DNA from: Oscillospiraceae bacterium
GTDB lineage: Bacteria > Bacillota > Clostridia > Oscillospirales > CAG-382
Reading direction: 5' to 3'
NCBI GenBank assembly: GCA_015063785.1
Contig: SVTM01000005.1
Span: 36,061 to 100,060 of the forward strand
Length of the DNA: 64,000 bases
The notes beneath the pieces were generated by a model, which ran no database searches, was not told the origin of the DNA, and worked only from the letters and a program-made list of their open reading frames with translations. The position numbers and the translations under genes are program-made. This document shows, one piece after another, positions 1 through 64,000 of this stretch (its first letter is position 1; the number at the start of each line of letters is the position of its first letter).

Positions 1-2
1 TG

Positions 3-206
3 TACGTCAGCCTTATGTGCCAGTATTTTCCCACCCACAAAGCCTTTGATTTTCCCGAGATCTCCCGCAGGCTTACAACACTTGAGTATCAAAAGGTACT
101 GAAATATGCTGCGGAAAAGGGAATTGTCAACGGTTTTTGCCAGGAAAAAAGCTCGGCAAAGCAAGAATACGTTCCGCAGTTTTTCAGCAAACTCGATTTT
201 TCGTAA
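3..206 (+). CDS. 3' end of a PflX-like radical SAM protein (partial)
   Basis: Only the last 67 codons are in the window, and the frame is open from base 3. The visible tail has the ending typical of the PflX/COG1313 group of radical SAM proteins: a conserved QYFP stretch near the left edge, a segment rich in prolines and an EISRRLT motif, then an EY, an NGFCQ and a SA...Y.P.F ending. The catalytic CxxxCxxC lies outside the window. Members of the family are related to pyruvate formate-lyase activases, but most have no proven target. It lies 54 kb from the glycyl radical enzyme at 54713, so position gives no reason to pair them. Confidence 0.7.
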   Translation, partial: YVSLMCQYFPTHKAFDFPEISRRLTTLEYQKVLKYAAEKGIVNGFCQEKSSAKQEYVPQFFSKLDFS

Positions 207-219
207 AATTGTTAAAAAC

Positions 220-260
220 ATTAAATACCGATTGAAATTTTCAGGTATTTAATATATAAT
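220..260 (+). promoter_or_regulatory. Promoter of the 302 operon overlapping a 10-bp inverted repeat
   Basis: TTGAAA (232-237), a 17-bp spacer and TATAAT (255-260) make a good sigma-A promoter. A perfect 10-bp inverted repeat, ATTAAATACC at 220-229 and GGTATTTAAT at 244-253, has its arms flanking the -35 box. It could be the weak terminator of the upstream gene, as it has no clean T-run, or an operator. Confidence 0.6.
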
Positions 261-301
261 ATATCATGTAGATTTGTTTTTTCCGAAAGGATGTGGCAGG
301 A

Positions 302-1087
302 ATGACTATCACCGGTATCTGTCTTATCGCAGTGGCGACAGTGTCGGTTTTTTTGCTGTGCGGCAATATTTTTCTTGTCCTGCGTCATCTTTCTCAAAAA
401 AAGAAGCTTGACGAAGTGCAAAAGCGCACTTCCTTGCTGCTTTCTACCGTCGCCCACGATATCAGATCTCCGCTGACCTCGGTAAAAGGCTTTGCCGATG
501 CCATGCTTGACGGAACAGTTGATGACGAGAAAAAAGAACAGTATCTCGCCGTCATATCCTCCGAAAGTGACAGACTTTCGCGAATCGCCTCCCGTCTTTG
601 CGAAAATGACGATGGCGCGCTTGACGGCGAAGTTTTCGGTATCTGCGAACAGATCAGACGCGCGTATCTTCTTGTCGAAAAAAAGATTGAGGCCCGCGAC
701 CTTTCAGTGGATCTTTTGTTCGGTGATGACGAGATCTACGTTTTTGCAAACGCCGATGCCTGCTTTGAGATCGTCCTCAATCTTTTCGAAAACGCCGCAA
801 AATACTGTGCAGATGCAGGCAGCATCGCATGGAAGGTGGAAGACAAAGATCAAAAAGTCTTTGTGTCTGTAAAAAACAGAACCCTTCCGCTTGACAAAAA
901 CTTCGACGTTTTTGCCCCTCGTGAAAGGGGAAAGAGTGCAACAGGCGCAGGCTTTGGCCTTGGGCTTTACATTTCAAAAAAGCTTGCCCTGCGAATGGGT
1001 ACAGACATCTCTTTTCGCTCATATACGGAAGATAACGGAGAATTTTGCGAATTTTCCATTTGTCTGCCTGCAGCCGACGAGATATGA
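302..1087 (+). CDS. Sensor histidine kinase, one membrane segment, orphan
   Basis: A 261-residue membrane sensor kinase. One transmembrane helix occupies roughly residues 3-28 (after ATG 302), followed by a short linker, an H-box reading VAHDIRSPLTS with the phospho-accepting His at about residue 52, an N-box (NLFENAAKYC) and a G-box (GAGFGLGLYIS). There is no extracytoplasmic sensor, HAMP or PAS domain. The start is ATG 302, about 10 bases after AAAGGA. GTG 293 is too close to that ribosome site, and ATG 291 hits a stop after four codons. No response regulator is adjacent, so its partner is unknown. It overlaps comF by 4 bases (ATGA), implying translational coupling. Confidence 0.85.
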   Translation: MTITGICLIAVATVSVFLLCGNIFLVLRHLSQKKKLDEVQKRTSLLLSTVAHDIRSPLTSVKGFADAMLDGTVDDEKKEQYLAVISSESDRLSRIASRLCENDDGALDGEVFGICEQIRRAYLLVEKKIEARDLSVDLLFGDDEIYVFANADACFEIVLNLFENAAKYCADAGSIAWKVEDKDQKVFVSVKNRTLPLDKNFDVFAPRERGKSATGAGFGLGLYISKKLALRMGTDISFRSYTEDNGEFCEFSICLPAADEI

Positions 1088-1821
1088 GATTATTTCGCTT
1101 TTTCGGGCGTCTGTTTTTCCCCGAAATCTGCTGTATCTGCGGCGAAGTCAAGGTGCCTGTTCTTGATAAGGGAAAAATCTCATTCAACAGCGGAAAAAAC
1201 ATTATCGAAAGCCCTTTCTGCGAGGATTGCACCAAACGCATGGAAGAAAGCTTTTATAAAGCGCACCCCGATTTGCGTAAAACAGGAAGCCCATCAGTAT
1301 ATCTTTTCGGTTTTTCGGACGAAACGGTGCAGCGCTCAATCTATCACCTCAAAACTCACAACTGCGCCGCCTGCCGCAGATTTTTTGCAAAGCTGTGCGG
1401 CGAAGTTATGAAAGATATGCTTTTGGAAATGAACGGAGAAGTTTTTCTCACGAATATTCCGAGAAGCGTTTCGCTTTTTGACAAATACGGTTTTGATCAG
1501 TCGGAAGAAGTTCTTCGAACTTTTGTTCGCTTGGATTCTTCCTTTTCATATTGCAAACTCATCGAGCGTGACAAAAGATATAAAGCGCCCCAAAGGATGT
1601 TGAATGCACAGGAAAGACTGATCAATGCACGCAGAAGTCTGAAGCTTGTTGACAATGCAGAAGTTCCGAAAAACATCATTGTCCTTGATGACATGATAAC
1701 AACAGGCGCAACAGCAACCACAGCACGCGACCTGTTGATAAACCGCGGAGCAACTGACGTCAGATTCCTGTTTATAGCAGGAGCAGAAAATTTTAAAGAA
1801 AGGAGAAACAAGAATGAATGA
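1084..1821 (+). CDS. ComF-family phosphoribosyltransferase-like protein
   Basis: A 245-residue protein of the ComF/GntX family. The N-terminus has a Cys pair (ICCICGE) and a second pair (FCEDCTK), a zinc-ribbon-like arrangement. A hydrophobic core and the C-terminal PRPP-binding loop (VLDDMITTGATATT) follow at about residues 200-213. ComF assists single-stranded DNA handling in natural transformation in some Firmicutes and is related to nucleotide phosphoribosyltransferases. The start is ATG 1084, inside the ATGA overlap with the kinase. Longer in-frame starts upstream lie within the kinase gene and lack a ribosome site. A ComEC-like protein is at 26629, so parts of a DNA-uptake system may exist. 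Confidence 0.85.
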   Translation: MRLFRFFGRLFFPEICCICGEVKVPVLDKGKISFNSGKNIIESPFCEDCTKRMEESFYKAHPDLRKTGSPSVYLFGFSDETVQRSIYHLKTHNCAACRRFFAKLCGEVMKDMLLEMNGEVFLTNIPRSVSLFDKYGFDQSEEVLRTFVRLDSSFSYCKLIERDKRYKAPQRMLNAQERLINARRSLKLVDNAEVPKNIIVLDDMITTGATATTARDLLINRGATDVRFLFIAGAENFKERRNKNE

Positions 1822-2833
1822 TATAGCCATCGACCTCGGCACGTCAACCGTCCAGGTCTACGTTAAAGGAAAGGGCGTTATAATCGAAGAACCTTCGGTC
1901 GTTGCAGTCGACCGTGTAAGCGGAAAAGTTCTTAAGGTGGGAAAAGAAGCTGAGCAGATGCTTGGTAGAACCCCCGGCAATATCCTTGCTGTCCGTCCTC
2001 TTTCGGGAGGAGTCATATCCGACTATGGAGCCACCCTTACGATGCTCAAATCTCTTATCAAGAGAGCCACAGGTACGGCGTTTTTTAAACCGCGCGTTAT
2101 CATCAGCGTTCCCTCCAGCATTACAGAGGTTGAAGAACGCGCCCTGTGCGATGCCGCCATTTCGGCAGGCGCAAAAAAAACCTATCTTATCGAAGGTCCG
2201 GTTGCCGCCGCAATCGGCGCAGGCGTTGACATTTCAAAGCCCGTCGGCAACCTCGTCGTTGATATCGGCGGAGGAACAACAGACGTTGCAGTCATTTCTA
2301 TGCACAACGTTGTTACCTGCGAATCGATCAAATTTGCAGGCGACGCCGTTAACGAAGCCATCATAAAATACATCCGCAGAAAATATAATATTCTCATCGG
2401 CGAGCGCACAGCAGAAGATGTTAAAATAAACATCGGATGCGCGTGGCCCTGCGAAAAAATCAGCAAGATGGAAGTAAAGGGCAGATGTCTGATTGAAGGT
2501 CTTCCAAAAATGATCGAGATATCCTCGCAAGAACTTCTTGAAGCCATCGAAGAGCCTGTCACTTCCATCGTGAACGCCGTCTGTACTGTAATCGAGCGTA
2601 CACCTCCCGAGCTTGTAGGAGACATTTCTGCCTCGGGTATCGTTATGACAGGTGGCACATCACGCCTTTTCGGGCTTGATAAGCTTGTAGAGCACGTCAC
2701 CGGCATTCGCACCTTTATTGCCGAAAATCCCGAAAAATGCGTTTGTATCGGATCGGGCAGATCGCTCGACAGTCTTTCTCAAAAAGAGCCCGGCACCATC
2801 AACCTTGCTCGTCAGCTCCACGAAAGGCTCTGA
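1814..2833 (+). CDS. MreB/Mbl-family rod-shape actin
   Basis: A 339-residue bacterial actin that polymerises under the membrane and guides lateral cell-wall synthesis. The phosphate-1 motif near the N-terminus (AIDLGTSTVQVYVKG), the phosphate-2 motif (VVDIGGGTTDVAVIS) at about residue 150 and the adenosine-binding GIVMTGGTS near residue 280 are all present, and the length is normal. The ribosome site is AAAGGAG at 1798-1804. It overlaps the 3' end of comF by 8 bases. MreB, Mbl and MreBH cannot be told apart by eye. No mreC or mreD follows, which favours an Mbl/MreBH-like paralogue. Confidence 0.92.
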   Translation: MNDIAIDLGTSTVQVYVKGKGVIIEEPSVVAVDRVSGKVLKVGKEAEQMLGRTPGNILAVRPLSGGVISDYGATLTMLKSLIKRATGTAFFKPRVIISVPSSITEVEERALCDAAISAGAKKTYLIEGPVAAAIGAGVDISKPVGNLVVDIGGGTTDVAVISMHNVVTCESIKFAGDAVNEAIIKYIRRKYNILIGERTAEDVKINIGCAWPCEKISKMEVKGRCLIEGLPKMIEISSQELLEAIEEPVTSIVNAVCTVIERTPPELVGDISASGIVMTGGTSRLFGLDKLVEHVTGIRTFIAENPEKCVCIGSGRSLDSLSQKEPGTINLARQLHERL

Positions 2834-2862
2834 TTTTATAGAATGTTCACAGCTTTTGCCTA

Positions 2863-2878
2863 TGTTTCACGTGAAACA
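2863..2878. promoter_or_regulatory. parS: parS centromere site (ParB-binding)
   Basis: The 16-base perfect palindrome TGTTTCACGTGAAACA matches the Firmicute Spo0J/ParB consensus TGTTNCACGTGAAACA at every position. It lies between the actin gene and holB, about 7.3 kb left of dnaA. parA and parB are not in the window. Confidence 0.92.
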
Positions 2879-2888
2879 CAGACAAAAA

Positions 2889-2904
2889 TGTTTCATGTGA
2901 AACA
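2889..2904. promoter_or_regulatory. Second parS-like site, one mismatch
   Basis: TGTTTCATGTGAAACA differs from the parS consensus at one position (C to T in the central CACGTG). Its left end is 26 bases from the left end of the first site, so the two centres lie about two and a half helical turns apart. Confidence 0.75.
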
Positions 2905-2950
2905 TTTTTTGCAGAATATACACACAATATACAAAACTATGGAGAATTAA

Positions 2951-3961
2951 ATGCAGGGCGGAAAAAACACTCCCGACGTATCTGCGCTTACCGCAGGCGA
3001 GAAAAGGGTTCTGACCAACGTTTTGTCGGCCTTTTCAAACGGCAACTTTGCCCATTCATACATACTCGAAGGCGGAAGCGGGGCTTCGCGCCTGCGCTGT
3101 GCTGAAATAATTGCCTGCGCCGCAGTCTGCACCAAAATGTCCGGCAAACACGGGGCATATCCGTGCTTTGCCTGCGACCAATGCAGAAAAATACTCGATC
3201 GGGACCATACAGATATAAAAGTGATCTCGCCCGAAAAAGAGGCGGGAAAAAGCAGAGTTGAGATCCGCGTTGACACAATTCGCACAATCAGAAAAGAGGC
3301 GTACGTGCTTCCGACAGACTGCGAATATCATATATACATCATTAACGAGAGCGAAAAGATGAACGTCAACGCACAAAACGCTCTGCTGAAAATACTCGAA
3401 GAACCACCGCAAAACACTATTTTTATTCTTCTCGCACCGTCAAAAGAGCTTCTGTTGCCCACTGTTGTGTCTCGAGTTCAGGCGCATACCCTGGGAAAAA
3501 GCAGTGTGGAAGAAACACAGGAGGTTTTTGCAACAAAATTTCCGTCACTCCCAAAAGAATCGGTCAAAAGAGCAGCGCGTTTGCAATGCGCTCTTGACAA
3601 AATAGAACTTGATGCCCCGGATATAAAAACGGTAGATACTGCTTATGCTCTTGTGAGACAGTATTTTCTCGAAAAAAACCATCGCCTCACCGAAAGTCTA
3701 CCGTCAAACAAAGACGAACTGTTCCTTACACTCTGCGTGCTTGCAATAGCAAGTCGGGATATTGCCGTTTCCAAGAAAAACGAAAGGCAGACACTTTTCG
3801 TCTTTGATCAAGGCCCAGAATTTGATAGCGCAAAAAGCGCAGTTTCTATGCGCAGAGCCATGGAACTCTACGAAGCATTTTCTCGGGCAGCAGAAAGAAT
3901 ACAGGCATCTGGCAACGTCGGCTCGGTATTGGCAGAACTTTTTTCTGCCGTCAGAAAATGA
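2951..3961 (+). CDS. holB: DNA polymerase III delta' subunit
   Basis: A 336-residue clamp-loader subunit that helps load the beta clamp (dnaN, 12118). The Walker A region reads LEGGSGASRL, lacking the GKS lysine, as expected for the ATPase-inactive delta'. The zinc module cysteines (PCFACDQC) lie at about residues 72-80. The NAQNALLKILEEPP segment containing the sensor helix is at about residues 139-152, and the conserved VVSRVQ follows. The start is ATG 2951 after TGGAG. It is followed by ricT, the order known around holB in Bacillus. Confidence 0.9.
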   Translation: MQGGKNTPDVSALTAGEKRVLTNVLSAFSNGNFAHSYILEGGSGASRLRCAEIIACAAVCTKMSGKHGAYPCFACDQCRKILDRDHTDIKVISPEKEAGKSRVEIRVDTIRTIRKEAYVLPTDCEYHIYIINESEKMNVNAQNALLKILEEPPQNTIFILLAPSKELLLPTVVSRVQAHTLGKSSVEETQEVFATKFPSLPKESVKRAARLQCALDKIELDAPDIKTVDTAYALVRQYFLEKNHRLTESLPSNKDELFLTLCVLAIASRDIAVSKKNERQTLFVFDQGPEFDSAKSAVSMRRAMELYEAFSRAAERIQASGNVGSVLAELFSAVRK

Positions 3962-3988
3962 CCTAACCAAGAAAGGTAAAAAACATAA

Positions 3989-5581
3989 ATGGATAAAAAA
4001 GACAGAAACACAAAGCCCGGTGACAGCGAAATTGTCACCAAAAAGGGCTTTCTGATAACACCGCCAAAGCGCACCAAAGACAAAAAACAGGATACTATCG
4101 AAAGCAATATTAAGCCTGCCGTCACCGTCAACAAAAACTCTGAAGAAAAAAAGCAGGGCGGAAATCAGGAACAGAAAAAACACGAAAAAAACAATCACCA
4201 AAAAGATCGCAGAAAATTCGGCAAAAAACCCCATCAATCAGCACATACTGTGGAGGAACAGGCGCAACAACCGAAGGATAACTCTCAAAAGAACCAAAAC
4301 AATCAGCAGCCTCGGCACAAGCCTTCCAAATACCGCAATGAAAAGCCAAACCACGATCAAAGGCAAGATAATCAGAACAAAAGTAAAAACGACCGCCAGC
4401 AAAATCGTAAAGATCGCGACCGAACAGGCAAACAGCCTCAGCAGAACCGCAACGATCAGCACGGCCAGAGTCAGCAGAACAGAGAAAAGGACAGGGAAAG
4501 AGACAAGAAAAACCGCGGTGCAGGCAAGATAGATCCGTCAATTCTCAGCGATCTCGGCTTCGTGTCAAACAACTATGCAAAAAGCCGACCCGTCGAAGAA
4601 TCTACCGAAACCGAGACATCCCAGCCCTTTGACTATTCCAATGCCATCCCTCTAAGAGATCAGATTTATCCTCCGAAGAAGGAGAAGAAAGATCTGACAG
4701 AAGAGGAAAAACAGGGCAAAACAGAAATAATCGGCATCCGCTTTAAGGAAGCAGGCAAGATATATTATTTCGATCCCAACGGCGAACAGGTCGACTTTGG
4801 CACACCCGTCATTGTCGAGACTGCCCGTGGACTCGAATATGGCTATACCGCCATTGGCAACCGGTACATTCCCACCGACACCATAGTTTCGCCACTGAAA
4901 AAGATCATCCGCATTGCAAAACGTGAGGACACCGAACGCCTCGAGGCAAACAAGCGTCTTGAAAAACAAGCAGAAAGCGTTTTCATCGAAAAGGTGGCAA
5001 AACTCGGACTCGAAATGTCACTTGTGGGTGTTGAATATACCTTTGACAATACTAAGATCCTCTTCTATTTTGCAGCAGAAAACCGCATCGACTTCCGCGA
5101 GCTTGTAAAAGAGCTTGCATCTGTCTTCCGCACAAGAATAGAGCTACGCCAGGTGGGCGTTCGAGATGAAGCAAAAATGCTCGGTGGCCTTGGCGTTTGC
5201 GGCAGACCCTTGTGCTGTAGCACATTTCTTGGCGAATTTGCCCAAGTTTCTATAAAAATGGCAAAAGACCAGAGTCTTTCGCTCAATTCTTCAAAAATCT
5301 CTGGTACCTGTGGCAGACTTCTCTGCTGTCTGCGTTATGAGGACGAGGTATATCAGCAGGAATTCGAGCGCACTCCCAAAGTAGATGCCATTGTCGAAAC
5401 CGAAGAAGGTCGCGGCGTCGTTGTTGAAACCAACCCCTTAAAGGGTATCGTCCGAGTAAGACTCGATTCCAACAAAGACGCTCCGCCCCACGCTTTCCAC
5501 CGCGACAAGGTGAAGATTCTCGGCTATATCAAAAAGAATGAGTCAGTCGACGCCGAGCTTAAGGCGCTTGAAAAAGAATGA
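3989..5581 (+). CDS. ricT: RicT/YaaT (PSP1 domain) with a long disordered N-terminus
   Basis: A 530-residue protein. Residues 1 to about 185 are low complexity and dominated by Lys, Gln, Asn, Asp and Arg, probably disordered. The PSP1 core runs from about residue 245 and carries the cysteine motifs CGRPLCC and CGRLLCC. In Bacillus subtilis RicT joins RicA and RicF in an Fe-S cluster complex that affects RNase Y action, competence, biofilm and sporulation. That protein is only about half this length, so the N-terminal extension is the oddity. Codon 1 is ATG 3989 after AAGAAAGG. It lies 27 bases downstream of holB, as in Bacillus. Confidence 0.88.
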   Translation: MDKKDRNTKPGDSEIVTKKGFLITPPKRTKDKKQDTIESNIKPAVTVNKNSEEKKQGGNQEQKKHEKNNHQKDRRKFGKKPHQSAHTVEEQAQQPKDNSQKNQNNQQPRHKPSKYRNEKPNHDQRQDNQNKSKNDRQQNRKDRDRTGKQPQQNRNDQHGQSQQNREKDRERDKKNRGAGKIDPSILSDLGFVSNNYAKSRPVEESTETETSQPFDYSNAIPLRDQIYPPKKEKKDLTEEEKQGKTEIIGIRFKEAGKIYYFDPNGEQVDFGTPVIVETARGLEYGYTAIGNRYIPTDTIVSPLKKIIRIAKREDTERLEANKRLEKQAESVFIEKVAKLGLEMSLVGVEYTFDNTKILFYFAAENRIDFRELVKELASVFRTRIELRQVGVRDEAKMLGGLGVCGRPLCCSTFLGEFAQVSIKMAKDQSLSLNSSKISGTCGRLLCCLRYEDEVYQQEFERTPKVDAIVETEEGRGVVVETNPLKGIVRVRLDSNKDAPPHAFHRDKVKILGYIKKNESVDAELKALEKE

Positions 5582-5627
5582 TCCGCTTTTTCAATTTGAA
5601 AATTTGATGAAATGTGCATCATTTTTC

Positions 5628-5656
5628 TTGACAAGAGACAGTAAAGAGTATATAAT
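5628..5656 (+). promoter_or_regulatory. Sigma-A promoter of the marR-ABC operon
   Basis: TTGACA (5628-5633), a 17-base spacer and TATAAT (5651-5656) match both hexamers exactly. The operator repeats at 5659-5685 start 2 bases after the -10. Confidence 0.88.
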
Positions 5657-5658
5657 AA

Positions 5659-5698
5659 TTAGCGTGCTAAATATTAGCGCGCTAATTTTTTTCGCTAA
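5659..5698. promoter_or_regulatory. Tandem palindromic operators, probably for the MarR protein
   Basis: TTAGCGTGCTAA (5659-5670, one mismatch) and the perfect palindrome TTAGCGCGCTAA (5674-5685) have centres 15 bases apart. A further half site CGCTAA follows at 5693-5698. They cover the transcription start region of the promoter at 5628. MarR proteins bind such 12-16 bp palindromes. That this MarR binds here is inferred from position. Confidence 0.75.
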
Positions 5699-5721
5699 TT
5701 TTTTGGAAAGGAGAACGTATA

Positions 5722-6204
5722 ATGGAACAAAAGAAAAGTGCAGAAAAACTTTCAAACCACGAGCTGGTGCGCCTTTTTATCCACACCGACAAGCTCCACA
5801 GAAATCTCATCGAACAGCGTATGTCCGATCTGAATCTGCACCGAAGCCAGCACATTATGCTTTTGTGTATATCGGCATTTGAAACCCCACCAACACAAAA
5901 GGACATTGCAAAAAAGCTTGATATATCGGCAGCTACCGTTGCCGTAACAATAAAAAAACTCGAACAGGCAGGTTTTGTAACAAAAGCCACAAGCGACAGC
6001 GACAACCGATGCAACCGTGTGAGTATCACAGACGAGGGACGTAACATTCTTGAGCAGGCAAAGATGATATTTGAAAATGTCGACGAGAATATGCTTTCCG
6101 GTCTTACCAACGAGGAACTGTCGAACTTTGTCGAATATCTTAAAAAAATACAGGCAAATCTCAGATCCGACGGAGCCACCCTCCCACCGCACAAATGCTG
6201 TTAA
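5722..6204 (+). CDS. MarR-family transcriptional regulator
   Basis: A 160-residue winged-helix regulator. The recognition helix region (PTQKDIAKKLDISAATVAV) and the wing (SDSDNRCNRVSITDEGR) are typical of MarR. Such proteins usually repress the gene or operon they head, often an efflux system, and release DNA on binding a small ligand. It is the first gene of an apparent operon with two ABC exporter subunits, with strong candidate operators just upstream, so autorepression is likely. The ribosome site is AAAGGAG at 5706-5712. Confidence 0.92.
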   Translation: MEQKKSAEKLSNHELVRLFIHTDKLHRNLIEQRMSDLNLHRSQHIMLLCISAFETPPTQKDIAKKLDISAATVAVTIKKLEQAGFVTKATSDSDNRCNRVSITDEGRNILEQAKMIFENVDENMLSGLTNEELSNFVEYLKKIQANLRSDGATLPPHKCC

Positions 6205-6233
6205 CGATACAACAACGAAAGGATGATATTTTC

Positions 6234-8012
6234 TTGAAACGCTGGTTAAGCTATGTGAAGCCATATAAGCTTCAATTTATTCTCGGACCTTTATGTATGC
6301 TCATTGAGGTCGCAGGCGAAGTTCTTATGCCGATGTTTCTCGGCATGATAATAAACGGTGCCACAGACGGCACTCTAACCTCCGCAAAATCGCTGGGAAT
6401 TGCAGGCATGATGATCCTTTGTGCCATCCTGATGATGGCAGGCGGCGTGGGAGGCGCATATTTCGGAGCAAAAGCTTCTGTAAACTATGCCAACGATATC
6501 CGTCGCGATATATACAAGCAAGTACAGAAATTTTCTTTTGCCAATATTGACAAATTCTCCACAGGCTCGCTTGTTACCCGTCTGACAAACGATATTCAGC
6601 AGATACAAAACTTTGTAAACATGCTTCTGCGAATGTGTTTGCGCTCGCCGGGTATGCTGATCGGTGCCCTCATCATGGCAATCTCTTTGCGCCCGTCGCT
6701 GTCGGTCATTTTTGCCGTCACGGTGCCTATGATGATAATCTCCATCTTCCTTGTAATCAGAGCCGCTTTTCCCCGTTTTTCTATCATGCAGAAAAAGGTC
6801 GATAAGCTCAACTCCACAGTTCAAGAAAACGTGTCTAACGTTCGCGTTGTAAAATCCTTTGTCAGAGCCGATTACGAAACCGAAAAATTTGAAAGCGCCA
6901 ACGCTGACCTCAAAAAATCCGGACTTTCCGCCATGAAGATCATGATTCTCAACGGACCCATCATGACACTCTTTATGAATATAACCATCGCTCTTGTCGT
7001 TTGGTTCGGTTCTCAGTTGGTTATGGGTGGGGGAGAAAATCCCATGGATGTGGGAGATCTTTCGCAGTTCCTCACCTACGTAAATCAGATCCTCATGTCG
7101 CTGATGACCCTTACATTCATGTTCATGTCCACCTCCCGTGCCATGGCAAGCGGAAAACGTATAAACGAAGTTCTTGACGAAAACATAGACATCACAGATG
7201 AAAACTGTGCAAATCCCGATGCCGTCGTCACCCGTGGCGATATCGAATTTAAGAACATCACCTTCCGCTATTTCAAACACAGCGAAGACCCCGTACTTGA
7301 AAAAATAAATCTCAAAATTCCCGCAGGCTCAACCGTCGGCATCATCGGCTCTACGGGATGCGGAAAAACCACCCTTGTTTCGCTTATCCCACGTCTTTAC
7401 GACACCGACGAGGGCGAAGTGCTTGTCGACGGAGTAAATGTGCGCGATTACAGCCTTTATAACCTGCGCGAAGGTGTGGGCATGGTGCTTCAGAAAAACA
7501 TTCTTTTCTCGGGTACCATAGAGGATAATCTGCGTTGGGGCGACGAGGACGCAACAATGGAAGAAATAATCGCCGCAGCCAATGCGTCGCAGGCAGACGG
7601 CTTTGTTCGCTCGTTCAAAGATGGATATTTAACCGAGCTCGAGCAGGGCGGCGTAAATGTTTCGGGTGGTCAAAAACAGCGTCTTTGCATCGCAAGAGCT
7701 CTACTTAAAAAACCAAAAATTCTTATTCTCGATGACTCTACAAGCGCTGTCGATACTGCAACAGAAGCAAAGATCCGCGAACAGTTTAAAACAGGTCTTC
7801 GCGATTCCACAAAGATAATCATTGCACAAAGAATTATGTCTGTTATGGACGCCGATATGATCGTCGTTATGAACGACGGCAAGATCACGGGTATCGGCAC
7901 CCACGAAGAGCTTCTTGAATCAAACAACGAATACAACGAAATATACGTTTCGCAGATGGAAGGCAAGGAAGTTAAAGCCACTTCCACAGACATTTCTGTA
8001 AAGGAGGGCTGA
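6234..8012 (+). CDS. ABC exporter half-transporter, subunit 1 (degenerate ATPase site)
   Basis: A fused membrane and ATPase half-exporter of 592 residues, with six membrane segments in the first 300 residues. Walker A is GSTGCGKTT and the signature VSGGQ is canonical. Walker B ends in LILDD, with Asp where the catalytic Glu normally sits, and the switch motif reads IIIAQR, with Gln for His. This is the pattern of the non-catalytic subunit of heterodimeric exporters such as the TM287/288 and BmrCD type. I chose TTG 6234, 10 bases after GAAAGGA. The upstream in-frame ATG 6195 lies inside marR and has no ribosome site. Substrate unknown; probably a drug or lipid-like compound. Confidence 0.9.
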   Translation: MKRWLSYVKPYKLQFILGPLCMLIEVAGEVLMPMFLGMIINGATDGTLTSAKSLGIAGMMILCAILMMAGGVGGAYFGAKASVNYANDIRRDIYKQVQKFSFANIDKFSTGSLVTRLTNDIQQIQNFVNMLLRMCLRSPGMLIGALIMAISLRPSLSVIFAVTVPMMIISIFLVIRAAFPRFSIMQKKVDKLNSTVQENVSNVRVVKSFVRADYETEKFESANADLKKSGLSAMKIMILNGPIMTLFMNITIALVVWFGSQLVMGGGENPMDVGDLSQFLTYVNQILMSLMTLTFMFMSTSRAMASGKRINEVLDENIDITDENCANPDAVVTRGDIEFKNITFRYFKHSEDPVLEKINLKIPAGSTVGIIGSTGCGKTTLVSLIPRLYDTDEGEVLVDGVNVRDYSLYNLREGVGMVLQKNILFSGTIEDNLRWGDEDATMEEIIAAANASQADGFVRSFKDGYLTELEQGGVNVSGGQKQRLCIARALLKKPKILILDDSTSAVDTATEAKIREQFKTGLRDSTKIIIAQRIMSVMDADMIVVMNDGKITGIGTHEELLESNNEYNEIYVSQMEGKEVKATSTDISVKEG

Positions 8013-8015
8013 GAA

Positions 8016-10004
8016 ATGGCAAGAACATTACAAGAACTGCAAAAACAATATAATTCCTCAGCCGCCGCACAAAAAGCCATGATGATGAGAGGTCCCGGCG
8101 GACCTCGCGGAGGAATGGGTGGAAAAGGTAAACCAAAAAACACAAAACAGACTATAAAAAGACTTTTTGGCTACGTCGGAAAATACAAGTTCCGTCTTAT
8201 CGGCGTTATTTTCTGTATGCTTTTTGCCGCTGTATCAGGCCTTATCGGCTCTTTCATGCTTGCACCGATCATCAACAAAATTTCGACTTTCATCGGTATC
8301 ACAGGCGAAATGAGCGCCATGGAAAAAATGACAGACGGAGTTATCTCGTCTATCGTTTCTGCTGTGCAGGAGCCTGTTAAAAATCTTATAAACTTTATTG
8401 ATTTTGGCGGTTTTGCCGACGTTATGGTATATATCTTCGTGGCACTCTTCATTCTGCTTTCGGTATATATCGTAGAGGTAATCACAAATTATCTGCAAAG
8501 CAGAATAATGATGACAGTATCGCAAGGTTCGCTCGAAGCTATCAGAAACGACCTTTTCAGAAAACTTCAAAAGCTGCCCGTCAGATATTTTGACAATCAT
8601 CCCACAGGTGAGATAATGAGCCGATTTACCAACGACGTCGATAACATCGGTATGATGCTGGATAACTCGCTGGTTTCTGTAATCTCCGGTCTTGTAACCC
8701 TTATCGGTACTCTTACCTTTATGATAACCACAAATATCTGGCTGACAATAATTACCGTTGTTTTCGTTCCTATCTTCGCAAAAGGTGGCATGATAATCGC
8801 AGGTAAAAGCCGAAAATTCTATTCGGGACAGCAAGCAGCCCTCGGAGCCATCAACGGATATATCGAAGAGACTGTAACAGGTCAAAAAGTAATCAAAGTT
8901 TTCAACCACGAGTCTGATTCTATCGAAGAGTTTTCGTCTCTTAATGACGATCTTCGCGAAAAGCAGTTCAAGGCTCAATTCTATGGCGGTATAATGGGCC
9001 CCATAATGGGAAATACCTCACAGATCAGCTATGCTCTCACCGTAGGTATCGGTGGCGTGCTCATGTGTGTTTCGGGCCTTACACCCGGTGCTCTCACCGT
9101 ATTTGCACAGTACGCAAGAAGGTTTTCTTTCCCCATAAATAACATTTCCCAGCAGGTCAGCTCAATCTTTTCGGCTCTTGCCGGTGCAGAGCGAGTTTTT
9201 GCTGTGATCGACAGCGATCCCGAACCCGCCGACATTGAAAATGCAGAAGACTTCTCTGGCGAAAAGCAGATGGAAGGTCATGTTGTTCTCGATAATGTTT
9301 CGTTCGGATATATTCCCGAAAAAACTGTTCTCAAAAACATTTCTCTTTATGCAAAACCGGGACAAAAAATTGCCTTCGTTGGCTCCACAGGTGCGGGAAA
9401 AACCACCATCACAAACCTTCTCAACAGGTTTTATGATATCGAAGAGGGCACTATCACCATCGACGGCGTAAATATCAAAGATATAAAAATGGACGTACTT
9501 CGAAAAAATATTGCCATGGTGCTTCAGGATACTCACCTCTTCTCGGGTACAGTCAGAGAAAACATTCGTTACGCCAGACTTGATGCCACCGACGAAGAGG
9601 TAGAACAAGCTGCAAAAACCGCCAGCGCACATTCTTTCATCATGCGCCTTGACAACGGATATGACACAATTCTCGAAGGCGACGGAGCAAACCTTTCACA
9701 GGGTCAACGCCAGCTTCTCAATATTGCTCGTGCTGCCCTTTCAAAGGCTCCCATTCTCGTTCTCGACGAAGCCACAAGCTCTGTTGACACACGTACCGAA
9801 CGCCATATCGAACACGGCATGGACAGACTGATGAAAAACCGCACTACCTTCGTCATCGCCCACAGACTTTCAACCGTCAGAAATTCAAACGCCATCATGG
9901 TTCTTGAAAAGGGCGAAATAATTGAGCGCGGAAGTCACGAAGAGCTTCTTGACATGAAGGGCAGGTATTACGAGCTCTATACAGGAAAAGTCGAGCTCGA
10001 CTGA
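8016..10004 (+). CDS. ABC exporter half-transporter, subunit 2 (canonical ATPase site)
   Basis: A 662-residue partner of the preceding gene, separated by 3 bases. An N-terminal extension of about 50 residues includes a Gly/Arg/Met-rich stretch (residues 25-40), before six membrane segments. Walker A is GSTGAGKTT, Walker B is canonical (LVLDEATSSVD) and the switch His is present (VIAHRLS). The signature is LSQGQ instead of LSGGQ. Paired with subunit 1, one composite site would be fully degenerate and the other fully canonical, as in known heterodimers. The ribosome site GGAGG lies at 8003-8007. Confidence 0.92.
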   Translation: MARTLQELQKQYNSSAAAQKAMMMRGPGGPRGGMGGKGKPKNTKQTIKRLFGYVGKYKFRLIGVIFCMLFAAVSGLIGSFMLAPIINKISTFIGITGEMSAMEKMTDGVISSIVSAVQEPVKNLINFIDFGGFADVMVYIFVALFILLSVYIVEVITNYLQSRIMMTVSQGSLEAIRNDLFRKLQKLPVRYFDNHPTGEIMSRFTNDVDNIGMMLDNSLVSVISGLVTLIGTLTFMITTNIWLTIITVVFVPIFAKGGMIIAGKSRKFYSGQQAALGAINGYIEETVTGQKVIKVFNHESDSIEEFSSLNDDLREKQFKAQFYGGIMGPIMGNTSQISYALTVGIGGVLMCVSGLTPGALTVFAQYARRFSFPINNISQQVSSIFSALAGAERVFAVIDSDPEPADIENAEDFSGEKQMEGHVVLDNVSFGYIPEKTVLKNISLYAKPGQKIAFVGSTGAGKTTITNLLNRFYDIEEGTITIDGVNIKDIKMDVLRKNIAMVLQDTHLFSGTVRENIRYARLDATDEEVEQAAKTASAHSFIMRLDNGYDTILEGDGANLSQGQRQLLNIARAALSKAPILVLDEATSSVDTRTERHIEHGMDRLMKNRTTFVIAHRLSTVRNSNAIMVLEKGEIIERGSHEELLDMKGRYYELYTGKVELD

Positions 10005-10030
10005 TATCGCTTTTTCAAAAACAAAAACAC

Positions 10031-10072
10031 AAACGGAGACTCTTATAAAAAAGAAGTCTCCGTTTTTCTTTT
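10031..10072 (+). terminator. Intrinsic terminator after the ABC operon
   Basis: The stem AAACGGAGACT (10031-10041) pairs with AGTCTCCGTTT (10055-10065) and is followed by a T-rich run. It separates the exporter operon from dnaA. Confidence 0.9.
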
Positions 10073-10092
10073 TTGCTTGGATACAAAAGGAT

Positions 10093-10101
10093 TTTTCCAC
10101 A
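10093..10101 (+). promoter_or_regulatory. DnaA box upstream of dnaA
   Basis: TTTTCCACA differs from the classical TTATCCACA at one position. The same 9-mer recurs three times in the dnaA-dnaN gap. It lies 40 bases upstream of the dnaA -35 box and may serve the origin, dnaA autoregulation, or both. Confidence 0.65.
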
Positions 10102-10140
10102 GTTTTCGGAATATTTATCTATATAATTATATAAAAGCCC

Positions 10141-10169
10141 TTGAAAAAAAAACTGATTTATGGTATAAT
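10141..10169 (+). promoter_or_regulatory. dnaA promoter
   Basis: TTGAAA (10141-10146), a 17-base spacer and TATAAT (10164-10169). The leader is about 45 bases. The interval 10073-10140 is AT-rich and otherwise shows only the DnaA box. Confidence 0.8.
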
Positions 10170-10220
10170 CATGATGTATATTTTTACTGTGGGTGAATAT
10201 CGCAGAAAGGAGAGACCGTC

Positions 10221-11783
10221 ATGTCACCGGAATCTGAAATCTGGCCGTCAGTGCTCGAAATTTTACGCGGAGAATTGCGTGATACAACCTTTAACCTTTG
10301 GTTCGGAGACCTTGTTCTTCAAAAGCTTGTTGATGACAAGGCGTATCTCCAAACACCAAATCTTTTCAAAAAGAAAACCATAGAAACAAAGTTTATGGAT
10401 CAGCTACGATCCGCATTTGAAAACGTAATGGGATTTGATATTACTCCCTACGTTATTTCAACCGAATCCGAATCATTCGAAACCCAGTTTTTCAACCTCA
10501 TCGAAAAAGAAGCACAGGATCAGTTCATAGAAGAACAGAAAAATAAAGGAATCATCTTTGACTCCAATTACATCGCTCCCGATCCTGATGCCGAACCCGA
10601 GCTTGTTGAACCAAAAGCCCATTCCGGCGCCTTCAAACTTTCAAAAAAGAATCTTAATTTTCCGAAGGTTTACAATTCCGAAAGCGACAGCCTTGAAAAC
10701 ATTCCTCTCGTAAATTACTTTGAGGATCTCGGAAACCGCGACGGAATGCTTCTTATGTCAAGATCTGTTCCCGAATACCGCCCAAGCTACACCTTCGAAA
10801 ACTTCGTTGTGGGCGATTCAAACCGCATGGCGTTTGCTTCTTGCGTATCGGTGGCACAATATCCCGCGGCACAAAGTAACCCCCTATTTCTTTATGGCCC
10901 GCCGGGCATCGGAAAAACGCACCTTCTTTACGCCATTGCTCACTACGTCGAAAAGACACGACCGTCTTTTAATATCGTCTATTGCACAAGCGAGGATTTT
11001 ACAAATGAGCTTGTTTCAGCAATAACCCATAAGTCGACTGCAGATTTCCGCGAAAAATACCGTTCTGCAGACATTCTGATGATCGACGACATTCAGTTTA
11101 TAGGCGGAAAAGAAGCGACACAACTGGAATTTTTTCACACATTCAACACTCTTTATGAGTCGGGCAAGCAAATAATTGTTGCATCCGACCGGCCACCAAA
11201 GGATATCGAAGTACTCGAAAAGCGCATACGTTCAAGATTTGAATCTGGTGCTATAATCGACATAAAAAATCCCGACCCTGAGCTTCGGTCTGCTATCATC
11301 CGCAGAAAAGCCATAGACATGGGTGTTGAAATTCCCAACAGGGCCATAGATTACATTTCAGAAAACGTCCGAGAAAATGTGCGTCAGATAGAGGGCATCA
11401 TCAAACACCTCAATATCTACGCTATGCTGAAAAAACAACCCATCACCGAAGAACTCGTTCGCTCGGTGGTTGGAAACGTTACCACAGGCCCCGTCGAGAT
11501 AAGCCCCGAAAAAATAATTGACGCCGTGGCACGGAACACAGACGTTTCAAGAGAAGACATTCTCGGAAAGAGCCATGCAAAAAATGTTGCCCTTGCCCGC
11601 CACATTTCGTGCTTTCTTTTGAGAAAGCTTACCGATATGTCGCTGCAACAAATCGGAAAATTTATCGGTCGCCATCATTCAACTGTGCACGATTCTATAA
11701 GATATATCGAAGACGAGAAAAAGGACGACAAGTCGCTTGACGAAAAGATAAAAACCGTCATGCGTGAACTGGGACAAAGATAA
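10221..11783 (+). CDS. dnaA: Chromosomal replication initiator DnaA
   Basis: A 520-residue AAA+ initiator, longer than the usual 440-470 because of an acidic linker at about residues 85-175. The Walker A (YGPPGIGKTH, residues 225-234) is unusual; most DnaA proteins have GGVGLGKTH or close variants. Walker B (ILMIDDIQFIGGKEATQ) and the arginine-finger region (IRSRFESG) are normal. In the DNA-recognition helix the family motif GRDHTTV appears as GRHHSTV, so His485 replaces the base-contacting Asp. The ribosome site is AGAAAGGAGAG before ATG 10221. Confidence 0.97.
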   Translation: MSPESEIWPSVLEILRGELRDTTFNLWFGDLVLQKLVDDKAYLQTPNLFKKKTIETKFMDQLRSAFENVMGFDITPYVISTESESFETQFFNLIEKEAQDQFIEEQKNKGIIFDSNYIAPDPDAEPELVEPKAHSGAFKLSKKNLNFPKVYNSESDSLENIPLVNYFEDLGNRDGMLLMSRSVPEYRPSYTFENFVVGDSNRMAFASCVSVAQYPAAQSNPLFLYGPPGIGKTHLLYAIAHYVEKTRPSFNIVYCTSEDFTNELVSAITHKSTADFREKYRSADILMIDDIQFIGGKEATQLEFFHTFNTLYESGKQIIVASDRPPKDIEVLEKRIRSRFESGAIIDIKNPDPELRSAIIRRKAIDMGVEIPNRAIDYISENVRENVRQIEGIIKHLNIYAMLKKQPITEELVRSVVGNVTTGPVEISPEKIIDAVARNTDVSREDILGKSHAKNVALARHISCFLLRKLTDMSLQQIGKFIGRHHSTVHDSIRYIEDEKKDDKSLDEKIKTVMRELGQR

Positions 11784-12117
11784 TATCAAAGTTTCGGTAG
11801 TTTTCCACAACGTTTTTTCCGCAAAACCCGAAATTTTTCATTGTGGAAGCCATTGGAAAAAACGCAAATTTTTCCACATTATATTTCCGAAATTTTCCGT
11901 ATTTTTCCACACGGAAAATTTTGGACAAGCCCTTGCAAAATCAGGATTTTTGCAAAACTTCCATAAAACCCGAAAACCCTACTGTAACTATAACTAACCT
12001 TTATTATATTCACACTCATATTGCGCGAAAGACAAAAAGAGTTTTCCGAAAGCAAAGTTTCCCAAAAAAGAAGATCGCAAAAACGCCCTTCATCTTTCAG
12101 GAAAGGATAAAGAAAAA
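11784..12117. other. oriC: Candidate oriC: DnaA-box cluster in the dnaA-dnaN gap
   Basis: The 334-base gap has no credible gene. TTTTCCACA occurs at 11801-11809, 11870-11878 and 11903-11911, all in the same orientation. TGTGGAAGC (11842-11850) is a weaker box on the other strand. Rightwards the sequence becomes AT-rich and includes a tandem TAACTA pair (11985-11996) and a TTTATTATATT stretch at about 12000-12010, candidates for the unwinding element. A box cluster next to an AT-rich element in this gap is the normal Firmicute origin layout. The dnaN ribosome site AGGAAAGGA ends the region. Confidence 0.8.
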
Positions 12118-13248
12118 ATGAAATTTACAGCCGACAAAAAAATGCTTGAAAAATCGATTGCTCCCGTTTGCCTTGGAGTTGCACCTAAAAACACAGATCC
12201 CTTGCTCGAAGGTATCTACATCGAAGCAAAAGACGGAACTCTCACCATGTGTTCCTATGACCGAGAAAAGGGTATCAGAACAACTCTTGAAGCAGACGTT
12301 GAAAGAGAAGGAAAGATCGTAGTTGATGCACAAAAAACATCGGCGATCATCCATTCGCTTCCCGACGGCCCGGTTACTATCGAGGCGGACGAAAATCTCA
12401 TCATGCGCATTGTCACAGACGAAGCGGATTTTCAGATTTCGGGAAAAGATGCATCCAACTATCCCGGTCTTCCAGATGTCAAGGGCGACCTTAACTATAC
12501 TCTTCAGCAAAATAAGATCCGCGCAATGATAAACAAGACCCTCTTTGCTGTTTCGCAGGATGATTCCAAGCCCATCTATACAGGCTCACTTTTTGAAATA
12601 AACGGAAATTCTCTTCGCATCACAGCTCTTGACGGTTTTCGCGTTTCTATGAGATGTGATGAAGGTCTTACCGAAAGAGACGACCTTGATCTTCGCTTTA
12701 TCATGCCCGGCAAGGCACAAAGCGATCTTCTCCGCCTTATTTCGGACAGTGACAGACCGATATCCGTTAACATGGCAAGAAAACACATCATCTTCACCTT
12801 TGACAATGTTTATTTCATCACAAGACTTCTTGACGGTGAATTTCTTGATTACAAGAAGAAGATTCCTCCTCAGCGCACTGTTGAAGCAAGAATCAACACC
12901 GCAAGATTCATTGACAGTATCGAGCGTGCGGCTCTTATCATCGACGAGCGCATAAAAAGCTCGATAAAACTCAGCTTTGCAAATGCAAATCTTAATATCA
13001 GCGTTGCTACCATGCTTGGAAAATTTAAGGACGAATTTTCTTACGAAGAATCAGTGGAAGGAAAGCTCGACATCGGCTTTAACCACAAGATACTTCTCGA
13101 TGCTCTTCGCGCCATCAATGAAGAATACGTGACGGTAACTCTTTCGCACAACCTTGGTCCTATGATAATCACTCCCGATGCAAAATCCGAGGGTAACCCC
13201 GAAAGATTCCTCTATATGATCCTTCCTGTTCAGCTCAACAACGGCTGA
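12118..13248 (+). CDS. dnaN: DNA polymerase III beta subunit (sliding clamp)
   Basis: A 376-residue ring-forming clamp of normal length with the three-fold repeated clamp domain. Recognisable segments are PLLEGIYIEA near residue 37, the LDGFRVSMR segment at about residue 177 and the C-terminal MILPVQLNNG, which matches the conserved MPMR-type ending loosely. It follows the candidate origin and is 9 bases upstream of recF. Confidence 0.96.
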   Translation: MKFTADKKMLEKSIAPVCLGVAPKNTDPLLEGIYIEAKDGTLTMCSYDREKGIRTTLEADVEREGKIVVDAQKTSAIIHSLPDGPVTIEADENLIMRIVTDEADFQISGKDASNYPGLPDVKGDLNYTLQQNKIRAMINKTLFAVSQDDSKPIYTGSLFEINGNSLRITALDGFRVSMRCDEGLTERDDLDLRFIMPGKAQSDLLRLISDSDRPISVNMARKHIIFTFDNVYFITRLLDGEFLDYKKKIPPQRTVEARINTARFIDSIERAALIIDERIKSSIKLSFANANLNISVATMLGKFKDEFSYEESVEGKLDIGFNHKILLDALRAINEEYVTVTLSHNLGPMIITPDAKSEGNPERFLYMILPVQLNNG

Positions 13249-13257
13249 TATTAAAGC

Positions 13258-14505
13258 ATGAAGCTTGATTTTTTGAAAGCAAAAAGCTTTCGGAACGTCG
13301 AAAATGCGGATATCACTTTTTCTGACGGTGTAAATCTGCTTTACGGAAAAAACGGAGCAGGAAAAACAAACGCGCTTGAGGCGATTTATCTTTTTGCAAT
13401 ATGCAAAAGCTTTCGCACCAACAGAGATTCCGACTTCATTATGCACGGCAAAGAAAAAAGCGAGATTTCAATAGGTTTTTCCGATGTATTTATAAAAAGC
13501 GGCGAAAAAACGAAGGAAATGTCGATCTCTTTTTTTCCCACCGAAAAGAAAAGATTGCTTTACGAAGGCGTAGGTATAACAAAAATATCTGAATTTGTTG
13601 GAAGATTCAGAGCTGTTTTTTTCACCCCCGACCATCTTTCTTTGATAAAAGGCTCGCCCGAGGAAAGAAGAAAATTTGCCGATATGGCTCTTTCGCAGAT
13701 TAAACCGTCGTATATCCATGCACTTAATGAATATTCGCGCATTCTTTCTCAAAGAAATACCCTTCTGCGTAACGCAAAGCTTCTGGGAAAATGTGATAAA
13801 GACCTGCTTTTTGTATATTCCGAAGCCCTGGCAAATTCTGCTGCGGTTATAACCAAACAGCGTGCGTATTTTGCCGAATATCTTGAAAAAGAGGCATCGA
13901 AGTTTTATAAAGAGATTTCCGGACAAAAGGAAGATCTTTTTATCCGCTATATGTCCTCTGAAAAAGAAGACCCGAAGGATCCCGAAAAAACGAGAGAAAA
14001 ATATCTTTCGTTGTACACCGCAAATATCGAAAATGAAATAAAATACGGCGCCACAAAGTATGGTCCGCATAAGGACGATTTGCTTTTTTACATCGGAAAA
14101 AACGGCAGATGCGACAGTTTTTTTGACGAAGAAAGTGCAAAAAACTGCGAGTGCGATGGCGACCATTGTGATATTGTCCGCGATTTTGACGATTGCGAAA
14201 AGAAAAAAGAAAAAAATATGATAGAATTTGCTGCCCGAACCTTTGCTTCGCAGGGTCAACAAAGATCCGCAGTTCTTTCATTAAAGCTTGCCGAGGGAGA
14301 AATAATCCGTTCGCTCACCGGCGAATATCCCGTGTATCTTTTCGACGACGTCTTGTCAGAACTCGATTGTGGCAGAAAAAGCCATCTGCTTTCGCTTTTT
14401 TCTGACAAACAGGTCATCATCACATGCTGTGATGAAAATTCTTTTGATTCATCTCTTGTGAATAACAAAATAAAAGTTGAAAACGGACTTTATACCAAAG
14501 AATAA
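13258..14505 (+). CDS. recF: RecF recombination mediator with a Cys-rich insertion
   Basis: A 415-residue SMC-like ATPase that helps load RecA at gaps. Walker A is YGKNGAGKTNA (residues 29-39). The conserved GPHKDDL is at 269-275, the signature SQGQQRSAVLSLKLAE at 331-346, and Walker B (VYLFDDVLSELD) follows. About 55 residues separate GPHKDDL from SQGQQR, where other RecF proteins have about 20. The extra segment is acidic and contains five cysteines (285, 297, 299, 304, 313), then a Lys-rich stretch. No frameshift is visible. Confidence 0.95.
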   Translation: MKLDFLKAKSFRNVENADITFSDGVNLLYGKNGAGKTNALEAIYLFAICKSFRTNRDSDFIMHGKEKSEISIGFSDVFIKSGEKTKEMSISFFPTEKKRLLYEGVGITKISEFVGRFRAVFFTPDHLSLIKGSPEERRKFADMALSQIKPSYIHALNEYSRILSQRNTLLRNAKLLGKCDKDLLFVYSEALANSAAVITKQRAYFAEYLEKEASKFYKEISGQKEDLFIRYMSSEKEDPKDPEKTREKYLSLYTANIENEIKYGATKYGPHKDDLLFYIGKNGRCDSFFDEESAKNCECDGDHCDIVRDFDDCEKKKEKNMIEFAARTFASQGQQRSAVLSLKLAEGEIIRSLTGEYPVYLFDDVLSELDCGRKSHLLSLFSDKQVIITCCDENSFDSSLVNNKIKVENGLYTKE

Positions 14506-14519
14506 AGAAAGGCAGAACA

Positions 14520-14783
14520 ATGCATATAAACATCGGCTCGAACAAACTTGTCCGAAAAAAAGAGATCATCGGCATTTTTGATCTCGACACCGCGTCCCAC
14601 GAAAAGGACACCAAGGATTTTCTGAAATTCTGTGAAAAAAAGAAGATCCTCGAAATGTGCGGCACAGATCTGCCAAAGGCATTTGTTGTCACCGCCGATG
14701 ATAAAAAGAAAAACAAGAATAAAAACAGCAGGGTGTATCTGACGACACTTTCGTCTGCTTCCCTTGCAGGCAGAAATAAATAA
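14520..14783 (+). CDS. remB: RemB/YaaB-type DUF370 protein
   Basis: An 87-residue protein of the RemA/RemB (DUF370) family, in its classical place between recF and gyrB. Conserved features are the N-terminal NIGSNKLVRKKEIIGIFDL and the FVVTADD segment before a Lys-rich loop. RemA and RemB promote extracellular-matrix gene expression in Bacillus. The role here is not known. The ribosome site AAAGAAAGG lies just upstream. Confidence 0.9.
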   Translation: MHINIGSNKLVRKKEIIGIFDLDTASHEKDTKDFLKFCEKKKILEMCGTDLPKAFVVTADDKKKNKNKNSRVYLTTLSSASLAGRNK

Positions 14784-16919
<2,136 letters not shown>

Positions 16920-16983
16920 TATTCTGCCCTTCGCCCATCCTTAAAAAACGATATTTTTTCACACCAAAGGAGAATTTAAAAAA

Positions 16984-19596
16984 ATGAAATGGACAGGACT
17001 TAATGAGCTTCGCGAAAGCTATCTTTCCTTCTTTGAAAGTAAGGGACATTTAAGACTTCCCAGCTTTTCTCTCATTCCTCAAAACGACAACTCGCTTCTT
17101 CTCATAAATTCGGGTATGGCACCCATGAAGCCTTATTTTCAGGGCACAAAAGAGCCTCCGAGAAGAAGAGTAACCACCTGCCAGAAGTGTATCCGTACCC
17201 CCGACCTTGATAACGTTGGAAAAACTGCACGTCATGGAACTTATTTTGAAATGCTCGGAAACTTCTCTTTCGGCGATTATTTCAAAAAAGAAGCCATCGA
17301 ATGGTCGTGGGAATATTTTACAAAGGTGCTTGAGATTCCCGAAGACAGACTTTGGCCCTCTGTTTACGAAAACGACGAAGAAGCATACAATTTCTGGAAG
17401 CAGTATGTGCCCGAAGAGCGTATTGTAAAGCTCGGCAAGGCAGACAACTTCTGGGAGCACGGTTCGGGTCCCTGTGGTCCCTGCTCCGAAATCTATTTTG
17501 ATCGCGGCGAAAAATACGGCTGCGGATCTCCCGATTGTAAGCCCGGCTGCGAATGTGACAGATACATGGAGATCTGGAACAACGTTTTCTCGCAGTTTGA
17601 CAACGACGGCAAAGGCAATTATACAGAACTCGTTCAGAAAAACATCGATACCGGTATGGGTCTTGAAAGACTTGCCTGCGTAATGCAGGGAGTTGACAAC
17701 CTTTTCGAGGTTGACACAGTAAGAAAGATCCTTGACACCGTTTGCGAATATTCGGGCAAAAAATACGGAGAAAACTACAACAATGACGTATCTATCCGTA
17801 TTATCACCGACCATATTAGATCTTCCACATTTATGATCTGTGACGGTGTAAAACCCTCCAACGAAGGAAGAGGCTACGTTCTCAGAAGAATTCTTCGCCG
17901 TGCGGCAAGAAACGGAAGACTTCTTGGTATCAAGGGCGCTTTCCTTGCAAAGCTTTCTGACGTTGTAATTTCTCAGAACGAAAATGCATATCCCGAGCTT
18001 TCCGCAAAGAAAGATTATATTGCAAAGGTAATCTCGATAGAAGAAGAACGTTTTGATGCCACCATCGACACAGGTCTTTCTCTTCTTTCAAAAATTATTG
18101 AAGAAGCGGGAGCAAAGGGTGTTAAGGTTATTTCCGGCGAGGATACCTTTAAGCTTTATGATACCTATGGATTCCCCTTTGACCTCACAAAGGAAATCAT
18201 TGCCGATGCAGGCTTTGAGGCAGACGAGGAAGAATTCAAAAAGCTCATGAACGAACAAAAGAAGCTTGCCCGCGAAAACCGCAAGGATAACGGCGGATGG
18301 AGCAAAGACGACGTTGACCTTTTTGAAAATATTGCAGAAACTGTATTCACCGGATATACCGAAACCGAAAGCGACGCGGAAGTGATGGCTGTTGCCTCAG
18401 AAGGCATGCTCGTGGACGAGCTTTGCGATGGCGAAGGCATTGTTGTTCTTGACAAAACTCCCTTCTATGGTGAAGGCGGCGGTCAGGTCGGCGACACAGG
18501 AAAAATCTGTGGCGACGGTTTTGAAGCCGAAGTTGTTGATACAAAGAAAGCAAACGGTAAATATATGCACATTGTAAACGTGCTTTCGGGTAATATCAAG
18601 GCAGGCATGAAAGTAAAGGCCGCCATCGATACCGAAAAGCGCGAAGCGATCCGCCGCAACCATTCGACAGTGCACCTTCTCCAGGCGGCACTCAGAAAAG
18701 TTCTCGGCGATCACGTTGAACAGGCAGGCTCGTACGTTGATGCAGAAAGATTCCGTTTTGACTTCTCGCACTTTGAACCTATGACAAAGGAACAGATCGC
18801 GCAGGTTGAAGCACTTGTAAACAACTGGATCCTTTCGGGTACAGAAATCGAAAACTTCGAAACAGATATTGAAAGCGCAAAGAAGATGGGAGCTATGGCT
18901 CTCTTCGGAGAAAAGTACGGCAACACCGTAAGAGTTGTAAAGATGGGTGAATTTTCTACCGAGCTTTGCGGCGGTACTCATATGACCAATACCGCAAAAG
19001 CAGGCCTTTGCAAGATTCTTTATGAAAGCTCTGTTGCGGCAGGCGTAAGAAGAATCGAAGGTATCACGGGCGAAAACGTTCTCTCGTATATCTACGAAAA
19101 TCTCGCCGTTATGCAGGAAGCTGCAAAGAACCTCAAGGCTCAGAACATTTCGGACATCGCCGACAAGGCAGCTGCAGTTTCGGGCGAAGTAAAAGAGCTT
19201 AAGAGCAAGATCGAAGAGCTTTCGGCAGAGATTGCAAAGTCAAAGACTTCCTCTCTTACAGATAACGCACAGCAGGTTGGAGCATACAAGCTTGTGACAG
19301 CGCGTCTTGATGGCATGAGCGGCGACGAGCTTCGTGCCGCAGGCGATATTCTCAAAGACTCTGACGAAAATATCGTTGCAGTCCTCGGCTCTGTCACCGA
19401 TGGAAAGGTAACACTTCTTGCAGTCTGCGGAAAAGCAGCAGTCAAAAACGGTGCTCACGCAGGCAAGATCATCAAGGAAACTGCCGCAATCGTAGGCGGC
19501 GGCGGTGGCGGAAGACCCGACAGCGCCCAGGCAGGCGGCAAGGATGCCACAAAGCTTGACGATGCACTTGCCAACGTAAAAAATCTTTTGGCATAA
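16984..19596 (+). CDS. alaS: Alanyl-tRNA synthetase
   Basis: An 870-residue class II synthetase that charges tRNA-Ala. Motif 1 and the N-terminal FLSFFESKGH-type start are present, followed by the MKPYFQG region, the zinc-binding editing motif with HxxxH (NHSTVHLL), the CGGTH motif at about residue 662 and the C-terminal Gly-rich GGGGGGRPDSAQAGG of the C-Ala domain. The length is normal. It starts 64 bases after gyrB. The gap shows a ribosome site (AAAGGAG) but no obvious terminator. Confidence 0.97.
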   Translation: MKWTGLNELRESYLSFFESKGHLRLPSFSLIPQNDNSLLLINSGMAPMKPYFQGTKEPPRRRVTTCQKCIRTPDLDNVGKTARHGTYFEMLGNFSFGDYFKKEAIEWSWEYFTKVLEIPEDRLWPSVYENDEEAYNFWKQYVPEERIVKLGKADNFWEHGSGPCGPCSEIYFDRGEKYGCGSPDCKPGCECDRYMEIWNNVFSQFDNDGKGNYTELVQKNIDTGMGLERLACVMQGVDNLFEVDTVRKILDTVCEYSGKKYGENYNNDVSIRIITDHIRSSTFMICDGVKPSNEGRGYVLRRILRRAARNGRLLGIKGAFLAKLSDVVISQNENAYPELSAKKDYIAKVISIEEERFDATIDTGLSLLSKIIEEAGAKGVKVISGEDTFKLYDTYGFPFDLTKEIIADAGFEADEEEFKKLMNEQKKLARENRKDNGGWSKDDVDLFENIAETVFTGYTETESDAEVMAVASEGMLVDELCDGEGIVVLDKTPFYGEGGGQVGDTGKICGDGFEAEVVDTKKANGKYMHIVNVLSGNIKAGMKVKAAIDTEKREAIRRNHSTVHLLQAALRKVLGDHVEQAGSYVDAERFRFDFSHFEPMTKEQIAQVEALVNNWILSGTEIENFETDIESAKKMGAMALFGEKYGNTVRVVKMGEFSTELCGGTHMTNTAKAGLCKILYESSVAAGVRRIEGITGENVLSYIYENLAVMQEAAKNLKAQNISDIADKAAAVSGEVKELKSKIEELSAEIAKSKTSSLTDNAQQVGAYKLVTARLDGMSGDELRAAGDILKDSDENIVAVLGSVTDGKVTLLAVCGKAAVKNGAHAGKIIKETAAIVGGGGGGRPDSAQAGGKDATKLDDALANVKNLLA

Positions 19597-19610
19597 ATAA
19601 AAAATATAAA

Positions 19611-19638
19611 GGGGAAAACATCGGCAGAAGTTTTCCCC
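19611..19638. other. Stem-loop after alaS, not a clear terminator
   Basis: GGGGAAAAC (19611-19619) pairs perfectly with GTTTTCCCC (19630-19638) around a 10-base loop. No T-run follows on the + strand. It may act as a processing or weak termination structure between alaS and the HIT gene. Confidence 0.45.
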
Positions 19639-19689
19639 TATGTACAACAAAAAGTCTCATAAAATTCTATCAATCAAGAGGAATATACT

Positions 19690-20028
19690 ATGGATTGCAT
19701 TTTTTGTAAAATAATCGCCGGCGAAATTCCGTCAGCAAAAGTATATGAGGACGACAAGATCCTCGCTTTCAAGGATATAAACCCCATGGCACCAGTTCAT
19801 GTGCTTGTTATTCCCAAAGAGCACATTCCCTCCTGCGACGGTATCAATTCCGAAAATTCGTCGTATGTGGCACATATTTTTGAAAACATTCCTGCCATCG
19901 CAAAGGCGGCAGGTTGTACCAACGGCTATCGCGTTATCACCAACTGCGGCGAAGATGCAAAGCAGTCGGTAAAGCATCTGCATTTTCATATTCTCGGTGG
20001 AAAATCTCTCCCCGAAAACATGGGTTGA
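19690..20028 (+). CDS. HIT-family nucleotide hydrolase (Hint type)
   Basis: A 112-residue protein with the N-terminal CIFCKIIAGEIPS, a conserved PVHVLVIPKEHI, and the catalytic triad motif HLHFHILGG at about residues 97-105. HINT proteins hydrolyse adenosine phosphoramidates in the cytoplasm. The length and motifs are standard. The ribosome site is AAGAGGA before ATG 19690. Confidence 0.93.
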   Translation: MDCIFCKIIAGEIPSAKVYEDDKILAFKDINPMAPVHVLVIPKEHIPSCDGINSENSSYVAHIFENIPAIAKAAGCTNGYRVITNCGEDAKQSVKHLHFHILGGKSLPENMG

Positions 20029-20083
20029 AGGATATTTTCAAAGATAAAACGAACTTTTTTCCGAATATGGAGGAATTTTTTCC

Positions 20084-20632
20084 ATGGCTGAACAGAAATA
20101 TTATAAACTTAATGTCGCAGGTCTTGAAAGAGATCTTCCGATTTGCCCCATAAACGAACATCTTGACATTGCTGGCTTTGTAATTTTCGGCGATATCGAG
20201 CTTACTCACGCTTGCGCTGCTGAGCTTGTAAAAAAGATCCCCGAGCACGATTATATGATAACTGCCGAATCAAAGGGTATTCCGCTTATCCACGAAATGG
20301 CAACAATTCTCAACGAAAAGAAGCATTTTGTTGCTAGAAAAGGGTTAAAAGCGTACATGGTCGACCCAATTTCAGTGCAGGTAAAATCAATAACCACAGC
20401 TGCTGTCCAGACTCTTTATCTCGACGGTGCCGATGCCGCAATGATGAGGGGAAAAAAGATTCTTATCGTCGATGATGTCATCAGCACGGGCGAATCTGTT
20501 GTAGCTCTCGAAAAGCTTATCGAAGAAGCAGGCGGAATCGTTTGCGGAAGAGCGGCAATTCTTGCCGAAGGTGATGCCGCACAGCGTGATGACATTGTTT
20601 TCCTTGAAGAGCTTCCGCTTTTCTTCCATTGA
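20084..20632 (+). CDS. Phosphoribosyltransferase, Apt-like
   Basis: A 182-residue type I PRTase. The PRPP loop ILIVDDVISTGES (about residues 125-137) and the FVARKGLKAYM hood-side strand resemble adenine and xanthine phosphoribosyltransferases. Adenine is the likeliest substrate, but the purine-specificity region is not diagnostic by eye. It ends 3 bases before holA. The start at ATG 20084 has TGGAGGA nearby at about 20067-20073. Confidence 0.8.
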   Translation: MAEQKYYKLNVAGLERDLPICPINEHLDIAGFVIFGDIELTHACAAELVKKIPEHDYMITAESKGIPLIHEMATILNEKKHFVARKGLKAYMVDPISVQVKSITTAAVQTLYLDGADAAMMRGKKILIVDDVISTGESVVALEKLIEEAGGIVCGRAAILAEGDAAQRDDIVFLEELPLFFH

Positions 20633-20635
20633 TCC

Positions 20636-21772
20636 ATGGCAGGTTATTCATATTACAAAAAGAAACAGACAAAAAGCTCGGATAACGAAAATTTATCCGA
20701 GCTTAAAGCACGTATAAAGGAAAAATCTCCTGCTGGTATATACCTTTTCCGAGGCGAAGAGGAATATATGAAGCGGTTTTATTTTTCTGAGCTCTGCAAA
20801 TCCTCAGGCGACAGCGACAGCAATGTTAATGTTATCGACGCCGAGGATTTCAGCTATGAAAGATTGCTCGATGCGGTAAACACCGCCCCTGCTATAGATT
20901 ACAGCGACAGTTTTTTTGCTGACGAGGTTGATTTTTCCGGGCCCCCTGCCATCCGCGTCATCAAAGCAGACGGAGTGCCCATTGACAAGATGAACGACAA
21001 AGAAAAGAGCGACCTTGCCCGTCTTTGCGAGTATTTTCCGTCTGGAGTATGTCTTGTATTTTATTATTCCCATAACCCAAAAAAGGAATCGGAATATGCG
21101 AAAAGTGTAAAAGTGCTTTCAAAGTGCGAAAATGTGCTTGAAATACAGTTTGATCACGAATCTCCCACAAGTCCGTCGCTGAAAAAATGGGTGAAACGCC
21201 ATTTTGATGCAAAAAAGATTGTGATTGATGCTGCAAGCGTGGACTATTTTATCGAAGCTGTGGGCAACGATATGTGTACCCTTATTTCCGAGATCGAAAA
21301 GCTTTGTGCATATGCTTTGTGCCGTGAGCTTCCGACGGTGTACAATGAAGATATTGATTTTGTCTGCATAAGAAATACTCAGGCTCGGCTTGATGATGTG
21401 TCAAAAGGTATTTTTGACGGGGATTATGGCAGAGCAATGGCGGCGCTTTCGGTGTTGAAGGCAGAAAAAGAATCTGAAATCTATATTTTTGGCGCTATTT
21501 CCAACAAGGCAAGCGAGCTTTATACCGTTGACTATTACAAGAGTCTCGGAATGAATATTGCCGAGATTTCGGCAAAAACGGGAATTCGGGATTTTGTTGT
21601 AAAAAATGATTTCAGAATCCTTTCGAATCTTTATGCCCGAACAAAAAACGGTGCTCCGAATCCGTGTGAACGCATTGTCAGAATAATTTCGTCATATGAC
21701 GAAAAGATGAAATCCTCTGCCGTGAACAAATACCTTTTGCTTGAAAATATGATTTTCAGGCTTTGCAGATAG
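20636..21772 (+). CDS. holA: DNA polymerase III delta subunit
   Basis: A 378-residue clamp-loader subunit that opens the clamp. The N-terminal GIYLFRGEEEYMKRFYF matches the conserved LF.G.E.yl.....L pattern, and the middle and C-terminal helices (NDMCTLISEIEKLCAYA; RLDDVSKGIFDGDYGRAM) match the collar of HolA. It joins holB and dnaN to give three replisome parts in the window. It is the last gene of the + block, followed by a terminator. Confidence 0.9.
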   Translation: MAGYSYYKKKQTKSSDNENLSELKARIKEKSPAGIYLFRGEEEYMKRFYFSELCKSSGDSDSNVNVIDAEDFSYERLLDAVNTAPAIDYSDSFFADEVDFSGPPAIRVIKADGVPIDKMNDKEKSDLARLCEYFPSGVCLVFYYSHNPKKESEYAKSVKVLSKCENVLEIQFDHESPTSPSLKKWVKRHFDAKKIVIDAASVDYFIEAVGNDMCTLISEIEKLCAYALCRELPTVYNEDIDFVCIRNTQARLDDVSKGIFDGDYGRAMAALSVLKAEKESEIYIFGAISNKASELYTVDYYKSLGMNIAEISAKTGIRDFVVKNDFRILSNLYARTKNGAPNPCERIVRIISSYDEKMKSSAVNKYLLLENMIFRLCR

Positions 21773-21793
21773 CACGGAGTTTATAAAAAATAT

Positions 21794-21834
21794 AAAATGC
21801 TGAACAATACCGTTCAGCATTTTTCATTTTTTCT
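21794..21834. terminator. Bidirectional terminator between holA and the AraC gene
   Basis: ATGCTGAAC (21797-21805) and GTTCAGCAT (21812-21820) form a 9-bp stem, flanked by A-runs on the left and T-runs on the right. It serves the convergent genes on both strands. Confidence 0.9.
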
Positions 21835-22592
21835 TATATATCTGTAACGCCTGTATCTGTTTTTGATTCAAAGCTTTTTTTATATTCCTTCGGGGACACT
21901 GCGGTTATAGATTTGAATTTTTTGGAAAAATATACATAGTCAGTATATCCGCACTGCTCCGCTATTTGTTGCAGCGAAAGAGTTTTCGAATATACTTCAA
22001 TAAGAAAAACAGCGTGTTTTATTCTTATGTCGTGCAAAAAAGCCACCGGTGTTTTTCCCGTGAGTTTTTTGAAATACGATCGTATATAATCCTCTGCATA
22101 ACCGCTTTTTTTAAGCATTCTCCTGATATTTATATTGTAATCAAAATAATTCTCAGCAATTTCATCCATTATTTTTCCGACTGCAGAGCTTATGACTTTT
22201 GTTGTATTTACATATTGCAGAATAAAATGGATATATGCTGAGCAGAGCTTTGAAAGATAACTGTGGGATTTGTGTCGGTTGTTATATATCATTTCTGCCA
22301 GCATTTTGCCTTCGCAAAAGGAGTTGTCAGATAATGATACGATGTCTTTGAAGTGAAAAAGGTTTTCAAAATCTCCACCTATCGATATGTTTTTGAATCC
22401 GTATTCTGAGGTCGAACCGTGTTCTGTATGCGGAGGGACAATAATAATACTTCCCGGCGAAAAAGGATAGTTTATATTTTTTGTGCGAAGATGTCCTGTT
22501 CCTTTCAGATAAAGCATGATCTCATAATTGTTGTGCTTGTGCATCGGATATGTTGTGATTCCGTCTAGTGTGCGGTTTATTTGCAGATCCAT
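21834..22592 (-). CDS. AraC-family regulator (cupin plus HTH)
   Basis: A 252-residue regulator. The N-terminal cupin-like sugar-binding fold (MHKHNNYEIMLYLKG; PGSIIIVPPHTEHG) precedes a C-terminal double helix-turn-helix (LSLQQIAEQCGYTDYVYFSKKFK). It is divergent from the GH5 gene at 22716, so it probably activates that gene in response to a sugar. The ribosome site AAGGAGG stands before ATG at 22592. Confidence 0.92.
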   Translation of the reverse strand: MDLQINRTLDGITTYPMHKHNNYEIMLYLKGTGHLRTKNINYPFSPGSIIIVPPHTEHGSTSEYGFKNISIGGDFENLFHFKDIVSLSDNSFCEGKMLAEMIYNNRHKSHSYLSKLCSAYIHFILQYVNTTKVISSAVGKIMDEIAENYFDYNINIRRMLKKSGYAEDYIRSYFKKLTGKTPVAFLHDIRIKHAVFLIEVYSKTLSLQQIAEQCGYTDYVYFSKKFKSITAVSPKEYKKSFESKTDTGVTDI

Positions 22593-22611
22593 GGTATACC
22601 TCCTTTGCTTT

Positions 22612-22640
22612 ATTATAGCACCGATCTATGTTTTATACAA
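22612..22640 (-). promoter_or_regulatory. Promoter of the AraC gene at 21834
   Basis: On the minus strand: TTGTAT (22635-22640), a 17-base spacer and TATAAT (22612-22617). A direct repeat of the form GATCTRTGTT occurs at 22623-22632 and 22675-22684, a possible operator for the regulator. Confidence 0.65.
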
Positions 22641-22715
22641 GTTTTTTCATAAAATAACATAACTGAACAATAAAGATCTGTGTTAAAATACAATATATTA
22701 AGGAGGTGGTCTTCC

Positions 22716-23807
22716 GTGAAACAGCTGAAAGGCTTAAAAAAAGGAATGGGTATTGGCGGTTGGCTTACAAACTATAAAAGATTCAATGTTTTGCCAAAAG
22801 ATCGGAGAATGGTCATCACAATCGGCGATATGGAGCATTTTGAAAGCTATATCACCGAAAAAGATGTGGAGTATATTGCATCTCTCGGGCTTGATCATAT
22901 TCGTTTAGGTTTTGACCAAGTTGTCATTGAGGAAAGCGCATTCAAATACAGAGAAAAGATCATCGGTCTTCTTCGCAATTTTGCGGGATGGTGCAAAAAG
23001 TATGATCTTCGTCTTGTTCTGAATATGCATAAGGCTATCGGAAATTATTGTGACATTCCCGAAGAATCGGGACTGATGCAAAACGAAGAGCTTCAGAACA
23101 GATTTATTGCCGTATGGATAAAGCTGGAGGAGGTTTTTTCGGATGAAAAAGACATTGTGTTTGAGCTTCTGAACGAGGTTGTCGGTTCCACCGCAGATGA
23201 ATGGAACGCCGTCGCGGAAAAAACAGTCTGCGCCATCAGGAATCTTAACAAAGACCGCTTGATAATAATCGGCGGTACAGAATGGAACACTCCTCCGGGA
23301 CTTGATACTGTTAAAATATACGATGATGAAAATATAATATACACCTTCCATTGCTATGCTCCGTTTGAATTTACGCATCAGCAGGGAGTCTTGCAGGCAA
23401 GCACCTTGTATTACAACCGAAAAATGCCATATCCGACAGATGATATTGAGCGTTACAGGGAGTTTCATAGACTTCACGGAAGAAATGATTCATATATTGA
23501 CATCGACAAAATGGACATTGATTATCTCAGAAGCTATTTAAGTCCCGCAAAAAGATTTATTGAGAACCATCCCGATAAGATATTGTGGTGCGGAGAATTT
23601 GGCACTATCAGACATTGTAACATCAAATACAGAGAAAACTGGATGCGTGACATGATAACAATTCTGAAGGAATGGGACATTCCGTATTGTGTGTGGAACT
23701 ATTTAAGCACTCCAAATGACGGAAACAAATTCAGCCTTGTTGATGATGACGACCGCAAAATATTGAGTGACGAAATGGCAAGAATAATCCGCGGAGAAGT
23801 AGAATAA
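22716..23807 (+). CDS. GH5-family glycoside hydrolase, cytoplasmic
   Basis: A 363-residue (beta/alpha)8 hydrolase of the cellulase-type GH5 clan. The GIGGWLTNYKRFNV start, the RLGFD segment, the acid/base Glu in FELLNEV (about residue 154) and the nucleophile Glu in WCGEFGT (about 294) follow the GH5 pattern. No signal peptide is present, so it acts on imported oligosaccharides. The start is GTG 22716, 6 bases after a near-perfect AAGGAGGTGG. The longer in-frame GTG at 22680 lies upstream of that site. Substrate unknown (beta-glucan, mannan or other). Confidence 0.88.
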   Translation: MKQLKGLKKGMGIGGWLTNYKRFNVLPKDRRMVITIGDMEHFESYITEKDVEYIASLGLDHIRLGFDQVVIEESAFKYREKIIGLLRNFAGWCKKYDLRLVLNMHKAIGNYCDIPEESGLMQNEELQNRFIAVWIKLEEVFSDEKDIVFELLNEVVGSTADEWNAVAEKTVCAIRNLNKDRLIIIGGTEWNTPPGLDTVKIYDDENIIYTFHCYAPFEFTHQQGVLQASTLYYNRKMPYPTDDIERYREFHRLHGRNDSYIDIDKMDIDYLRSYLSPAKRFIENHPDKILWCGEFGTIRHCNIKYRENWMRDMITILKEWDIPYCVWNYLSTPNDGNKFSLVDDDDRKILSDEMARIIRGEVE

Positions 23808-23844
23808 TTTTTTTCGGTAAACACAAAAATTTTGTATTAATAGA

Positions 23845-23878
23845 AAAACAGAGATGCAATTTTTGCATCTCTGTTTTG
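23845..23878. terminator. Bidirectional terminator between GH5 and GH127 genes
   Basis: AAAACAGAGATGCAA (23845-23859) and TTGCATCTCTGTTTT (23862-23876) form a long stem with A and T flanks, serving two convergent genes. Confidence 0.92.
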
Positions 23879-23901
23879 CAATATTGGCTTAAATTCAAAG
23901 C

Positions 23902-25725
23902 TTATTTTATCGGGAAGTAGGTAAGCATTTCCTGCTCGCCGCGGTTTGCAAAGGCAAAATAAGGAATCATTTTAAGGTTGCCTGCAATCTTCTTTGGCGG
24001 TTCTTCCGAATAGATATCGTCAGACGAAATCTGCCTTTCGCCCGAAATCACGATTCCCGGAACGCCGTATTTTCCGTCTGTCACTTCAATTTTTGCATTT
24101 GTGTCTGCAAAGAAGTTTTCGACAGATTCATTGTCGGCGGTTTCCGCACAGTAAACGCAGGGACCGTACATAACGGCGACACGACCGATATTATCGTAAA
24201 TATTTGTGTTGGCGTATACAAAGCGTGCTTTGAGGCAAAGGTCGATCTCAACGTCAAGTTTTGCGCCGACCTCAATGAAAGCATAGCCGTTTTCAACAGT
24301 ATATTCTGCGGAAATTTCGGGATGTTTGCAGTAATAAGGAATTCTTACGGCAATCTTTTTAAAGCCTTCGGCTTTAACGCTGATTTTACCGTTTTTGGGG
24401 AATTCGGTCGAAAGGCAAACGCTCTTTCCGTCCTTTTTATAAGACGAAGAAATGAACTGATTTACAAAAATGATATCCTCTTCTGCAGAATAAGAATAGA
24501 TATAATTGCCTATACCTGCCACCGTTCTTACAATATTGGGAGGGCAGCAGGAGCAACCGAACATTTTCTGACGGACACGGGGAATATAATGTCCTGCGCG
24601 GATAAAGTCATAGAATTTTACGGCATAATCCTCGTTTCTGATCTCAAGAGGGTTTTCGTAGAAGAAAGAATCACCGTCAAGCGACACGCCCGAAAGGGTG
24701 TTGTTGTAGAGTGTACGCTCCATTATGTCGCCGTAGTAAGAGTTTGTTTCGCAAAGTTCGAGTCTTCTTGCATACATACCGAGCGAGATAGAAGCACAGG
24801 TTTCGGCATATGCCGTTTTGTTGGGCAGGTGCCAGTCGGAGGTGTATCTTTCGCCCATATATGTCGAGCCCTGACCGCCTGTGATATACATTCTCTTCTT
24901 TGTGGCGTTGTCAAAAACTCTCTTGCAGGCATCAAGAAGCTCTTTGTCCTGCGTTTCGTACGCAAGATCGCAGACGCCCGACATGAGGTAGTTCAGTCTT
25001 ACACAGTGTCCTTCGGCATATTTTGCTTCTCTGATCTTCACATTGTCAAGGGCATAAAGAGGATCGTTGAAGAGGGGCTTGTCCTTATCATTGTTCGAGC
25101 GCTTTTCGATGAAGAAAGAGCAAAGGTCAAGATATTTCTTGTTGCCCGTGGTGCGATATAGCTTGATGAGGGCAAGCTCGATCTCGGGGTGACCGGGAGT
25201 TACGAAATATGCACTTTCTTCTTCCACAAAGATCTTGTAAATAAGATCTGCGAAGCGGGACATGAGGTTAAGATATGTATCTTTGCCGGTAGCCTCAAAG
25301 TATGCACACGCCGCCTCCATGTGGTGGCCGGCACAATAAAGCTCGTGGTTGTTTCTGTCTGTGAATCTTTCGGCAAGACCGAAAAGGTTATAGTACATAT
25401 TGAAATAGCCGTCCTGAGTCATGTTTTTTTCAAGACCAGCTACCATGTAATCGATCTTTTTTTCGATCTCTTCGTTTTTCTCATGCATAAGGATGTAGGA
25501 AGCGCCCTCGATCCACTTTGCTATATCCGAATCCCAGAAAAGATACGGCTTTTTTCCGTCTCCGTCGGCAGGACGCCACGTGCACCAAAAAGCTTCGATC
25601 TTTCCCATATCGTCAAAACGGTTGTAAACCGCGCCAAGGGTTACGTTTCGGTTTATCTTTTGACGCTCTTTCCAAAATCCGTCGAGAATTTTTACGTCTT
25701 TACAGCTAATGGCAGAAGTTTTCAT
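23902..25725 (-). CDS. GH127 beta-L-arabinofuranosidase
   Basis: A 607-residue enzyme of the GH127 (formerly DUF1680) family, which releases beta-linked L-arabinofuranose from plant cell-wall glycoproteins and glycans. The zinc-binding and catalytic set is visible: Glu308 and Cys310 in AYAETCAS, and Cys393-Cys394 in FGCSCCPPN, where the second Cys of the pair is the nucleophile in characterised members. The (alpha/alpha)6 barrel start LDGFWKERQKIN and HHMEAACAY are typical. There is no signal peptide. The ribosome site AGAAGGAG precedes the start. It is divergent from an AraC gene at 25848. Confidence 0.95.
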   Translation of the reverse strand: MKTSAISCKDVKILDGFWKERQKINRNVTLGAVYNRFDDMGKIEAFWCTWRPADGDGKKPYLFWDSDIAKWIEGASYILMHEKNEEIEKKIDYMVAGLEKNMTQDGYFNMYYNLFGLAERFTDRNNHELYCAGHHMEAACAYFEATGKDTYLNLMSRFADLIYKIFVEEESAYFVTPGHPEIELALIKLYRTTGNKKYLDLCSFFIEKRSNNDKDKPLFNDPLYALDNVKIREAKYAEGHCVRLNYLMSGVCDLAYETQDKELLDACKRVFDNATKKRMYITGGQGSTYMGERYTSDWHLPNKTAYAETCASISLGMYARRLELCETNSYYGDIMERTLYNNTLSGVSLDGDSFFYENPLEIRNEDYAVKFYDFIRAGHYIPRVRQKMFGCSCCPPNIVRTVAGIGNYIYSYSAEEDIIFVNQFISSSYKKDGKSVCLSTEFPKNGKISVKAEGFKKIAVRIPYYCKHPEISAEYTVENGYAFIEVGAKLDVEIDLCLKARFVYANTNIYDNIGRVAVMYGPCVYCAETADNESVENFFADTNAKIEVTDGKYGVPGIVISGERQISSDDIYSEEPPKKIAGNLKMIPYFAFANRGEQEMLTYFPIK

Positions 25726-25750
25726 TTTTTGTCTCCTTCTTGAAAAAATA

Positions 25751-25812
25751 GCTTGACTTCAAGCCGTGTTTACCTTACAATCTAATTATATACGAAAACA
25801 AGTAGTATTCAA
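25751..25812. promoter_or_regulatory. Divergent promoters and palindrome between GH127 and AraC genes
   Basis: On the + strand TTGACT (25753-25758), 17 bases, TACAAT (25776-25781) faces the AraC gene. On the minus strand TTGAAT (25807-25812), 16 bases, TATAAT (25785-25790) faces GH127. The perfect 6+2+6 palindrome GCTTGACTTCAAGC (25751-25764) overlaps the + strand -35 and lies just downstream of the minus-strand start site, a candidate AraC or other operator. Confidence 0.7.
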
Positions 25813-25847
25813 GTCCAAAATTTCAGATAAAAGTGAGAAAATCCGAC

Positions 25848-26636
25848 ATGATTGAAAACAATGTGTTTAAAACAGATACCGACGATATCGTTTTTGAAAG
25901 CTGCGGTCAGTTTGTTTCGCGAGGGGAATGGATCCATCCCAGAAGAGTGGGAAATTCATTTGAAATAATTCTTGTTCTTTCGGGAAAGGTATATATTTGT
26001 GAGGAAGGCGAAAGCTTTGTGCTTGAAAAAAACGATGTTCTGATACTTTCTCCGAAAAAAGAGCATTTTGGTTATCGCACGTCTAAAGACGTCTCGTTTT
26101 TTTGGCTTCATTTTTATTCGGATGCCATTCTTTGCGAAAAGCATTTCAGCTTTTCCGATACCGCACAGCTTGTTTTGCTTTTCAGAATGCTTTTGCATTG
26201 CAAAAACACGCCGTTTTATCCCACATCTTCAGCAGAATACCTGACGCGCCTTATTATAAACGAAATCTCTTTTTTATCCAAAAAGGTGGAAAAATCCGAC
26301 AACGCTGCATACAAGGCGGCGGAATATGTGACGTCAAATTTGCGGCTGCGTCTGACTGTGGCAGACGTGGCGGCGCATCTTGGATATAATCCCGACTATC
26401 TTTGCCGTCTTTTTAGTCGTGTCTTTGGAACAAATCTAAAAAAATTTATTGCAGATGAAACAATAAAAAGAGCAAAGATGATACTGAACGACGGGGCAAA
26501 AACTCCCGGAATGGCGGCAAGCGAGCTTGGTTTTGAAAACGAGAATCTTTTTTCAAAATTTTTCAAATACCACGAGGGGGTAACGCCCTCGCAATACATT
26601 TCAATGTGCTACAACACACATATAAATTTTAAATAA
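25848..26636 (+). CDS. AraC-family regulator next to GH127
   Basis: A 262-residue regulator with an N-terminal cupin (IILVLSGKVYICEEGESF; ILSPKKEHFGYR) and a C-terminal helix-turn-helix pair (LTVADVAAHLGYNPDYLCRL, then an ASELGFENENLFSKFFK second motif). It probably controls the divergent arabinofuranosidase. ATG 25848 is preferred; GTG 25833 also is in frame. Neither has a strong ribosome site, so the start is uncertain. Its 3' end overlaps the convergent ComEC-like gene by 8 bases. Confidence 0.9.
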   Translation: MIENNVFKTDTDDIVFESCGQFVSRGEWIHPRRVGNSFEIILVLSGKVYICEEGESFVLEKNDVLILSPKKEHFGYRTSKDVSFFWLHFYSDAILCEKHFSFSDTAQLVLLFRMLLHCKNTPFYPTSSAEYLTRLIINEISFLSKKVEKSDNAAYKAAEYVTSNLRLRLTVADVAAHLGYNPDYLCRLFSRVFGTNLKKFIADETIKRAKMILNDGAKTPGMAASELGFENENLFSKFFKYHEGVTPSQYISMCYNTHINFK

Positions 26637-28224
26637 AAAAAGATAAAGCAAAAAGGGATATCACCACAGAAAGGGTGACTATCAGATTGCAAAAACCCGA
26701 ATATACGATAAATTTCTTTTCCAAAAACACGCAGGATAACAAAAATATCAAAAACATTGCCACAAACATATATATCGAAAATGGTGGGATATGAAAGCTT
26801 GCGTATGAAAAAGGCACCGATGCAAAAACTTTTGCACATAGATCCAGAAGATATATAAAAACTTTCGGAACGAACGCCAGAATCGAAAGCAAGGGGGTTG
26901 GTAAAAAGCAAAGAAAAGCGCACAACACGAGAAAATACATTAGTATCGGAAAGAAAAAGGATGCGGCAAGGTTTGATATCGGCGATATAATCGAGATGCC
27001 GCCGAACATTGTAACAACCGGGATTGCCGCAAAGGTTTGGGCATAAACACTGGCGTTTATGGTGTTTTTAAGTTTGTAAAAGAGAGTTGAAGTGTTGTTG
27101 AAATAACTATCCCGCGCTGTTCCCGCAAAGACAAGACCTGTCATTGCAAGGTATGAAAGAAGGGTGCTTGTATCAAAAATGCAAAAAGGATTTGCAACAG
27201 AAATTGCAATAAACGACACGGCAAGCACCGAAAAATTGTCATAATGTCTGCCTGAAAGCTCGGAAAAATAAAAACACATACTCATTATTGTTGCTCTCAC
27301 CACAGAGCCACGAAAACCCGTTATTGTCATTATGAAAAGCAGAAAAAATATCATGGCAATGGCTTGGAGCTTTTTGGAAAAATGCAGTTTTTTAAGAAAA
27401 AATTCGATAAAAGCCGACGTGATCACCACGTGAAGTCCCGAAATGCAAAGAATGGCGATAAGTCCCGAACGGGTAAAAACATCAAAGACGCTTTGCGAAA
27501 AGTGCGATCTGTCGCCCGTCAAAAGTGCCATGGCGTACGAAAAGGTGTCGACACCGCCGAAAGAAGAAAAAACCGTTTGCAGGTTGTCTTTTATATAATA
27601 ATAGTAGTTGTGGACAATATTTCTTTTGCCGCTTTCTATTCTGCCAAGGCGAGTTAGCTCGTTGGCACAGACTCCGATGTAACATCCCTCTGACAAAGCT
27701 TTTTCTTTCGACGGGAAACCGCCTGTAAATTGCATAACCTGGCTTTTGTTGAGATAACTGAAGGATATTCCCGAAAATTCTATCTCATCGTAGACTTCAC
27801 ATGGAATTATCTTGTTATATACAACAACAGCTTTTGCATCTGTTGCGTTTTTTCCGCTCTGCAAAAGAGAAACGTAAAGCACTGTTTTATTGTAATATAC
27901 GCTTTTGTCTTCCACTATGGCGTGCATTTTGGTTGTGTTTTCGTTGTCGGTGTCCGAAAGCATTTTTTCGGCGCGGCGAGAACCGAGCAGAAGATGAAAT
28001 ACGGGACAGATAAGACAACACGCCAGCAAAAAGCAAAAAATGCTAAATTTGTTTTTGGCGACAAAAAGGAAGACTGCCGCCGCCAAAACCGCAGCCAGGG
28101 CACAGATGGCGGCGACAATATACAATCCTTTTGCACACAAAAACGCCGAAAAAACAAAAAAGATGGCAAAAAGCACGCCCGGTCTTTTAAGACTTATGAT
28201 GTTTTTTGCCATTCTTATTTCCAT
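26629..28224 (-). CDS. ComEC/Rec2-like DNA channel without the metallo-hydrolase domain
   Basis: A 531-residue membrane protein. A few N-terminal helices are followed by an extracytoplasmic OB-like part (about residues 95-195), then the competence domain with the hallmark GLIAILCISGLHVVI at about residues 260-275 and the ITGFRGSVVRATIM segment near 310, and further helices to the end. ComEC normally continues into a C-terminal metallo-beta-lactamase-like nuclease, making it 700-800 residues. That part is absent here and is not encoded beside it. The ribosome site is GGAG before ATG 28224. comF at 1084 is the only other competence-type gene seen. Confidence 0.88.
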   Translation of the reverse strand: MEIRMAKNIISLKRPGVLFAIFFVFSAFLCAKGLYIVAAICALAAVLAAAVFLFVAKNKFSIFCFLLACCLICPVFHLLLGSRRAEKMLSDTDNENTTKMHAIVEDKSVYYNKTVLYVSLLQSGKNATDAKAVVVYNKIIPCEVYDEIEFSGISFSYLNKSQVMQFTGGFPSKEKALSEGCYIGVCANELTRLGRIESGKRNIVHNYYYYIKDNLQTVFSSFGGVDTFSYAMALLTGDRSHFSQSVFDVFTRSGLIAILCISGLHVVITSAFIEFFLKKLHFSKKLQAIAMIFFLLFIMTITGFRGSVVRATIMSMCFYFSELSGRHYDNFSVLAVSFIAISVANPFCIFDTSTLLSYLAMTGLVFAGTARDSYFNNTSTLFYKLKNTINASVYAQTFAAIPVVTMFGGISIISPISNLAASFFFPILMYFLVLCAFLCFLPTPLLSILAFVPKVFIYLLDLCAKVFASVPFSYASFHIPPFSIYMFVAMFLIFLLSCVFLEKKFIVYSGFCNLIVTLSVVISLFALSFFI

Positions 28225-28237
28225 TTTTCTCCGTAGC

Positions 28238-29299
28238 TCAATCGTTGTATGACCAGTGATCGTACAGATCCTCGTCGTCGTAATATCTCTCGAACGTTTC
28301 TGCCGTAAAATCTTTTACAAGGGCGTCAAGATCGTTTTCCTTGCCGTATTCAACCGTCATTTCAAAAAGAAAGTCATCGGCAAATCCGCCATAGAAGCTG
28401 ATCTTTCCGTAAACAAAGCCGCCATCAAGGATAACGTCATAGTATTCTCGGCATTTTGCAAGAAAATCTTCCTTTGTGTTCAGCTGGGAATAAAACGCCA
28501 CGTCAAAGACCATTTCGGTGCAAAGGGCATCGGGATCCTTAAGCGCCGCGCCTGTTATCTTGGTGTCGTCGATGTTGATGCGGACAACTCGCGTTTCATC
28601 GGGGAGCTCAAGCTCGAACAACGAAGTGAGAATGTTGCTTCGCGCTGTGAGATATTTGTGCTCGTAAAAGTTGTTGTAGCCGTCGATGATATTTTCGGGA
28701 TCTTTGGCACAGATGTCTGCGCTCATAACTGCATCTTCCGAGAAGGCAACTTTTGTCATATATGCTTTTTCTTCAAAATCGTAATAGGTATATTTGACAT
28801 CGGGTGCAGATTGCCCGTAGCTTTCGTTTATATACGAAAGATTGTTGCTTTGCGCGCTGATCGCCGAAAAAGGATTTCCGAACAGAAAAGCGTAAAGAAC
28901 GATCGCTGCAACAAAAAGGATTACCGAAAGAATACATGTTACGGCTCTTTTTGATTTGTCAACAACAAAAGTAACCACAAGGCGTTTGATGAATATTCCG
29001 ACGAACGCAAAGGCGACGGAGATGAGCGCCATAAGAAACGCCACTTTTTCAGAGCCTGCCTCGATGAGAGTGAAAAACAATACGAAGGCAAAAACGAGTG
29101 CGCAGGTCAGCCTTTTTTTGTTATAAAACAGAGTTGCTGCGGCAGGCAGGATAAAAACAAAGGGGATTGTGCGCAATATTCCGCTCGATTCGAGCATGCT
29201 TGCCGTTGCTCCTATCATAAGCAATGTGTATACCGCAAGAAACAGCAAGTTTTTGACGATTAAAGCTTTGTTTGTTTTTACGTTTGCGTTTTCGTTCAT
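28238..29299 (-). CDS. Membrane protein of unknown function
   Basis: A 353-residue protein not recognised as a known family. About six hydrophobic segments fill residues 15-165, followed by a charged, soluble C-terminal half rich in Asp, Glu and Tyr, which probably faces one side of the membrane. I start it at ATG 29299, preceded by GAAAGG. A longer frame to 29386 would run into the YgiQ-family gene. It lies 13 bases upstream of the ComEC-like gene and 19 bases downstream of the YgiQ gene, so it may be co-transcribed with both. Confidence 0.7.
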   Translation of the reverse strand: MNENANVKTNKALIVKNLLFLAVYTLLMIGATASMLESSGILRTIPFVFILPAAATLFYNKKRLTCALVFAFVLFFTLIEAGSEKVAFLMALISVAFAFVGIFIKRLVVTFVVDKSKRAVTCILSVILFVAAIVLYAFLFGNPFSAISAQSNNLSYINESYGQSAPDVKYTYYDFEEKAYMTKVAFSEDAVMSADICAKDPENIIDGYNNFYEHKYLTARSNILTSLFELELPDETRVVRINIDDTKITGAALKDPDALCTEMVFDVAFYSQLNTKEDFLAKCREYYDVILDGGFVYGKISFYGGFADDFLFEMTVEYGKENDLDALVKDFTAETFERYYDDEDLYDHWSYND

Positions 29300-29318
29300 A
29301 AGCTTTTGCCTTTCGTTT

Positions 29319-31331
29319 TTATTTTTTCTTTTTGCCGACGGTTCTACCCGTCGGTTTTTTCGTACCTTTTCCATAAATCTTTCCACTTCCGCTCATTTCG
29401 GGAGTGACTTTTCCGGTTTTGTGTCGGTTTTGGGAGCGGTCATTCTTTCGTGGAGTGCTCTTTGTGTTGCGGACGGATTTTTTTGCGGATACACCTTTGT
29501 TTTCGGGAGGTCTTTTGCCAAGCAGAGGGAGATATGCGTCGTATCTTCCCGAGAGTTTAATTGCCTTTTCCACAAGGGGGCGGTTTTCGGGTTTGTTGTA
29601 TTGCAAAAGCGCACGTTGAAGTTGTTTTTCTTCGTAGCTTTTGGGAATGTAGACCTCTTTTCCGCTAAAAGGATCGTAGCCCGAATAGTACATGGTGGTG
29701 GATGCCGTGCCGGGGGTGGGATAAAAATCCTGCACCTGCTCGGGGCGGATATTGCCTTTTTTAAGATAAAGAGCAAGATCTATGGCATCCGACAGTGTGC
29801 TTCCCGGGTGGGAGGACATGAGATAGGGCACGAGATACTGCTCGAGTCCGCATTTTTTTGAAATATCAAAATATTTCTGACAAAAAGCGTTGTAGATCTC
29901 CACGTTCGGCTTTCCCATGTGGGCAAGAACGCGGGGAGAAATATGCTCGGGCGCAACTTTCAGCTGACCGCTGACGTGGTTTTTAACAAGCTCGCGCAAA
30001 AACTCGTCGCTCTTGTCGGCCATGGCATAGTCAAAACGCACGCCCGAGCGGACAAAGACCTTCTTTACCTTTGGAAGTGCGCGGACTTTTTTGAGAATGT
30101 CGATATATTCTGTGTGGTCGGCAATAAGGTTTTTGCACGGGGTGGGAGAAAGACATCTGCGGTTGTTGCAGACAGCTTTTTTGCCCTCGCGCACAAGCTT
30201 GCAGGGGCCATGGCGGAAATTTGCCGTGGGGCCGCCCACGTCGTGGATGTATCCCTTGAAGCGCGGAAGTGTGGTAAGAAGCTTTGCCTCCTCCACCACA
30301 GATTCGCACGAGCGCGAGATGACGTTTCGTCCTTGGTTGTAGGCGATGGCGCAGAATGCGCAGGCGCCAAAACAGCCGCGGTTGTGGGTGATCGAAAATT
30401 CCACCTCGTCAATGGCGGATATGCCGCCTGCGGCATCGTATTTGGGATGCCACGTTCTTGTAAAAGGCAGGGCGTACACTTCGTCCAGCTCTTTTGTCGA
30501 AAGGGGTTCGGGGGGAGGATTTTGTATCAGCTTTACTCCACCGTCATAGTATTCAACTATCGCCTTGCCCCCGACAAAATCCTGGTTTTCATACTGGATC
30601 TTAAAGGCGTTGGCATAGGCTTTTTTGTCGGTCTTCAGGGTCTCGTAATCGTAGGTTTCGATGTAATCGTATTTGGGGGTGTAATCGTCCTTGACACAGA
30701 CGACAGTGCCGCGGATATCGCGCAGTTTTTTGACGGGAACGCCCTTTTCAAGATATTTTGCGATCTCGGGGATCGAACGCTCGCCCATGCCGTAGCTTAT
30801 CATGTCGGCGCGCGAATCGATGAGAATGCTTCTTCTTACCTTGTCGTCCCAATAGTCATAATGGGCAAAACGGCGCAGCGATGCTTCGAGTCCGCCGATG
30901 ATTATCGGCACGTCGCCGTATGCTTCGCGGATGCGATTGCAATAGACAATGACGGCTCTGTCGGGACGAAGGCCCGCCTTTTTCCCGGGGGAATAATAAT
31001 CGTCCGAGCGGCGTTTTTTTGCCGCGGTGTAGTTTGCCACCATCGAGTCGACGTTGCCCGAGCTTACGAGAAAGCCGAGTCGGGGTCTGCCGAAAACGCA
31101 TACGCCCTTTCCCGAGCCGTCGCGGTAGCTGGTTTTGTACTCGGGTTGTGCGATTATTCCGACGGAAAAGCCGTGCGATTCAAGAAGTCTTGATATCAAA
31201 GCACAACCAAAGCTTGGATGGTCAACGTATGCATCGCCCGTGATGTATACAAAATCGGGGGCAGATATTCCCTCGGGCAGTTCTTCGGGCGACATGGGCA
31301 GAGGTTTTTGCGCAAGTCGTGTGTAGATCAT
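29319..31331 (-). CDS. YgiQ-family radical SAM protein
   Basis: A 670-residue radical SAM protein. The cluster motif CFGACAFCAI (CxxxCxxC) lies at about residues 320-330. The N-terminal FVYITGDAYVDHPSFG and the C-terminal DFYPTPGTASTTMYYSG are hallmarks of the YgiQ family, whose reaction is unknown. The last 60 residues are basic and low in complexity. The start is ATG 31331, overlapping the upstream gene's stop by 4 bases, which signals coupling. The longer frame to 31370 lies inside that gene. Confidence 0.92.
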   Translation of the reverse strand: MIYTRLAQKPLPMSPEELPEGISAPDFVYITGDAYVDHPSFGCALISRLLESHGFSVGIIAQPEYKTSYRDGSGKGVCVFGRPRLGFLVSSGNVDSMVANYTAAKKRRSDDYYSPGKKAGLRPDRAVIVYCNRIREAYGDVPIIIGGLEASLRRFAHYDYWDDKVRRSILIDSRADMISYGMGERSIPEIAKYLEKGVPVKKLRDIRGTVVCVKDDYTPKYDYIETYDYETLKTDKKAYANAFKIQYENQDFVGGKAIVEYYDGGVKLIQNPPPEPLSTKELDEVYALPFTRTWHPKYDAAGGISAIDEVEFSITHNRGCFGACAFCAIAYNQGRNVISRSCESVVEEAKLLTTLPRFKGYIHDVGGPTANFRHGPCKLVREGKKAVCNNRRCLSPTPCKNLIADHTEYIDILKKVRALPKVKKVFVRSGVRFDYAMADKSDEFLRELVKNHVSGQLKVAPEHISPRVLAHMGKPNVEIYNAFCQKYFDISKKCGLEQYLVPYLMSSHPGSTLSDAIDLALYLKKGNIRPEQVQDFYPTPGTASTTMYYSGYDPFSGKEVYIPKSYEEKQLQRALLQYNKPENRPLVEKAIKLSGRYDAYLPLLGKRPPENKGVSAKKSVRNTKSTPRKNDRSQNRHKTGKVTPEMSGSGKIYGKGTKKPTGRTVGKKKK

Positions 31332-31957
31332 TTTAAAATTATCCTTGTACGTGTGGATTGCCAGCCGCATTCGGGACAGATGCCTTCCTGCGCCATGGCT
31401 TTGATAACGTATTCGGGGTTCAGATATCCTGCGGAGGATGCATCAACGCGCAAAACAAGCTCGGTGTTACCCGTGATCTCCGCTACGTGATATGAGAATA
31501 TTTGCGGTTTTATATTAAGGTTTTTTTCACCGCTTTTGGTCTTTTTGGTCACGGTGATGTCGTCTTTGGAAAGGAATTTTTTGATATCATCGCAGATGCC
31601 AACGTGATCGGGCAGGGTGTAAAGATATTCGGCGCTTTCCACGTTTTTAAATTTCCCGCCTGCCTCCGAAACGCTTTTTATTGTAATGTGAGGGGGCATG
31701 ACGGCGCGAATCTTTTCTTCAAATTTGTCCTTGTCCATATCCACCTTCAACCCAACGTCGCACATTTCGTTTTCACCCGCCATGCCGACAGAAAGAGGAA
31801 GGGCAAAAACAAGCTTGGGATGGGGATTGAAGCCTTCGGAATAGCGAAGAGGAAGAGAAGCGCGATTGAAAGCGCGAACAAAGGTGTGGGCAAGGTCAAG
31901 ATGCGAGATAAAAACAAGAGGGCCTGTTTTTGAAAAGGTTATTCTGAAATCTGTCAT
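31328..31957 (-). CDS. Radical SAM-associated protein (DUF2344, TIGR03936 type)
   Basis: A 209-residue protein of the DUF2344 family. The N-terminus carries the typical ITFSKTGPLVFISHLDL, then LPLRYSEGFNPHPKL, and the GMAGENEMCDV segment. In many Gram-positive bacteria it is fused to or encoded next to the TIGR03960 radical SAM protein, as here, with 4-base overlaps on both sides. The joint function is unknown. Those genes often precede rng and rplU, but here YgiQ follows instead. Confidence 0.92.
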   Translation of the reverse strand: MTDFRITFSKTGPLVFISHLDLAHTFVRAFNRASLPLRYSEGFNPHPKLVFALPLSVGMAGENEMCDVGLKVDMDKDKFEEKIRAVMPPHITIKSVSEAGGKFKNVESAEYLYTLPDHVGICDDIKKFLSKDDITVTKKTKSGEKNLNIKPQIFSYHVAEITGNTELVLRVDASSAGYLNPEYVIKAMAQEGICPECGWQSTRTRIILK

Positions 31958-33867
31958 ACCTTTGCTTCCTCGCTTTCTTTGTTTTTACACTGCATTTCCT
32001 TGCAATAGGGTACGCCGTATTTGGAAATTCCGCATCCCGAGCATTTTGTTCCGCAATCGGGGGTGGTCTTTGTTTCATAAGCTTTTTCGTATTCGCGCAT
32101 CAGGTATTTTTCCGAAACTCCGCAGTCGATGACCGACCAGGGAAGAACGTCGGAAAATTCAAATTTGCGGTTGGCATAAAATTCGGGAGAAATTCCGGTT
32201 TCTTCAAAAGCACTCATCCAGTTGTCGAAATCGAAAAACTCGTCCCAACCGTCAAATATGGCACCCGTTCTGTAGGCTTTTTCGATAACTTTCGAAAGCC
32301 TTCTGTCGCCTCGTGCAAAAACGGCCTCGAGAAAGCTGACCTTTGATTCGTGCCAGCTGTAACGTATTCTGCGGCTGGTGATATTTTGACCAAGAAGCTT
32401 TTGCTTGCGAACAAGCTCTTCTCTTGTGTCCTGGGCGCACCACTGGAAAGGCGTGTCACACTTTGGCACAAAGCAGGATACCGAAATGTTGACCTCGCAG
32501 GATCTGCCCTTTGGTCTGTTGGGATTTTTGTAGTATTCGTCAACTATCTTCTGGGCAAGACGGGGAATTCCGACGATATCCTCGTCGGTCTCGCCGGGAA
32601 GTCCCAGCATAAAATAAAGCTTTACCGAGGTTCTGCCGTTTTTGAAAGCAGAAGCGCAGGTCGAAAGGATCTCTTCTTCTGTGAGATTTTTGTTGATTAT
32701 GTCGCGCATTCTCTGGGTGCCTGCCTCGGGGGCAAAAGTGAGTCCCGATTTGCGAAGCTCTTCGATCTTTTTCATTATCTCGCTTTCAAACGAGTCTATG
32801 CGCATGGAGGGCAGCGAAAGACCAACCTTGCATTCATCGGTCCATTCCTTAAGGCAATCGACAAGCGACAAAAGCTGGGGATAGTCGCTGATGCTGAGGG
32901 ATGTCAGCGAAAGCTCCTCGTATCCTGTCGAAAGATATTGATCGCGAGCCTGCTTTGCAAGGGTTTCGTGCTCCTTCCATCTGAAAGGACGATAGATCAT
33001 GCCTGCCTGACAAAAACGGCAGCCTCGGGGACATCCACGCGCCACCTCGAGCATGATTCTGTCGTGTACGGTTTCAATATAGGGCAGGGGCGATTTTTCG
33101 GGGAAATAGGATTTGTCAAAATCCGAAATTATGCGGCGCATAACTTTTTCGGGTACGTCGGAGGAAACGGGAGTGATGGCAGAAATTTTTCCGTTTTCGC
33201 CATCATAGCTTACTTCATAAAGCGAGGGAACGTAAAATCCCGAAAGGGTGGTTGCCACCTTTTTAAGAAATTCTTTCTTTGAATAAGCGATGCCTTTTTC
33301 CGAACATTCTTGTTTGTACGAAATATAAAGCTTTGTAAATTCCACGAGGGCTTCTTCTCCCTCGCCGATGCTGAAAAGATCAAAAAAGTCTGCCACAGGC
33401 TCGGGATTGTACGAGCAGGGGCCACCGCCGATGATTATTGGCATATCGTCGGTTCTGTCATTGGCGTATATGGGAAGCCCTGCAAGCTCAAGGGTGTAAA
33501 GCACGTTGGTATAGCACATTTCGTACTGAAGGGTAAAGCCGATGATGTCAAAATCTGCAAGGGCATCGCCGCTTTCGTGGGCATAAAGCGGAATTTTTTC
33601 GGCAAGCAGAATGTCTCCGAAATCCTTCCATGGGGTATATGTGCGCTCGCACCAGATATCGTCGCAACTGTTCAGCGCGCCATAAAGGATTTTTACACCG
33701 AGATTTGACATTCCGATCTCGTAGGCATCGGGAAAACAGAAGGCAAAGCGAGCCTTGATCTTGGATTTGTCTTTTATCGTTTCGTTAAGCTCGCCGCCGG
33801 TGTATCTGCCGGGTTTTTGAACGGTTTTCAGAAATTTTTCGGCAAGCTGTTTTGGTGTTGGGGTCAT
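31954..33867 (-). CDS. TIGR03960-type radical SAM protein with a B12-binding-like domain
   Basis: A 637-residue protein. The N-terminal third resembles a B12-binding-like fold (RFAFCFPDAYEIGMSNLG; IIGGGPCSYNPEP), the radical SAM motif CPRGCRFCQAG lies at about residues 280-290, and the C-terminus ends in a Cys-rich tail (CGTKCSGCGISKYG). It is a standard partner of the DUF2344 protein that follows it. The pair's substrate is not established. The start is ATG 33867 with AGAGAGG upstream. Confidence 0.92.
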   Translation of the reverse strand: MTPTPKQLAEKFLKTVQKPGRYTGGELNETIKDKSKIKARFAFCFPDAYEIGMSNLGVKILYGALNSCDDIWCERTYTPWKDFGDILLAEKIPLYAHESGDALADFDIIGFTLQYEMCYTNVLYTLELAGLPIYANDRTDDMPIIIGGGPCSYNPEPVADFFDLFSIGEGEEALVEFTKLYISYKQECSEKGIAYSKKEFLKKVATTLSGFYVPSLYEVSYDGENGKISAITPVSSDVPEKVMRRIISDFDKSYFPEKSPLPYIETVHDRIMLEVARGCPRGCRFCQAGMIYRPFRWKEHETLAKQARDQYLSTGYEELSLTSLSISDYPQLLSLVDCLKEWTDECKVGLSLPSMRIDSFESEIMKKIEELRKSGLTFAPEAGTQRMRDIINKNLTEEEILSTCASAFKNGRTSVKLYFMLGLPGETDEDIVGIPRLAQKIVDEYYKNPNRPKGRSCEVNISVSCFVPKCDTPFQWCAQDTREELVRKQKLLGQNITSRRIRYSWHESKVSFLEAVFARGDRRLSKVIEKAYRTGAIFDGWDEFFDFDNWMSAFEETGISPEFYANRKFEFSDVLPWSVIDCGVSEKYLMREYEKAYETKTTPDCGTKCSGCGISKYGVPYCKEMQCKNKESEEAKV

Positions 33868-33897
33868 ATGTATTTTACCTCTCTTGTCAGATGCTTG

Positions 33898-34452
33898 TTA
33901 TTTGTCGTACTTTTCGACGGCGATGATAAAGGGCGCGTCGGGAGAGTTGATGAGTCGGAACTGGGTTACGCAGTAGTATTTTTTGTCAAGCTTCGAAAGC
34001 TCGCTTGTCAGCATTTCTCCCTCAAGCCGACCTTCTTCGTGGCCGGGATAGATAGAAATTACGAGCACGCCGCCTTTTTTCAGAAGCTCGATGGCTCCGG
34101 TTACGGCAGGAAGAGTGCTTTCACGCATGGTGTGCAACGATTTGTTGCCGCTGCCCGGCAGATATCCGAGATTGAACATTCCGCCATCGATGGGCTCTTT
34201 TATGTATTCCTTGCAGTTGGCGTGGCTGGAATGAATGAGCACGGCGTTTGAAAGCCCAGCATCGTCAAGCCTTTTACGAGTGTTGACAAGGGCGCTTTCC
34301 TGGATATCAAAGGCATATACCTTGCCGTCAGGCACTTTTTTGCAAAGATATTCGGTGTCGTGTCCGTTGCCCATGGTGAAATCACAAAGCACCGAGTCGG
34401 GGCGGATTATGGGTTCTATAAAAGCCTTGGCGGCATCAAGCAGTTCAAACAT
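33898..34452 (-). CDS. mnmM: SAM-dependent methyltransferase, MnmM/YtqB family
   Basis: A 184-residue class I methyltransferase of the YtqB (rRNA_methylase, PF06962) family. Motif I reads CDFTMGNGHDTEYL, with YAFDIQE as motif II and FNLGYLPG as motif IV. YtqB of Bacillus was shown to methylate nm5s2U34 in tRNA to mnm5s2U34 and renamed MnmM. The start is ATG 34452 after a GAGGT site. The longer frame to 34497 has no ribosome site. A promoter stands at 34500-34528. Confidence 0.85.
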   Translation of the reverse strand: MFELLDAAKAFIEPIIRPDSVLCDFTMGNGHDTEYLCKKVPDGKVYAFDIQESALVNTRKRLDDAGLSNAVLIHSSHANCKEYIKEPIDGGMFNLGYLPGSGNKSLHTMRESTLPAVTGAIELLKKGGVLVISIYPGHEEGRLEGEMLTSELSKLDKKYYCVTQFRLINSPDAPFIIAVEKYDK

Positions 34453-34499
34453 AAAAAATACCTCGGGATATGTTTTTGGAAGAAAACTTCTATCCATCT

Positions 34500-34528
34500 A
34501 TTATAGCAGAAAAAGCGCGGGATTGGAA
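34500..34528 (-). promoter_or_regulatory. Promoter of the mnmM operon
   Basis: Minus strand: TTCCAA (34523-34528), a 17-base spacer and a perfect TATAAT (34500-34505). Confidence 0.6.
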
Positions 34529-34562
34529 GAGTTTTTGGCAAAATATAAGGAAGAAAAAAGAG

Positions 34563-35462
34563 TTACGAATAGATCTTTGCCGTTTCGTGGTAGACTTTCA
34601 GAAAATCGCGAAGTATTTCGACCTTTGAAAAATCGCGGTTGTAAACGATGTTCATTTCGCGCAGCATGCTGAGGTTTTCGATTGGAAGAACAGCGATCTT
34701 GCCCTTTTTCAGCTCGTCCATGCAGGCACTTTTGGGAAGGATGGATATGCCCAGATCTTTTCGGATAAGGTCCTTGATGGTGGCAATATTGTCGACCTCA
34801 AGCGAAATGTTGAAATTGTCGATCGATTCGCCGATGCTCGTAAGGGTGGCTTCAAAGAGCATTCGCGTGCCTGACGAGGGCAGGCGCAAGATCATCTTTT
34901 CCTGTTTCAGCGCCGAAAGGGTTACCATGGATTGGCGCGACAGCTTGTTGTTGTTGGAAAGAACACACACAAGATAGTCGGTGTCGAGCATCAGACAGTT
35001 GAAAGAAGAGCTTGTGGGTCTGCCCTCGACGATGGCAAGATCTATCTCGTAATTTTCGAGCATATCATAAAGATTTTTGATTGTATCAGTAATAATAGTT
35101 ATACTTAAATTGCGGTTTTTGCTGCCGTATTTTGCCAAAGCCTCGGTGATCAGGTTGCTCTCTGCCGTGTGGGTTATGCCGATGCGGATACGGGTCATAA
35201 CCTTTTCGTTGTCCGAAAGCTCTGTCTTCATTTTTGTATAAAGCGCCGCAAGACGGCGTGCATAGCGTATAACAGTTTCTCCCTCGGGAGTGGGCTTGAA
35301 CTCGCCTTTTCCGCGTATAAACAGCTTTACCGCAAGCTCCTCTTCGAGCATGCTGATGTGATGGCTGACGGCAGGCTGGGTGAGCGCGAGCTTTTGTGCT
35401 GCTTTGGTAAAATTTTTCTCTTCCGCCACCGTCAAGAGTGTTAAAAGTTTAACATCCAGCAT
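34563..35462 (-). CDS. LysR-family regulator
   Basis: A 299-residue regulator. The N-terminal helix-turn-helix (KNFTKAAQKLALTQPAVSHHI) is textbook LysR, followed by the linker helix and the periplasmic-binding-protein-like effector domain. I prefer ATG 35462, 10 bases from a GGAG. ATG 35477 is also possible. It is divergent from the antiporter gene at 35592, so it probably controls that gene in response to an unknown effector. Confidence 0.93.
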   Translation of the reverse strand: MLDVKLLTLLTVAEEKNFTKAAQKLALTQPAVSHHISMLEEELAVKLFIRGKGEFKPTPEGETVIRYARRLAALYTKMKTELSDNEKVMTRIRIGITHTAESNLITEALAKYGSKNRNLSITIITDTIKNLYDMLENYEIDLAIVEGRPTSSSFNCLMLDTDYLVCVLSNNNKLSRQSMVTLSALKQEKMILRLPSSGTRMLFEATLTSIGESIDNFNISLEVDNIATIKDLIRKDLGISILPKSACMDELKKGKIAVLPIENLSMLREMNIVYNRDFSKVEILRDFLKVYHETAKIYS

Positions 35463-35511
35463 TCTTGTCAACTCCATTAAAATAATTTATAGATATCAAA
35501 ATAAATATTAC

Positions 35512-35539
35512 TTGACTTTATGTAATAATAGTGTATCAT
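35512..35539 (+). promoter_or_regulatory. Promoter of the antiporter-mgtC operon
   Basis: TTGACT (35512-35517), a 16-base spacer and TATCAT (35534-35539). The AT-rich interval 35463-35511 towards the LysR gene is the natural place for LysR operator half-sites, but no clear palindrome is visible. Confidence 0.65.
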
Positions 35540-35591
35540 AATGTGTATATCTTTTCAAGAGGAAAAAGAAAATTTTTTGAAAGGTACCAAA

Positions 35592-37034
35592 ATGCTCAAT
35601 AATATTTATGAAAAAATAGATCCGGGAGCCGTGACGATCATTGCGATTTCGCTGATGCTGTTCGTCGGTTTCCTGATGACTCGCATCACAAAACGGCTGA
35701 AATTGCCCAATGTTACCGCCTACATCCTGACGGGCATACTCATTGGCCCGTTTTGTCTTGACCTTATTCCCGAACACGTGATATCGGGCACAGATTTTTT
35801 GTCTGACATTGCCCTTGCCTTCATTGCTTTCAGCACCGGCGAGTTTTTCAGGTTGTCGGCACTTAAAAAGAACGGTGCAAAGGTGATTGTAATTACCCTT
35901 GCCGAAGCGCTTTTTGCTTCTCTTCTTATATTTGTGCTGACATTCTTTATTCTTCGCCTTGAGCTTGCCTTTTCGATTGTTCTTTCGGCGCTGGCGGCGG
36001 CAACAGCTCCGGCATCTACCATGATGACTCTTCGCCAGACGGGAGCAAAAGGGGATTTTGTTGACACCCTTTTGCAGGTGGTCGCTCTTGACAACATTGT
36101 TGCTATTGTAGCATACAGCATTTCTATATCGGTGGCGGTGGCTCTTTCGTCGGGAAGTAACGTCAGCGCGTCAAATGTGCTGGTACCGATCGCCACAAAC
36201 ATCGGTGTTCTTCTTCTCGGCTGTGTGTTCGGATATATAATGAAGCTTCTCATCCACCGTCGCTCAAACGACAACCGACTTATCATAACTGTGGCGCTTC
36301 TTTTCACCTTCTGTGGCATTTGTGCCATGCTTGGTATTTCACCTTTGCTTGGCTGTATGTCGATGGGAACGGTATATATCAACGTTGCGCAGGACGACAA
36401 GCTTTTTAAGCAGATAAACTATTTTTCGCCCCCGATACTTCTTTTGTTCTTTGTCCGCTCGGGATTAAGCTTTGATCTCGGTGCTCTTGTGGGCACGACT
36501 GGTGCCATCGGTGCGGTTTCGTTGCTGGTGGTTGGCATAACCTATTTCGTCGTGCGTATCATAGCAAAATATGCCGGTGCGTTTATCGGATGTGCCGTTG
36601 TGAAAAAATCAACGAAGATCCGCAATTTTCTCGGTCTTGCCCTTATTCCCCAGGCCGGCGTTGCTATTGGCCTTGCGGTATTGGGAGCGCGAGAGCTTGG
36701 CGGCGAGATGGGATCTGCTCTGGAAACGATAATTCTTGCCGCAAGCGTGCTATACGAGCTGGTGGGTCCTGTGTGTGCAAAGCTTTCGCTTTATCTTTCG
36801 GGTTCGTATTCCACAAAGCTTGAGGAGATTGTGCAGGTGGAGGAAAAGACCGATGAGGGTGAGCAGAAATCGTCCCTCGAAATACTTATAGAGCGTATAC
36901 AGAAGATTCAGCAGGAGCTTCCCAAAAACACCGTTTCCGAGGAGGAGCAGGCTTTCACCAGCGCCGCCGAGGAGCATTTTAACAGTCAGTTCGGCACCCG
37001 CAGATCGTATCCTCGAAACAGACGTAATTTTTAA
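35592..37034 (+). CDS. CPA2-family cation:proton antiporter
   Basis: A 480-residue membrane protein with about 12-13 helices in its first 395 residues and an acidic cytoplasmic tail. The YILTGILIGPF, ALAFIAFSTGEFF and AATAPASTMMTLR segments match the Na+/H+ or K+/H+ antiporter core, and VALDNIVAI carries the Asp of the transport site. The start is ATG 35592 after GAAAGG. The track-length frame from 35541 begins at the promoter's -10 and cannot be the true start. It sits in an operon with an MgtC-like gene 12 bases downstream and divergent from LysR. Confidence 0.9.
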   Translation: MLNNIYEKIDPGAVTIIAISLMLFVGFLMTRITKRLKLPNVTAYILTGILIGPFCLDLIPEHVISGTDFLSDIALAFIAFSTGEFFRLSALKKNGAKVIVITLAEALFASLLIFVLTFFILRLELAFSIVLSALAAATAPASTMMTLRQTGAKGDFVDTLLQVVALDNIVAIVAYSISISVAVALSSGSNVSASNVLVPIATNIGVLLLGCVFGYIMKLLIHRRSNDNRLIITVALLFTFCGICAMLGISPLLGCMSMGTVYINVAQDDKLFKQINYFSPPILLLFFVRSGLSFDLGALVGTTGAIGAVSLLVVGITYFVVRIIAKYAGAFIGCAVVKKSTKIRNFLGLALIPQAGVAIGLAVLGARELGGEMGSALETIILAASVLYELVGPVCAKLSLYLSGSYSTKLEEIVQVEEKTDEGEQKSSLEILIERIQKIQQELPKNTVSEEEQAFTSAAEEHFNSQFGTRRSYPRNRRNF

Positions 37035-37046
37035 GGAGGAAGCAAG

Positions 37047-37811
37047 ATGGAATTTATCATCCCCGAAGTTTTGACAGAAACGTCAAAGTATATCATCGAC
37101 CCGGTGGCTCGCTTTCTTGGCGAATGGTCCACAGAGATCAACGCCGCCACAATCTTTCTGCGCATAATCCTTTCGGTGCTTCTTGCAGCAATAATCGGTT
37201 GCGAGCGCTCGAGCAAGCGTCACTCGGCGGGTTTGCGCACTTTCATCCTTGTTTCGCTGGCGTCAACTGTTGCCATGATGCTTGATATTTTTCTTGCCGA
37301 CGTTGCAGGTATCAAATTCTATATGACGTCCGCCGCATCTGTTATTGCCACTGCAATAATCAGCGTCAATTCGATGGTTTTCAGCTCGCGAAATCAGATA
37401 AAGGGGCTTACCACCTCGGTGGGGCTTTGGACATGCGGCATCATCGGTCTTACCTGCGGCGCAGGATATTACACGGTCACCCTTGCCGCTTTTTGCGCTC
37501 TGCTTTTGTGCCTTTCGATCTTTCCCGTATTTGAAAGATATCTCAAAAACAGATCAAACCATTTCGAAATACACCTTGAGCTTACCACCAGCGTGAAGCT
37601 GCAGGATTTTGTAACCACCATAAGAAGGCTTGGACTTAAGATCGACGATATTGAATTGAACCCTGCCTATGCAAATTCGGGTCTCAGCGTTTATTCGGTT
37701 TCGATCTCGATAAGCTCGGCGGAGCTTAAAAAGTACAAGACCCACCACGAGATAATCGAGGCTCTCAAAACCCTTGATTACGTTTATCACATCGAAGAAA
37801 TGCATGGTTGA
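37047..37811 (+). CDS. MgtC/SapB-family membrane protein
   Basis: A 254-residue protein. The membrane domain (about residues 30-165) has the conserved IIGCERSSKRHSAGLRTF and ITVNSM-like IISVNSMVF stretches of the MgtC family. The C-terminal 80 residues form a soluble ACT-like domain. MgtC proteins influence magnesium stress and ATP synthase activity in pathogens; the role in Clostridia is unknown. The ribosome site is AAGGAGG. Co-transcription with the antiporter suggests a shared ion-homeostasis role. Confidence 0.9.
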   Translation: MEFIIPEVLTETSKYIIDPVARFLGEWSTEINAATIFLRIILSVLLAAIIGCERSSKRHSAGLRTFILVSLASTVAMMLDIFLADVAGIKFYMTSAASVIATAIISVNSMVFSSRNQIKGLTTSVGLWTCGIIGLTCGAGYYTVTLAAFCALLLCLSIFPVFERYLKNRSNHFEIHLELTTSVKLQDFVTTIRRLGLKIDDIELNPAYANSGLSVYSVSISISSAELKKYKTHHEIIEALKTLDYVYHIEEMHG

Positions 37812-37816
37812 AAGGT

Positions 37817-37850
37817 AGCCCCCGACGAAGGTTCGTCGGGGGCTGTTTTG
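37817..37850 (+). terminator. Strong terminator after mgtC
   Basis: AGCCCCCGACGAA (37817-37829) pairs with TTCGTCGGGGGCT (37832-37844), followed by GTTTTG. From here to the gdhA promoter (37851-38026) I see no gene, only AT-rich DNA. Confidence 0.92.
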
Positions 37851-38009
37851 ACGTGACGTGAATGAAAAATGCCGCCATTGACCATTTTTTGCCCAAAACG
37901 GGGGTGAAAGAGGCGGTTTTTGTGTCGATTTTTGAATATTTTAAAATTGAAAAATTCAAAAAGTTGTGAAAAATATAGCAAAAAGGTGCCTGTTTACAAC
38001 TTTTTTTGA

Positions 38010-38055
38010 AATTTCAAAAAAAATTCTTGCAATTTCAAAAAAACTGTGCTATACT
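38010..38055 (+). promoter_or_regulatory. gdhA promoter with 13-bp direct repeats
   Basis: TTGCAA (38027-38032), a 17-base spacer and TATACT (38050-38055). AATTTCAAAAAAA occurs at 38010-38022 and 38031-38043, a 21-base period equal to two helical turns. The second copy overlaps the -35 and spacer, which fits a regulator site controlling nitrogen assimilation. Confidence 0.75.
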
Positions 38056-38110
38056 AAACTGTACAAATTTTTGAAAGAAATATTTTTCTTATATTAAGGA
38101 GGAACTCCAA

Positions 38111-39463
38111 ATGTTCAAATTGCAGTATTTCAACGATGTTTTTGCATCTGTTGAAAAGAAAAACCCCGGCGAGCCTGAATTTCTTCAGACTGTCAAGGAA
38201 GTTCTCGAGTCCATCGAGATCGTATTCGAAAAGAGACCTGACCTCATCGAAGCAGGCATTCTCGAAAGATTTGTTGAGCCCGAACGTTTCATCCAGTTCA
38301 GAGTTAGCTGGGTTGACGACAACGGCAAGGTTCAGGTAAACCGCGGCTACCGCGTACAGTTCAACTCTGCGATCGGTCCTTATAAGGGCGGTCTCCGTTT
38401 CCATCCCTCTGTAAACTCTTCCATCATCAAGTTCCTTGGCTTCGAGCAGACACTTAAGAACAGCCTCACCAGCCTTCCCATGGGCGGCGGTAAGGGCGGA
38501 TCTGACTTTGATCCCCAGGGCAAATCCGATATGGAAGTTATGCGCTTCTGCCAGAGCTTTATGACAGAGCTTGCAAAGCACATCGGCCCCAACACCGACG
38601 TTCCCGCAGGTGACATCGGCGTAGGTGCACGTGAAGTCGGCTATCTCTTCGGTCAGTACAAGAGACTCCAGAACGAATTTACAGGCGTTCTCACAGGTAA
38701 GGGCATTCCTTACGGCGGTTCTCTTATCCGTCCTGAAGCAACAGGCTACGGCGCAGTTTATTATGCAGTTGAAATGCTCAAGTATTTCGGCGACGATATC
38801 AAGGGCAAGACATTTGCAGTATCCGGCTTCGGTAACGTTGCATGGGGTACAGTAAAGAAGATCAACGAGCTTGGCGGTAAGGTTGTTACAATCTCCGGTC
38901 CCGACGGTTACATCTATGATCCCGATGGAATCTGCACAGAAGAAAAGATCAACTACATGCTCGAAATGCGTGCTTCCTGCCGTAACAAGGTTCAGGACTA
39001 TGCAGACAAGTTCGGCGTACAGTTCTTCCCCGGCGAAAAGCCTTGGGGCACAAAGGTAGACATCGTTATGCCTTGTGCAACTCAGAACGAAGTTGGCATG
39101 GCTGAAGCAGAAAAGATCGTTGCTGCAGGCGTTAAATACTACATCGAAGTATCCAACATGCCCACAACAAACGAAGCTGTTGCATACCTTAAGGAAAAGG
39201 GTCTCAAGATCGCTCCTTCCAAGGCAGTTAATGCAGGCGGCGTTGCTGTTTCCGGTCTTGAAATGTCCCAGAACTCGATGCGTTACAGCTGGAGCGCAGA
39301 AGAAGTTGACGAAAAGCTCAAGATGATCATGAAGAATATCTTCAACAACTCTATCGAAGCTGCTCACACCTACGGTATGGGCGACGACCTTGTTGCAGGT
39401 GCAAACATCGCAGGCTTTATCAAGGTTGCTGAAGCCATGAAGGCTCAGGGCGTTGCATATTAA
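38111..39463 (+). CDS. gdhA: NADP-type glutamate dehydrogenase
   Basis: A 450-residue hexameric-type enzyme that makes glutamate from 2-oxoglutarate and ammonia. The substrate loop PYKGGLRFHPSVN and the catalytic lysine region PMGGGKGGSDFDP are at about residues 90-135, the Rossmann motif AVSGFGNVAWG at about 235-245, and the length is that of the assimilatory NADP-dependent type. Strong ribosome site AAGGAGGAA. Codon use is noticeably more biased than in neighbouring genes, consistent with high expression. A long open frame on the opposite strand is a shadow. Confidence 0.96.
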   Translation: MFKLQYFNDVFASVEKKNPGEPEFLQTVKEVLESIEIVFEKRPDLIEAGILERFVEPERFIQFRVSWVDDNGKVQVNRGYRVQFNSAIGPYKGGLRFHPSVNSSIIKFLGFEQTLKNSLTSLPMGGGKGGSDFDPQGKSDMEVMRFCQSFMTELAKHIGPNTDVPAGDIGVGAREVGYLFGQYKRLQNEFTGVLTGKGIPYGGSLIRPEATGYGAVYYAVEMLKYFGDDIKGKTFAVSGFGNVAWGTVKKINELGGKVVTISGPDGYIYDPDGICTEEKINYMLEMRASCRNKVQDYADKFGVQFFPGEKPWGTKVDIVMPCATQNEVGMAEAEKIVAAGVKYYIEVSNMPTTNEAVAYLKEKGLKIAPSKAVNAGGVAVSGLEMSQNSMRYSWSAEEVDEKLKMIMKNIFNNSIEAAHTYGMGDDLVAGANIAGFIKVAEAMKAQGVAY

Positions 39464-39482
39464 TTTTTTGCAATAAAAAATC

Positions 39483-39513
39483 AACACCGTCTCGAAAGGG
39501 ACGGTGTTTTTTT
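39483..39513. terminator. Terminator after gdhA
   Basis: AACACCGTC (39483-39491) and GACGGTGTT (39500-39508), followed by seven T. An A-run precedes it, so it may also serve the convergent GH28-like gene. Confidence 0.92.
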
Positions 39514-39528
39514 GGTTTATCTGTCGGC

Positions 39529-41040
39529 TTACAAAAGGACGTTGATATTTCTGCAGAATTCGTTTTGTTCAACGTCCACGTCGGCATTCGTCAGTTTTTT
39601 GCCGCCGAGGTAAAAATCCTTTACCGTGATATCCGAAACTTCGCTTTCTGCCGAATGTCCGACAAAGCGCAGTTTTGGTCTGCGGTCATCGTAGAGTCGT
39701 ATGTTTTCAAAGGTGATGCGGCTGTTTTTTCCGCGGCGTTTTCCGCCGCCCGAGTATTCCTCGTGAAAAGCCACCTCCACGCAGATGGTAAAGGGAGTGT
39801 ATTCGGGGTTGTCATTATGATACACGTCATCGTCCTTTTTCTGAATTATCGGACGCGCCATGATCATGTCAAATTCGATGGACATATTCTTGTACACTAC
39901 GTCGTGAACGTCGGCATAATCCACATTGTAGCAGTCAAGGGGGTTTACACAGGCATGGATTATATGGCACGAATCGAAAAGAATGTCAAAAATTTCTTCT
40001 GCGCGGGTTTCGGCACCGATCTCAAGGCTTTTGCCCCAGTCGTTCCAGATAACGCAGTTTGAAACGTGCACGTTTTTGAAAACGTCATAACATTTGCCGT
40101 TGCGGTATATAGCGTCGCGTGTGGCTTTTTCGGCGTTTTCGGCAAAGAAAAAGTCAAAGCCTTTGACACAGATGGCATCGTCAAAAGTACGCAGAAAACA
40201 ATTGTCAATATTTACGTTTTTGCAGTTGTGCATGTCGATTCCGTCGGAATTGTACCGCCAGCAACCGATGATCTTTACGTTGCGGATATCTATGTTTTCG
40301 CACCCCGACGGTTTGATGTTGTACACGAGCGAATCTCTTATGGTAATGCCTTCGATTTCGATATTTGTGCAGTAATTAAGCATGACAGTATGCTCTCTTA
40401 CGGCGTTGTTTACGGCAGAAAAATTGTTTTCTTCGTTGGCGTCAAAGAGTATCTGCTCTTTGTTTTTGCTGTTGTCAAGGATGCCGCGTCCGAGAATTTT
40501 TATATTTTCGGCATCGTTTGCGCGCACGCAGGCATAAACCACGGCTCCCTCATCGATGAAAAGAGTCTGGTTGCTTTCGAGGTATATCGTTCCTGCATCG
40601 TGCTCGCCTTTTCCAAAATAAATGACGTTTTCGTCATCTTTGTCTATGTTATAAATTTTTACGGGATCTGCAAAAATATGCAGTGCGTTGCTTCTGCCAT
40701 AGGGTTCGACGGTGAAATATGCAGGTTTTTCGAGGGTAAAGATTATTCTGCCGTCATCGGTGATTTCGGGGGTGATCCCCAGCTCAAAAGGGCGGATCTC
40801 TGCTTTTTCAAACGGCTTTTTCGGTTTTATCTCAAAGGTAACGGGTTCATCGGTTTCAAAAGACACAAAGTTTACAAGCTCGGTCTGGTCAACACTTCTC
40901 TGATGTCCCGGCCAACGCCTGTTGAAGGGAACGGCGGATACACGGGCTGTGTTGAGGGGGACGTCAACTCCGTTTATTTTTATTTCGTAGCCGTCATGAC
41001 AGAGCTCGATGGGTGTTACGGAGTATATTTTGAAACTCAT
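39529..41040 (-). CDS. GH28-like right-handed beta-helix enzyme
   Basis: A 503-residue protein. The first ~150 residues form a beta-rich entry domain, followed by pectate-lyase-type helix repeats. The GH28-like active-site pattern is present: NSDGIDMH, FDDAICVKG and a GKSLEIGAE segment, equivalent to NTDGxD, DD and GHGxSxGS of polygalacturonases. GH49-like or another clan member is also possible. It has no signal peptide. The start ATG 41040 has AGGAGTG upstream. It lies 18 bases downstream of the PAP2 gene on the same strand. Confidence 0.8.
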   Translation of the reverse strand: MSFKIYSVTPIELCHDGYEIKINGVDVPLNTARVSAVPFNRRWPGHQRSVDQTELVNFVSFETDEPVTFEIKPKKPFEKAEIRPFELGITPEITDDGRIIFTLEKPAYFTVEPYGRSNALHIFADPVKIYNIDKDDENVIYFGKGEHDAGTIYLESNQTLFIDEGAVVYACVRANDAENIKILGRGILDNSKNKEQILFDANEENNFSAVNNAVREHTVMLNYCTNIEIEGITIRDSLVYNIKPSGCENIDIRNVKIIGCWRYNSDGIDMHNCKNVNIDNCFLRTFDDAICVKGFDFFFAENAEKATRDAIYRNGKCYDVFKNVHVSNCVIWNDWGKSLEIGAETRAEEIFDILFDSCHIIHACVNPLDCYNVDYADVHDVVYKNMSIEFDMIMARPIIQKKDDDVYHNDNPEYTPFTICVEVAFHEEYSGGGKRRGKNSRITFENIRLYDDRRPKLRFVGHSAESEVSDITVKDFYLGGKKLTNADVDVEQNEFCRNINVLL

Positions 41041-41058
41041 GGTAGCACTCCTTTTTTA

Positions 41059-42027
41059 TTACAAAGTCGAGGTGGATTTTTTGTTATTGTTTTTTTGTCC
41101 GATGTCAGAAACAAATCTGAAAGTTGCCGGCCATATGCAGACAGCAAAGACAACGATGAGAAAATATCTGACTCCGTGGGCAACGCCTGCGCCGCCAAAA
41201 AGAGAAAGCAGGGGATCTTCCAGCATTTTTATGCCGAAAACGCCTGCCACACCCGGCACGATTTTTAAAATATTTCCGAGAAAGGTCGCCCCTGTTTCAA
41301 ATCTGACAAATCTGCGCTCGATGGGATATGCCACCGCGATGCCGCAAACTCCGCCCATCATGTACCACGCATGACGTCTGGAGGATATTATGTTTTCGAT
41401 CTCGTGGGCATCAAATCCCTGTGCCATATAGGAAATGACAAGATATGCCGCGGATATTGCCACCATGCACGCAATAATGATATACATGGTGGGCGGCTTT
41501 TTGTCGACCAGTCTGAACACGTAATAAAAAAGCAAAACAAGGAATACCGCCAGCAAAGCCGATATTAAAACGTCCCACGAGGTATGTACGCCAAGATACA
41601 TACGCGAGATCGCTACGAGAACGGCAAGAAGTCCGCAGGATATGTAAAGCGTGACACGGGCTTTTTTTGTTTTTGCAAGCTCTTTTGCGCTCATGGCAAA
41701 GCAACCTGCAATACTTACTGCGTTTTGGGTGTGTCCGCTGGGAAAAGAATATCCCGGTGCACCCGAGCGTGCGATCTCGACGATCGAAAAGTCGGGATCG
41801 ATTATCCACGGGCGCGGAACGCGGCAGACGAGCTTTAGGATCTGATTGATGACCGCGCCGAAAAAGCAGACCGACATCAGATAGTATCCGAACCGCTTGC
41901 TGATGCACCAATAGACGGTTATAGCAAGGGCGATAAAAAACACTTCTGCTCCCAGCGCCGTTATGTAATAGAAGAGCTTATCGAAAAAAGGGTGTCTGAG
42001 CCCCTCAAAAAAATACAGAATATCCAT
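41059..42027 (-). CDS. PAP2-family membrane phosphatase
   Basis: A 322-residue membrane phosphatase. The three acid-phosphatase motifs are complete: KLVCRVPRPW, FPSGH and SRMYLGVHTSWD, in about residues 65-175, with about eight membrane helices. Such enzymes act on undecaprenyl pyrophosphate or lipid phosphates on the outer membrane face. Family members cannot be assigned a substrate by eye. The ribosome site is GGAG before ATG 42027. Confidence 0.92.
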   Translation of the reverse strand: MDILYFFEGLRHPFFDKLFYYITALGAEVFFIALAITVYWCISKRFGYYLMSVCFFGAVINQILKLVCRVPRPWIIDPDFSIVEIARSGAPGYSFPSGHTQNAVSIAGCFAMSAKELAKTKKARVTLYISCGLLAVLVAISRMYLGVHTSWDVLISALLAVFLVLLFYYVFRLVDKKPPTMYIIIACMVAISAAYLVISYMAQGFDAHEIENIISSRRHAWYMMGGVCGIAVAYPIERRFVRFETGATFLGNILKIVPGVAGVFGIKMLEDPLLSLFGGAGVAHGVRYFLIVVFAVCIWPATFRFVSDIGQKNNNKKSTSTL

Positions 42028-42131
42028 TTTTTCTCCGCAAATAATATTTATAATGCTATCATATCATTTTTGCAGGATTTTGTCAATAAACCGAGTGTGA
42101 ACTGCTTTTTTCACCTATTGAAATAAAACTG

Positions 42132-42160
42132 TTGAAAAAGCCGCCATTTTGTGTTAGAAT
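42132..42160 (+). promoter_or_regulatory. Promoter of the small Cys-rich gene pair
   Basis: TTGAAA (42132-42137), 17 bases, TAGAAT (42155-42160). Confidence 0.65.
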
Positions 42161-42203
42161 AAAGAAAAACAAAGCTTACTTTGCACAAAAAAAGGAGTCG
42201 GCA

Positions 42204-42443
42204 ATGAAGAAAAACCGCGATTATGTCAATGCCTGCGCCCTCTGCGAGCATTCGTGCTACGTGGAGTATGACGAAAAGTATATCTGCAAATACAAAAACC
42301 GCTGTCTTGTGGTGGAAGACGATCATTCCTGCCGTCATTTCAGATTTGATCTTTTAAAGCTCGATCCTGCCCCCAAGCGCCCGTATACTGCACAGGGCGT
42401 GGAGATCGGGGACATTTCCGATAGCGCAAAAGACGGTGAATGA
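42204..42443 (+). CDS. Small Cys-rich protein, unknown
   Basis: A 79-residue protein not matched to a named family. It has CALCEHSCYV at residues 9-18, then C at about 28 and 34 (YICKYKNRC), and a DHSCRHF at about 43-49, so a CxxC plus several later Cys/His that could hold one zinc or Fe-S site. The start is ATG 42204 after AAAGGAG; the longer frame from 42132 begins inside the promoter -35. It is coupled to the next gene, 1 base away. Confidence 0.75.
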   Translation: MKKNRDYVNACALCEHSCYVEYDEKYICKYKNRCLVVEDDHSCRHFRFDLLKLDPAPKRPYTAQGVEIGDISDSAKDGE

Positions 42444-42444
42444 T

Positions 42445-42981
42445 ATGGAAAATACGAAAAAACACGACCTTATCCTTGAGGCGTACGAACTTCTTTCGGA
42501 TGTTACGCCAAAAAAATACGATTGCGGTCTTCTCTGCTCTGCCGCCTGCTGCGGCGAAAACACGAGCCACGGTGATGAGGACGACTGCGGAATGCTTTTG
42601 CTCCCCGGCGAAAAAGAGCTTCTTTCGGGGGAGGCAGGCTTTGATTTTCGCGACAGCGAAGAAGGATGCCTTCTTGTTTGTGGCGGAAAATGTCTGCGAG
42701 ATCTGCGCCCCTTTGCTTGCCGGATTTTTCCCTTTTATCCCAAGATAGAAAAAATGGGAAAAAGACTGTCGGTGCAGATCCTTCCCGATCCGCGCGCAAA
42801 AGGGATTTGTCCGATTCTTTCGGATTTCAGACGTCGCAAGACCCATGTGGAGTTTATCCGTGCGGCAAAAAGAGCCGTGCGCGTGCTTCTTTGTGATGAC
42901 GACATCAAGGGCGAGCTTATATCCCAAAGTGAAATGATCTCGGATATCGAAAGGCTGAGAGAAAGGCTCTTGGGAAAATAA
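42445..42981 (+). CDS. Cys-rich protein, YkgJ-like cluster-binding candidate
   Basis: A 178-residue protein of unknown function. Its Cys pattern (CGLLCSAACCGE; EGCLLVCGGKCLRDLRPFACRIFPFYP) resembles YkgJ/Fe-S cluster-containing proteins, in which spaced cysteines precede an RP..C..FP motif. ATG 42445 is preferred; GTG 42436 overlaps the upstream stop. The C-terminal third is helical and basic. With the upstream 79-residue protein it forms a two-gene unit. Confidence 0.75.
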   Translation: MENTKKHDLILEAYELLSDVTPKKYDCGLLCSAACCGENTSHGDEDDCGMLLLPGEKELLSGEAGFDFRDSEEGCLLVCGGKCLRDLRPFACRIFPFYPKIEKMGKRLSVQILPDPRAKGICPILSDFRRRKTHVEFIRAAKRAVRVLLCDDDIKGELISQSEMISDIERLRERLLGK

Positions 42982-42997
42982 AAACGATAAAAATATG

Positions 42998-43032
42998 GGC
43001 TGCGGCATTTGCCGCAGCCCTTTGTGTTTTTG
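42998..43032. terminator. Terminator between convergent genes
   Basis: GGGCTGCGGC (42998-43007) pairs with GCCGCAGCCC (43011-43020), then TTTGTGTTTTTG. The A-run on its left serves the symporter gene on the other strand. Confidence 0.92.
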
Positions 43033-43046
43033 TTGCTGTTGCGATC

Positions 43047-44432
43047 TTACGAAAGTTTGAAGAATACGTCGAGTACCGAGAAAACAAGGATCGCCACAAT
43101 ACAAACTGGAGCGATGTACTTGACAACGACTTCAAAGAGCTTCTTGCCCTTGAACTTGCCGTTGATCTCAACTTCGTCGGAAATTGTCTTTGTTTTGATA
43201 ACGTAGCCGACGAGGATACATGTGAGAAGAGCAACGATAGGCATGAGGATGTTGTTGCTGATGAAATCAAAGAAGTCGAGGATCGAGCCGCCTGCTGTGC
43301 CGAGGGGATTGATGAAGCTGAGAACACCAAAACCGAGCGACGAGGGAACGCCGAGAATGATCGAAATTCCGAGAGTGATGAAGCAGCAGGTCTTTCTGCC
43401 GATATGGAACTTGTCGTGGATGATGGAAACAATGGCTTCCATAAGCGAGATCGACGATGTGAGAGCCGCAAAGATGACGAGCAGGAAGAAGAGTGCGCCG
43501 ACGATGTCGCCGGTGATGCCGGGCATTCCGTCAAAGACCTTTGGCAGCGAAACGAACATAAGGCTGGGACCGGACTTGAGAAGTCCGTCGAGCTGTTCGG
43601 GGTTCGAAGCAGTTGCCGAGAAAAGGGGCGGAATGATCATAAGACCCGCAAGGAAGGCGATGCCTGTGTCGAAGATCTCGATATGGCGTACAGACGATTC
43701 GAGGTTTACGTCCTTCTTCATGTACGAGCCGTAGGTTATCATAATACCCATGGCAAGCGACATTGAATAGAAGAGCTGACCCATCGCCGAAAGAACTGTT
43801 ACGACAGAGAAGTTTTGGAAATCGGGAAGAAGATAATATTTAACACCTTCCATTGCGCCGGGGCGTGTCATACCGAAAATAGCGATGCCGATCGAAAGGA
43901 GAACGAGAACGGGCATCATGATCTTTGATACCTTTTCGATACCCTTGTCAACGCCGAGCAGAACGACGAGAGCGGTGAGACCGAGGAAGAGAGCAAACCA
44001 AAGAAGAGGTTCGCCTGCCTTGGAAACAAAGCCGCCAAAGAAACCGTCGGCCGCCGATTCGTGGCCCGCGCCCGAAACGTAAACGCCGAAATACTTCATT
44101 ACCCAACCGCCGATTACGCAGTAGTAAGGAAGAATGATGATCGGAACTATCGCAGAAAGATAGCCGAGGAAGGAAAATTTGCTGTTGAGCTTTTTGTATG
44201 CGCCGATAGCGGAAAGACCTGTTTTTCTACCGATGGCGATTTCTGTTACCATAAGACCGAAACCAAAGGTTACGGCAAGGATCAGATATACCAGAAGAAA
44301 GATTCCGCCGCCGTGCTTTGCGGCAAGATAGGGGAAACGCCACATGTTACCCAAACCGACTGCAGAACCTGCTGCCGCGAGAACAAAACCGAGCTTTCCC
44401 GAAAAGTTGCTTCTTTTCTGAGTGTTGTTCAT
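43047..44432 (-). CDS. Sodium-dependent (NSS/SNF family) symporter
   Basis: A 461-residue transporter of the neurotransmitter:sodium symporter family, which imports an amino acid or similar with Na+. The sodium and substrate site segment GSAVGLGNMWRFPYLA lies in helix 1 at about residues 20-35. 11-12 membrane segments follow, with the length of bacterial 11-12 helix members. The start is ATG 44432 after GGAGGAG; TTG 44444 would begin inside that ribosome site. Substrate unknown. Confidence 0.93.
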   Translation of the reverse strand: MNNTQKRSNFSGKLGFVLAAAGSAVGLGNMWRFPYLAAKHGGGIFLLVYLILAVTFGFGLMVTEIAIGRKTGLSAIGAYKKLNSKFSFLGYLSAIVPIIILPYYCVIGGWVMKYFGVYVSGAGHESAADGFFGGFVSKAGEPLLWFALFLGLTALVVLLGVDKGIEKVSKIMMPVLVLLSIGIAIFGMTRPGAMEGVKYYLLPDFQNFSVVTVLSAMGQLFYSMSLAMGIMITYGSYMKKDVNLESSVRHIEIFDTGIAFLAGLMIIPPLFSATASNPEQLDGLLKSGPSLMFVSLPKVFDGMPGITGDIVGALFFLLVIFAALTSSISLMEAIVSIIHDKFHIGRKTCCFITLGISIILGVPSSLGFGVLSFINPLGTAGGSILDFFDFISNNILMPIVALLTCILVGYVIKTKTISDEVEINGKFKGKKLFEVVVKYIAPVCIVAILVFSVLDVFFKLS

Positions 44433-44494
44433 AGACTCCTCCAAAAATGAGTATTTCTGTGACGAAAAATATATTGTTCAGTCACATTTTTATC

Positions 44495-44523
44495 ATTTTA
44501 CCATAAATTTTCTGTTTCGTCAA
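44495..44523 (-). promoter_or_regulatory. Promoter of the symporter gene
   Basis: Minus strand: TTGACG (44518-44523), a 17-base spacer and TAAAAT (44495-44500). Confidence 0.65.
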
Positions 44524-44608
44524 TCCCAAAGAGTATTTTTTGTACAAAAAGACGAGCGAAATCTGTGCTTTTCGACGTTCTATCACATTGTCGGGCAGGC
44601 TTTTTCTA

Positions 44609-44637
44609 TTGACAAAAAGAAATATAAGGGATATAAT
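44609..44637 (+). promoter_or_regulatory. Promoter upstream of the secreted-protein / two-component operon
   Basis: TTGACA (44609-44614), 17 bases, TATAAT (44632-44637): both hexamers perfect. Confidence 0.9.
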
Positions 44638-44693
44638 TATCTTGGAGTTGTGTATAATAATTTTGTAGATATTTGAAAGAAAGGAGCGGTAAG

Positions 44694-45932
44694 ATGAAAA
44701 AACGAAATGCCTCGTCGAAATTTCGGCGATGTTTTGCACTTTTGGCGGCGACGGTTTCGATATTTGCCGCTCTTGTTTCGGATTTTGCTTATGGCGACGA
44801 ATACAACGACGCCTGGTTTAACGAATATGCCAACATATCAAAGACGGCAACAGACGAAAACGTGGTGCCCAACCTTTTCAAAAACGACAAGGCTTTCGAA
44901 AATTACAAGCGTTTCCCCCTTGTCGTGCACAACAATGTGCATTATGTTCCTCTCGAAATGTTTTTGGGGCTTGCCGACACGAGGCTGACCTATGGCTATT
45001 CCTCCGACTATTTTTATCTTTCCCGTGAAAGATCGTCAAGATATATCTCGTTTGACGTGGAAAACAACCTCGTCACCACCCACAATCTCGAACCTTACAC
45101 CCTTGAAACCAAGTTGTTCCATTCCACCAGATACATTCCCGTGGCCGAGGTGGCAAAGGTTCTTGGTATTACAATGGAAATATATGAAAACCGCGACGAG
45201 GGGGTATATGCTCTGCGTCTTTCAGACAGCAAGGCAAAGCTTTCTTTTTCAGAGCTTATCAAGATTTACAGCCCCATCAAAAAGGACGATCCCGTGTTGC
45301 CGCCAGACAAGCCGGACCCCCCTGTGGTCGATCCGGTTGTGACTCCCGAGATTGGCAACCGCTCGATATATCTTTCGGCGGACGTGACCGATTTTAGGTT
45401 TGTAAAGCCCGTGCTTTCAATACTTGAATACAATATTCCGAAAAGCTCCTTCACCTTTTTTGTCAAACCTTCCGATATTCTGAAGCACCCTGACGAGATA
45501 CGCCAGATCATAGCGGCAGGTCAGAATGTGGGATTTTTGCTGGACGCCGAGGATCCTGCAGGCTCGCTTGAGGATGCAAGGGAAAATTTGCGTCTTGTGG
45601 CAAAATGCTCGTCAAGACTTGTGAGATTTTCGGTGGGAAGCAGTGGAGTCAAGCTTTCGGACGAGGAATATGCCGCGTTTGTTGAAAAATACGGCGTGCG
45701 CGTCTGGGATTACAACATTTCGTCGGCAGACAAGCCCGATATGTACGAAAAAATGTACGGCGAGCTTTATAATCTTGCCTCGAACCGCGGAACAACAAGG
45801 GCTGTTTTCCGAATCACTCCCGGCACAAACACGGTTTCTGCCCTGCGCCGCCTTTTTGAATCGGTGCGGGCAAAAGATCAGCTTGTTATTATGAGCTGGG
45901 ACGAAACCACAAGAAATTATACCGTAAGATAA
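44694..45932 (+). CDS. Secreted protein: copper-amine-oxidase-N-like domain plus dead NodB fold
   Basis: A 412-residue exported protein. A basic start and hydrophobic core (residues 10-33) end at a likely cleavage site near AYG-DE. Residues 60-170 contain the repeated beta pattern of copper amine oxidase N-like domains, which bind cell surfaces. After a Pro/Asp-rich linker (about 200-225), the C-terminal ~190 residues follow the polysaccharide-deacetylase fold, but the TFDDG-type motif reads LSADVTD and the GHEIGNHT-type motif reads GQNVGFLLD, so the metal ligands are lost. It precedes a response regulator and kinase, and may sense or bind wall polymer. Confidence 0.8.
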   Translation: MKKRNASSKFRRCFALLAATVSIFAALVSDFAYGDEYNDAWFNEYANISKTATDENVVPNLFKNDKAFENYKRFPLVVHNNVHYVPLEMFLGLADTRLTYGYSSDYFYLSRERSSRYISFDVENNLVTTHNLEPYTLETKLFHSTRYIPVAEVAKVLGITMEIYENRDEGVYALRLSDSKAKLSFSELIKIYSPIKKDDPVLPPDKPDPPVVDPVVTPEIGNRSIYLSADVTDFRFVKPVLSILEYNIPKSSFTFFVKPSDILKHPDEIRQIIAAGQNVGFLLDAEDPAGSLEDARENLRLVAKCSSRLVRFSVGSSGVKLSDEEYAAFVEKYGVRVWDYNISSADKPDMYEKMYGELYNLASNRGTTRAVFRITPGTNTVSALRRLFESVRAKDQLVIMSWDETTRNYTVR

Positions 45933-45965
45933 ACACACTTTCACGAAAGGACGGTTGTTCTTAAA

Positions 45966-46685
45966 ATGGACGGCGAAAGAAAAAAGAAAATACTCATTGT
46001 GGAGGATGAAAAGACTATTTCAGAAATCCTTCACTATACAATAACGCGCGAAGGGTACGAGGCGGTTTGTGCCTTTGACGGGCTTTCGGCTCTCGATCTT
46101 GCCCTTGAGGGAAATTTTGATCTGATATTGCTTGACGTGATGCTTCCGGGGCTTGACGGATTTGAGGTCTGCCGCAGAGTACGCGAAAAGCTTGATACTC
46201 CCATAATCATGCTGACGGCACGAGAGGAGGAGGCGGACAAGGTGTTTGGCCTGGAGCTTGGCGCCGACGACTATATGACAAAGCCTTTCAGCCATGCCGA
46301 GCTGATATCGCGCATAAAGGCAAACATCCGCCGATATCACGGCGAAAACCGCACATCATCTGCAAGCAAAGAGCCTGCCGATGACAGCGTTATTTCGATA
46401 AACGGCCTTGTTATAAATACAAAAAAATACAGTGTCAGCAAAAACGGTACCGAAATATCCCTTTCCAAAAAGGAATACGACCTTGTGGAATTTTTTGCAA
46501 AAAATCGTGGCACTGTTTTTCAGCGCGAAGAGATTATGGAAAAGGTGTGGGGATATGATGGATTTTACGGTGATCTGCGCACGGTTGACGTAACCCTTGC
46601 CCGTATCAGAAAAAAGATCGAAGAAAACCCTGCCGAACCCGAATATATTCAGAACAAGCGTGGCGTCGGATATTTTATGTCGTAA
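45966..46685 (+). CDS. OmpR/PhoB-family response regulator
   Basis: A 239-residue regulator. The receiver has the acidic pair (VEDE), phospho-Asp57 in LILLDVMLPG, and the switch Lys in MTKPF. The C-terminal winged-helix DNA-binding domain (LSKKEYDLVEFFAKNRG to VDVTLARIRKKI) is typical of PhoB, WalR and ResD types. It is 18 bases upstream of its cognate kinase. The ribosome site is GAAAGGA. Confidence 0.95.
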   Translation: MDGERKKKILIVEDEKTISEILHYTITREGYEAVCAFDGLSALDLALEGNFDLILLDVMLPGLDGFEVCRRVREKLDTPIIMLTAREEEADKVFGLELGADDYMTKPFSHAELISRIKANIRRYHGENRTSSASKEPADDSVISINGLVINTKKYSVSKNGTEISLSKKEYDLVEFFAKNRGTVFQREEIMEKVWGYDGFYGDLRTVDVTLARIRKKIEENPAEPEYIQNKRGVGYFMS

Positions 46686-46703
46686 GGAAAGAGGATTTTT
46701 CTA

Positions 46704-48497
46704 ATGTTCAGAAGCCTTACTGTAAAGCTCGCGCTGATTTTTATAGTTTTCATAATCGCCGTTATGGCGGTGGTGGGCGTTTTTTTGCTGGACAGGGTAA
46801 GCTCGTTTTATGCCGATGATTTTCTTGAGCAGATGGACGAGGGTTTTACCGACCGCCTTGTAAACAGTCTTTCGGAATGTTTTGACACGGCAGATCCTGC
46901 CCAGGCGCAAAAGGATGTTATGACTGCCTATTCTGGAAGTTTCAGCTTTGATAGCTACCGCAGCTTTTATATTCTCGACATGAGCGGCAACATCCTTGAA
47001 AGCTCGGCGGATACCGCAGGATCCGTAGTTAAGACTGCAAATCTTCTTTCGGCGATGAACCGCAAGTCCGAAGAAAACAGGGTGTCGGGCACCGAATATT
47101 TTGACTATGCCATGTATATCAAGGGCGAGGGCGGCGAGAGTATCATCTACATATACGATGATCTGACCCGAATGAAATCGCTTATCTGGGTACTCTTTTC
47201 CATCATCTTCCAGGCGCTTCTCATCGGACTTGCCATTGCGCTCTTCCTTTGCTTTTTCATGACCCGTGCCATAACCTCGCCCATCAGAAAACTGACGGCA
47301 GGTGCAAAGACTATTGCCTCGGGCGAATATGACTATCGCATCGAAAACCGCTCGCACGACGAGATTGGCGAGCTTACCGAAAACTTCAATCAGATGGCGC
47401 GCAAGATCGAACATTCGATGGCGCAGGTTTCGGGCGAGCGTGAAAAGCTTGAAACCATCTTCAGTCGCCTTGAGGATGGAGTTGCCGCCTTTGACGAAAA
47501 CGGCAGAATGCTGCACATAAATGATTCTGCCTGCGATATGCTGGGAATCCCCACAGACAAGGAATACGATTTTGACGATTTTACAAAAGCCCTTGGCATG
47601 CCTGAGATAACCAGTGCCATTCTTGTAACAGAAGCCACCATCAATATTCCCGAATATACCATAAAAAAGAAGGCAGGCACCGAGCTTATCACCGATGTCA
47701 GCTTCAACGTATTCAATTATGACATTGGAAAAACAGGCTATCTTATCGTTATTCAGGATATTACCGACAGAGCTCTGCTTGAAAAGAGCCGCCGCGAATT
47801 TATTGCCAACGTTTCGCACGAGTTGCGTACCCCCCTTACCAGTATCAAGGGTGCAACCGAGCTTATTATTGAGGACGATCAGCTTCCCGAGCCGATGCGA
47901 AAGAGATTTCTTTCGATCGTCATGAACGAAGCGGACAGAATGACCCGTATCGTAAAGGATCTTCTGGTGCTCTCGAGGCTTGAAAACCGCCGTATGTCCT
48001 GGAAAATGTCACGTTTTTCGATCCATTCTGCGCTGTCCCAGATATGCGACGCGCTTAATTCTGAGGCACAGGATCACGGACACACCCTTACCTTTGATTC
48101 TACCATCCCTGAGGGCGAGATAATTGCCGCCGACAAGGAGCGAATCGAGCAGGTATTTACAAATCTTATAGGAAATTCCATCAAATATACTCCCAACGGC
48201 GGAAAGATCAAGGTTACGGCATCGATGGCGCAGGAGGAAAAATATTCCTACAAGATCACCGTTGCCGACAACGGCATCGGTATCCCCGAAGAAAATCTGC
48301 CCCGAATATTCGAGCGTTTTTATCGCGTTGACAAGGCTCGAAATTCCGACGTCGGCGGCACGGGACTGGGACTTTCGATTTCGAAGGAGATCGTCGATGC
48401 TCACCACGGCGATATCAGTATAACCAGCCGCAAGGGCGAGGGTACCACTGTGACGGTGCTTTTGCCGTCGCATACAGCTGTTTGCGAAGAAGATTGA
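46704..48497 (+). CDS. Membrane sensor histidine kinase (HAMP-PAS-HisKA)
   Basis: A 597-residue kinase. TM1 at about residues 10-30, an extracytoplasmic domain at 31-158, TM2 at 160-186, HAMP at 187-240, PAS at about 250-355, the phospho-accepting His372 in NVSHELRTPLTS, and HATPase motifs (NLIGNSIKYT; VADNGIGIPEENLPRIFERF; GTGLGLSI). The layout is that of WalK or PhoR. With the upstream secreted protein lacking enzymatic residues, the system may monitor the envelope, but this is inference. Confidence 0.95.
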   Translation: MFRSLTVKLALIFIVFIIAVMAVVGVFLLDRVSSFYADDFLEQMDEGFTDRLVNSLSECFDTADPAQAQKDVMTAYSGSFSFDSYRSFYILDMSGNILESSADTAGSVVKTANLLSAMNRKSEENRVSGTEYFDYAMYIKGEGGESIIYIYDDLTRMKSLIWVLFSIIFQALLIGLAIALFLCFFMTRAITSPIRKLTAGAKTIASGEYDYRIENRSHDEIGELTENFNQMARKIEHSMAQVSGEREKLETIFSRLEDGVAAFDENGRMLHINDSACDMLGIPTDKEYDFDDFTKALGMPEITSAILVTEATINIPEYTIKKKAGTELITDVSFNVFNYDIGKTGYLIVIQDITDRALLEKSRREFIANVSHELRTPLTSIKGATELIIEDDQLPEPMRKRFLSIVMNEADRMTRIVKDLLVLSRLENRRMSWKMSRFSIHSALSQICDALNSEAQDHGHTLTFDSTIPEGEIIAADKERIEQVFTNLIGNSIKYTPNGGKIKVTASMAQEEKYSYKITVADNGIGIPEENLPRIFERFYRVDKARNSDVGGTGLGLSISKEIVDAHHGDISITSRKGEGTTVTVLLPSHTAVCEED

Positions 48498-48547
48498 AAA
48501 AAGAGAATGCAAAAAGCGACTAAATGCCGGAACAAGCCTATTTTTGG

Positions 48548-48577
48548 TTGACAAGAGGCTCTGTTTGAGGGTATAAT
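48548..48577 (+). promoter_or_regulatory. Promoter of the helicase-loader gene
   Basis: TTGACA (48548-48553), 18 bases, TATAAT (48572-48577). The start of transcription would fall at about 48584, which places TTG 48583 at or before the RNA start. Confidence 0.85.
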
Positions 48578-48606
48578 TCTAATTGCTCAGAAAAGAGGTG
48601 TCTGTC

Positions 48607-49599
48607 ATTTCTTATTCGATTGACGTAAGAAAGAAAGTTAAAGAATACTTTGACGAAAAACAGAAAAAAGCCATAGAAGAAGCTCAGGAACGAAGAAACG
48701 AAGTTTATCTTCGCGTTCCTGCTGTTGCAGAAATAGACGATGCGCTGGCAAAAACAGGACTTAAGGTCTATGCCGAAGCGCTGAAAAAGGGCAACCCTGT
48801 GCCCCTTGAGGAAAGAATTGAGGCGTTGCACGAGGAAAACCGTGAGCTTCAGTCTGCCCGTGCGGATATTTTGAAGGAGGCAGGGTATTCTGCCGATTAC
48901 ACAAAGCCGAGATATGAATGCAAAAAATGCAACGACACGGGCTATGTGGGCATTGATCCCTGCGAATGCCTTATAAAGGCTTTGCGTCGAGAATCATATC
49001 TCAATTCGGGCCTTGGATCTATGCTGGCAGATCAAAGCTTTGACAATTTTGATATTTCACTATACCCCGAAAAATCGCGCAAAATGATGGAATTTATCCT
49101 TTTGCAGACAAAACAATATGCCGAAGATTTCGGAAAAGAGGACTGCGACAAGAATATTATGTTCTACGGCGGTACCGGACTTGGAAAAACCCACCTTTCG
49201 ACAGCAGTGGCAAAAAAGCTGATCGACCGCGGATTTTACGTGGTCTACGACACGGCGCTGAACATCATGCACACCTTTGAAAGAGAGCGTTTTTCAAAGA
49301 TCGATGTGCCTGTTACTACCGACAAATATTTTGAATGCGATCTTCTTATCATCGATGATCTCGGTTCGGAATTTGCAAATTCGTTTACCCACGCCACCCT
49401 TTACAATATTCTCAACACCCGTCTTTGTGCCGACAAGGGCACAATCATCAGCACCAACCTTTCGAGCATCGACGCCATGCGCAAGGCGTATGACGAGCGC
49501 ATCGTGTCACGCGTTGTCGGTTCTTACCGCTCGTTCGGTTTTGTGGGCGAAGATATTCGTCTGCGCACGAGAAAACAAAACGTTTCAGGCAACAAATAA
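48607..49599 (+). CDS. DnaI/DnaC-type helicase loader, probable ATT start
   Basis: A protein of about 330 residues. A helical N-terminus is followed by a four-Cys zinc ribbon (CKKCNDTGYVGIDPCEC, about residues 105-121) and an AAA+ domain with Walker A (GGTGLGKTH) and Walker B (LLIIDDLGSE), the layout of DnaI. The first in-frame ATG would remove the N-terminal and zinc regions. TTG 48583 would precede the predicted RNA start, and GTG 48598 is inside the ribosome site. AGAGGTG (48594-48600) is ideally placed for ATT 48607. An ATT start is therefore proposed. No dnaB or dnaD gene is adjacent. Confidence 0.88.
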   Translation: MSYSIDVRKKVKEYFDEKQKKAIEEAQERRNEVYLRVPAVAEIDDALAKTGLKVYAEALKKGNPVPLEERIEALHEENRELQSARADILKEAGYSADYTKPRYECKKCNDTGYVGIDPCECLIKALRRESYLNSGLGSMLADQSFDNFDISLYPEKSRKMMEFILLQTKQYAEDFGKEDCDKNIMFYGGTGLGKTHLSTAVAKKLIDRGFYVVYDTALNIMHTFERERFSKIDVPVTTDKYFECDLLIIDDLGSEFANSFTHATLYNILNTRLCADKGTIISTNLSSIDAMRKAYDERIVSRVVGSYRSFGFVGEDIRLRTRKQNVSGNK

Positions 49600-49630
49600 T
49601 AAATAAAAATCATACAAAGGAGAAAACACC

Positions 49631-50680
49631 ATGAAAATGTCATTCCGCTGGTATGGCGAGCAGGACCCTGTAAGTCTTGAGTACATATCGCAGATCCCTG
49701 CCATGCGCAGCGTCGTTTCGGCAGTATATTCGGTTCCTGTCGGCGAGATCTGGCCGATGGAAGAGATTCTTAAGATCAAAAAGGCGTGCGAAGACCACGG
49801 ACTTATCTTTGATATTGTGGAAAGCGTTCCCGTGCACGAGGATATCAAGCTCGGCAAACCCACTCGTGACAAGTACATCGAGGTTTATTGCCAGAACATC
49901 CGCAACCTTTCCAAGGCAGGAGTAAAAGTTATCTGCTACAACTTCATGCCCGTTTTTGACTGGTTGAGATCCGACCTTTCCCACGTTAATGCCGACGGCT
50001 CCACCTCGCTTGTTTACCGCGACGAAACGGTGTTGGCGATGGACCCCAGAAAGGGTGACCTTTCGCTTCCCGGTTGGGATTCGAGCTATACAAAAGAAGG
50101 TCTTGGCGCGCTTCTTGAAGAATACAAGAGCGTAGACGAAGAAAAGCTTTGGGAAAATATGGAATATTTCCTCAAGGGAATTATTCCCACCTGCGAGGAG
50201 TGCGACGTCAAAATGGCGATCCACCCGGACGATCCGCCATGGGGCATTTTTGGTCTTCCCAGAGTTATTACCTGTGAAGAAAATCTCGACCGCTTCTTAA
50301 AGCTTGTCGATTCGCCCTACAACGGACTTACTTTCTGCACAGGCTCTCTCGGCGTTGATCCCAAAAACGACATTCCCTCTATGGTCAGAAAATATTCCGC
50401 CATGGACAGAATCCCCTTTATGCACATCAGAAATATCAAGTTCACTGGCGAGCGCGACTTTGACGAGACCGCATACAAAACCGAATACGGTTCGCTTGAT
50501 ATCTACGGTATCGTAAAAGCTCTTGTGGAAACAGGTTTTGACGGCTATATCCGTCCCGACCACGGCAGAATGATCTGGGGCGAAACAGGCAGACCCGGCT
50601 ATGGTCTTTATGACAGAGCCATGGGCGCGGCATATATCAACGGCCTTTGGGAAGCCATAGAAAAGGACAGCAAGAAATAA
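49631..50680 (+). CDS. uxuA: Mannonate dehydratase
   Basis: A 349-residue enzyme that dehydrates D-mannonate to 2-keto-3-deoxygluconate in glucuronate breakdown. The conserved MSFRWYG start, the [10 protein letters not shown] segment, the metal-site motifs AIHPDDPPW and the C-terminal [16 protein letters not shown] are all present. Length is typical. No uxaC, uxuB, kdgK or kdgA lies next to it. Ribosome site AAAGGAG. It lies 31 bases after the helicase loader. Confidence 0.95.
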
Positions 50681-50685
50681 GCCAC

Positions 50686-51036
50686 ATGGAGATAAAGCGT
50701 TTTACAAAAAACGATGCAGGCTTTGTTTGTGAAAATTGCGGTTTCGAGGTCATGCCGCTGGGCAAGACCAGCAGAAATCATTGTCCACGGTGTTTGTGTT
50801 CGATACACATTGATGTAAACCCCGGCGACCGAGCTTCGGATTGCCTGGGACTTCTCGTGCCCATCCTTTGCGAGCCCGACCCCAAAAAAGGCTATGTAAT
50901 AACTCACAAGTGCAAAAAATGCGGCGATGTTCGCCGCAATAAGGCCGCCCTGAAACTTTCGGCAAAGGATACTTTGCCCGACGATCAGTATGACAGCGAA
51001 GAGCTGTTGATAAAATTGACGGTTTGCAGAGAATAG
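50686..51036 (+). CDS. RNHCP-domain protein
   Basis: A 116-residue protein of the RNHCP family (PF12647), named for the motif it shows (SRNHCPRCLCS). CxxC pairs at CENCG, HCPRC and CKKCG suggest a zinc ribbon. Function unknown. The start is ATG 50686, 5 bases after the uxuA stop. Its ribosome site is weak, suggesting coupling. Confidence 0.85.
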   Translation: MEIKRFTKNDAGFVCENCGFEVMPLGKTSRNHCPRCLCSIHIDVNPGDRASDCLGLLVPILCEPDPKKGYVITHKCKKCGDVRRNKAALKLSAKDTLPDDQYDSEELLIKLTVCRE

Positions 51037-51046
51037 GAGAAGTATT

Positions 51047-51799
51047 GTGATACATTCATTTTTGCTTATCGGCCAGTCAAACATGGCAGGCAGAGGTTTT
51101 CTTGCCGAAGCCCACGAGATAGATACAAAAAATATAATTCTTTTTCGCTCGGGTCGTTGGACGGCGTTTCACCGCCCTGTTCAGCCCGACAGAAGTTTTT
51201 CGGGAGTAAACCTTGCCGAAAGCTTTGCCGAAAAATATGCCGCAGAACGCGGAGTTTCGGTGGGACTTATCCCCTGTGCCGATGGCGGCACCTGTCTTGA
51301 TCAATGGCAGGAGGGCAGCCTTCTTTATGATAATGCCGTAAACTGCGCCCGTCTTGCACAGCGCACCTCCACTATCGCAGGCGTGCTTTGGCATCAGGGT
51401 GAAGGAGATTGCTACGATGGCAGACAGCACGTTTATTACGAAAAGCTTGAAAAGATCTTTGCGGCATTGCGTCGCGATCTTGACCTTTACGACGTGCCTT
51501 TTCTCGTTGGAGGTCTGGGAGATTTTATTGAGATCTACGGAAACGGCGGCCTTGCCGAAGGGTTCAGAGTTGTGAATCCTGAGCTCGAACGCTATGCAAA
51601 AGATCACGAAATGACAGGCTTTGTCAGCGCAAAAGGCTTGAAACCCAATCCCGACAACCTTCATTTTTGCGCCGACGCTCTTTATGAATTTGGTCTTCGG
51701 TACTACGAAGAATTCAAAAAGCACGAGGACAAAAACAAGGTCTTCGCCGAACGGTCCACCCAAGATTCTGCGATCAGAACGGTGTTTGAAGCACTTTGA
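51047..51799 (+). CDS. SGNH/sialate O-acetylesterase-like carbohydrate esterase
   Basis: A 250-residue protein of the DUF303/sialate O-acetylesterase family. The catalytic Ser is in GQSNMAGRG (residue 11), the block III motif is WHQGEGD at about 114, and the Asp-His pair is in DNLHF near residue 203. It would remove acetyl groups from glycans in the cytoplasm, as no signal peptide is seen. The start is GTG 51047 after AGGAG. It is 10 bases after the RNHCP gene and ends the operon. Confidence 0.88.
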   Translation: MIHSFLLIGQSNMAGRGFLAEAHEIDTKNIILFRSGRWTAFHRPVQPDRSFSGVNLAESFAEKYAAERGVSVGLIPCADGGTCLDQWQEGSLLYDNAVNCARLAQRTSTIAGVLWHQGEGDCYDGRQHVYYEKLEKIFAALRRDLDLYDVPFLVGGLGDFIEIYGNGGLAEGFRVVNPELERYAKDHEMTGFVSAKGLKPNPDNLHFCADALYEFGLRYYEEFKKHEDKNKVFAERSTQDSAIRTVFEAL

Positions 51800-51811
51800 C
51801 GAAAAGCATGA

Positions 51812-51837
51812 AAACCCGCCGTATGGCGGGTTTTTTT
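51812..51837 (+). terminator. Terminator after the uxuA-esterase operon
   Basis: AAACCCGCC (51812-51820) and GGCGGGTTT (51825-51833), then T-run. Confidence 0.93.
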
Positions 51838-51958
51838 GATGTGTGATACCATTTTAACATAGCAGAAAAAGAACAATTTTCAGCAAGAAACTCCATTGTG
51901 TTTACGGACAAAATATGATACATTATAGTTGAACAACAAATACGAAAGGAATATCTTT

Positions 51959-53647
51959 ATGATCGAAACAAGAATTTACGATTCGCTCGTGCCTGTTTAT
52001 CCCGACAGAGAGCCTGTGGGAAAGGTGAAAAAGACCTTTTTTATGTGTGAAAACCAGCCTGTTTCTTTTCAGATGGCTTTTAAGATGACCGACGGAAGTG
52101 CAAAAAACTGTGATTTTCACATAAAAACCACAACAGATCTTCCCGTCAGCATTTATTACATAAACAACGTTCCGTTTCTTCACGCGTCCACCATTGACAC
52201 GGGTATGCAGACGGGACTTTTCCCCGACATTCTTGTGCCGAAAAAGACAAACCCCACCCTTCGCGTACATCAGTATTTCGGAAATGATCTTGTAACCGAG
52301 CAGGACGAAAAGGTGCGCCTGCGCGCTTATGACGACAGCTGGCAGGCAGTTTGGTTTGCGGTGAACGAGGATGCAAAAACCGTTGAGGCAGGTATTCACA
52401 AGCTGAAATTTGAACTTTTTGACCGAAACGAAAAACCTTGTGGTGACGCCGAGGCGGAAATAGAAGTTCTTCCCGTAAAGCTTGGTGCACAAAAGCTTAT
52501 GTACACCAACTGGTTCCACAACGATTGTTTGGCTGACATTTACAATGTGGAAGTTTTTTCGGATAAGTATTTCGAGATTTTTCAAACTTACGTAAAGACC
52601 GCCACCAAAAACGGCATGAACATGATTCTTATGCCTGCCTTTACTCCGCCTCTTGATACTCCTCCCGGCGGCGAAAGAATGACGGTTCAGCTTGTCAAGG
52701 TTACAAAGAAGGGAAAGAAATACACCTTTGATTTCAGCTTGATGAAAAAATTCGTCGATATCTGCCGTAAAAACGGAATCAGATATTTTGAACATTCCCA
52801 TTTGTTCACCCAATGGGGAGCAAAGGCGGCGCCCAAGATCGAAGCATACGTGGGAGGACGCAAAAAGAAGATTTTTGGTTGGGAAACCGATTCGGCATCG
52901 AAGGAATATGCAGATTTTCTTACCCAATATATCACAGAGCTCAAAAAATTTCTCAAGGAAGAAAAGCTTGAAAAGAAGATTCTTTTCCACGTTTCAGACG
53001 AACCTCAGGAAGAACACATTCCCCACTATTCGGTGGCTTTCAATACGGTGTCGGAGCTTTTGAAGGACTATATGATGGGCGACGCTCTTTCGCACTTTGA
53101 AATATACGAGAAGGGCATTTGCAGAAACCCCATCGTTATGACCGCGGACATCAAGCCTTTTCTTGGCAAAGTGAAAAACCTTTGGGCGTATTATGTCGGC
53201 TCGGCGGCAACCATGGGTGCATCGAGCAACAGAACTTTTCACATTCCTCGAGAGCGCAACAGAATGTTGGGCGTTCAGCTGTTCTATCACGACATAAAGG
53301 GATTTTTGCACTGGGGCTACAACAATTATTATGGCGAACTCAGCCAGTATCTTTTTGATCCTGCCCTTAATCCCTGCGGAGGCTTTGCGCTGGCAGGTAC
53401 GTCATTTTTTGTTTATCCTGCCTTCAACGGCGGATGCTATCAGTCGGTCAGACAAAAGATTTTTTACGAAGGTCTTGTGGATATGCGTCTTCTCGAGCTT
53501 TTGAAAAAGCTTGTGGGAAAAGAAGCGTGCAACTCGCTTATCGAAAAGCATTTTGGTGTTCCGTCTTTTGACGTTTCGCCGCGCGATGCCGGGAACTTTG
53601 CAGAATTTATCGACGAAGTGTATGAAACGATAAAGCAGAACATATAA
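51959..53647 (+). CDS. DUF4091/GH123-like protein
   Basis: A 562-residue protein. An N-terminal beta-sandwich (about 1-180) precedes a (beta/alpha)8-like DUF4091 domain. The FHVSDEPQ motif at about residue 345 places an Asp-Glu pair as in GH123 N-acetylgalactosaminidases, where the substrate acetamido group assists catalysis. Members outside the proven group often act on other sugars. No signal peptide. The start is ATG 51959 after GAAAGGA; the frame to 51929 lacks a site. Confidence 0.8.
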   Translation: MIETRIYDSLVPVYPDREPVGKVKKTFFMCENQPVSFQMAFKMTDGSAKNCDFHIKTTTDLPVSIYYINNVPFLHASTIDTGMQTGLFPDILVPKKTNPTLRVHQYFGNDLVTEQDEKVRLRAYDDSWQAVWFAVNEDAKTVEAGIHKLKFELFDRNEKPCGDAEAEIEVLPVKLGAQKLMYTNWFHNDCLADIYNVEVFSDKYFEIFQTYVKTATKNGMNMILMPAFTPPLDTPPGGERMTVQLVKVTKKGKKYTFDFSLMKKFVDICRKNGIRYFEHSHLFTQWGAKAAPKIEAYVGGRKKKIFGWETDSASKEYADFLTQYITELKKFLKEEKLEKKILFHVSDEPQEEHIPHYSVAFNTVSELLKDYMMGDALSHFEIYEKGICRNPIVMTADIKPFLGKVKNLWAYYVGSAATMGASSNRTFHIPRERNRMLGVQLFYHDIKGFLHWGYNNYYGELSQYLFDPALNPCGGFALAGTSFFVYPAFNGGCYQSVRQKIFYEGLVDMRLLELLKKLVGKEACNSLIEKHFGVPSFDVSPRDAGNFAEFIDEVYETIKQNI

Positions 53648-53649
53648 AA

Positions 53650-53685
53650 CATTCCCCTCGGGCAAAAACCGAGGGGAAATGTTTC
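53650..53685. terminator. Bidirectional terminator
   Basis: TTCCCCTCGG (53652-53661) pairs with CCGAGGGGAA (53669-53678), with T-rich flank on one side and A-rich on the other. It lies between convergent genes. Confidence 0.9.
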
Positions 53686-54562
53686 ATATTTTAAGATTCA
53701 TCAGCACTACGGCAACTATGCCGATTGCAACGCTTGCAATCTGTCTTCGCGAAAACTTTTCGCGGAAAAGCAACAGCGATACAAAAAAGCTGATCACGAT
53801 GCCCAAGCCCGTTTTTACCGGAGAAATGAACGAAAGGGGCAGATAGTTGTAGGTGATAAGGGTGAGAAGATTGTTTATTCCGTTGAAAACACCTGCAAAT
53901 ATTCCATAGACAAGGCCGTATCTGAAGGTCGATTTGAAATCTTTGCGCTCAAAGATAAACCCGAGGATAAAGAGGATGATCGCTGCGCCACCGAGTGATA
54001 TTATCAGAAATTCGTTGTTAAATCCGTCGCCAAGGTGATCGTGTTCGACTTTCCCGATTATGGCAATAATCGCGTTTGAGATCACCGTCAGAAGTGTGCA
54101 GACCAGCCATCCGACCGTGAGCTTTTTGTCTTCTTTTTCACCTTTTGTGTAGTTCATCAGAAAAACAGAGGCGAAGATGAGAACAAGGGCCACGTAGGTT
54201 ATGGGATATGTCGGCTCTTTAAGGAAGATTATACCGTAAAAAATGGGGATTATACCGCTGAAGGCAGTGAAAAGACGGGTAAGTCCAAAGGATCCCGACC
54301 GAAAGGCAAGATAGGTGGTGTAAAAACCCGTGGCATACATGAAGCAGTTGGCAATGCCGTACTGAATTACCTCGTGCGAAAAATGCAGACCGTTTTTGTC
54401 TGTTACAAAAAAATATACCATGGCGAAAAGGCAGATGATGGCGTTGAAATGCATTCCGCCCGAACCGTGCTTTTTGCCGTGCTGTTTCACAAGGATCGCT
54501 TCAAACTGATGGCAGATAAGCCCTGCAATTATCAGCAGCATCCCGATCATGCTTTCTTTCAT
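53684..54562 (-). CDS. EamA/DMT-family transporter
   Basis: A 292-residue protein with about ten membrane helices and two internally similar halves typical of drug/metabolite transporters. Conserved features are PIFYGIIFLKEP and the C-terminal LGIVISFFVSLLLFREKFS. The start is ATG 54562 after GGAGGCAG. Substrate unknown. It follows the glycyl radical enzyme on the same strand, but the terminators at 54623-54702 separate the two. Confidence 0.88.
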   Translation of the reverse strand: MKESMIGMLLIIAGLICHQFEAILVKQHGKKHGSGGMHFNAIICLFAMVYFFVTDKNGLHFSHEVIQYGIANCFMYATGFYTTYLAFRSGSFGLTRLFTAFSGIIPIFYGIIFLKEPTYPITYVALVLIFASVFLMNYTKGEKEDKKLTVGWLVCTLLTVISNAIIAIIGKVEHDHLGDGFNNEFLIISLGGAAIILFILGFIFERKDFKSTFRYGLVYGIFAGVFNGINNLLTLITYNYLPLSFISPVKTGLGIVISFFVSLLLFREKFSRRQIASVAIGIVAVVLMNLKI

Positions 54563-54591
54563 AAACTGCCTCCGAGTATTTTGATACATGT

Positions 54592-54619
54592 ATTATATCA
54601 CATTGCGGCAAATAGTAAA
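54592..54619 (-). promoter_or_regulatory. Promoter of the DMT transporter
   Basis: Minus strand: TTTACT (54614-54619), 16 bases, TATAAT (54592-54597). Confidence 0.6.
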
Positions 54620-54622
54620 TAT

Positions 54623-54702
54623 AAAAATTCCATGTTTTGATGGAATTTTTCTATTTTGGGGAAAACAAGAGCTCATCCGTTTCGGAAAAACAGACGAGCT
54701 CT
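54623..54702 (-). terminator. Double terminator after the glycyl radical enzyme
   Basis: Two stems in tandem: AGAGCTC (54668-54674) with GAGCTCT (54696-54702), and the perfect AAAAATTCCAT (54623-54633) with ATGGAATTTTT (54640-54650). T-runs follow on the minus strand. Confidence 0.85.
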
Positions 54703-54712
54703 ATTTCTTTTT

Positions 54713-56677
54713 TCATACGCAGTATTCTGTTCTGTCAATAACTGTCTGTTGCAATTCGGGGGTCAGACGGTTGAAATATTCCGAATAACCGCCGATGCGA
54801 ACGATGAGATTTCCGTGTACATCGGGATTTTTGACGGCATCAATCAGATCTTCCTTGCTGACGCAGGTTATTTGCATCTGCATACCGCCATTTTTGAAAT
54901 ATCCGTTTGCCAGAGCCTTTATGGTTTTTGATGCCTGCTTTGCGCTGAGTTTTACGTTAAGAATCGGTGTTCCAGGCATTTTTTGTTGGCAAAGGCTTGA
55001 TGCGCTGTTAAGAAGTGCTGTGATACCGGATTTGTCGTTTCCGTGTATTGAACCTATCGAATCGCATAAAGGATCGCCTGCGGCTCTGCCGTCGGGGGTG
55101 CCACCAACGCACTTTCCTGCATCGGTATATGTGGTAAACTGGATCGAAGCAGGCAAAAATTTTCCGCCCGAATATGGGATTTTGCCGTCAAACAAAGAGC
55201 ACACGTCAAAGGTCAGGCGCTGTGCCATGGTGTTGGCTTCGTCGGAATCTGTGCCGTGACGGGGGATTTCCTGAAAATTCAGGAAATTGACTCCCTCGTC
55301 AAGATGCTTTAACACCTGCTCGCCGCTGAACTTGCGACCGTCAAACACGAGATGCTTTATGACAAGCAGCGAATCCAAAACGTTGATAAGTCCTGCCAGG
55401 TTGATGACACTCCAGGTATATCTTGCGCCGCCGTCATTGTAGTCCTTTTCTTTTTCAATACAATCGTCGATAAGTAGTGTACGCATCGGCTGTGGGCGGA
55501 ACTGTGCACGCGATTTTTGGCATTCACACACCTTGTCAAGCACGGCGGATATCTCCTGACGGCATTTTTCGATAAACTCTTTGTAAAACCCATCAAAACT
55601 TTCGGCGGACGGCAATTTTTCTCGCATAAAACGTTCGAAGATCAGAGCGACGTTTATGCCCGCATCCAGCGAGCCGACGTTGCTGATGCCCGTGAGCATG
55701 GTTTCGGTACATCCGCCGCCGCAAAAACGAAGTCTGTCCTCCTTTGGAATATCGGGAAAAAGGTCGTAAAGGGCTTTTTGATAACCGTCTTCGTTGTATA
55801 AGCTGGGCGAGCCTCCGCCGGCAAGGATGGAATCTATCGCCGCATCCCAGATTTCCTGCGGCATATCGGGCGTGACTCTCAATTCAAGGCTTGGCCTGCG
55901 CATTCCCTTGCAGGCTTTAAGGCATTGCAGAGTCAGTGGATTGTATTCGGGACCAAGACATCCCGACCAGCCGTTGTTTGCGTCGATATTCCAGAAAAGA
56001 CATCTGAAGGTTTCGGTCATATCCTCGCCGCGGTAAAAATCAAAAAGATCGGCGTCGAGATGGCCTATATTGTCGCAACCGTCCATGTAATATACAAAAT
56101 TCCAGCAAACCAGAGCTTCATACAGCGTTTCGGCAGGGCCAAAGGGGACTTTTTCAAGCGCTTTGCACAATTCGCTTTTGGGAGCTCTTTTTTTCAGCAG
56201 ATCAAGAGAACGCCCGTGAAAGCTTTTTATTCCGTCAAGTACGTCCAAAAGGCCCTGGCGCAGATTATCGTTTTTCATTTTTTCCACGCGCTGACGGTAG
56301 GAGGAAAGTCCTTCGCGCACGATACGGCGGAAATTCGGAAAAGAGTGGGTGTACATATTGCCGCCGACGGTATGTTCGTTGGGGACAGTGAGTTTGTAAA
56401 CGTCAATATCCTGTCTTAAGACCTGAGTTGCGATCGGATCCTGCTGCCCAAGTCCGTCCCAGTCGACTGCTACCGTGTATGAATAGTCGGGGCGTACGCA
56501 CAGACCGACGTAAAAAGGTCCGCAGGGATAAAGAGGCTCGCCGCCGTATTCGGGCAGAGGACGGTTTTCAAGATATCGCCGTGTTGCCCGTGAAAAACGG
56601 ACGAAGGGCGATGCGTTCGGCTCCTCGTAAAAACCTGCCGCATAGTATTCGTTCAATTTTTTGAATCTTTCCACCAT
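54713..56677 (-). CDS. Short glycyl radical enzyme, unknown substrate
   Basis: A 654-residue glycyl radical enzyme. The radical Gly630 sits in RIGGYSEYF near the end. The catalytic cysteine, Cys323 in CGGGCTE, is followed by Glu two residues on, as in dehydratase- and lyase-type members (diol, choline, hydroxyproline) rather than pyruvate formate-lyase. The conserved TPDGRAAGDPLCDSIGSI and a SGITALLNS segment fit the family. Members usually have 700-900 residues, so the N-terminal part is short. No radical SAM activase is nearby. The ribosome site GGAGG stands before ATG 56677. It is divergent from an AraC gene. Confidence 0.92.
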   Translation of the reverse strand: MVERFKKLNEYYAAGFYEEPNASPFVRFSRATRRYLENRPLPEYGGEPLYPCGPFYVGLCVRPDYSYTVAVDWDGLGQQDPIATQVLRQDIDVYKLTVPNEHTVGGNMYTHSFPNFRRIVREGLSSYRQRVEKMKNDNLRQGLLDVLDGIKSFHGRSLDLLKKRAPKSELCKALEKVPFGPAETLYEALVCWNFVYYMDGCDNIGHLDADLFDFYRGEDMTETFRCLFWNIDANNGWSGCLGPEYNPLTLQCLKACKGMRRPSLELRVTPDMPQEIWDAAIDSILAGGGSPSLYNEDGYQKALYDLFPDIPKEDRLRFCGGGCTETMLTGISNVGSLDAGINVALIFERFMREKLPSAESFDGFYKEFIEKCRQEISAVLDKVCECQKSRAQFRPQPMRTLLIDDCIEKEKDYNDGGARYTWSVINLAGLINVLDSLLVIKHLVFDGRKFSGEQVLKHLDEGVNFLNFQEIPRHGTDSDEANTMAQRLTFDVCSLFDGKIPYSGGKFLPASIQFTTYTDAGKCVGGTPDGRAAGDPLCDSIGSIHGNDKSGITALLNSASSLCQQKMPGTPILNVKLSAKQASKTIKALANGYFKNGGMQMQITCVSKEDLIDAVKNPDVHGNLIVRIGGYSEYFNRLTPELQQTVIDRTEYCV

Positions 56678-56704
56678 ATCACAATACCTCCGATATATTT
56701 CTAC

Positions 56705-56733
56705 TTGTATTCTAACGCGGCTTGTGGTATTAT
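56705..56733 (+). promoter_or_regulatory. Promoter of the AraC gene at 56786
   Basis: TTGTAT (56705-56710), 17 bases, TATTAT (56728-56733). The interval 56678-56785 must also hold the glycyl radical enzyme promoter, which I cannot place. Confidence 0.55.
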
Positions 56734-56785
56734 TATAGTAATATTATTCCTGACTTCGAGTAAAAACGTTTCAAAAGGAGATTTT

Positions 56786-57652
56786 ATGGATATACCAAAA
56801 CTAAATATCGCCGTTGAAAAAGCGCATTGGAGCCACGCCGACAACTTTGAGGGCGGCGAATGCGAATATATAAAATCCTTTGTTCACCGAAATTATACAA
56901 TAGGATATCACACTCACAGTTTTTATGAACTCAATATTGTTCTGGGCGGCGAAGGGTGTCACTATATCAGACAAATGTCGTGCCTTGCAAAGCCCGGATG
57001 CGTTTTTCTAATCCCTCCGCACGTACAGCACGGATATATAAACAAGAGCGGTCTTGATGTTTATCACATGTTGATACACAGGGATTTTATTGACGATTGC
57101 TTTGCGGAATTTAAAAACACAGAAGGCTTCTTCCTTTTGTTTGAAACAGAGCCGTATCTGCGTGCGCACTATAACGAGAATATGTTTCTCACCCTGTCGC
57201 AAGGGGAGCTTGCGCAGATAAAGCAGGATATCGACGTGATAAACGAATGCGAGGCTTTGCACAACGCCAACCTTTTTATCAACGCCATCGCAAAAAAGAT
57301 ATTGTGCCAGCTTTGCCTTCTTATCACAAAGCAATCGGGTATTGCAGGCGATCATCTGCAGGCAAAAAAGGAATTGATAGGGGTTGCCGATTGTCTGAAT
57401 TACATCCATCAGAATTTCGGCGAAAAGCTGCCCGTTTCCGAGCTTGCGGACAAGCTTCATATGTCCCGTTCAACTTTTATACGGCAATTCACAAAGATCT
57501 GCGGATGCTCCCCCCACGAATATATTCAGCAGTACCGCATAAAAAAGGCAAGGGAATATCTGAAAGATCCCACAAAAACGGCATCGTTTGTGGCGCAGGA
57601 ATGCGGTTTTTACGATGCATCCCACATGAGAAAATATTTGTCGGCAGAATGA
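56786..57652 (+). CDS. AraC-family regulator divergent from the glycyl radical enzyme
   Basis: A 288-residue regulator. The N-terminal cupin has HTHSFYELNIVLGGEG and FLIPPHVQHGY. The C-terminal double helix-turn-helix (LPVSELADKLHMSRSTFIRQ; ASFVAQECGFYDASHMRKYL) is complete. It probably senses the substrate of the glycyl radical enzyme or a related metabolite. ATG 56786 follows AAAGGAG; the longer frame from 56705 begins in the -35 box. Confidence 0.9.
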   Translation: MDIPKLNIAVEKAHWSHADNFEGGECEYIKSFVHRNYTIGYHTHSFYELNIVLGGEGCHYIRQMSCLAKPGCVFLIPPHVQHGYINKSGLDVYHMLIHRDFIDDCFAEFKNTEGFFLLFETEPYLRAHYNENMFLTLSQGELAQIKQDIDVINECEALHNANLFINAIAKKILCQLCLLITKQSGIAGDHLQAKKELIGVADCLNYIHQNFGEKLPVSELADKLHMSRSTFIRQFTKICGCSPHEYIQQYRIKKAREYLKDPTKTASFVAQECGFYDASHMRKYLSAE

Positions 57653-57656
57653 AGGC

Positions 57657-57701
57657 AAAAGAGCGTACCCGTTTTTGTTTAAAACGGGTACGCTCTTTTT
57701 T
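57657..57701 (+). terminator. Terminator after the AraC gene
   Basis: A long stem, AAAAGAGCGTACCCGTTTT paired with AAAACGGGTACGCTCTTTT, followed by T. Very stable. Confidence 0.95.
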
Positions 57702-57770
57702 CTTGCAGACAATGAGATCGGATATTTCTTCAAATTGCAAAGCTTTGCCTCAAATCTCTGTTGGCAAAAT

Positions 57771-57815
57771 TTTCAGGCGGGTTGCCCAGACACAAGGAAA
57801 ATTGCCCCGTCCCCA
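57771..57815. repeat. REP-like remnant sharing a 14-mer with spoIVB tail 1
   Basis: GACACAAGGAAAAT at 57789-57802 recurs exactly at 62054-62067. The minus strand reads GGGGACGGGGCAATTTTCC before TTGTGTC, a pattern I associate with REP-type repeats in Firmicutes, which is inference. The rest of the 57702-57870 gap shows no gene. Confidence 0.4.
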
Positions 57816-57870
57816 AACTGTTCGCAAGTATTTCTTGTTGCGGTGGGGGATTTTGCGTTGTGATTGTGTA

Positions 57871-60642
57871 TTATTCAAAAGCTTCGCAGAGGGGGCTCAT
57901 ATTTTCATCCCAAAGCATAACTTTTATTTTTGCGTGATTGGCAAACTCCTCAAAGGTATAGTAATCTGCTTTTCCTCTATTCAAAAACAAGGGAACGGTA
58001 TTGACTTTTTCAAGTCTTCCGTATTCATCATAGCCTGCAATATAAACAATGTAGTTTCCCGCCTCGGGGCAGCACACTGTGATAACCCCAAAATCGTTGC
58101 TGCAGTCTGAGATATCAAAGTCTTCAACCTCGGTTACGTTGAAATGCGTGAATCCTGCCAGATATGAGCCGGTTGAATTGTGTGCATAAACGTAAATGCT
58201 ATAATCACGCATCTCGTATCTCGCGTTGTTTATGACAAGAGTTGCTGTACTTTCACCGGTTTCGCTGTCGGTTTCAAATCTTGTGCCAAATGCCGATTCC
58301 GAAAAGATATTCTTCATTTCGTCTTGGTCATATGCAACGGCTGTGCCGTCCTCATCGAGCTTTTCAAATCTCCACTCAACATCTGTCATATTTTTTGCTT
58401 TAAATGTAAAGGTCAGATCTTCGCCGTCAATACATTCCTGCGATTCAAGATTCTGTGTGATTTCGGGCTTTATTACCTTGAGTGTAAAAGCAACGGTGTT
58501 TTTGGAATTGAACGAAACCTTACCAAGCGCATTTTTCATCTCATATCCCACAGACATACTTCTTGCTGCCGACTCGGGTACATCCTTGAATGTAACGGTT
58601 GTTTTGTAAATGCCTGAGGGCATTATTTTATGTGACTGAACATATTCACAACCGGTTTCTTCGGCATATTCTTTGAGATTATAGAAATCGGTATTACTGC
58701 CCTGCTTTACCTGCACGATCCAGTCAACATTTTCCGCATAATCTGCCCACAGGGTAAAGGTTGCATCTCCGCCCGCTTCAAATTCTCCGCCGCTAAAGGA
58801 CAAAACCTGCGGCAGATCGCCAAATGTTGTTGTGGCATATTTCGAATTTGTCTTTGAACCGTCAGTACCTGTGATCTCACAGTAAAACTGTGCATTTGAT
58901 ACACCGTCTGCCGTCACCGTCAAGCAAGGAGTTGTTTCGCCCTGTATCTGTCCTTCGTCAAACAACATAGATATAAACTGTTGGGTAAGAGGAATTTTTT
59001 GTCCTGCCGCAACAACATACCATTGATATGCCGCAGCATGGTCGGCTGTAACGGAAAGCTTTGCATATTCACCGGGTTTTACCGTAGTTGACTTCGGCTG
59101 AGTAGTAATAACAGCCGCCTGGGGCTCCGGAAGCACGGTTACCTCATAAGTCTTGTTAAATGTGCTTACGTGTGCACTGCGGATTACGGAAATATTCACA
59201 TCTATTGTAACTCCGTTGGGATAATCTGCATAATTAACAATACCGTCTTCAATTATCCGGTTGGTTCCGTCTTCGCGGCGGGTTACGTTTGTTCTTACTT
59301 CAAATTCCCCTTCCATATAATCGGGAATACTGTATATCACCTCAAATGTTTCGGTCATAGATGTATCACGAACCAGTTGCGTAACCTTGGATTCGGGATC
59401 GGGCGTCGGGTAAAATTCGGTAGAAAGGAGCGAAGTACTTACAACCGTCAATCTCAGATGGCTGGTATTTACATCCTCAAGAGTACATTTAGACAGATTC
59501 AGTTGCTTTGTTTGATCAGAATCGACAATTTTCATATCAACTAAAGCAAAAGGAGAAATAAGGCTTGAAAACGGTCTTTCCAAAAGCTCAGAGAATGGAT
59601 CTCCAAATGTGCCGCTTAAACCGGAAACAGCAATACCGCTTCTTCCTATATATCCGATTGCACCGTCGAAAATTCCACCGTTAATTTTCGGGAAAGTGAG
59701 CTTATCAATTTCCGCACCGCTATATCCATTATAGGTATGCATATCCGTATAAGCACTATGGAAATGATGTATTGCATAACCGTCGGAGGCAAAAACACCG
59801 CCGTTTATCACAAGGTCAGTAGGACGGGACTGCAATTGTGCGACACCATCGGTACAGCATGTTCCAAATGCGCTTAGCTCACGCTGATTAAGTCCCTTCA
59901 TTCCCAACTCATCACCAAGCTCAGCTCCTGCATCCGTACCAAGAGACCTTGCAGCAAAAATGCCGCCGTTAATCTCAACGTGTCCCACGCTGTCAGCTAT
60001 TACGGCACCACGATAATTGGTGACAATGTTGTTTGTTCCGTTGCTGTTCAGGTTTACAATCCGTGACTTCAACTGAAAAAGCCCGTCATCAATGATAAGC
60101 TTGCAAATCGGTTCAGGGCAAAGAATGTATGGAACAGTATTTCTGTTGACAGAAGATTCTCTCACCAAAAGAGCAGCTATCTGAGTATCAGAATGGCGGT
60201 AAGCATCCATAAATATTCCACCGCCTCCAACAGAGTCGGTTATTCGTAATACCGATCCTACTTCGTTGTTGATACGGCTCATCTCGATTGAAATAAAATT
60301 CCCGTTTTTATTTTTGTCTTCGGGATTGATATCCGTACACGAAAGAACATGACCGTTGAAATCAAACGTAACATAACCGCACATCTGTACTGAACGACTC
60401 TCAACTTCATAAAAATCTGTTGAAGTGGTCAAATCCATATGAAGATCCTTATTAAGCTTCATTATGTAATGCGTATCAGGGTTATCAGACCACCAGACAT
60501 TATACCGGAAAGCTTCGTAAAAATCTCTCCACGATGAAATATAGATTACCTTGTAGTCTACATTTTCGGTGGATGCATACACAGCAGGAAATAAATTGAA
60601 CATGATAACAAAACAAAGCAATATTCCGATTATTCTTTTCAT
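57871..60642 (-). CDS. Large secreted protein: beta-helix then Ig-like domains
   Basis: A 923-residue exported protein, family not recognised. A signal peptide (residues 1-24, MKRIIGILLCFVIMFNLFPA then VYA-ST) is clear. Residues 40-350 contain repeated short beta segments (LIIDDGLF, VEINGGIF, LVINGGVF, PKINGGIF), one per turn, which indicates a parallel beta-helix resembling surface adhesins and pectin-binding proteins. Residues 480-880 look like three to four Ig-like domains. No LPXTG, dockerin or SLH ending is seen. It is 65 bases downstream of another secreted gene and probably co-transcribed with it. Confidence 0.82.
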   Translation of the reverse strand: MKRIIGILLCFVIMFNLFPAVYASTENVDYKVIYISSWRDFYEAFRYNVWWSDNPDTHYIMKLNKDLHMDLTTSTDFYEVESRSVQMCGYVTFDFNGHVLSCTDINPEDKNKNGNFISIEMSRINNEVGSVLRITDSVGGGGIFMDAYRHSDTQIAALLVRESSVNRNTVPYILCPEPICKLIIDDGLFQLKSRIVNLNSNGTNNIVTNYRGAVIADSVGHVEINGGIFAARSLGTDAGAELGDELGMKGLNQRELSAFGTCCTDGVAQLQSRPTDLVINGGVFASDGYAIHHFHSAYTDMHTYNGYSGAEIDKLTFPKINGGIFDGAIGYIGRSGIAVSGLSGTFGDPFSELLERPFSSLISPFALVDMKIVDSDQTKQLNLSKCTLEDVNTSHLRLTVVSTSLLSTEFYPTPDPESKVTQLVRDTSMTETFEVIYSIPDYMEGEFEVRTNVTRREDGTNRIIEDGIVNYADYPNGVTIDVNISVIRSAHVSTFNKTYEVTVLPEPQAAVITTQPKSTTVKPGEYAKLSVTADHAAAYQWYVVAAGQKIPLTQQFISMLFDEGQIQGETTPCLTVTADGVSNAQFYCEITGTDGSKTNSKYATTTFGDLPQVLSFSGGEFEAGGDATFTLWADYAENVDWIVQVKQGSNTDFYNLKEYAEETGCEYVQSHKIMPSGIYKTTVTFKDVPESAARSMSVGYEMKNALGKVSFNSKNTVAFTLKVIKPEITQNLESQECIDGEDLTFTFKAKNMTDVEWRFEKLDEDGTAVAYDQDEMKNIFSESAFGTRFETDSETGESTATLVINNARYEMRDYSIYVYAHNSTGSYLAGFTHFNVTEVEDFDISDCSNDFGVITVCCPEAGNYIVYIAGYDEYGRLEKVNTVPLFLNRGKADYYTFEEFANHAKIKVMLWDENMSPLCEAFE

Positions 60643-60707
60643 ATTGGTACCCTCCTTTCAGGGTTTACATTTATCTGTTTGTCATTTTTGTCAAATTAAA
60701 TATGTTT

Positions 60708-61667
60708 TTATTTTGCCGGGTACTTTTCGGGATCCATGACAGACAAGATCCTGTCATACAGATAGTTTTTTTCTTCGGCGGTTGTTCTTGAGTCGTCGTA
60801 GCAAAGCTCAGCAACCGTAAAAACACTTACATTTTGAGATTGCATACCGTATTCGGTCACACTTTCACCGTCTTTTTTGTAGGTGATATAGGGTACCGCG
60901 GTGTACTCTTCGGCATAGTGTGTTTCGTCTATCTGCAGCACACATACCGTGAAGTATACATACTCGTCGGTAATCTTGAAAAGATTTACGGCAGGTGCCG
61001 TTTTTGCCTTCTTTGTTTTTCCGTCAATGACGGTGACAAAATCTTTTACGAGCTTTTCGTCACCAAGATATTTCTTTGGCAATACAACGCTTCCGAAACC
61101 AAGATCCGTATCCGATGGAGACTGGGGCTGCTCAAGAGTTTCATAAACCGATTTCGGAATAGAGAAAACAAATCTCAGGCCCTGCTCACCGTTCATTTTT
61201 ATCTGTGCGCCTTCAAAGGTCATGCAGGTGGGTGTATTGTATTCAACTGCTTTTACATCGGGAGTGGAGCTGCCCGATGCACCCATTTTGAGATATAAAG
61301 TTTTGCCTTCGATATCTGAAGTCCCGAGGGCGTTTTCTATTCTTGAGCGCTCTATCAAAAATTCGTATTCGCCGCAAGGCTCGTCGATCTGATCTATGTA
61401 GATGATGCTTTTTTCAAAACCATCCGTGTCCGATATGTCTTTGCCGAGAAGCAAAAGAGACACGCTTCTGGTCTTTTCGGGAACGGTGTATTTTATTCTG
61501 GTTATGACCGTGTGTTTATCACGTTCACCGAATATGTCTGAGTATTCTTCAAATTCAACCGAGTCGATCGTGACAACGGCATCATCCACCGCAAGACACG
61601 GAACCACAGACACAAGCAGCAGTATCAGCATTGCTGCAAAACTGAGATAACGATAAAATGTCTTCAT
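60708..61667 (-). CDS. Secreted protein of unknown function
   Basis: A 319-residue exported protein with a signal peptide (residues 1-27, cleaved near CLA-VD). The middle and C-terminal part includes QGLRFVFSIPKSVYETL, FGSVVLPKKYLG and TAVPYITYKKDG, a pattern I recall from large secreted proteins of Clostridia but cannot name. No enzyme motif is evident. It is the first gene of a two-gene unit with the 923-residue protein. Its promoter is at 61771-61799. Confidence 0.78.
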   Translation of the reverse strand: MKTFYRYLSFAAMLILLLVSVVPCLAVDDAVVTIDSVEFEEYSDIFGERDKHTVITRIKYTVPEKTRSVSLLLLGKDISDTDGFEKSIIYIDQIDEPCGEYEFLIERSRIENALGTSDIEGKTLYLKMGASGSSTPDVKAVEYNTPTCMTFEGAQIKMNGEQGLRFVFSIPKSVYETLEQPQSPSDTDLGFGSVVLPKKYLGDEKLVKDFVTVIDGKTKKAKTAPAVNLFKITDEYVYFTVCVLQIDETHYAEEYTAVPYITYKKDGESVTEYGMQSQNVSVFTVAELCYDDSRTTAEEKNYLYDRILSVMDPEKYPAK

Positions 61668-61770
61668 TCAAATCACTCCTTAATGTTGTTTTGGGGCTTG
61701 AGCATATGTATTACCGAACCATATCCGAAAAGTATGGAATGTTCGGCCCGAATATTTGTAATGTAACTTT

Positions 61771-61799
61771 ATTGTAACGCCGTTTTCATATTTTTTCAA
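61771..61799 (-). promoter_or_regulatory. Promoter of the secreted-protein operon
   Basis: Minus strand: TTGAAA (61794-61799), 17 bases, TACAAT (61771-61776). The leader would be about 100 bases. I see no riboswitch motif in it. Confidence 0.7.
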
Positions 61800-61843
61800 G
61801 GGTTTTATGATGAAAATTACTTATATCGTCACTTTGTGAATAA

Positions 61844-61881
61844 AATTTAAAAAAAGCAGACCTTTTTCCCAAAGGTCTGCT
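61844..61881 (-). terminator. Minus-strand terminator beyond spoIVB tail 1
   Basis: AGCAGACCTTT (61855-61865) and AAAGGTCTGCT (61871-61881), followed on the minus strand by a long T-run. Confidence 0.92.
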
Positions 61882-61888
61882 CAGACTG

Positions 61889-61923
61889 AAATGCTCACCT
61901 ATATTAAATATAAGTGAGCATTT
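61889..61923. terminator. Stem-loop at the end of spoIVB tail 1
   Basis: AAATGCTCAC (61889-61898) pairs with GTGAGCATTT (61914-61923), with inner TATATT/ATATA pairing. It stands 4 bases from the tail's stop codon and is homologous to the stem at 63727-63758. Confidence 0.85.
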
Positions 61924-61926
61924 TTA

Positions 61927-62058
61927 TTATTTAATTTTCTCCGCTTTGATGAGCATATTTTCTATAAAAATCCCGTAACCACGTGTAGGATCGTTAACGA
62001 ATACATGAGTTACTGCACCAACAAGCTTGCCGTTCTGGATTATCGGCGAACCCGACAC
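61927..62058 (-). pseudogene. spoIVB 3' fragment, copy 1
   Basis: The last 44 codons of a SpoIVB-type S55 serine peptidase, without the rest. The frame reads VSGSPIIQ around the active-site Ser, then [18 protein letters not shown] and ENML, ending in AEKIK and a stop. SpoIVB is the intermembrane sporulation signalling protease, which normally exceeds 400 residues. The upstream frame in this copy runs on to MWQATKQ but is unrelated. The bases TTGTTGTCCC (minus strand, 62074-62083) precede it by 15 bases, as in copy 2. It lies directly after the SDR stop codon on the same strand. Confidence 0.85.
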
Positions 62059-62092
62059 AAGGAAAATCGGCGTGGGACAACAAAAAATATGC

Positions 62093-62806
62093 TTACATTT
62101 GTTTTCGGCAACCGTCGACAAGGTAATTCTGGCCCGAAATATAGCTTGCTTCGTTGCTTGCCACAAACAAAATCACATTTGCAATTTCATCATAGGTGGC
62201 GGCGCGGCCCACAAACGAAAAATCTTTCATGGCGTCGCTTCCGTCGGGAGCTACGCTTCCGGGCGAAACGCAATTTACGGTGATACCTTTGTCGGACACA
62301 GCTTTTGCAAGCGCTTTTGTAAAGGATATAACCGCACCCTTTGACATGGAATAATCAACAAACCAGCTGAGACCGTAAACACCCGCAACCGAGCCGATGT
62401 TTACAATTCTGCCATAGCCGTTTTCGATCATGGACGGCAAAACCGCATGCGACAAATACATGGTGCCCAAAATATTAACGTCTATTACTTTCTTCCACTG
62501 CTCTGAAGAAGTGCTTGCAAAATCGGAAGCAGGGAATACCGCTGCATTGTTTATAAGAATATCTGTTTTTCCGAATTTTTCAGCCGCCTTTGCAATCGCG
62601 TTTCGTGCGGCGGCCTCATCAGATACGTCAAAATTTATTGCCATAAAGTTTTCTGTATATTTTTTTATCTCTCCGCAGGTTTCGGAAAGATCCGAAATGT
62701 CCGAAACAACAACATTTGCCCCGTTTTTTGCAAAGCCTATGGCTGTCGCTCTTCCGATACCCTTGGCGGCACCTGTTACAAAAGCTGTTTTACCTGTAAA
62801 ATCCAT
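62093..62806 (-). CDS. Short-chain dehydrogenase/reductase
   Basis: A 237-residue NAD(P)-dependent oxidoreductase. The cofactor motif is [10 protein letters not shown] (residues 10-19), with DILINNAAV in the middle and the catalytic Tyr-Lys in YSMSK (about residues 149-153). The C-terminal [11 protein letters not shown] matches 3-oxoacyl-ACP reductase and sugar or alcohol dehydrogenase types. Substrate unknown. It is divergent from an AraC regulator at 62957 and lies between the two spoIVB tails. The ribosome site is AAGGAGG before ATG 62806. Confidence 0.93.
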
Positions 62807-62834
62807 AGTATCAACCTCCTTGTTTTATAAATAC

Positions 62835-62935
62835 AGTATACCACTTAAAAACCATTGTTTAAATGACTGAAAATACATTTAATTTAGCCGAAAATGTACA
62901 AAGCGTTTGACAAAACCGCGTGTTTTATATACAAT
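62835..62935. promoter_or_regulatory. Divergent promoters and inverted repeat between SDR and AraC
   Basis: + strand: TTGACA (62907-62912), 17 bases, TACAAT (62930-62935). Minus strand: TTTAAA (62858-62863), 17 bases, TATACT (62835-62840). An inverted repeat TTAAATG (62859-62865) and CATTTAA (62876-62882) overlaps the SDR -35, a candidate operator. Confidence 0.7.
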
Positions 62936-62956
62936 ATAAAAAGCGGAGGTGAAATT

Positions 62957-63712
62957 ATGGACGAAGAAGCTTTTGTTATTACCGAGTTTTTATCGATAAG
63001 TAAGCCGATAAACCATCAGGGAATAAGTTTTTATATTAACAAACGAGAAAGCTCTGCTTTGATTTTTCCTATACACGGGGAAATCGAATTTTCGTGGGAA
63101 ACGGGAAAGGTGATTGCCGATGCCGACCACCCCGTTTTTATTCAGGAGGGCATGAGTTACTTAAACTCGTGCATGGAAAATGCACAAAGCATAATGATAA
63201 ACATCAAAGCAAAAAGCAACAAAGAAAAGATTTTTTGGCTTTTACCGCCCGACAGAGAGCATTTGCAAAAATGTTATGACGAAATAATAGTTCTGAATGC
63301 AAATCCTACGGCAAGAAAAAGATCCAGAATATTTGAAAAAATATATCAACTGCTCGGGGAATGTTTCCCGTATGAACCCGGAGACAACAACTCGTTATTG
63401 TCCCCCGCGCTTGAAACAATTGAAAAATTTTATAACAAAAGTGACCTGACTCTTGATTTCCTGGCTGAAAGCTGTAACATAAGCAAATCGTATATTCACA
63501 AACTTTTCAGAAAAGAGTTTGGAATGACTCCTTTTCAATATATTACAAGAATACGCATGAATCAGGCGAAAACTTTGCTGCTCGAGATGTTTCCTGTGGG
63601 GGAAGTTGCTCTTATGGTGGGATATTCCGACATTTATCAGTTTAGCAGGGCATTTAAACGATTTTATAAAATTTCTCCTGACAAATTCAGATTCTCAAGA
63701 AAACCAATATGA
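62957..63712 (+). CDS. AraC-family regulator between the spoIVB tails
   Basis: A 251-residue regulator with a C-terminal double helix-turn-helix (LTLDFLAESCNISKSYIHKL; GEVALMVGYSDIYQFSRAFK) and a cupin-like N-terminus lacking strong His pairs. ATG 62957 follows GGAGGTG; the longer frame from 62894 starts upstream of the promoter's -35. It probably controls the divergent SDR. Confidence 0.9.
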   Translation: MDEEAFVITEFLSISKPINHQGISFYINKRESSALIFPIHGEIEFSWETGKVIADADHPVFIQEGMSYLNSCMENAQSIMINIKAKSNKEKIFWLLPPDREHLQKCYDEIIVLNANPTARKRSRIFEKIYQLLGECFPYEPGDNNSLLSPALETIEKFYNKSDLTLDFLAESCNISKSYIHKLFRKEFGMTPFQYITRIRMNQAKTLLLEMFPVGEVALMVGYSDIYQFSRAFKRFYKISPDKFRFSRKPI

Positions 63713-63726
63713 TGCTTGTCCATCAA

Positions 63727-63758
63727 AAACGCTCGTCTAAATCTATAGACGAGCGTTT
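63727..63758. terminator. Terminator after AraC and at the end of spoIVB tail 2
   Basis: AAACGCTCGTCTA (63727-63739) pairs with TAGACGAGCGTTT (63746-63758), A-rich on the left, so a T-run follows on the minus strand. It is homologous to 61889-61923 and likewise 4 bases from the tail's stop. Confidence 0.92.
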
Positions 63759-63761
63759 CTC

Positions 63762-63893
63762 TTATCTAAATTTCTCTGCTTCCGACAGCATATTTTCAAT
63801 GAATATTCCATAACCCCTCGTCGGATCGTTTACCATAACGTGAGTAACTGCACCAACTAATTTTCCATCCTGAATAATCGGACTACCTGACAC
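63762..63893 (-). pseudogene. spoIVB 3' fragment, copy 2
   Basis: The same 132-base piece of spoIVB as copy 1, reading [19 protein letters not shown], then [17 protein letters not shown] and AEKFR before the stop. By eye count it agrees with copy 1 at 98 of 132 bases and 37 of 43 residues, and most differences are silent. In-frame TAA and TGA codons lie immediately upstream, so it cannot be translated as a fusion. TGTTGTCCC (63909-63917) precedes it at the same 15-base distance. Confidence 0.85.
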
Positions 63894-64000
63894 GAGTGTT
63901 TGTCATTAGGGACAACAGTTTTACAAAAACAAAGAAGATCAACATTTTCAGCTGGTCTCCTTTGGCTTATTTATTCGTTATCGCTGAGATTTCTGCCGCA
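63894..64000 (-). other. Right edge: possible 3' end of another minus-strand gene
   Basis: Two minus-strand frames enter from the edge and close at 63971-63973 (CGRNLSDNE stop) and 63968-63970 (AAEISAITNK stop). Neither is long enough to name. A 20-codon open frame with an AAAGGAG site runs from 63945 to 63883 across the tail in another frame; it is probably not a gene. Confidence 0.3.

Follow-up and report, generated by a model that had tools for sequence, protein, structure and literature searches.

Detached spoIVB 3' ends in an Oscillospiraceae bacterium and a candidate docking site for stacked gene cassettes

The window, a stretch of 64,000 nucleotides from an Oscillospiraceae bacterium, carries two detached copies of the 3' end of spoIVB, a gene of sporulation. 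We consider it likely that these two tails are displaced spoIVB 3' ends, left by successive single-point insertions of cassettes that each brought a replacement end, with serine recombinases acting in trans as the most plausible agents. More broadly, the 3' end of spoIVB in gut Clostridia appears to be a docking site for small metabolic gene sets stacked in tandem, for which the serine recombinases are probably lent by visiting mobile elements.

The spoIVB tails and their array

Both tails lie on the minus strand where the initial annotation had placed them, and each comprises 44 codons, the stop counted (Table 1). The reported similarity of about 74% in bases and 86% in residues, with mostly silent changes, was reproduced on recomputation (73.5% and 86.4%): the 35 base differences are distributed over codon positions 1, 2 and 3 as 8, 3 and 24, and they amount to silent changes in 21 codons and residue changes in 6. 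Behind each tail there is indeed a stem-loop, strong both by its folding energy (-19.0 kcal/mol for tail 1 and -23.1 kcal/mol for tail 2) and by its z score against 200 shuffles, and upstream of each tail the same arrangement recurs, TGTTGTCCC followed by 15 bases and GTG. The unit of about 190 bases described in the annotation is shared between the copies, but the stretch that behaves as one cassette is larger, extending from a tail through to the next half-site; its left edge is blurred because sequence exchange occurs inside the tails.

Table 1. Features of the window that belong to the spoIVB-associated array
Feature	Position	Strand	Basis
Tail 1, detached final 44 codons of spoIVB, with a change to GTG at codon 2	61927..62058	-	sequence match
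Tail 2, detached last 44 codons of spoIVB	63762..63893	-	sequence match
Terminator-like stem-loop after tail 1	61890..61922	-	folding z -6.9
Terminator-like stem-loop after tail 2	63727..63758	-	folding z -7.0
Half-site junction before tail 1, GTTGTCCC + ACGCCGATTTTCCTT	62059..62081	-	atypical, junction-matrix score <12
Half-site junction before tail 2, GTTGTCCCTAATGACAAACACTC	63894..63916	-	junction-matrix score 36.3
Cargo: short-chain dehydrogenase (SDR)	62093..62806	-	PF13561/PF00106
Cargo: AraC-family regulator of the SDR cassette	62894..63712	+	PF12833/PF00165
Cargo of the next cassette: 319-aa protein without Pfam family	60708..61667	-	Pfam and comparison with G050
Cargo of the same cassette as the 319-aa protein: 923-aa protein, weak sub-cut-off Pfam Ig-like match	57871..60642	-	
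Far array boundary, flank ..CCTTGTGTCTGG meeting GCAACC..	57700..57820	-	shared with G050
Terminal part of another cassette, truncated where the contig stops	63917..64000	.	contig-end position

In the source genome, five spoIVB-tail matches were obtained at E<=10, four of them strong (E<=1e-19) and the fifth at E 0.25. The strong ones are tails 1 and 2 at the end of contig C49, a third detached copy (tail 3, C27:162-290) and the end of the intact gene (C27:2021-2149); the cargo between the tails differs. The intact gene, predicted to lie beyond the right edge, was thus located on contig C27, beside rpoB/rpoC, and tail 3 and a GH32 gene stand behind it, between spoIVB and the C49-facing end of the contig. 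A stretch of 154 bases at C27:1 is 99% identical to a cassette in genome G051, and the array probably continues from the end of C49 to C27:1 across an unassembled gap. As the right edge of the window is the end of C49, an assembly break inside the array, the tail count of four could rise. The recombinase anticipated next to spoIVB was not there, recombinase genes occurring instead in different elements for which this site also serves. The annotation's model of repeated site-specific insertion, in which each element pushes the old end downstream, gains support from the gene and tail on C27, from the layout in relatives and from the shared half-site.

Among 396 genomes of the order, 20 from 10 families show this layout; sequence regions had been fetched for all 30 genomes with at least two tail matches, and 20 of these have the half-site or a variant of it. 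In all 20 genomes with both on one contig, the detached tail (of this type) lies downstream of intact spoIVB on the same strand. The gene is whole in 17 of the 20 array genomes (16 by the fetched regions, G191 by its open frame); it is split at a second site in G200 and lies at contig ends in G052 and G310.

The cassettes measure 0.5-6.9 kb and often carry catabolic genes with AraC regulators. The AraC-SDR cassette and the one encoding the 319-aa and 923-aa proteins are 98% identical in G000 and G050, in swapped order. In G050, a stretch 98.4% identical to that of the 319-aa ORF directly follows spoIVB, and tail 2 is also found there, preceding AraC-SDR but cut at the tail start. The flank at the far boundary is 95% identical to G050 over 79 bases and has no spoIVB tail. 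An AAA_14 cassette is 89-94% identical over 1.5-1.8 kb in three genomes with spoIVB genes only 51% identical, a value that perhaps overstates the distance between the hosts because spoIVB is a variable gene. Judged from these alignments, cassettes are shared and reordered between genomes, and the locus resembles an integron in having exchangeable cassettes lined up in tandem at a single site.

None of 32 complete cassettes encodes a protein related to the recombinase trio described below, and the six trio proteins used as queries gave no match at E<=1 to 82 cassette ORFs. There was likewise no integrase among the families listed for these ORFs (the best 25 of 55/55/47 for Pfam and the best 25 of 32/39/39 for PHROG); a crude integrase motif scan gave one match, in a sugar-isomerase-like ORF.

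Half-site junctions and elements with serine recombinases

At a typical junction, a 23-base half-site meets spoIVB at the TG of the codon that precedes the serine presumed to be catalytic. Most junctions have one common half-site, from which that of tail 1 departs; when the window was scanned with the junction matrix, one of 127,942 positions scored at least 12, namely the junction before tail 2. The half-site contains the inverted repeat GTTGTC-N7-GACAAC, which had suggested a tyrosine recombinase or attC; this idea was provisionally dropped, since serine recombinase genes precede the same junction. Hairpin ends of the HUH/IS200 type were also considered, and no transposase is among the families listed for the cassettes. 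While the half-site is kept at 23 bases, the cargo directly preceding it is unrelated between most cassettes, so new cargo must have been joined precisely to the half-site many times.

Tandem serine recombinase genes stand before the half-site and spoIVB tail in nine contigs from viral and phage collections and in two genomes, within about 150 bases of the junction in ten cases and at 1 kb in G301. These two genomes are the only ones among the 396 with a close third recombinase. All six recombinase proteins examined combine PF00239 and PF07508, and a matrix for which cassettes alone were the training set gives the junctions of the elements scores of 14-33. Two of the elements (L124 and L216) are identical over 1500 of 1500 bases and then have only GTG in common, the rest of the tail being 67.6% identical; three others (L126, L128 and L129) are 99.3-99.6% identical and then share runs of 5-8 bases. 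Such comparisons place the crossover of the recombinase-bearing elements at TG, and at the right junctions of the trio elements (right ends only) 3-8 bases are shared, with TG common to all. A crossover at codons 17-19, hinted at by the mosaic tails discussed below, was rejected for these elements because one of them diverges right after xTG in different hosts.

A looser half-site pattern retrieved 13 stretches from viral contigs, seven of which enter the spoIVB tail with serine recombinase genes in front; the remaining six lead elsewhere, with no serine recombinase genes among those listed. Six of ten phage records with a tail match were fetched, of which one holds the trio with a detached tail and five hold intact spoIVB. 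Searching viral contigs for the left ends of the trio elements yielded one contig with intact spoIVB and one pattern match.

We had expected the trio elements to carry a spare tail, yet both trio genomes have a single one, the detached one, so insertion of these elements seems to split spoIVB without supplying a replacement. In no element with a recombinase was the gene seen to be preserved. At a second site in spoIVB, an ICE-like element also leaves one separated tail. Array genomes searched for the trio's third gene yielded nothing closely related: the matches are only 23-41% identical, and at E<=1e-8, 7 of 22 and 2 of 8 array genomes gave no match at all.

Proposed mechanism and alternatives

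In the mechanism that we propose, a cassette would exist as a circle, in which the half-site P (GTTGTCCyyTAyTTGACmACACTC) is joined through TG to the cassette's own spoIVB tail. Through the TG in the codon preceding the serine presumed to be catalytic, this circle would recombine with the matching TG of chromosomal spoIVB, a pairing of half-site and tail with the gene that we infer. The incoming tail and terminator would complete spoIVB, and the old tail would come to lie downstream of the cargo, preceded by P. As spoIVB would then be whole again and the target regenerated, the next cassette could enter, and an array would result. The recombinase trio would act in trans, supplied by elements with tandem large serine recombinases, and homologous exchange between tails may move cassettes too. 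We name the trio as mover by inference, because no close match to its third recombinase was found among the array genomes searched and because the tails also exchange homologously. Neither a circular cassette nor a pair of empty and filled strains was seen, and the absence of an open tail at 27 of 73 junctions counts against the docking model, as do the single tail of each trio genome, the low-scoring junction before tail 1 and the missing tail at the far array boundary.

Ordinary homologous recombination through the tail repeats at both ends, with the half-site as a fossil of a founding recombinase-borne element, is an alternative that we regard as rather unlikely. It fits the failure to find anything close to the third recombinase in array genomes as well as the mosaic structure of the tails: the intact tail and tail 2 are identical from base 2 to base 62 and divergent beyond, and tail 3 differs from tail 2 over the first half but resembles it over the second. 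Moreover, moved cassettes have a left edge away from TG in two of three comparisons, with identity setting in only towards the end of the tail or at the terminator, as would be expected from such recombination. However, it does not account for the repeated precise joining of unrelated cargo to a conserved half-site, nor for the recombinase-carrying elements that end in this same half-site. The right edges also speak against it, as the match drops sharply at GTG in four pairs of very similar cassettes, a pattern absent in less similar pairs.

A sporulation-controlled intervening element of the skin or gin type, which would split spoIVB and be excised in the mother cell, is very improbable. The single separated tails left by the trio-bearing and ICE-like elements would suit it, as would gin of Bacillus cereus, for which three serine recombinases and a lack of phage genes are described (PMC5595907); but with spoIVB whole in the source genome and most array genomes, excision is not needed, and complete cassettes hold no relative of the trio. 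Still less probable is a dispersed repeat of the MITE or REP kind that captured a spoIVB tail with its terminator and spread by transposition, the other model of the initial annotation. It would explain why some 190 bases are common to the copies while the intervening DNA is not, but it fails on location: a scan of 84,980 genomes for the half-site pattern, in which about one chance match is expected by our own estimate, gave 44 distinct contexts, 42 of which enter at least the start of a spoIVB tail. Copies were not found at many unrelated loci; in all 20 genomes where this can be judged they stand downstream of spoIVB in the same orientation, and the four in the source genome correspond to the gene plus this array once the assembly gap is taken into account. 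Assembly artefacts can practically be dismissed, even though the breaks of C49 and C27 fall within the array, tails mark the ends of many other contigs and all pattern matches of the genome scan are in MAGs, for the same structures recur in many independent assemblies, some deep in long contigs (in G341 at 373-376 kb on a contig of 433 kb; in G419 with several tails on one contig of 71 kb).

Relation to known systems and biological meaning

As described for the staphylococcal cassette chromosome (SCC), large serine recombinases insert at one conserved gene, composite islands are tandem and cargo can be catabolic, for example in ACME (PMC7029136); CcrAB is reported to recombine non-canonical site pairs (PMC5595907). 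The spoIVB arrays resemble SCC in their one-gene insertion site, tandem units and catabolic cargo. They differ in that the target is spoIVB and not orfX/rlmH, in that each unit is small and carries 132 bases of gene end and a terminator, and in that no relative of the trio recombinases was found within it (82 ORFs, queried with the six trio proteins). Direct repeats are present as the flanking spoIVB tails, by which the cassettes are defined, and are not those of SCC.

With integrons and CALINs, the latter being cassette arrays described as lacking an integrase (PMC8618304), they share the tandem array at one chromosomal site, a short conserved cassette end, sharing and reordering, and an array in which no recombinase was seen. 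By description, however, the site is a spoIVB tail with a half-site and not attC/attI, the candidate enzymes are serine and not tyrosine recombinases, and many cassettes hold several genes and their own regulator.

Three tandem serine integrases with PF00239 and PF07508 are described in streptococcal elements that insert into genes with 2-8 bp direct repeats (PMC4701971). Here, such triplets stand at one end of the recombinase-bearing elements, not of the window cassettes; the streptococcal ones are described as disrupting mutT, traG and hsdM (PMC4701971), whereas the cassettes keep spoIVB whole. A sporulation gene, gerE, is also the target of gin of Bacillus cereus, which is not a phage and has three serine recombinases (PMC5595907); its girA/girB operon is apart from girC, and the passages on gin in that account mention no cassette array. 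There, gerE is split and the element is excised during sporulation (PMC5595907), unlike spoIVB here, which is whole. Genomic islands in tRNA genes are described as restoring their target, with the displaced fragment marking the far end (PMC4383910), but here the target is a protein gene, the enzymes are serine recombinases and recombinase-less units are stacked repeatedly.

In our searches of the open-licence literature, we found no description of spoIVB as an integration site or serine-recombinase target. We lean, with some reserve, towards regarding the spoIVB arrays as a serine-recombination analogue of integrons, in which cassettes that restore the gene and renew the site spread whole catabolic operons, regulators included, across families of gut Clostridia. 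If so, these bacteria would have a dedicated exchange point for catabolic operons and an integron-like trade of genes, and the small SpoIVB fragments and contig breaks adjoining spoIVB in their assemblies would be accounted for. The half-site with its spoIVB tail would be a tag by which mobile metabolism could be read from any assembly, genes of unknown function included. Finally, cassette arrays, known from integrons and composite SCC, would also have arisen on the basis of another recombinase, in a form that restores the gene and renews the target.

Copies of spoIVB in the window's genome and its relatives

The initial annotation had described two detached copies of the last 44 codons of spoIVB (tails) in the window, and a recheck of the sequence bore out their positions and identities as well as the preceding conserved 23-base sequence (half-site) and the stem-loops. 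The intact gene, which one of its two models placed beyond the right edge, was indeed located outside the window, on a second contig (C27); the window itself forms the right end of contig C49. In the whole assembly (2.5 Mb, 67 contigs), we found four strong tail copies: two in the window (tail1, tail2) and two on C27, namely tail3 and the end of the intact gene, which is separated from tail3 by a GH32 gene. We refer to the stretch from the end of one tail to the next half-site as a cassette. In the relative G051, a cassette headed by an RpiR-type regulator starts with a sequence to which bases 1-154 of C27 are 99% identical; C27 and C49 are therefore probably neighbours in a single array, separated by an unassembled piece. 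Starting at spoIVB, the array would then run through GH32, tail3, the RpiR cassette (interrupted at the gap), tail2, the AraC-SDR cassette (a regulator and a short-chain dehydrogenase), tail1 and the ORF319-ORF923 cassette (proteins of 319 and 923 residues) to the flank. Past the far end of the array, the window holds another AraC-like regulator and an apparent glycyl-radical-enzyme gene (both named by eye) with no tail; this cargo, of the same kind as that of the cassettes, is possibly an older cassette.

Positions of spoIVB copies and associated features
Feature	Location	Strand	Remark
tail1	window 61927-62058	-	detached
tail2	window 63762-63893	-	detached
tail3	C27:162-290		detached
intact spoIVB	C27:2018-3250		adjoins rpoB and rpoC
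tail-less cargo	window 54800-57652
reversed half-site (L193)	G205 C7:3807-3828		behind intact spoIVB
second-site insert (L094-L096)	G237 C16:72656-100339		at VTHV
second-site pieces (L097)	G318 C2:3075186-3086517	opposite	~11 kb apart

The 44-residue tail, used as a query, matched 57 of the family's 63 genomes and 368 of the order's 396; 30 of these 396 have at least two matches. Regions were taken from all 30, though not from each matching contig. In 20 of them, representing 10 families, the half-site or a variant precedes at least one detached tail; as single-match genomes were left out, 20/396 is a lower bound. The other ten contain a second split type, contig-end pieces or unclear copies. 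Wherever a detached tail of this half-site type and the intact gene share a contig (15 + 5 genomes), the tail lies downstream on the same strand. Among the 20 array genomes, spoIVB is whole in 17, split at the second site in G200, and located at contig ends in G052 and G310. Of the arrays seen, the largest comes from a roe-deer MAG (G419, JAFTUC010000018) and comprises the intact gene followed by six matched tails and one partial tail over ~28 kb.

The junction and a second insertion point

The target codon reads ATG in intact spoIVB, where it precedes a serine that we take to be catalytic. The first base of this codon is not A in 31 of 34 detached-tail rows of this type, and the three ATG rows (L064, L067, L080), which have no half-site, resemble second alleles, truncated genes or remnants. 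A scoring matrix built from all 31 junctions of half-site and tail gives at least 20 for 28 of them; the tail1 junction, among the poor scorers, stays below 12. With a strict half-site pattern, we obtained 44 distinct contexts in 84,980 genomes. In all but two of them (L187, L193), a spoIVB tail or at minimum its beginning comes next; some of these 42 tails are frameshifted or shortened. All 37 genomes behind these matches are MAGs by title, with sheep, deer, goat, cattle, horse and rabbit ('Lapin') as named hosts. In the fetched loci, 73 distinct junctions score at least 20, and 65 satisfy a loose tail-start rule, which also admits L187. Over all 73, the first base is G in 51, C in 18, and T and A in two each; the tail is open to its end in 46 of the 73, which indicates decay in somewhat more than one third of the detached tails. 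A loose exact pattern matched 12 times in 30 genomes, 11 times at tails (reversed control: five).

In L193, the half-site lies in reversed orientation ~160 bases behind an intact spoIVB, with no tail after it. Palindromes of 48-50 bases (GTTGTCC...GGACAAC) occur in L172, L185, L189, L193, L201, L202, L206, L208, L211, L213 and others, several of them directly after spoIVB tails in the terminator's place. We counted 17 distinct ones on both strands of the fetched loci, and none in a reversed control on one strand. Their left arm is similar to the half-site, and the whole appears to resemble a complete serine-integrase attP.

At the second insertion point, the ~28 kb ICE-like insert of G237 splits spoIVB; a serine recombinase-like gene adjoins the detached tail, and a spo0A-like gene follows (all named by eye). 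The opposite strands of the G318 pieces are an exception to the same-strand rule of the first site. The right end of a second-site element, 118 bases without a difference (positions 1-118 of L070, L078 and L105), is joined to a different spoIVB tail in each of three genera.

Content and exchange of the cassettes

With the thresholds chosen here, and counting complete, non-identical cassettes, we obtained 32 of 0.46-6.9 kb, with 82 ORFs of at least 110 residues. Among the Pfam matches listed, AraC-type DNA-binding domains occur in 13 of these ORFs and glycyl-radical (PFL-like) enzymes in five, with fewer each of GH32, GH5, GH31, GH2, NanE, ROK and FGGY kinases, FAD oxidoreductases, EamA transporters and Fic/Doc. 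Copies of a Doc/Fic-type cassette sequence of 0.7-0.8 kb, 74-85% identical, lie close to the arrays in several genomes (L073, L076, L085, L092, L105, L177, L201, L209); integrons are also known to hold toxin-antitoxin cassettes, according to PMC8618304.

Between the window's genome and G050, the AraC-SDR and ORF319-923 cassettes are 98.1% and 98.4% identical, in swapped order. The RpiR piece shared with G051 is 99% identical over 154 bases, compared with 63% over 600 bases for spoIVB. Three genomes share an AAA_14 cassette at 89-94% identity over 1.5-1.8 kb; among their spoIVB genes, identity is 51% for bases and 42-45% for residues. In five further pairs, the values are 76-89% for cassettes and 50-59% for spoIVB. 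The latter is variable, and a core gene would be a better yardstick of host distance.

In four pairs of very similar cassettes, the agreement is 26-30 out of 30 bases as far as GTG and 13-19 out of 20 in the tail that follows; less similar pairs have no visible step there. Left edges are less sharp than right ones: the tail travels with the AraC-SDR cassette, and identity begins in the terminator for ORF319 and late in the tail for the RpiR cassette. Given these blurred edges, and given that tails within one genome are mosaics, homologous exchange evidently takes place between tails, and it may also move cassettes.

Serine recombinases and known systems

In nine contigs from viral and phage collections (L123-L130, L216), tandem serine recombinase genes are followed by the same junction. 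In most of these contigs, three such genes (the trio) are full-length or almost full-length; the first is cut off in L128 and reduced in length in L130. Six proteins from four contigs carry Resolvase and Recombinase domains. With a matrix derived only from cassette junctions, the junctions of the trio elements, including those in the two order genomes described below, score 14-33. The 1500 bases that precede the junction are the same in L124 and L216, which have only GTG in common in the tail; L126, L128 and L129 agree at 99.3-99.6% before the junction and have 5 or 8 bases in common behind it. As the same element in different hosts thus agrees up to the junction and then diverges, these comparisons place the crossover at TG, the part common to all of them. 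Serine integrases use a central dinucleotide, as stated in PMC5595907.

With up to three candidates scored per genome, the third trio gene was found at E<=1e-100 in only two of the 396 order genomes. It is followed by junction and spoIVB tail directly in G273, with spo0A next, and after ~1 kb in G301. Because both hold a single, detached tail, the trio elements seem to split spoIVB. The six trio proteins resemble none of the 82 cassette ORFs at E<=1, and no integrase is among the PHROG matches listed for these ORFs. Since the array genomes (22 + 8 searched, some assemblies incomplete) hold other serine recombinases just 23-41% identical to the third gene, and some no match to it at E<=1e-8, we infer the mover of the cassettes rather than observe it.

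The spoIVB cassette system works like integrons and CALINs (PMC8618304) and like composite SCC islands (PMC7029136), and the trio is of the same kind as the triplet recombinases of streptococcal elements (PMC4701971). The window's cassettes differ from SCC in two tested features, and it is other elements that carry the triplet; we therefore assign these cassettes to none of these systems, integron features having been compared only in part. A circular cassette would carry a half-site/tail (attR-like) site and pair with spoIVB, unlike usual serine integration, which joins attP and attB; non-canonical site pairs are reported for the two-recombinase system CcrAB in PMC5595907.
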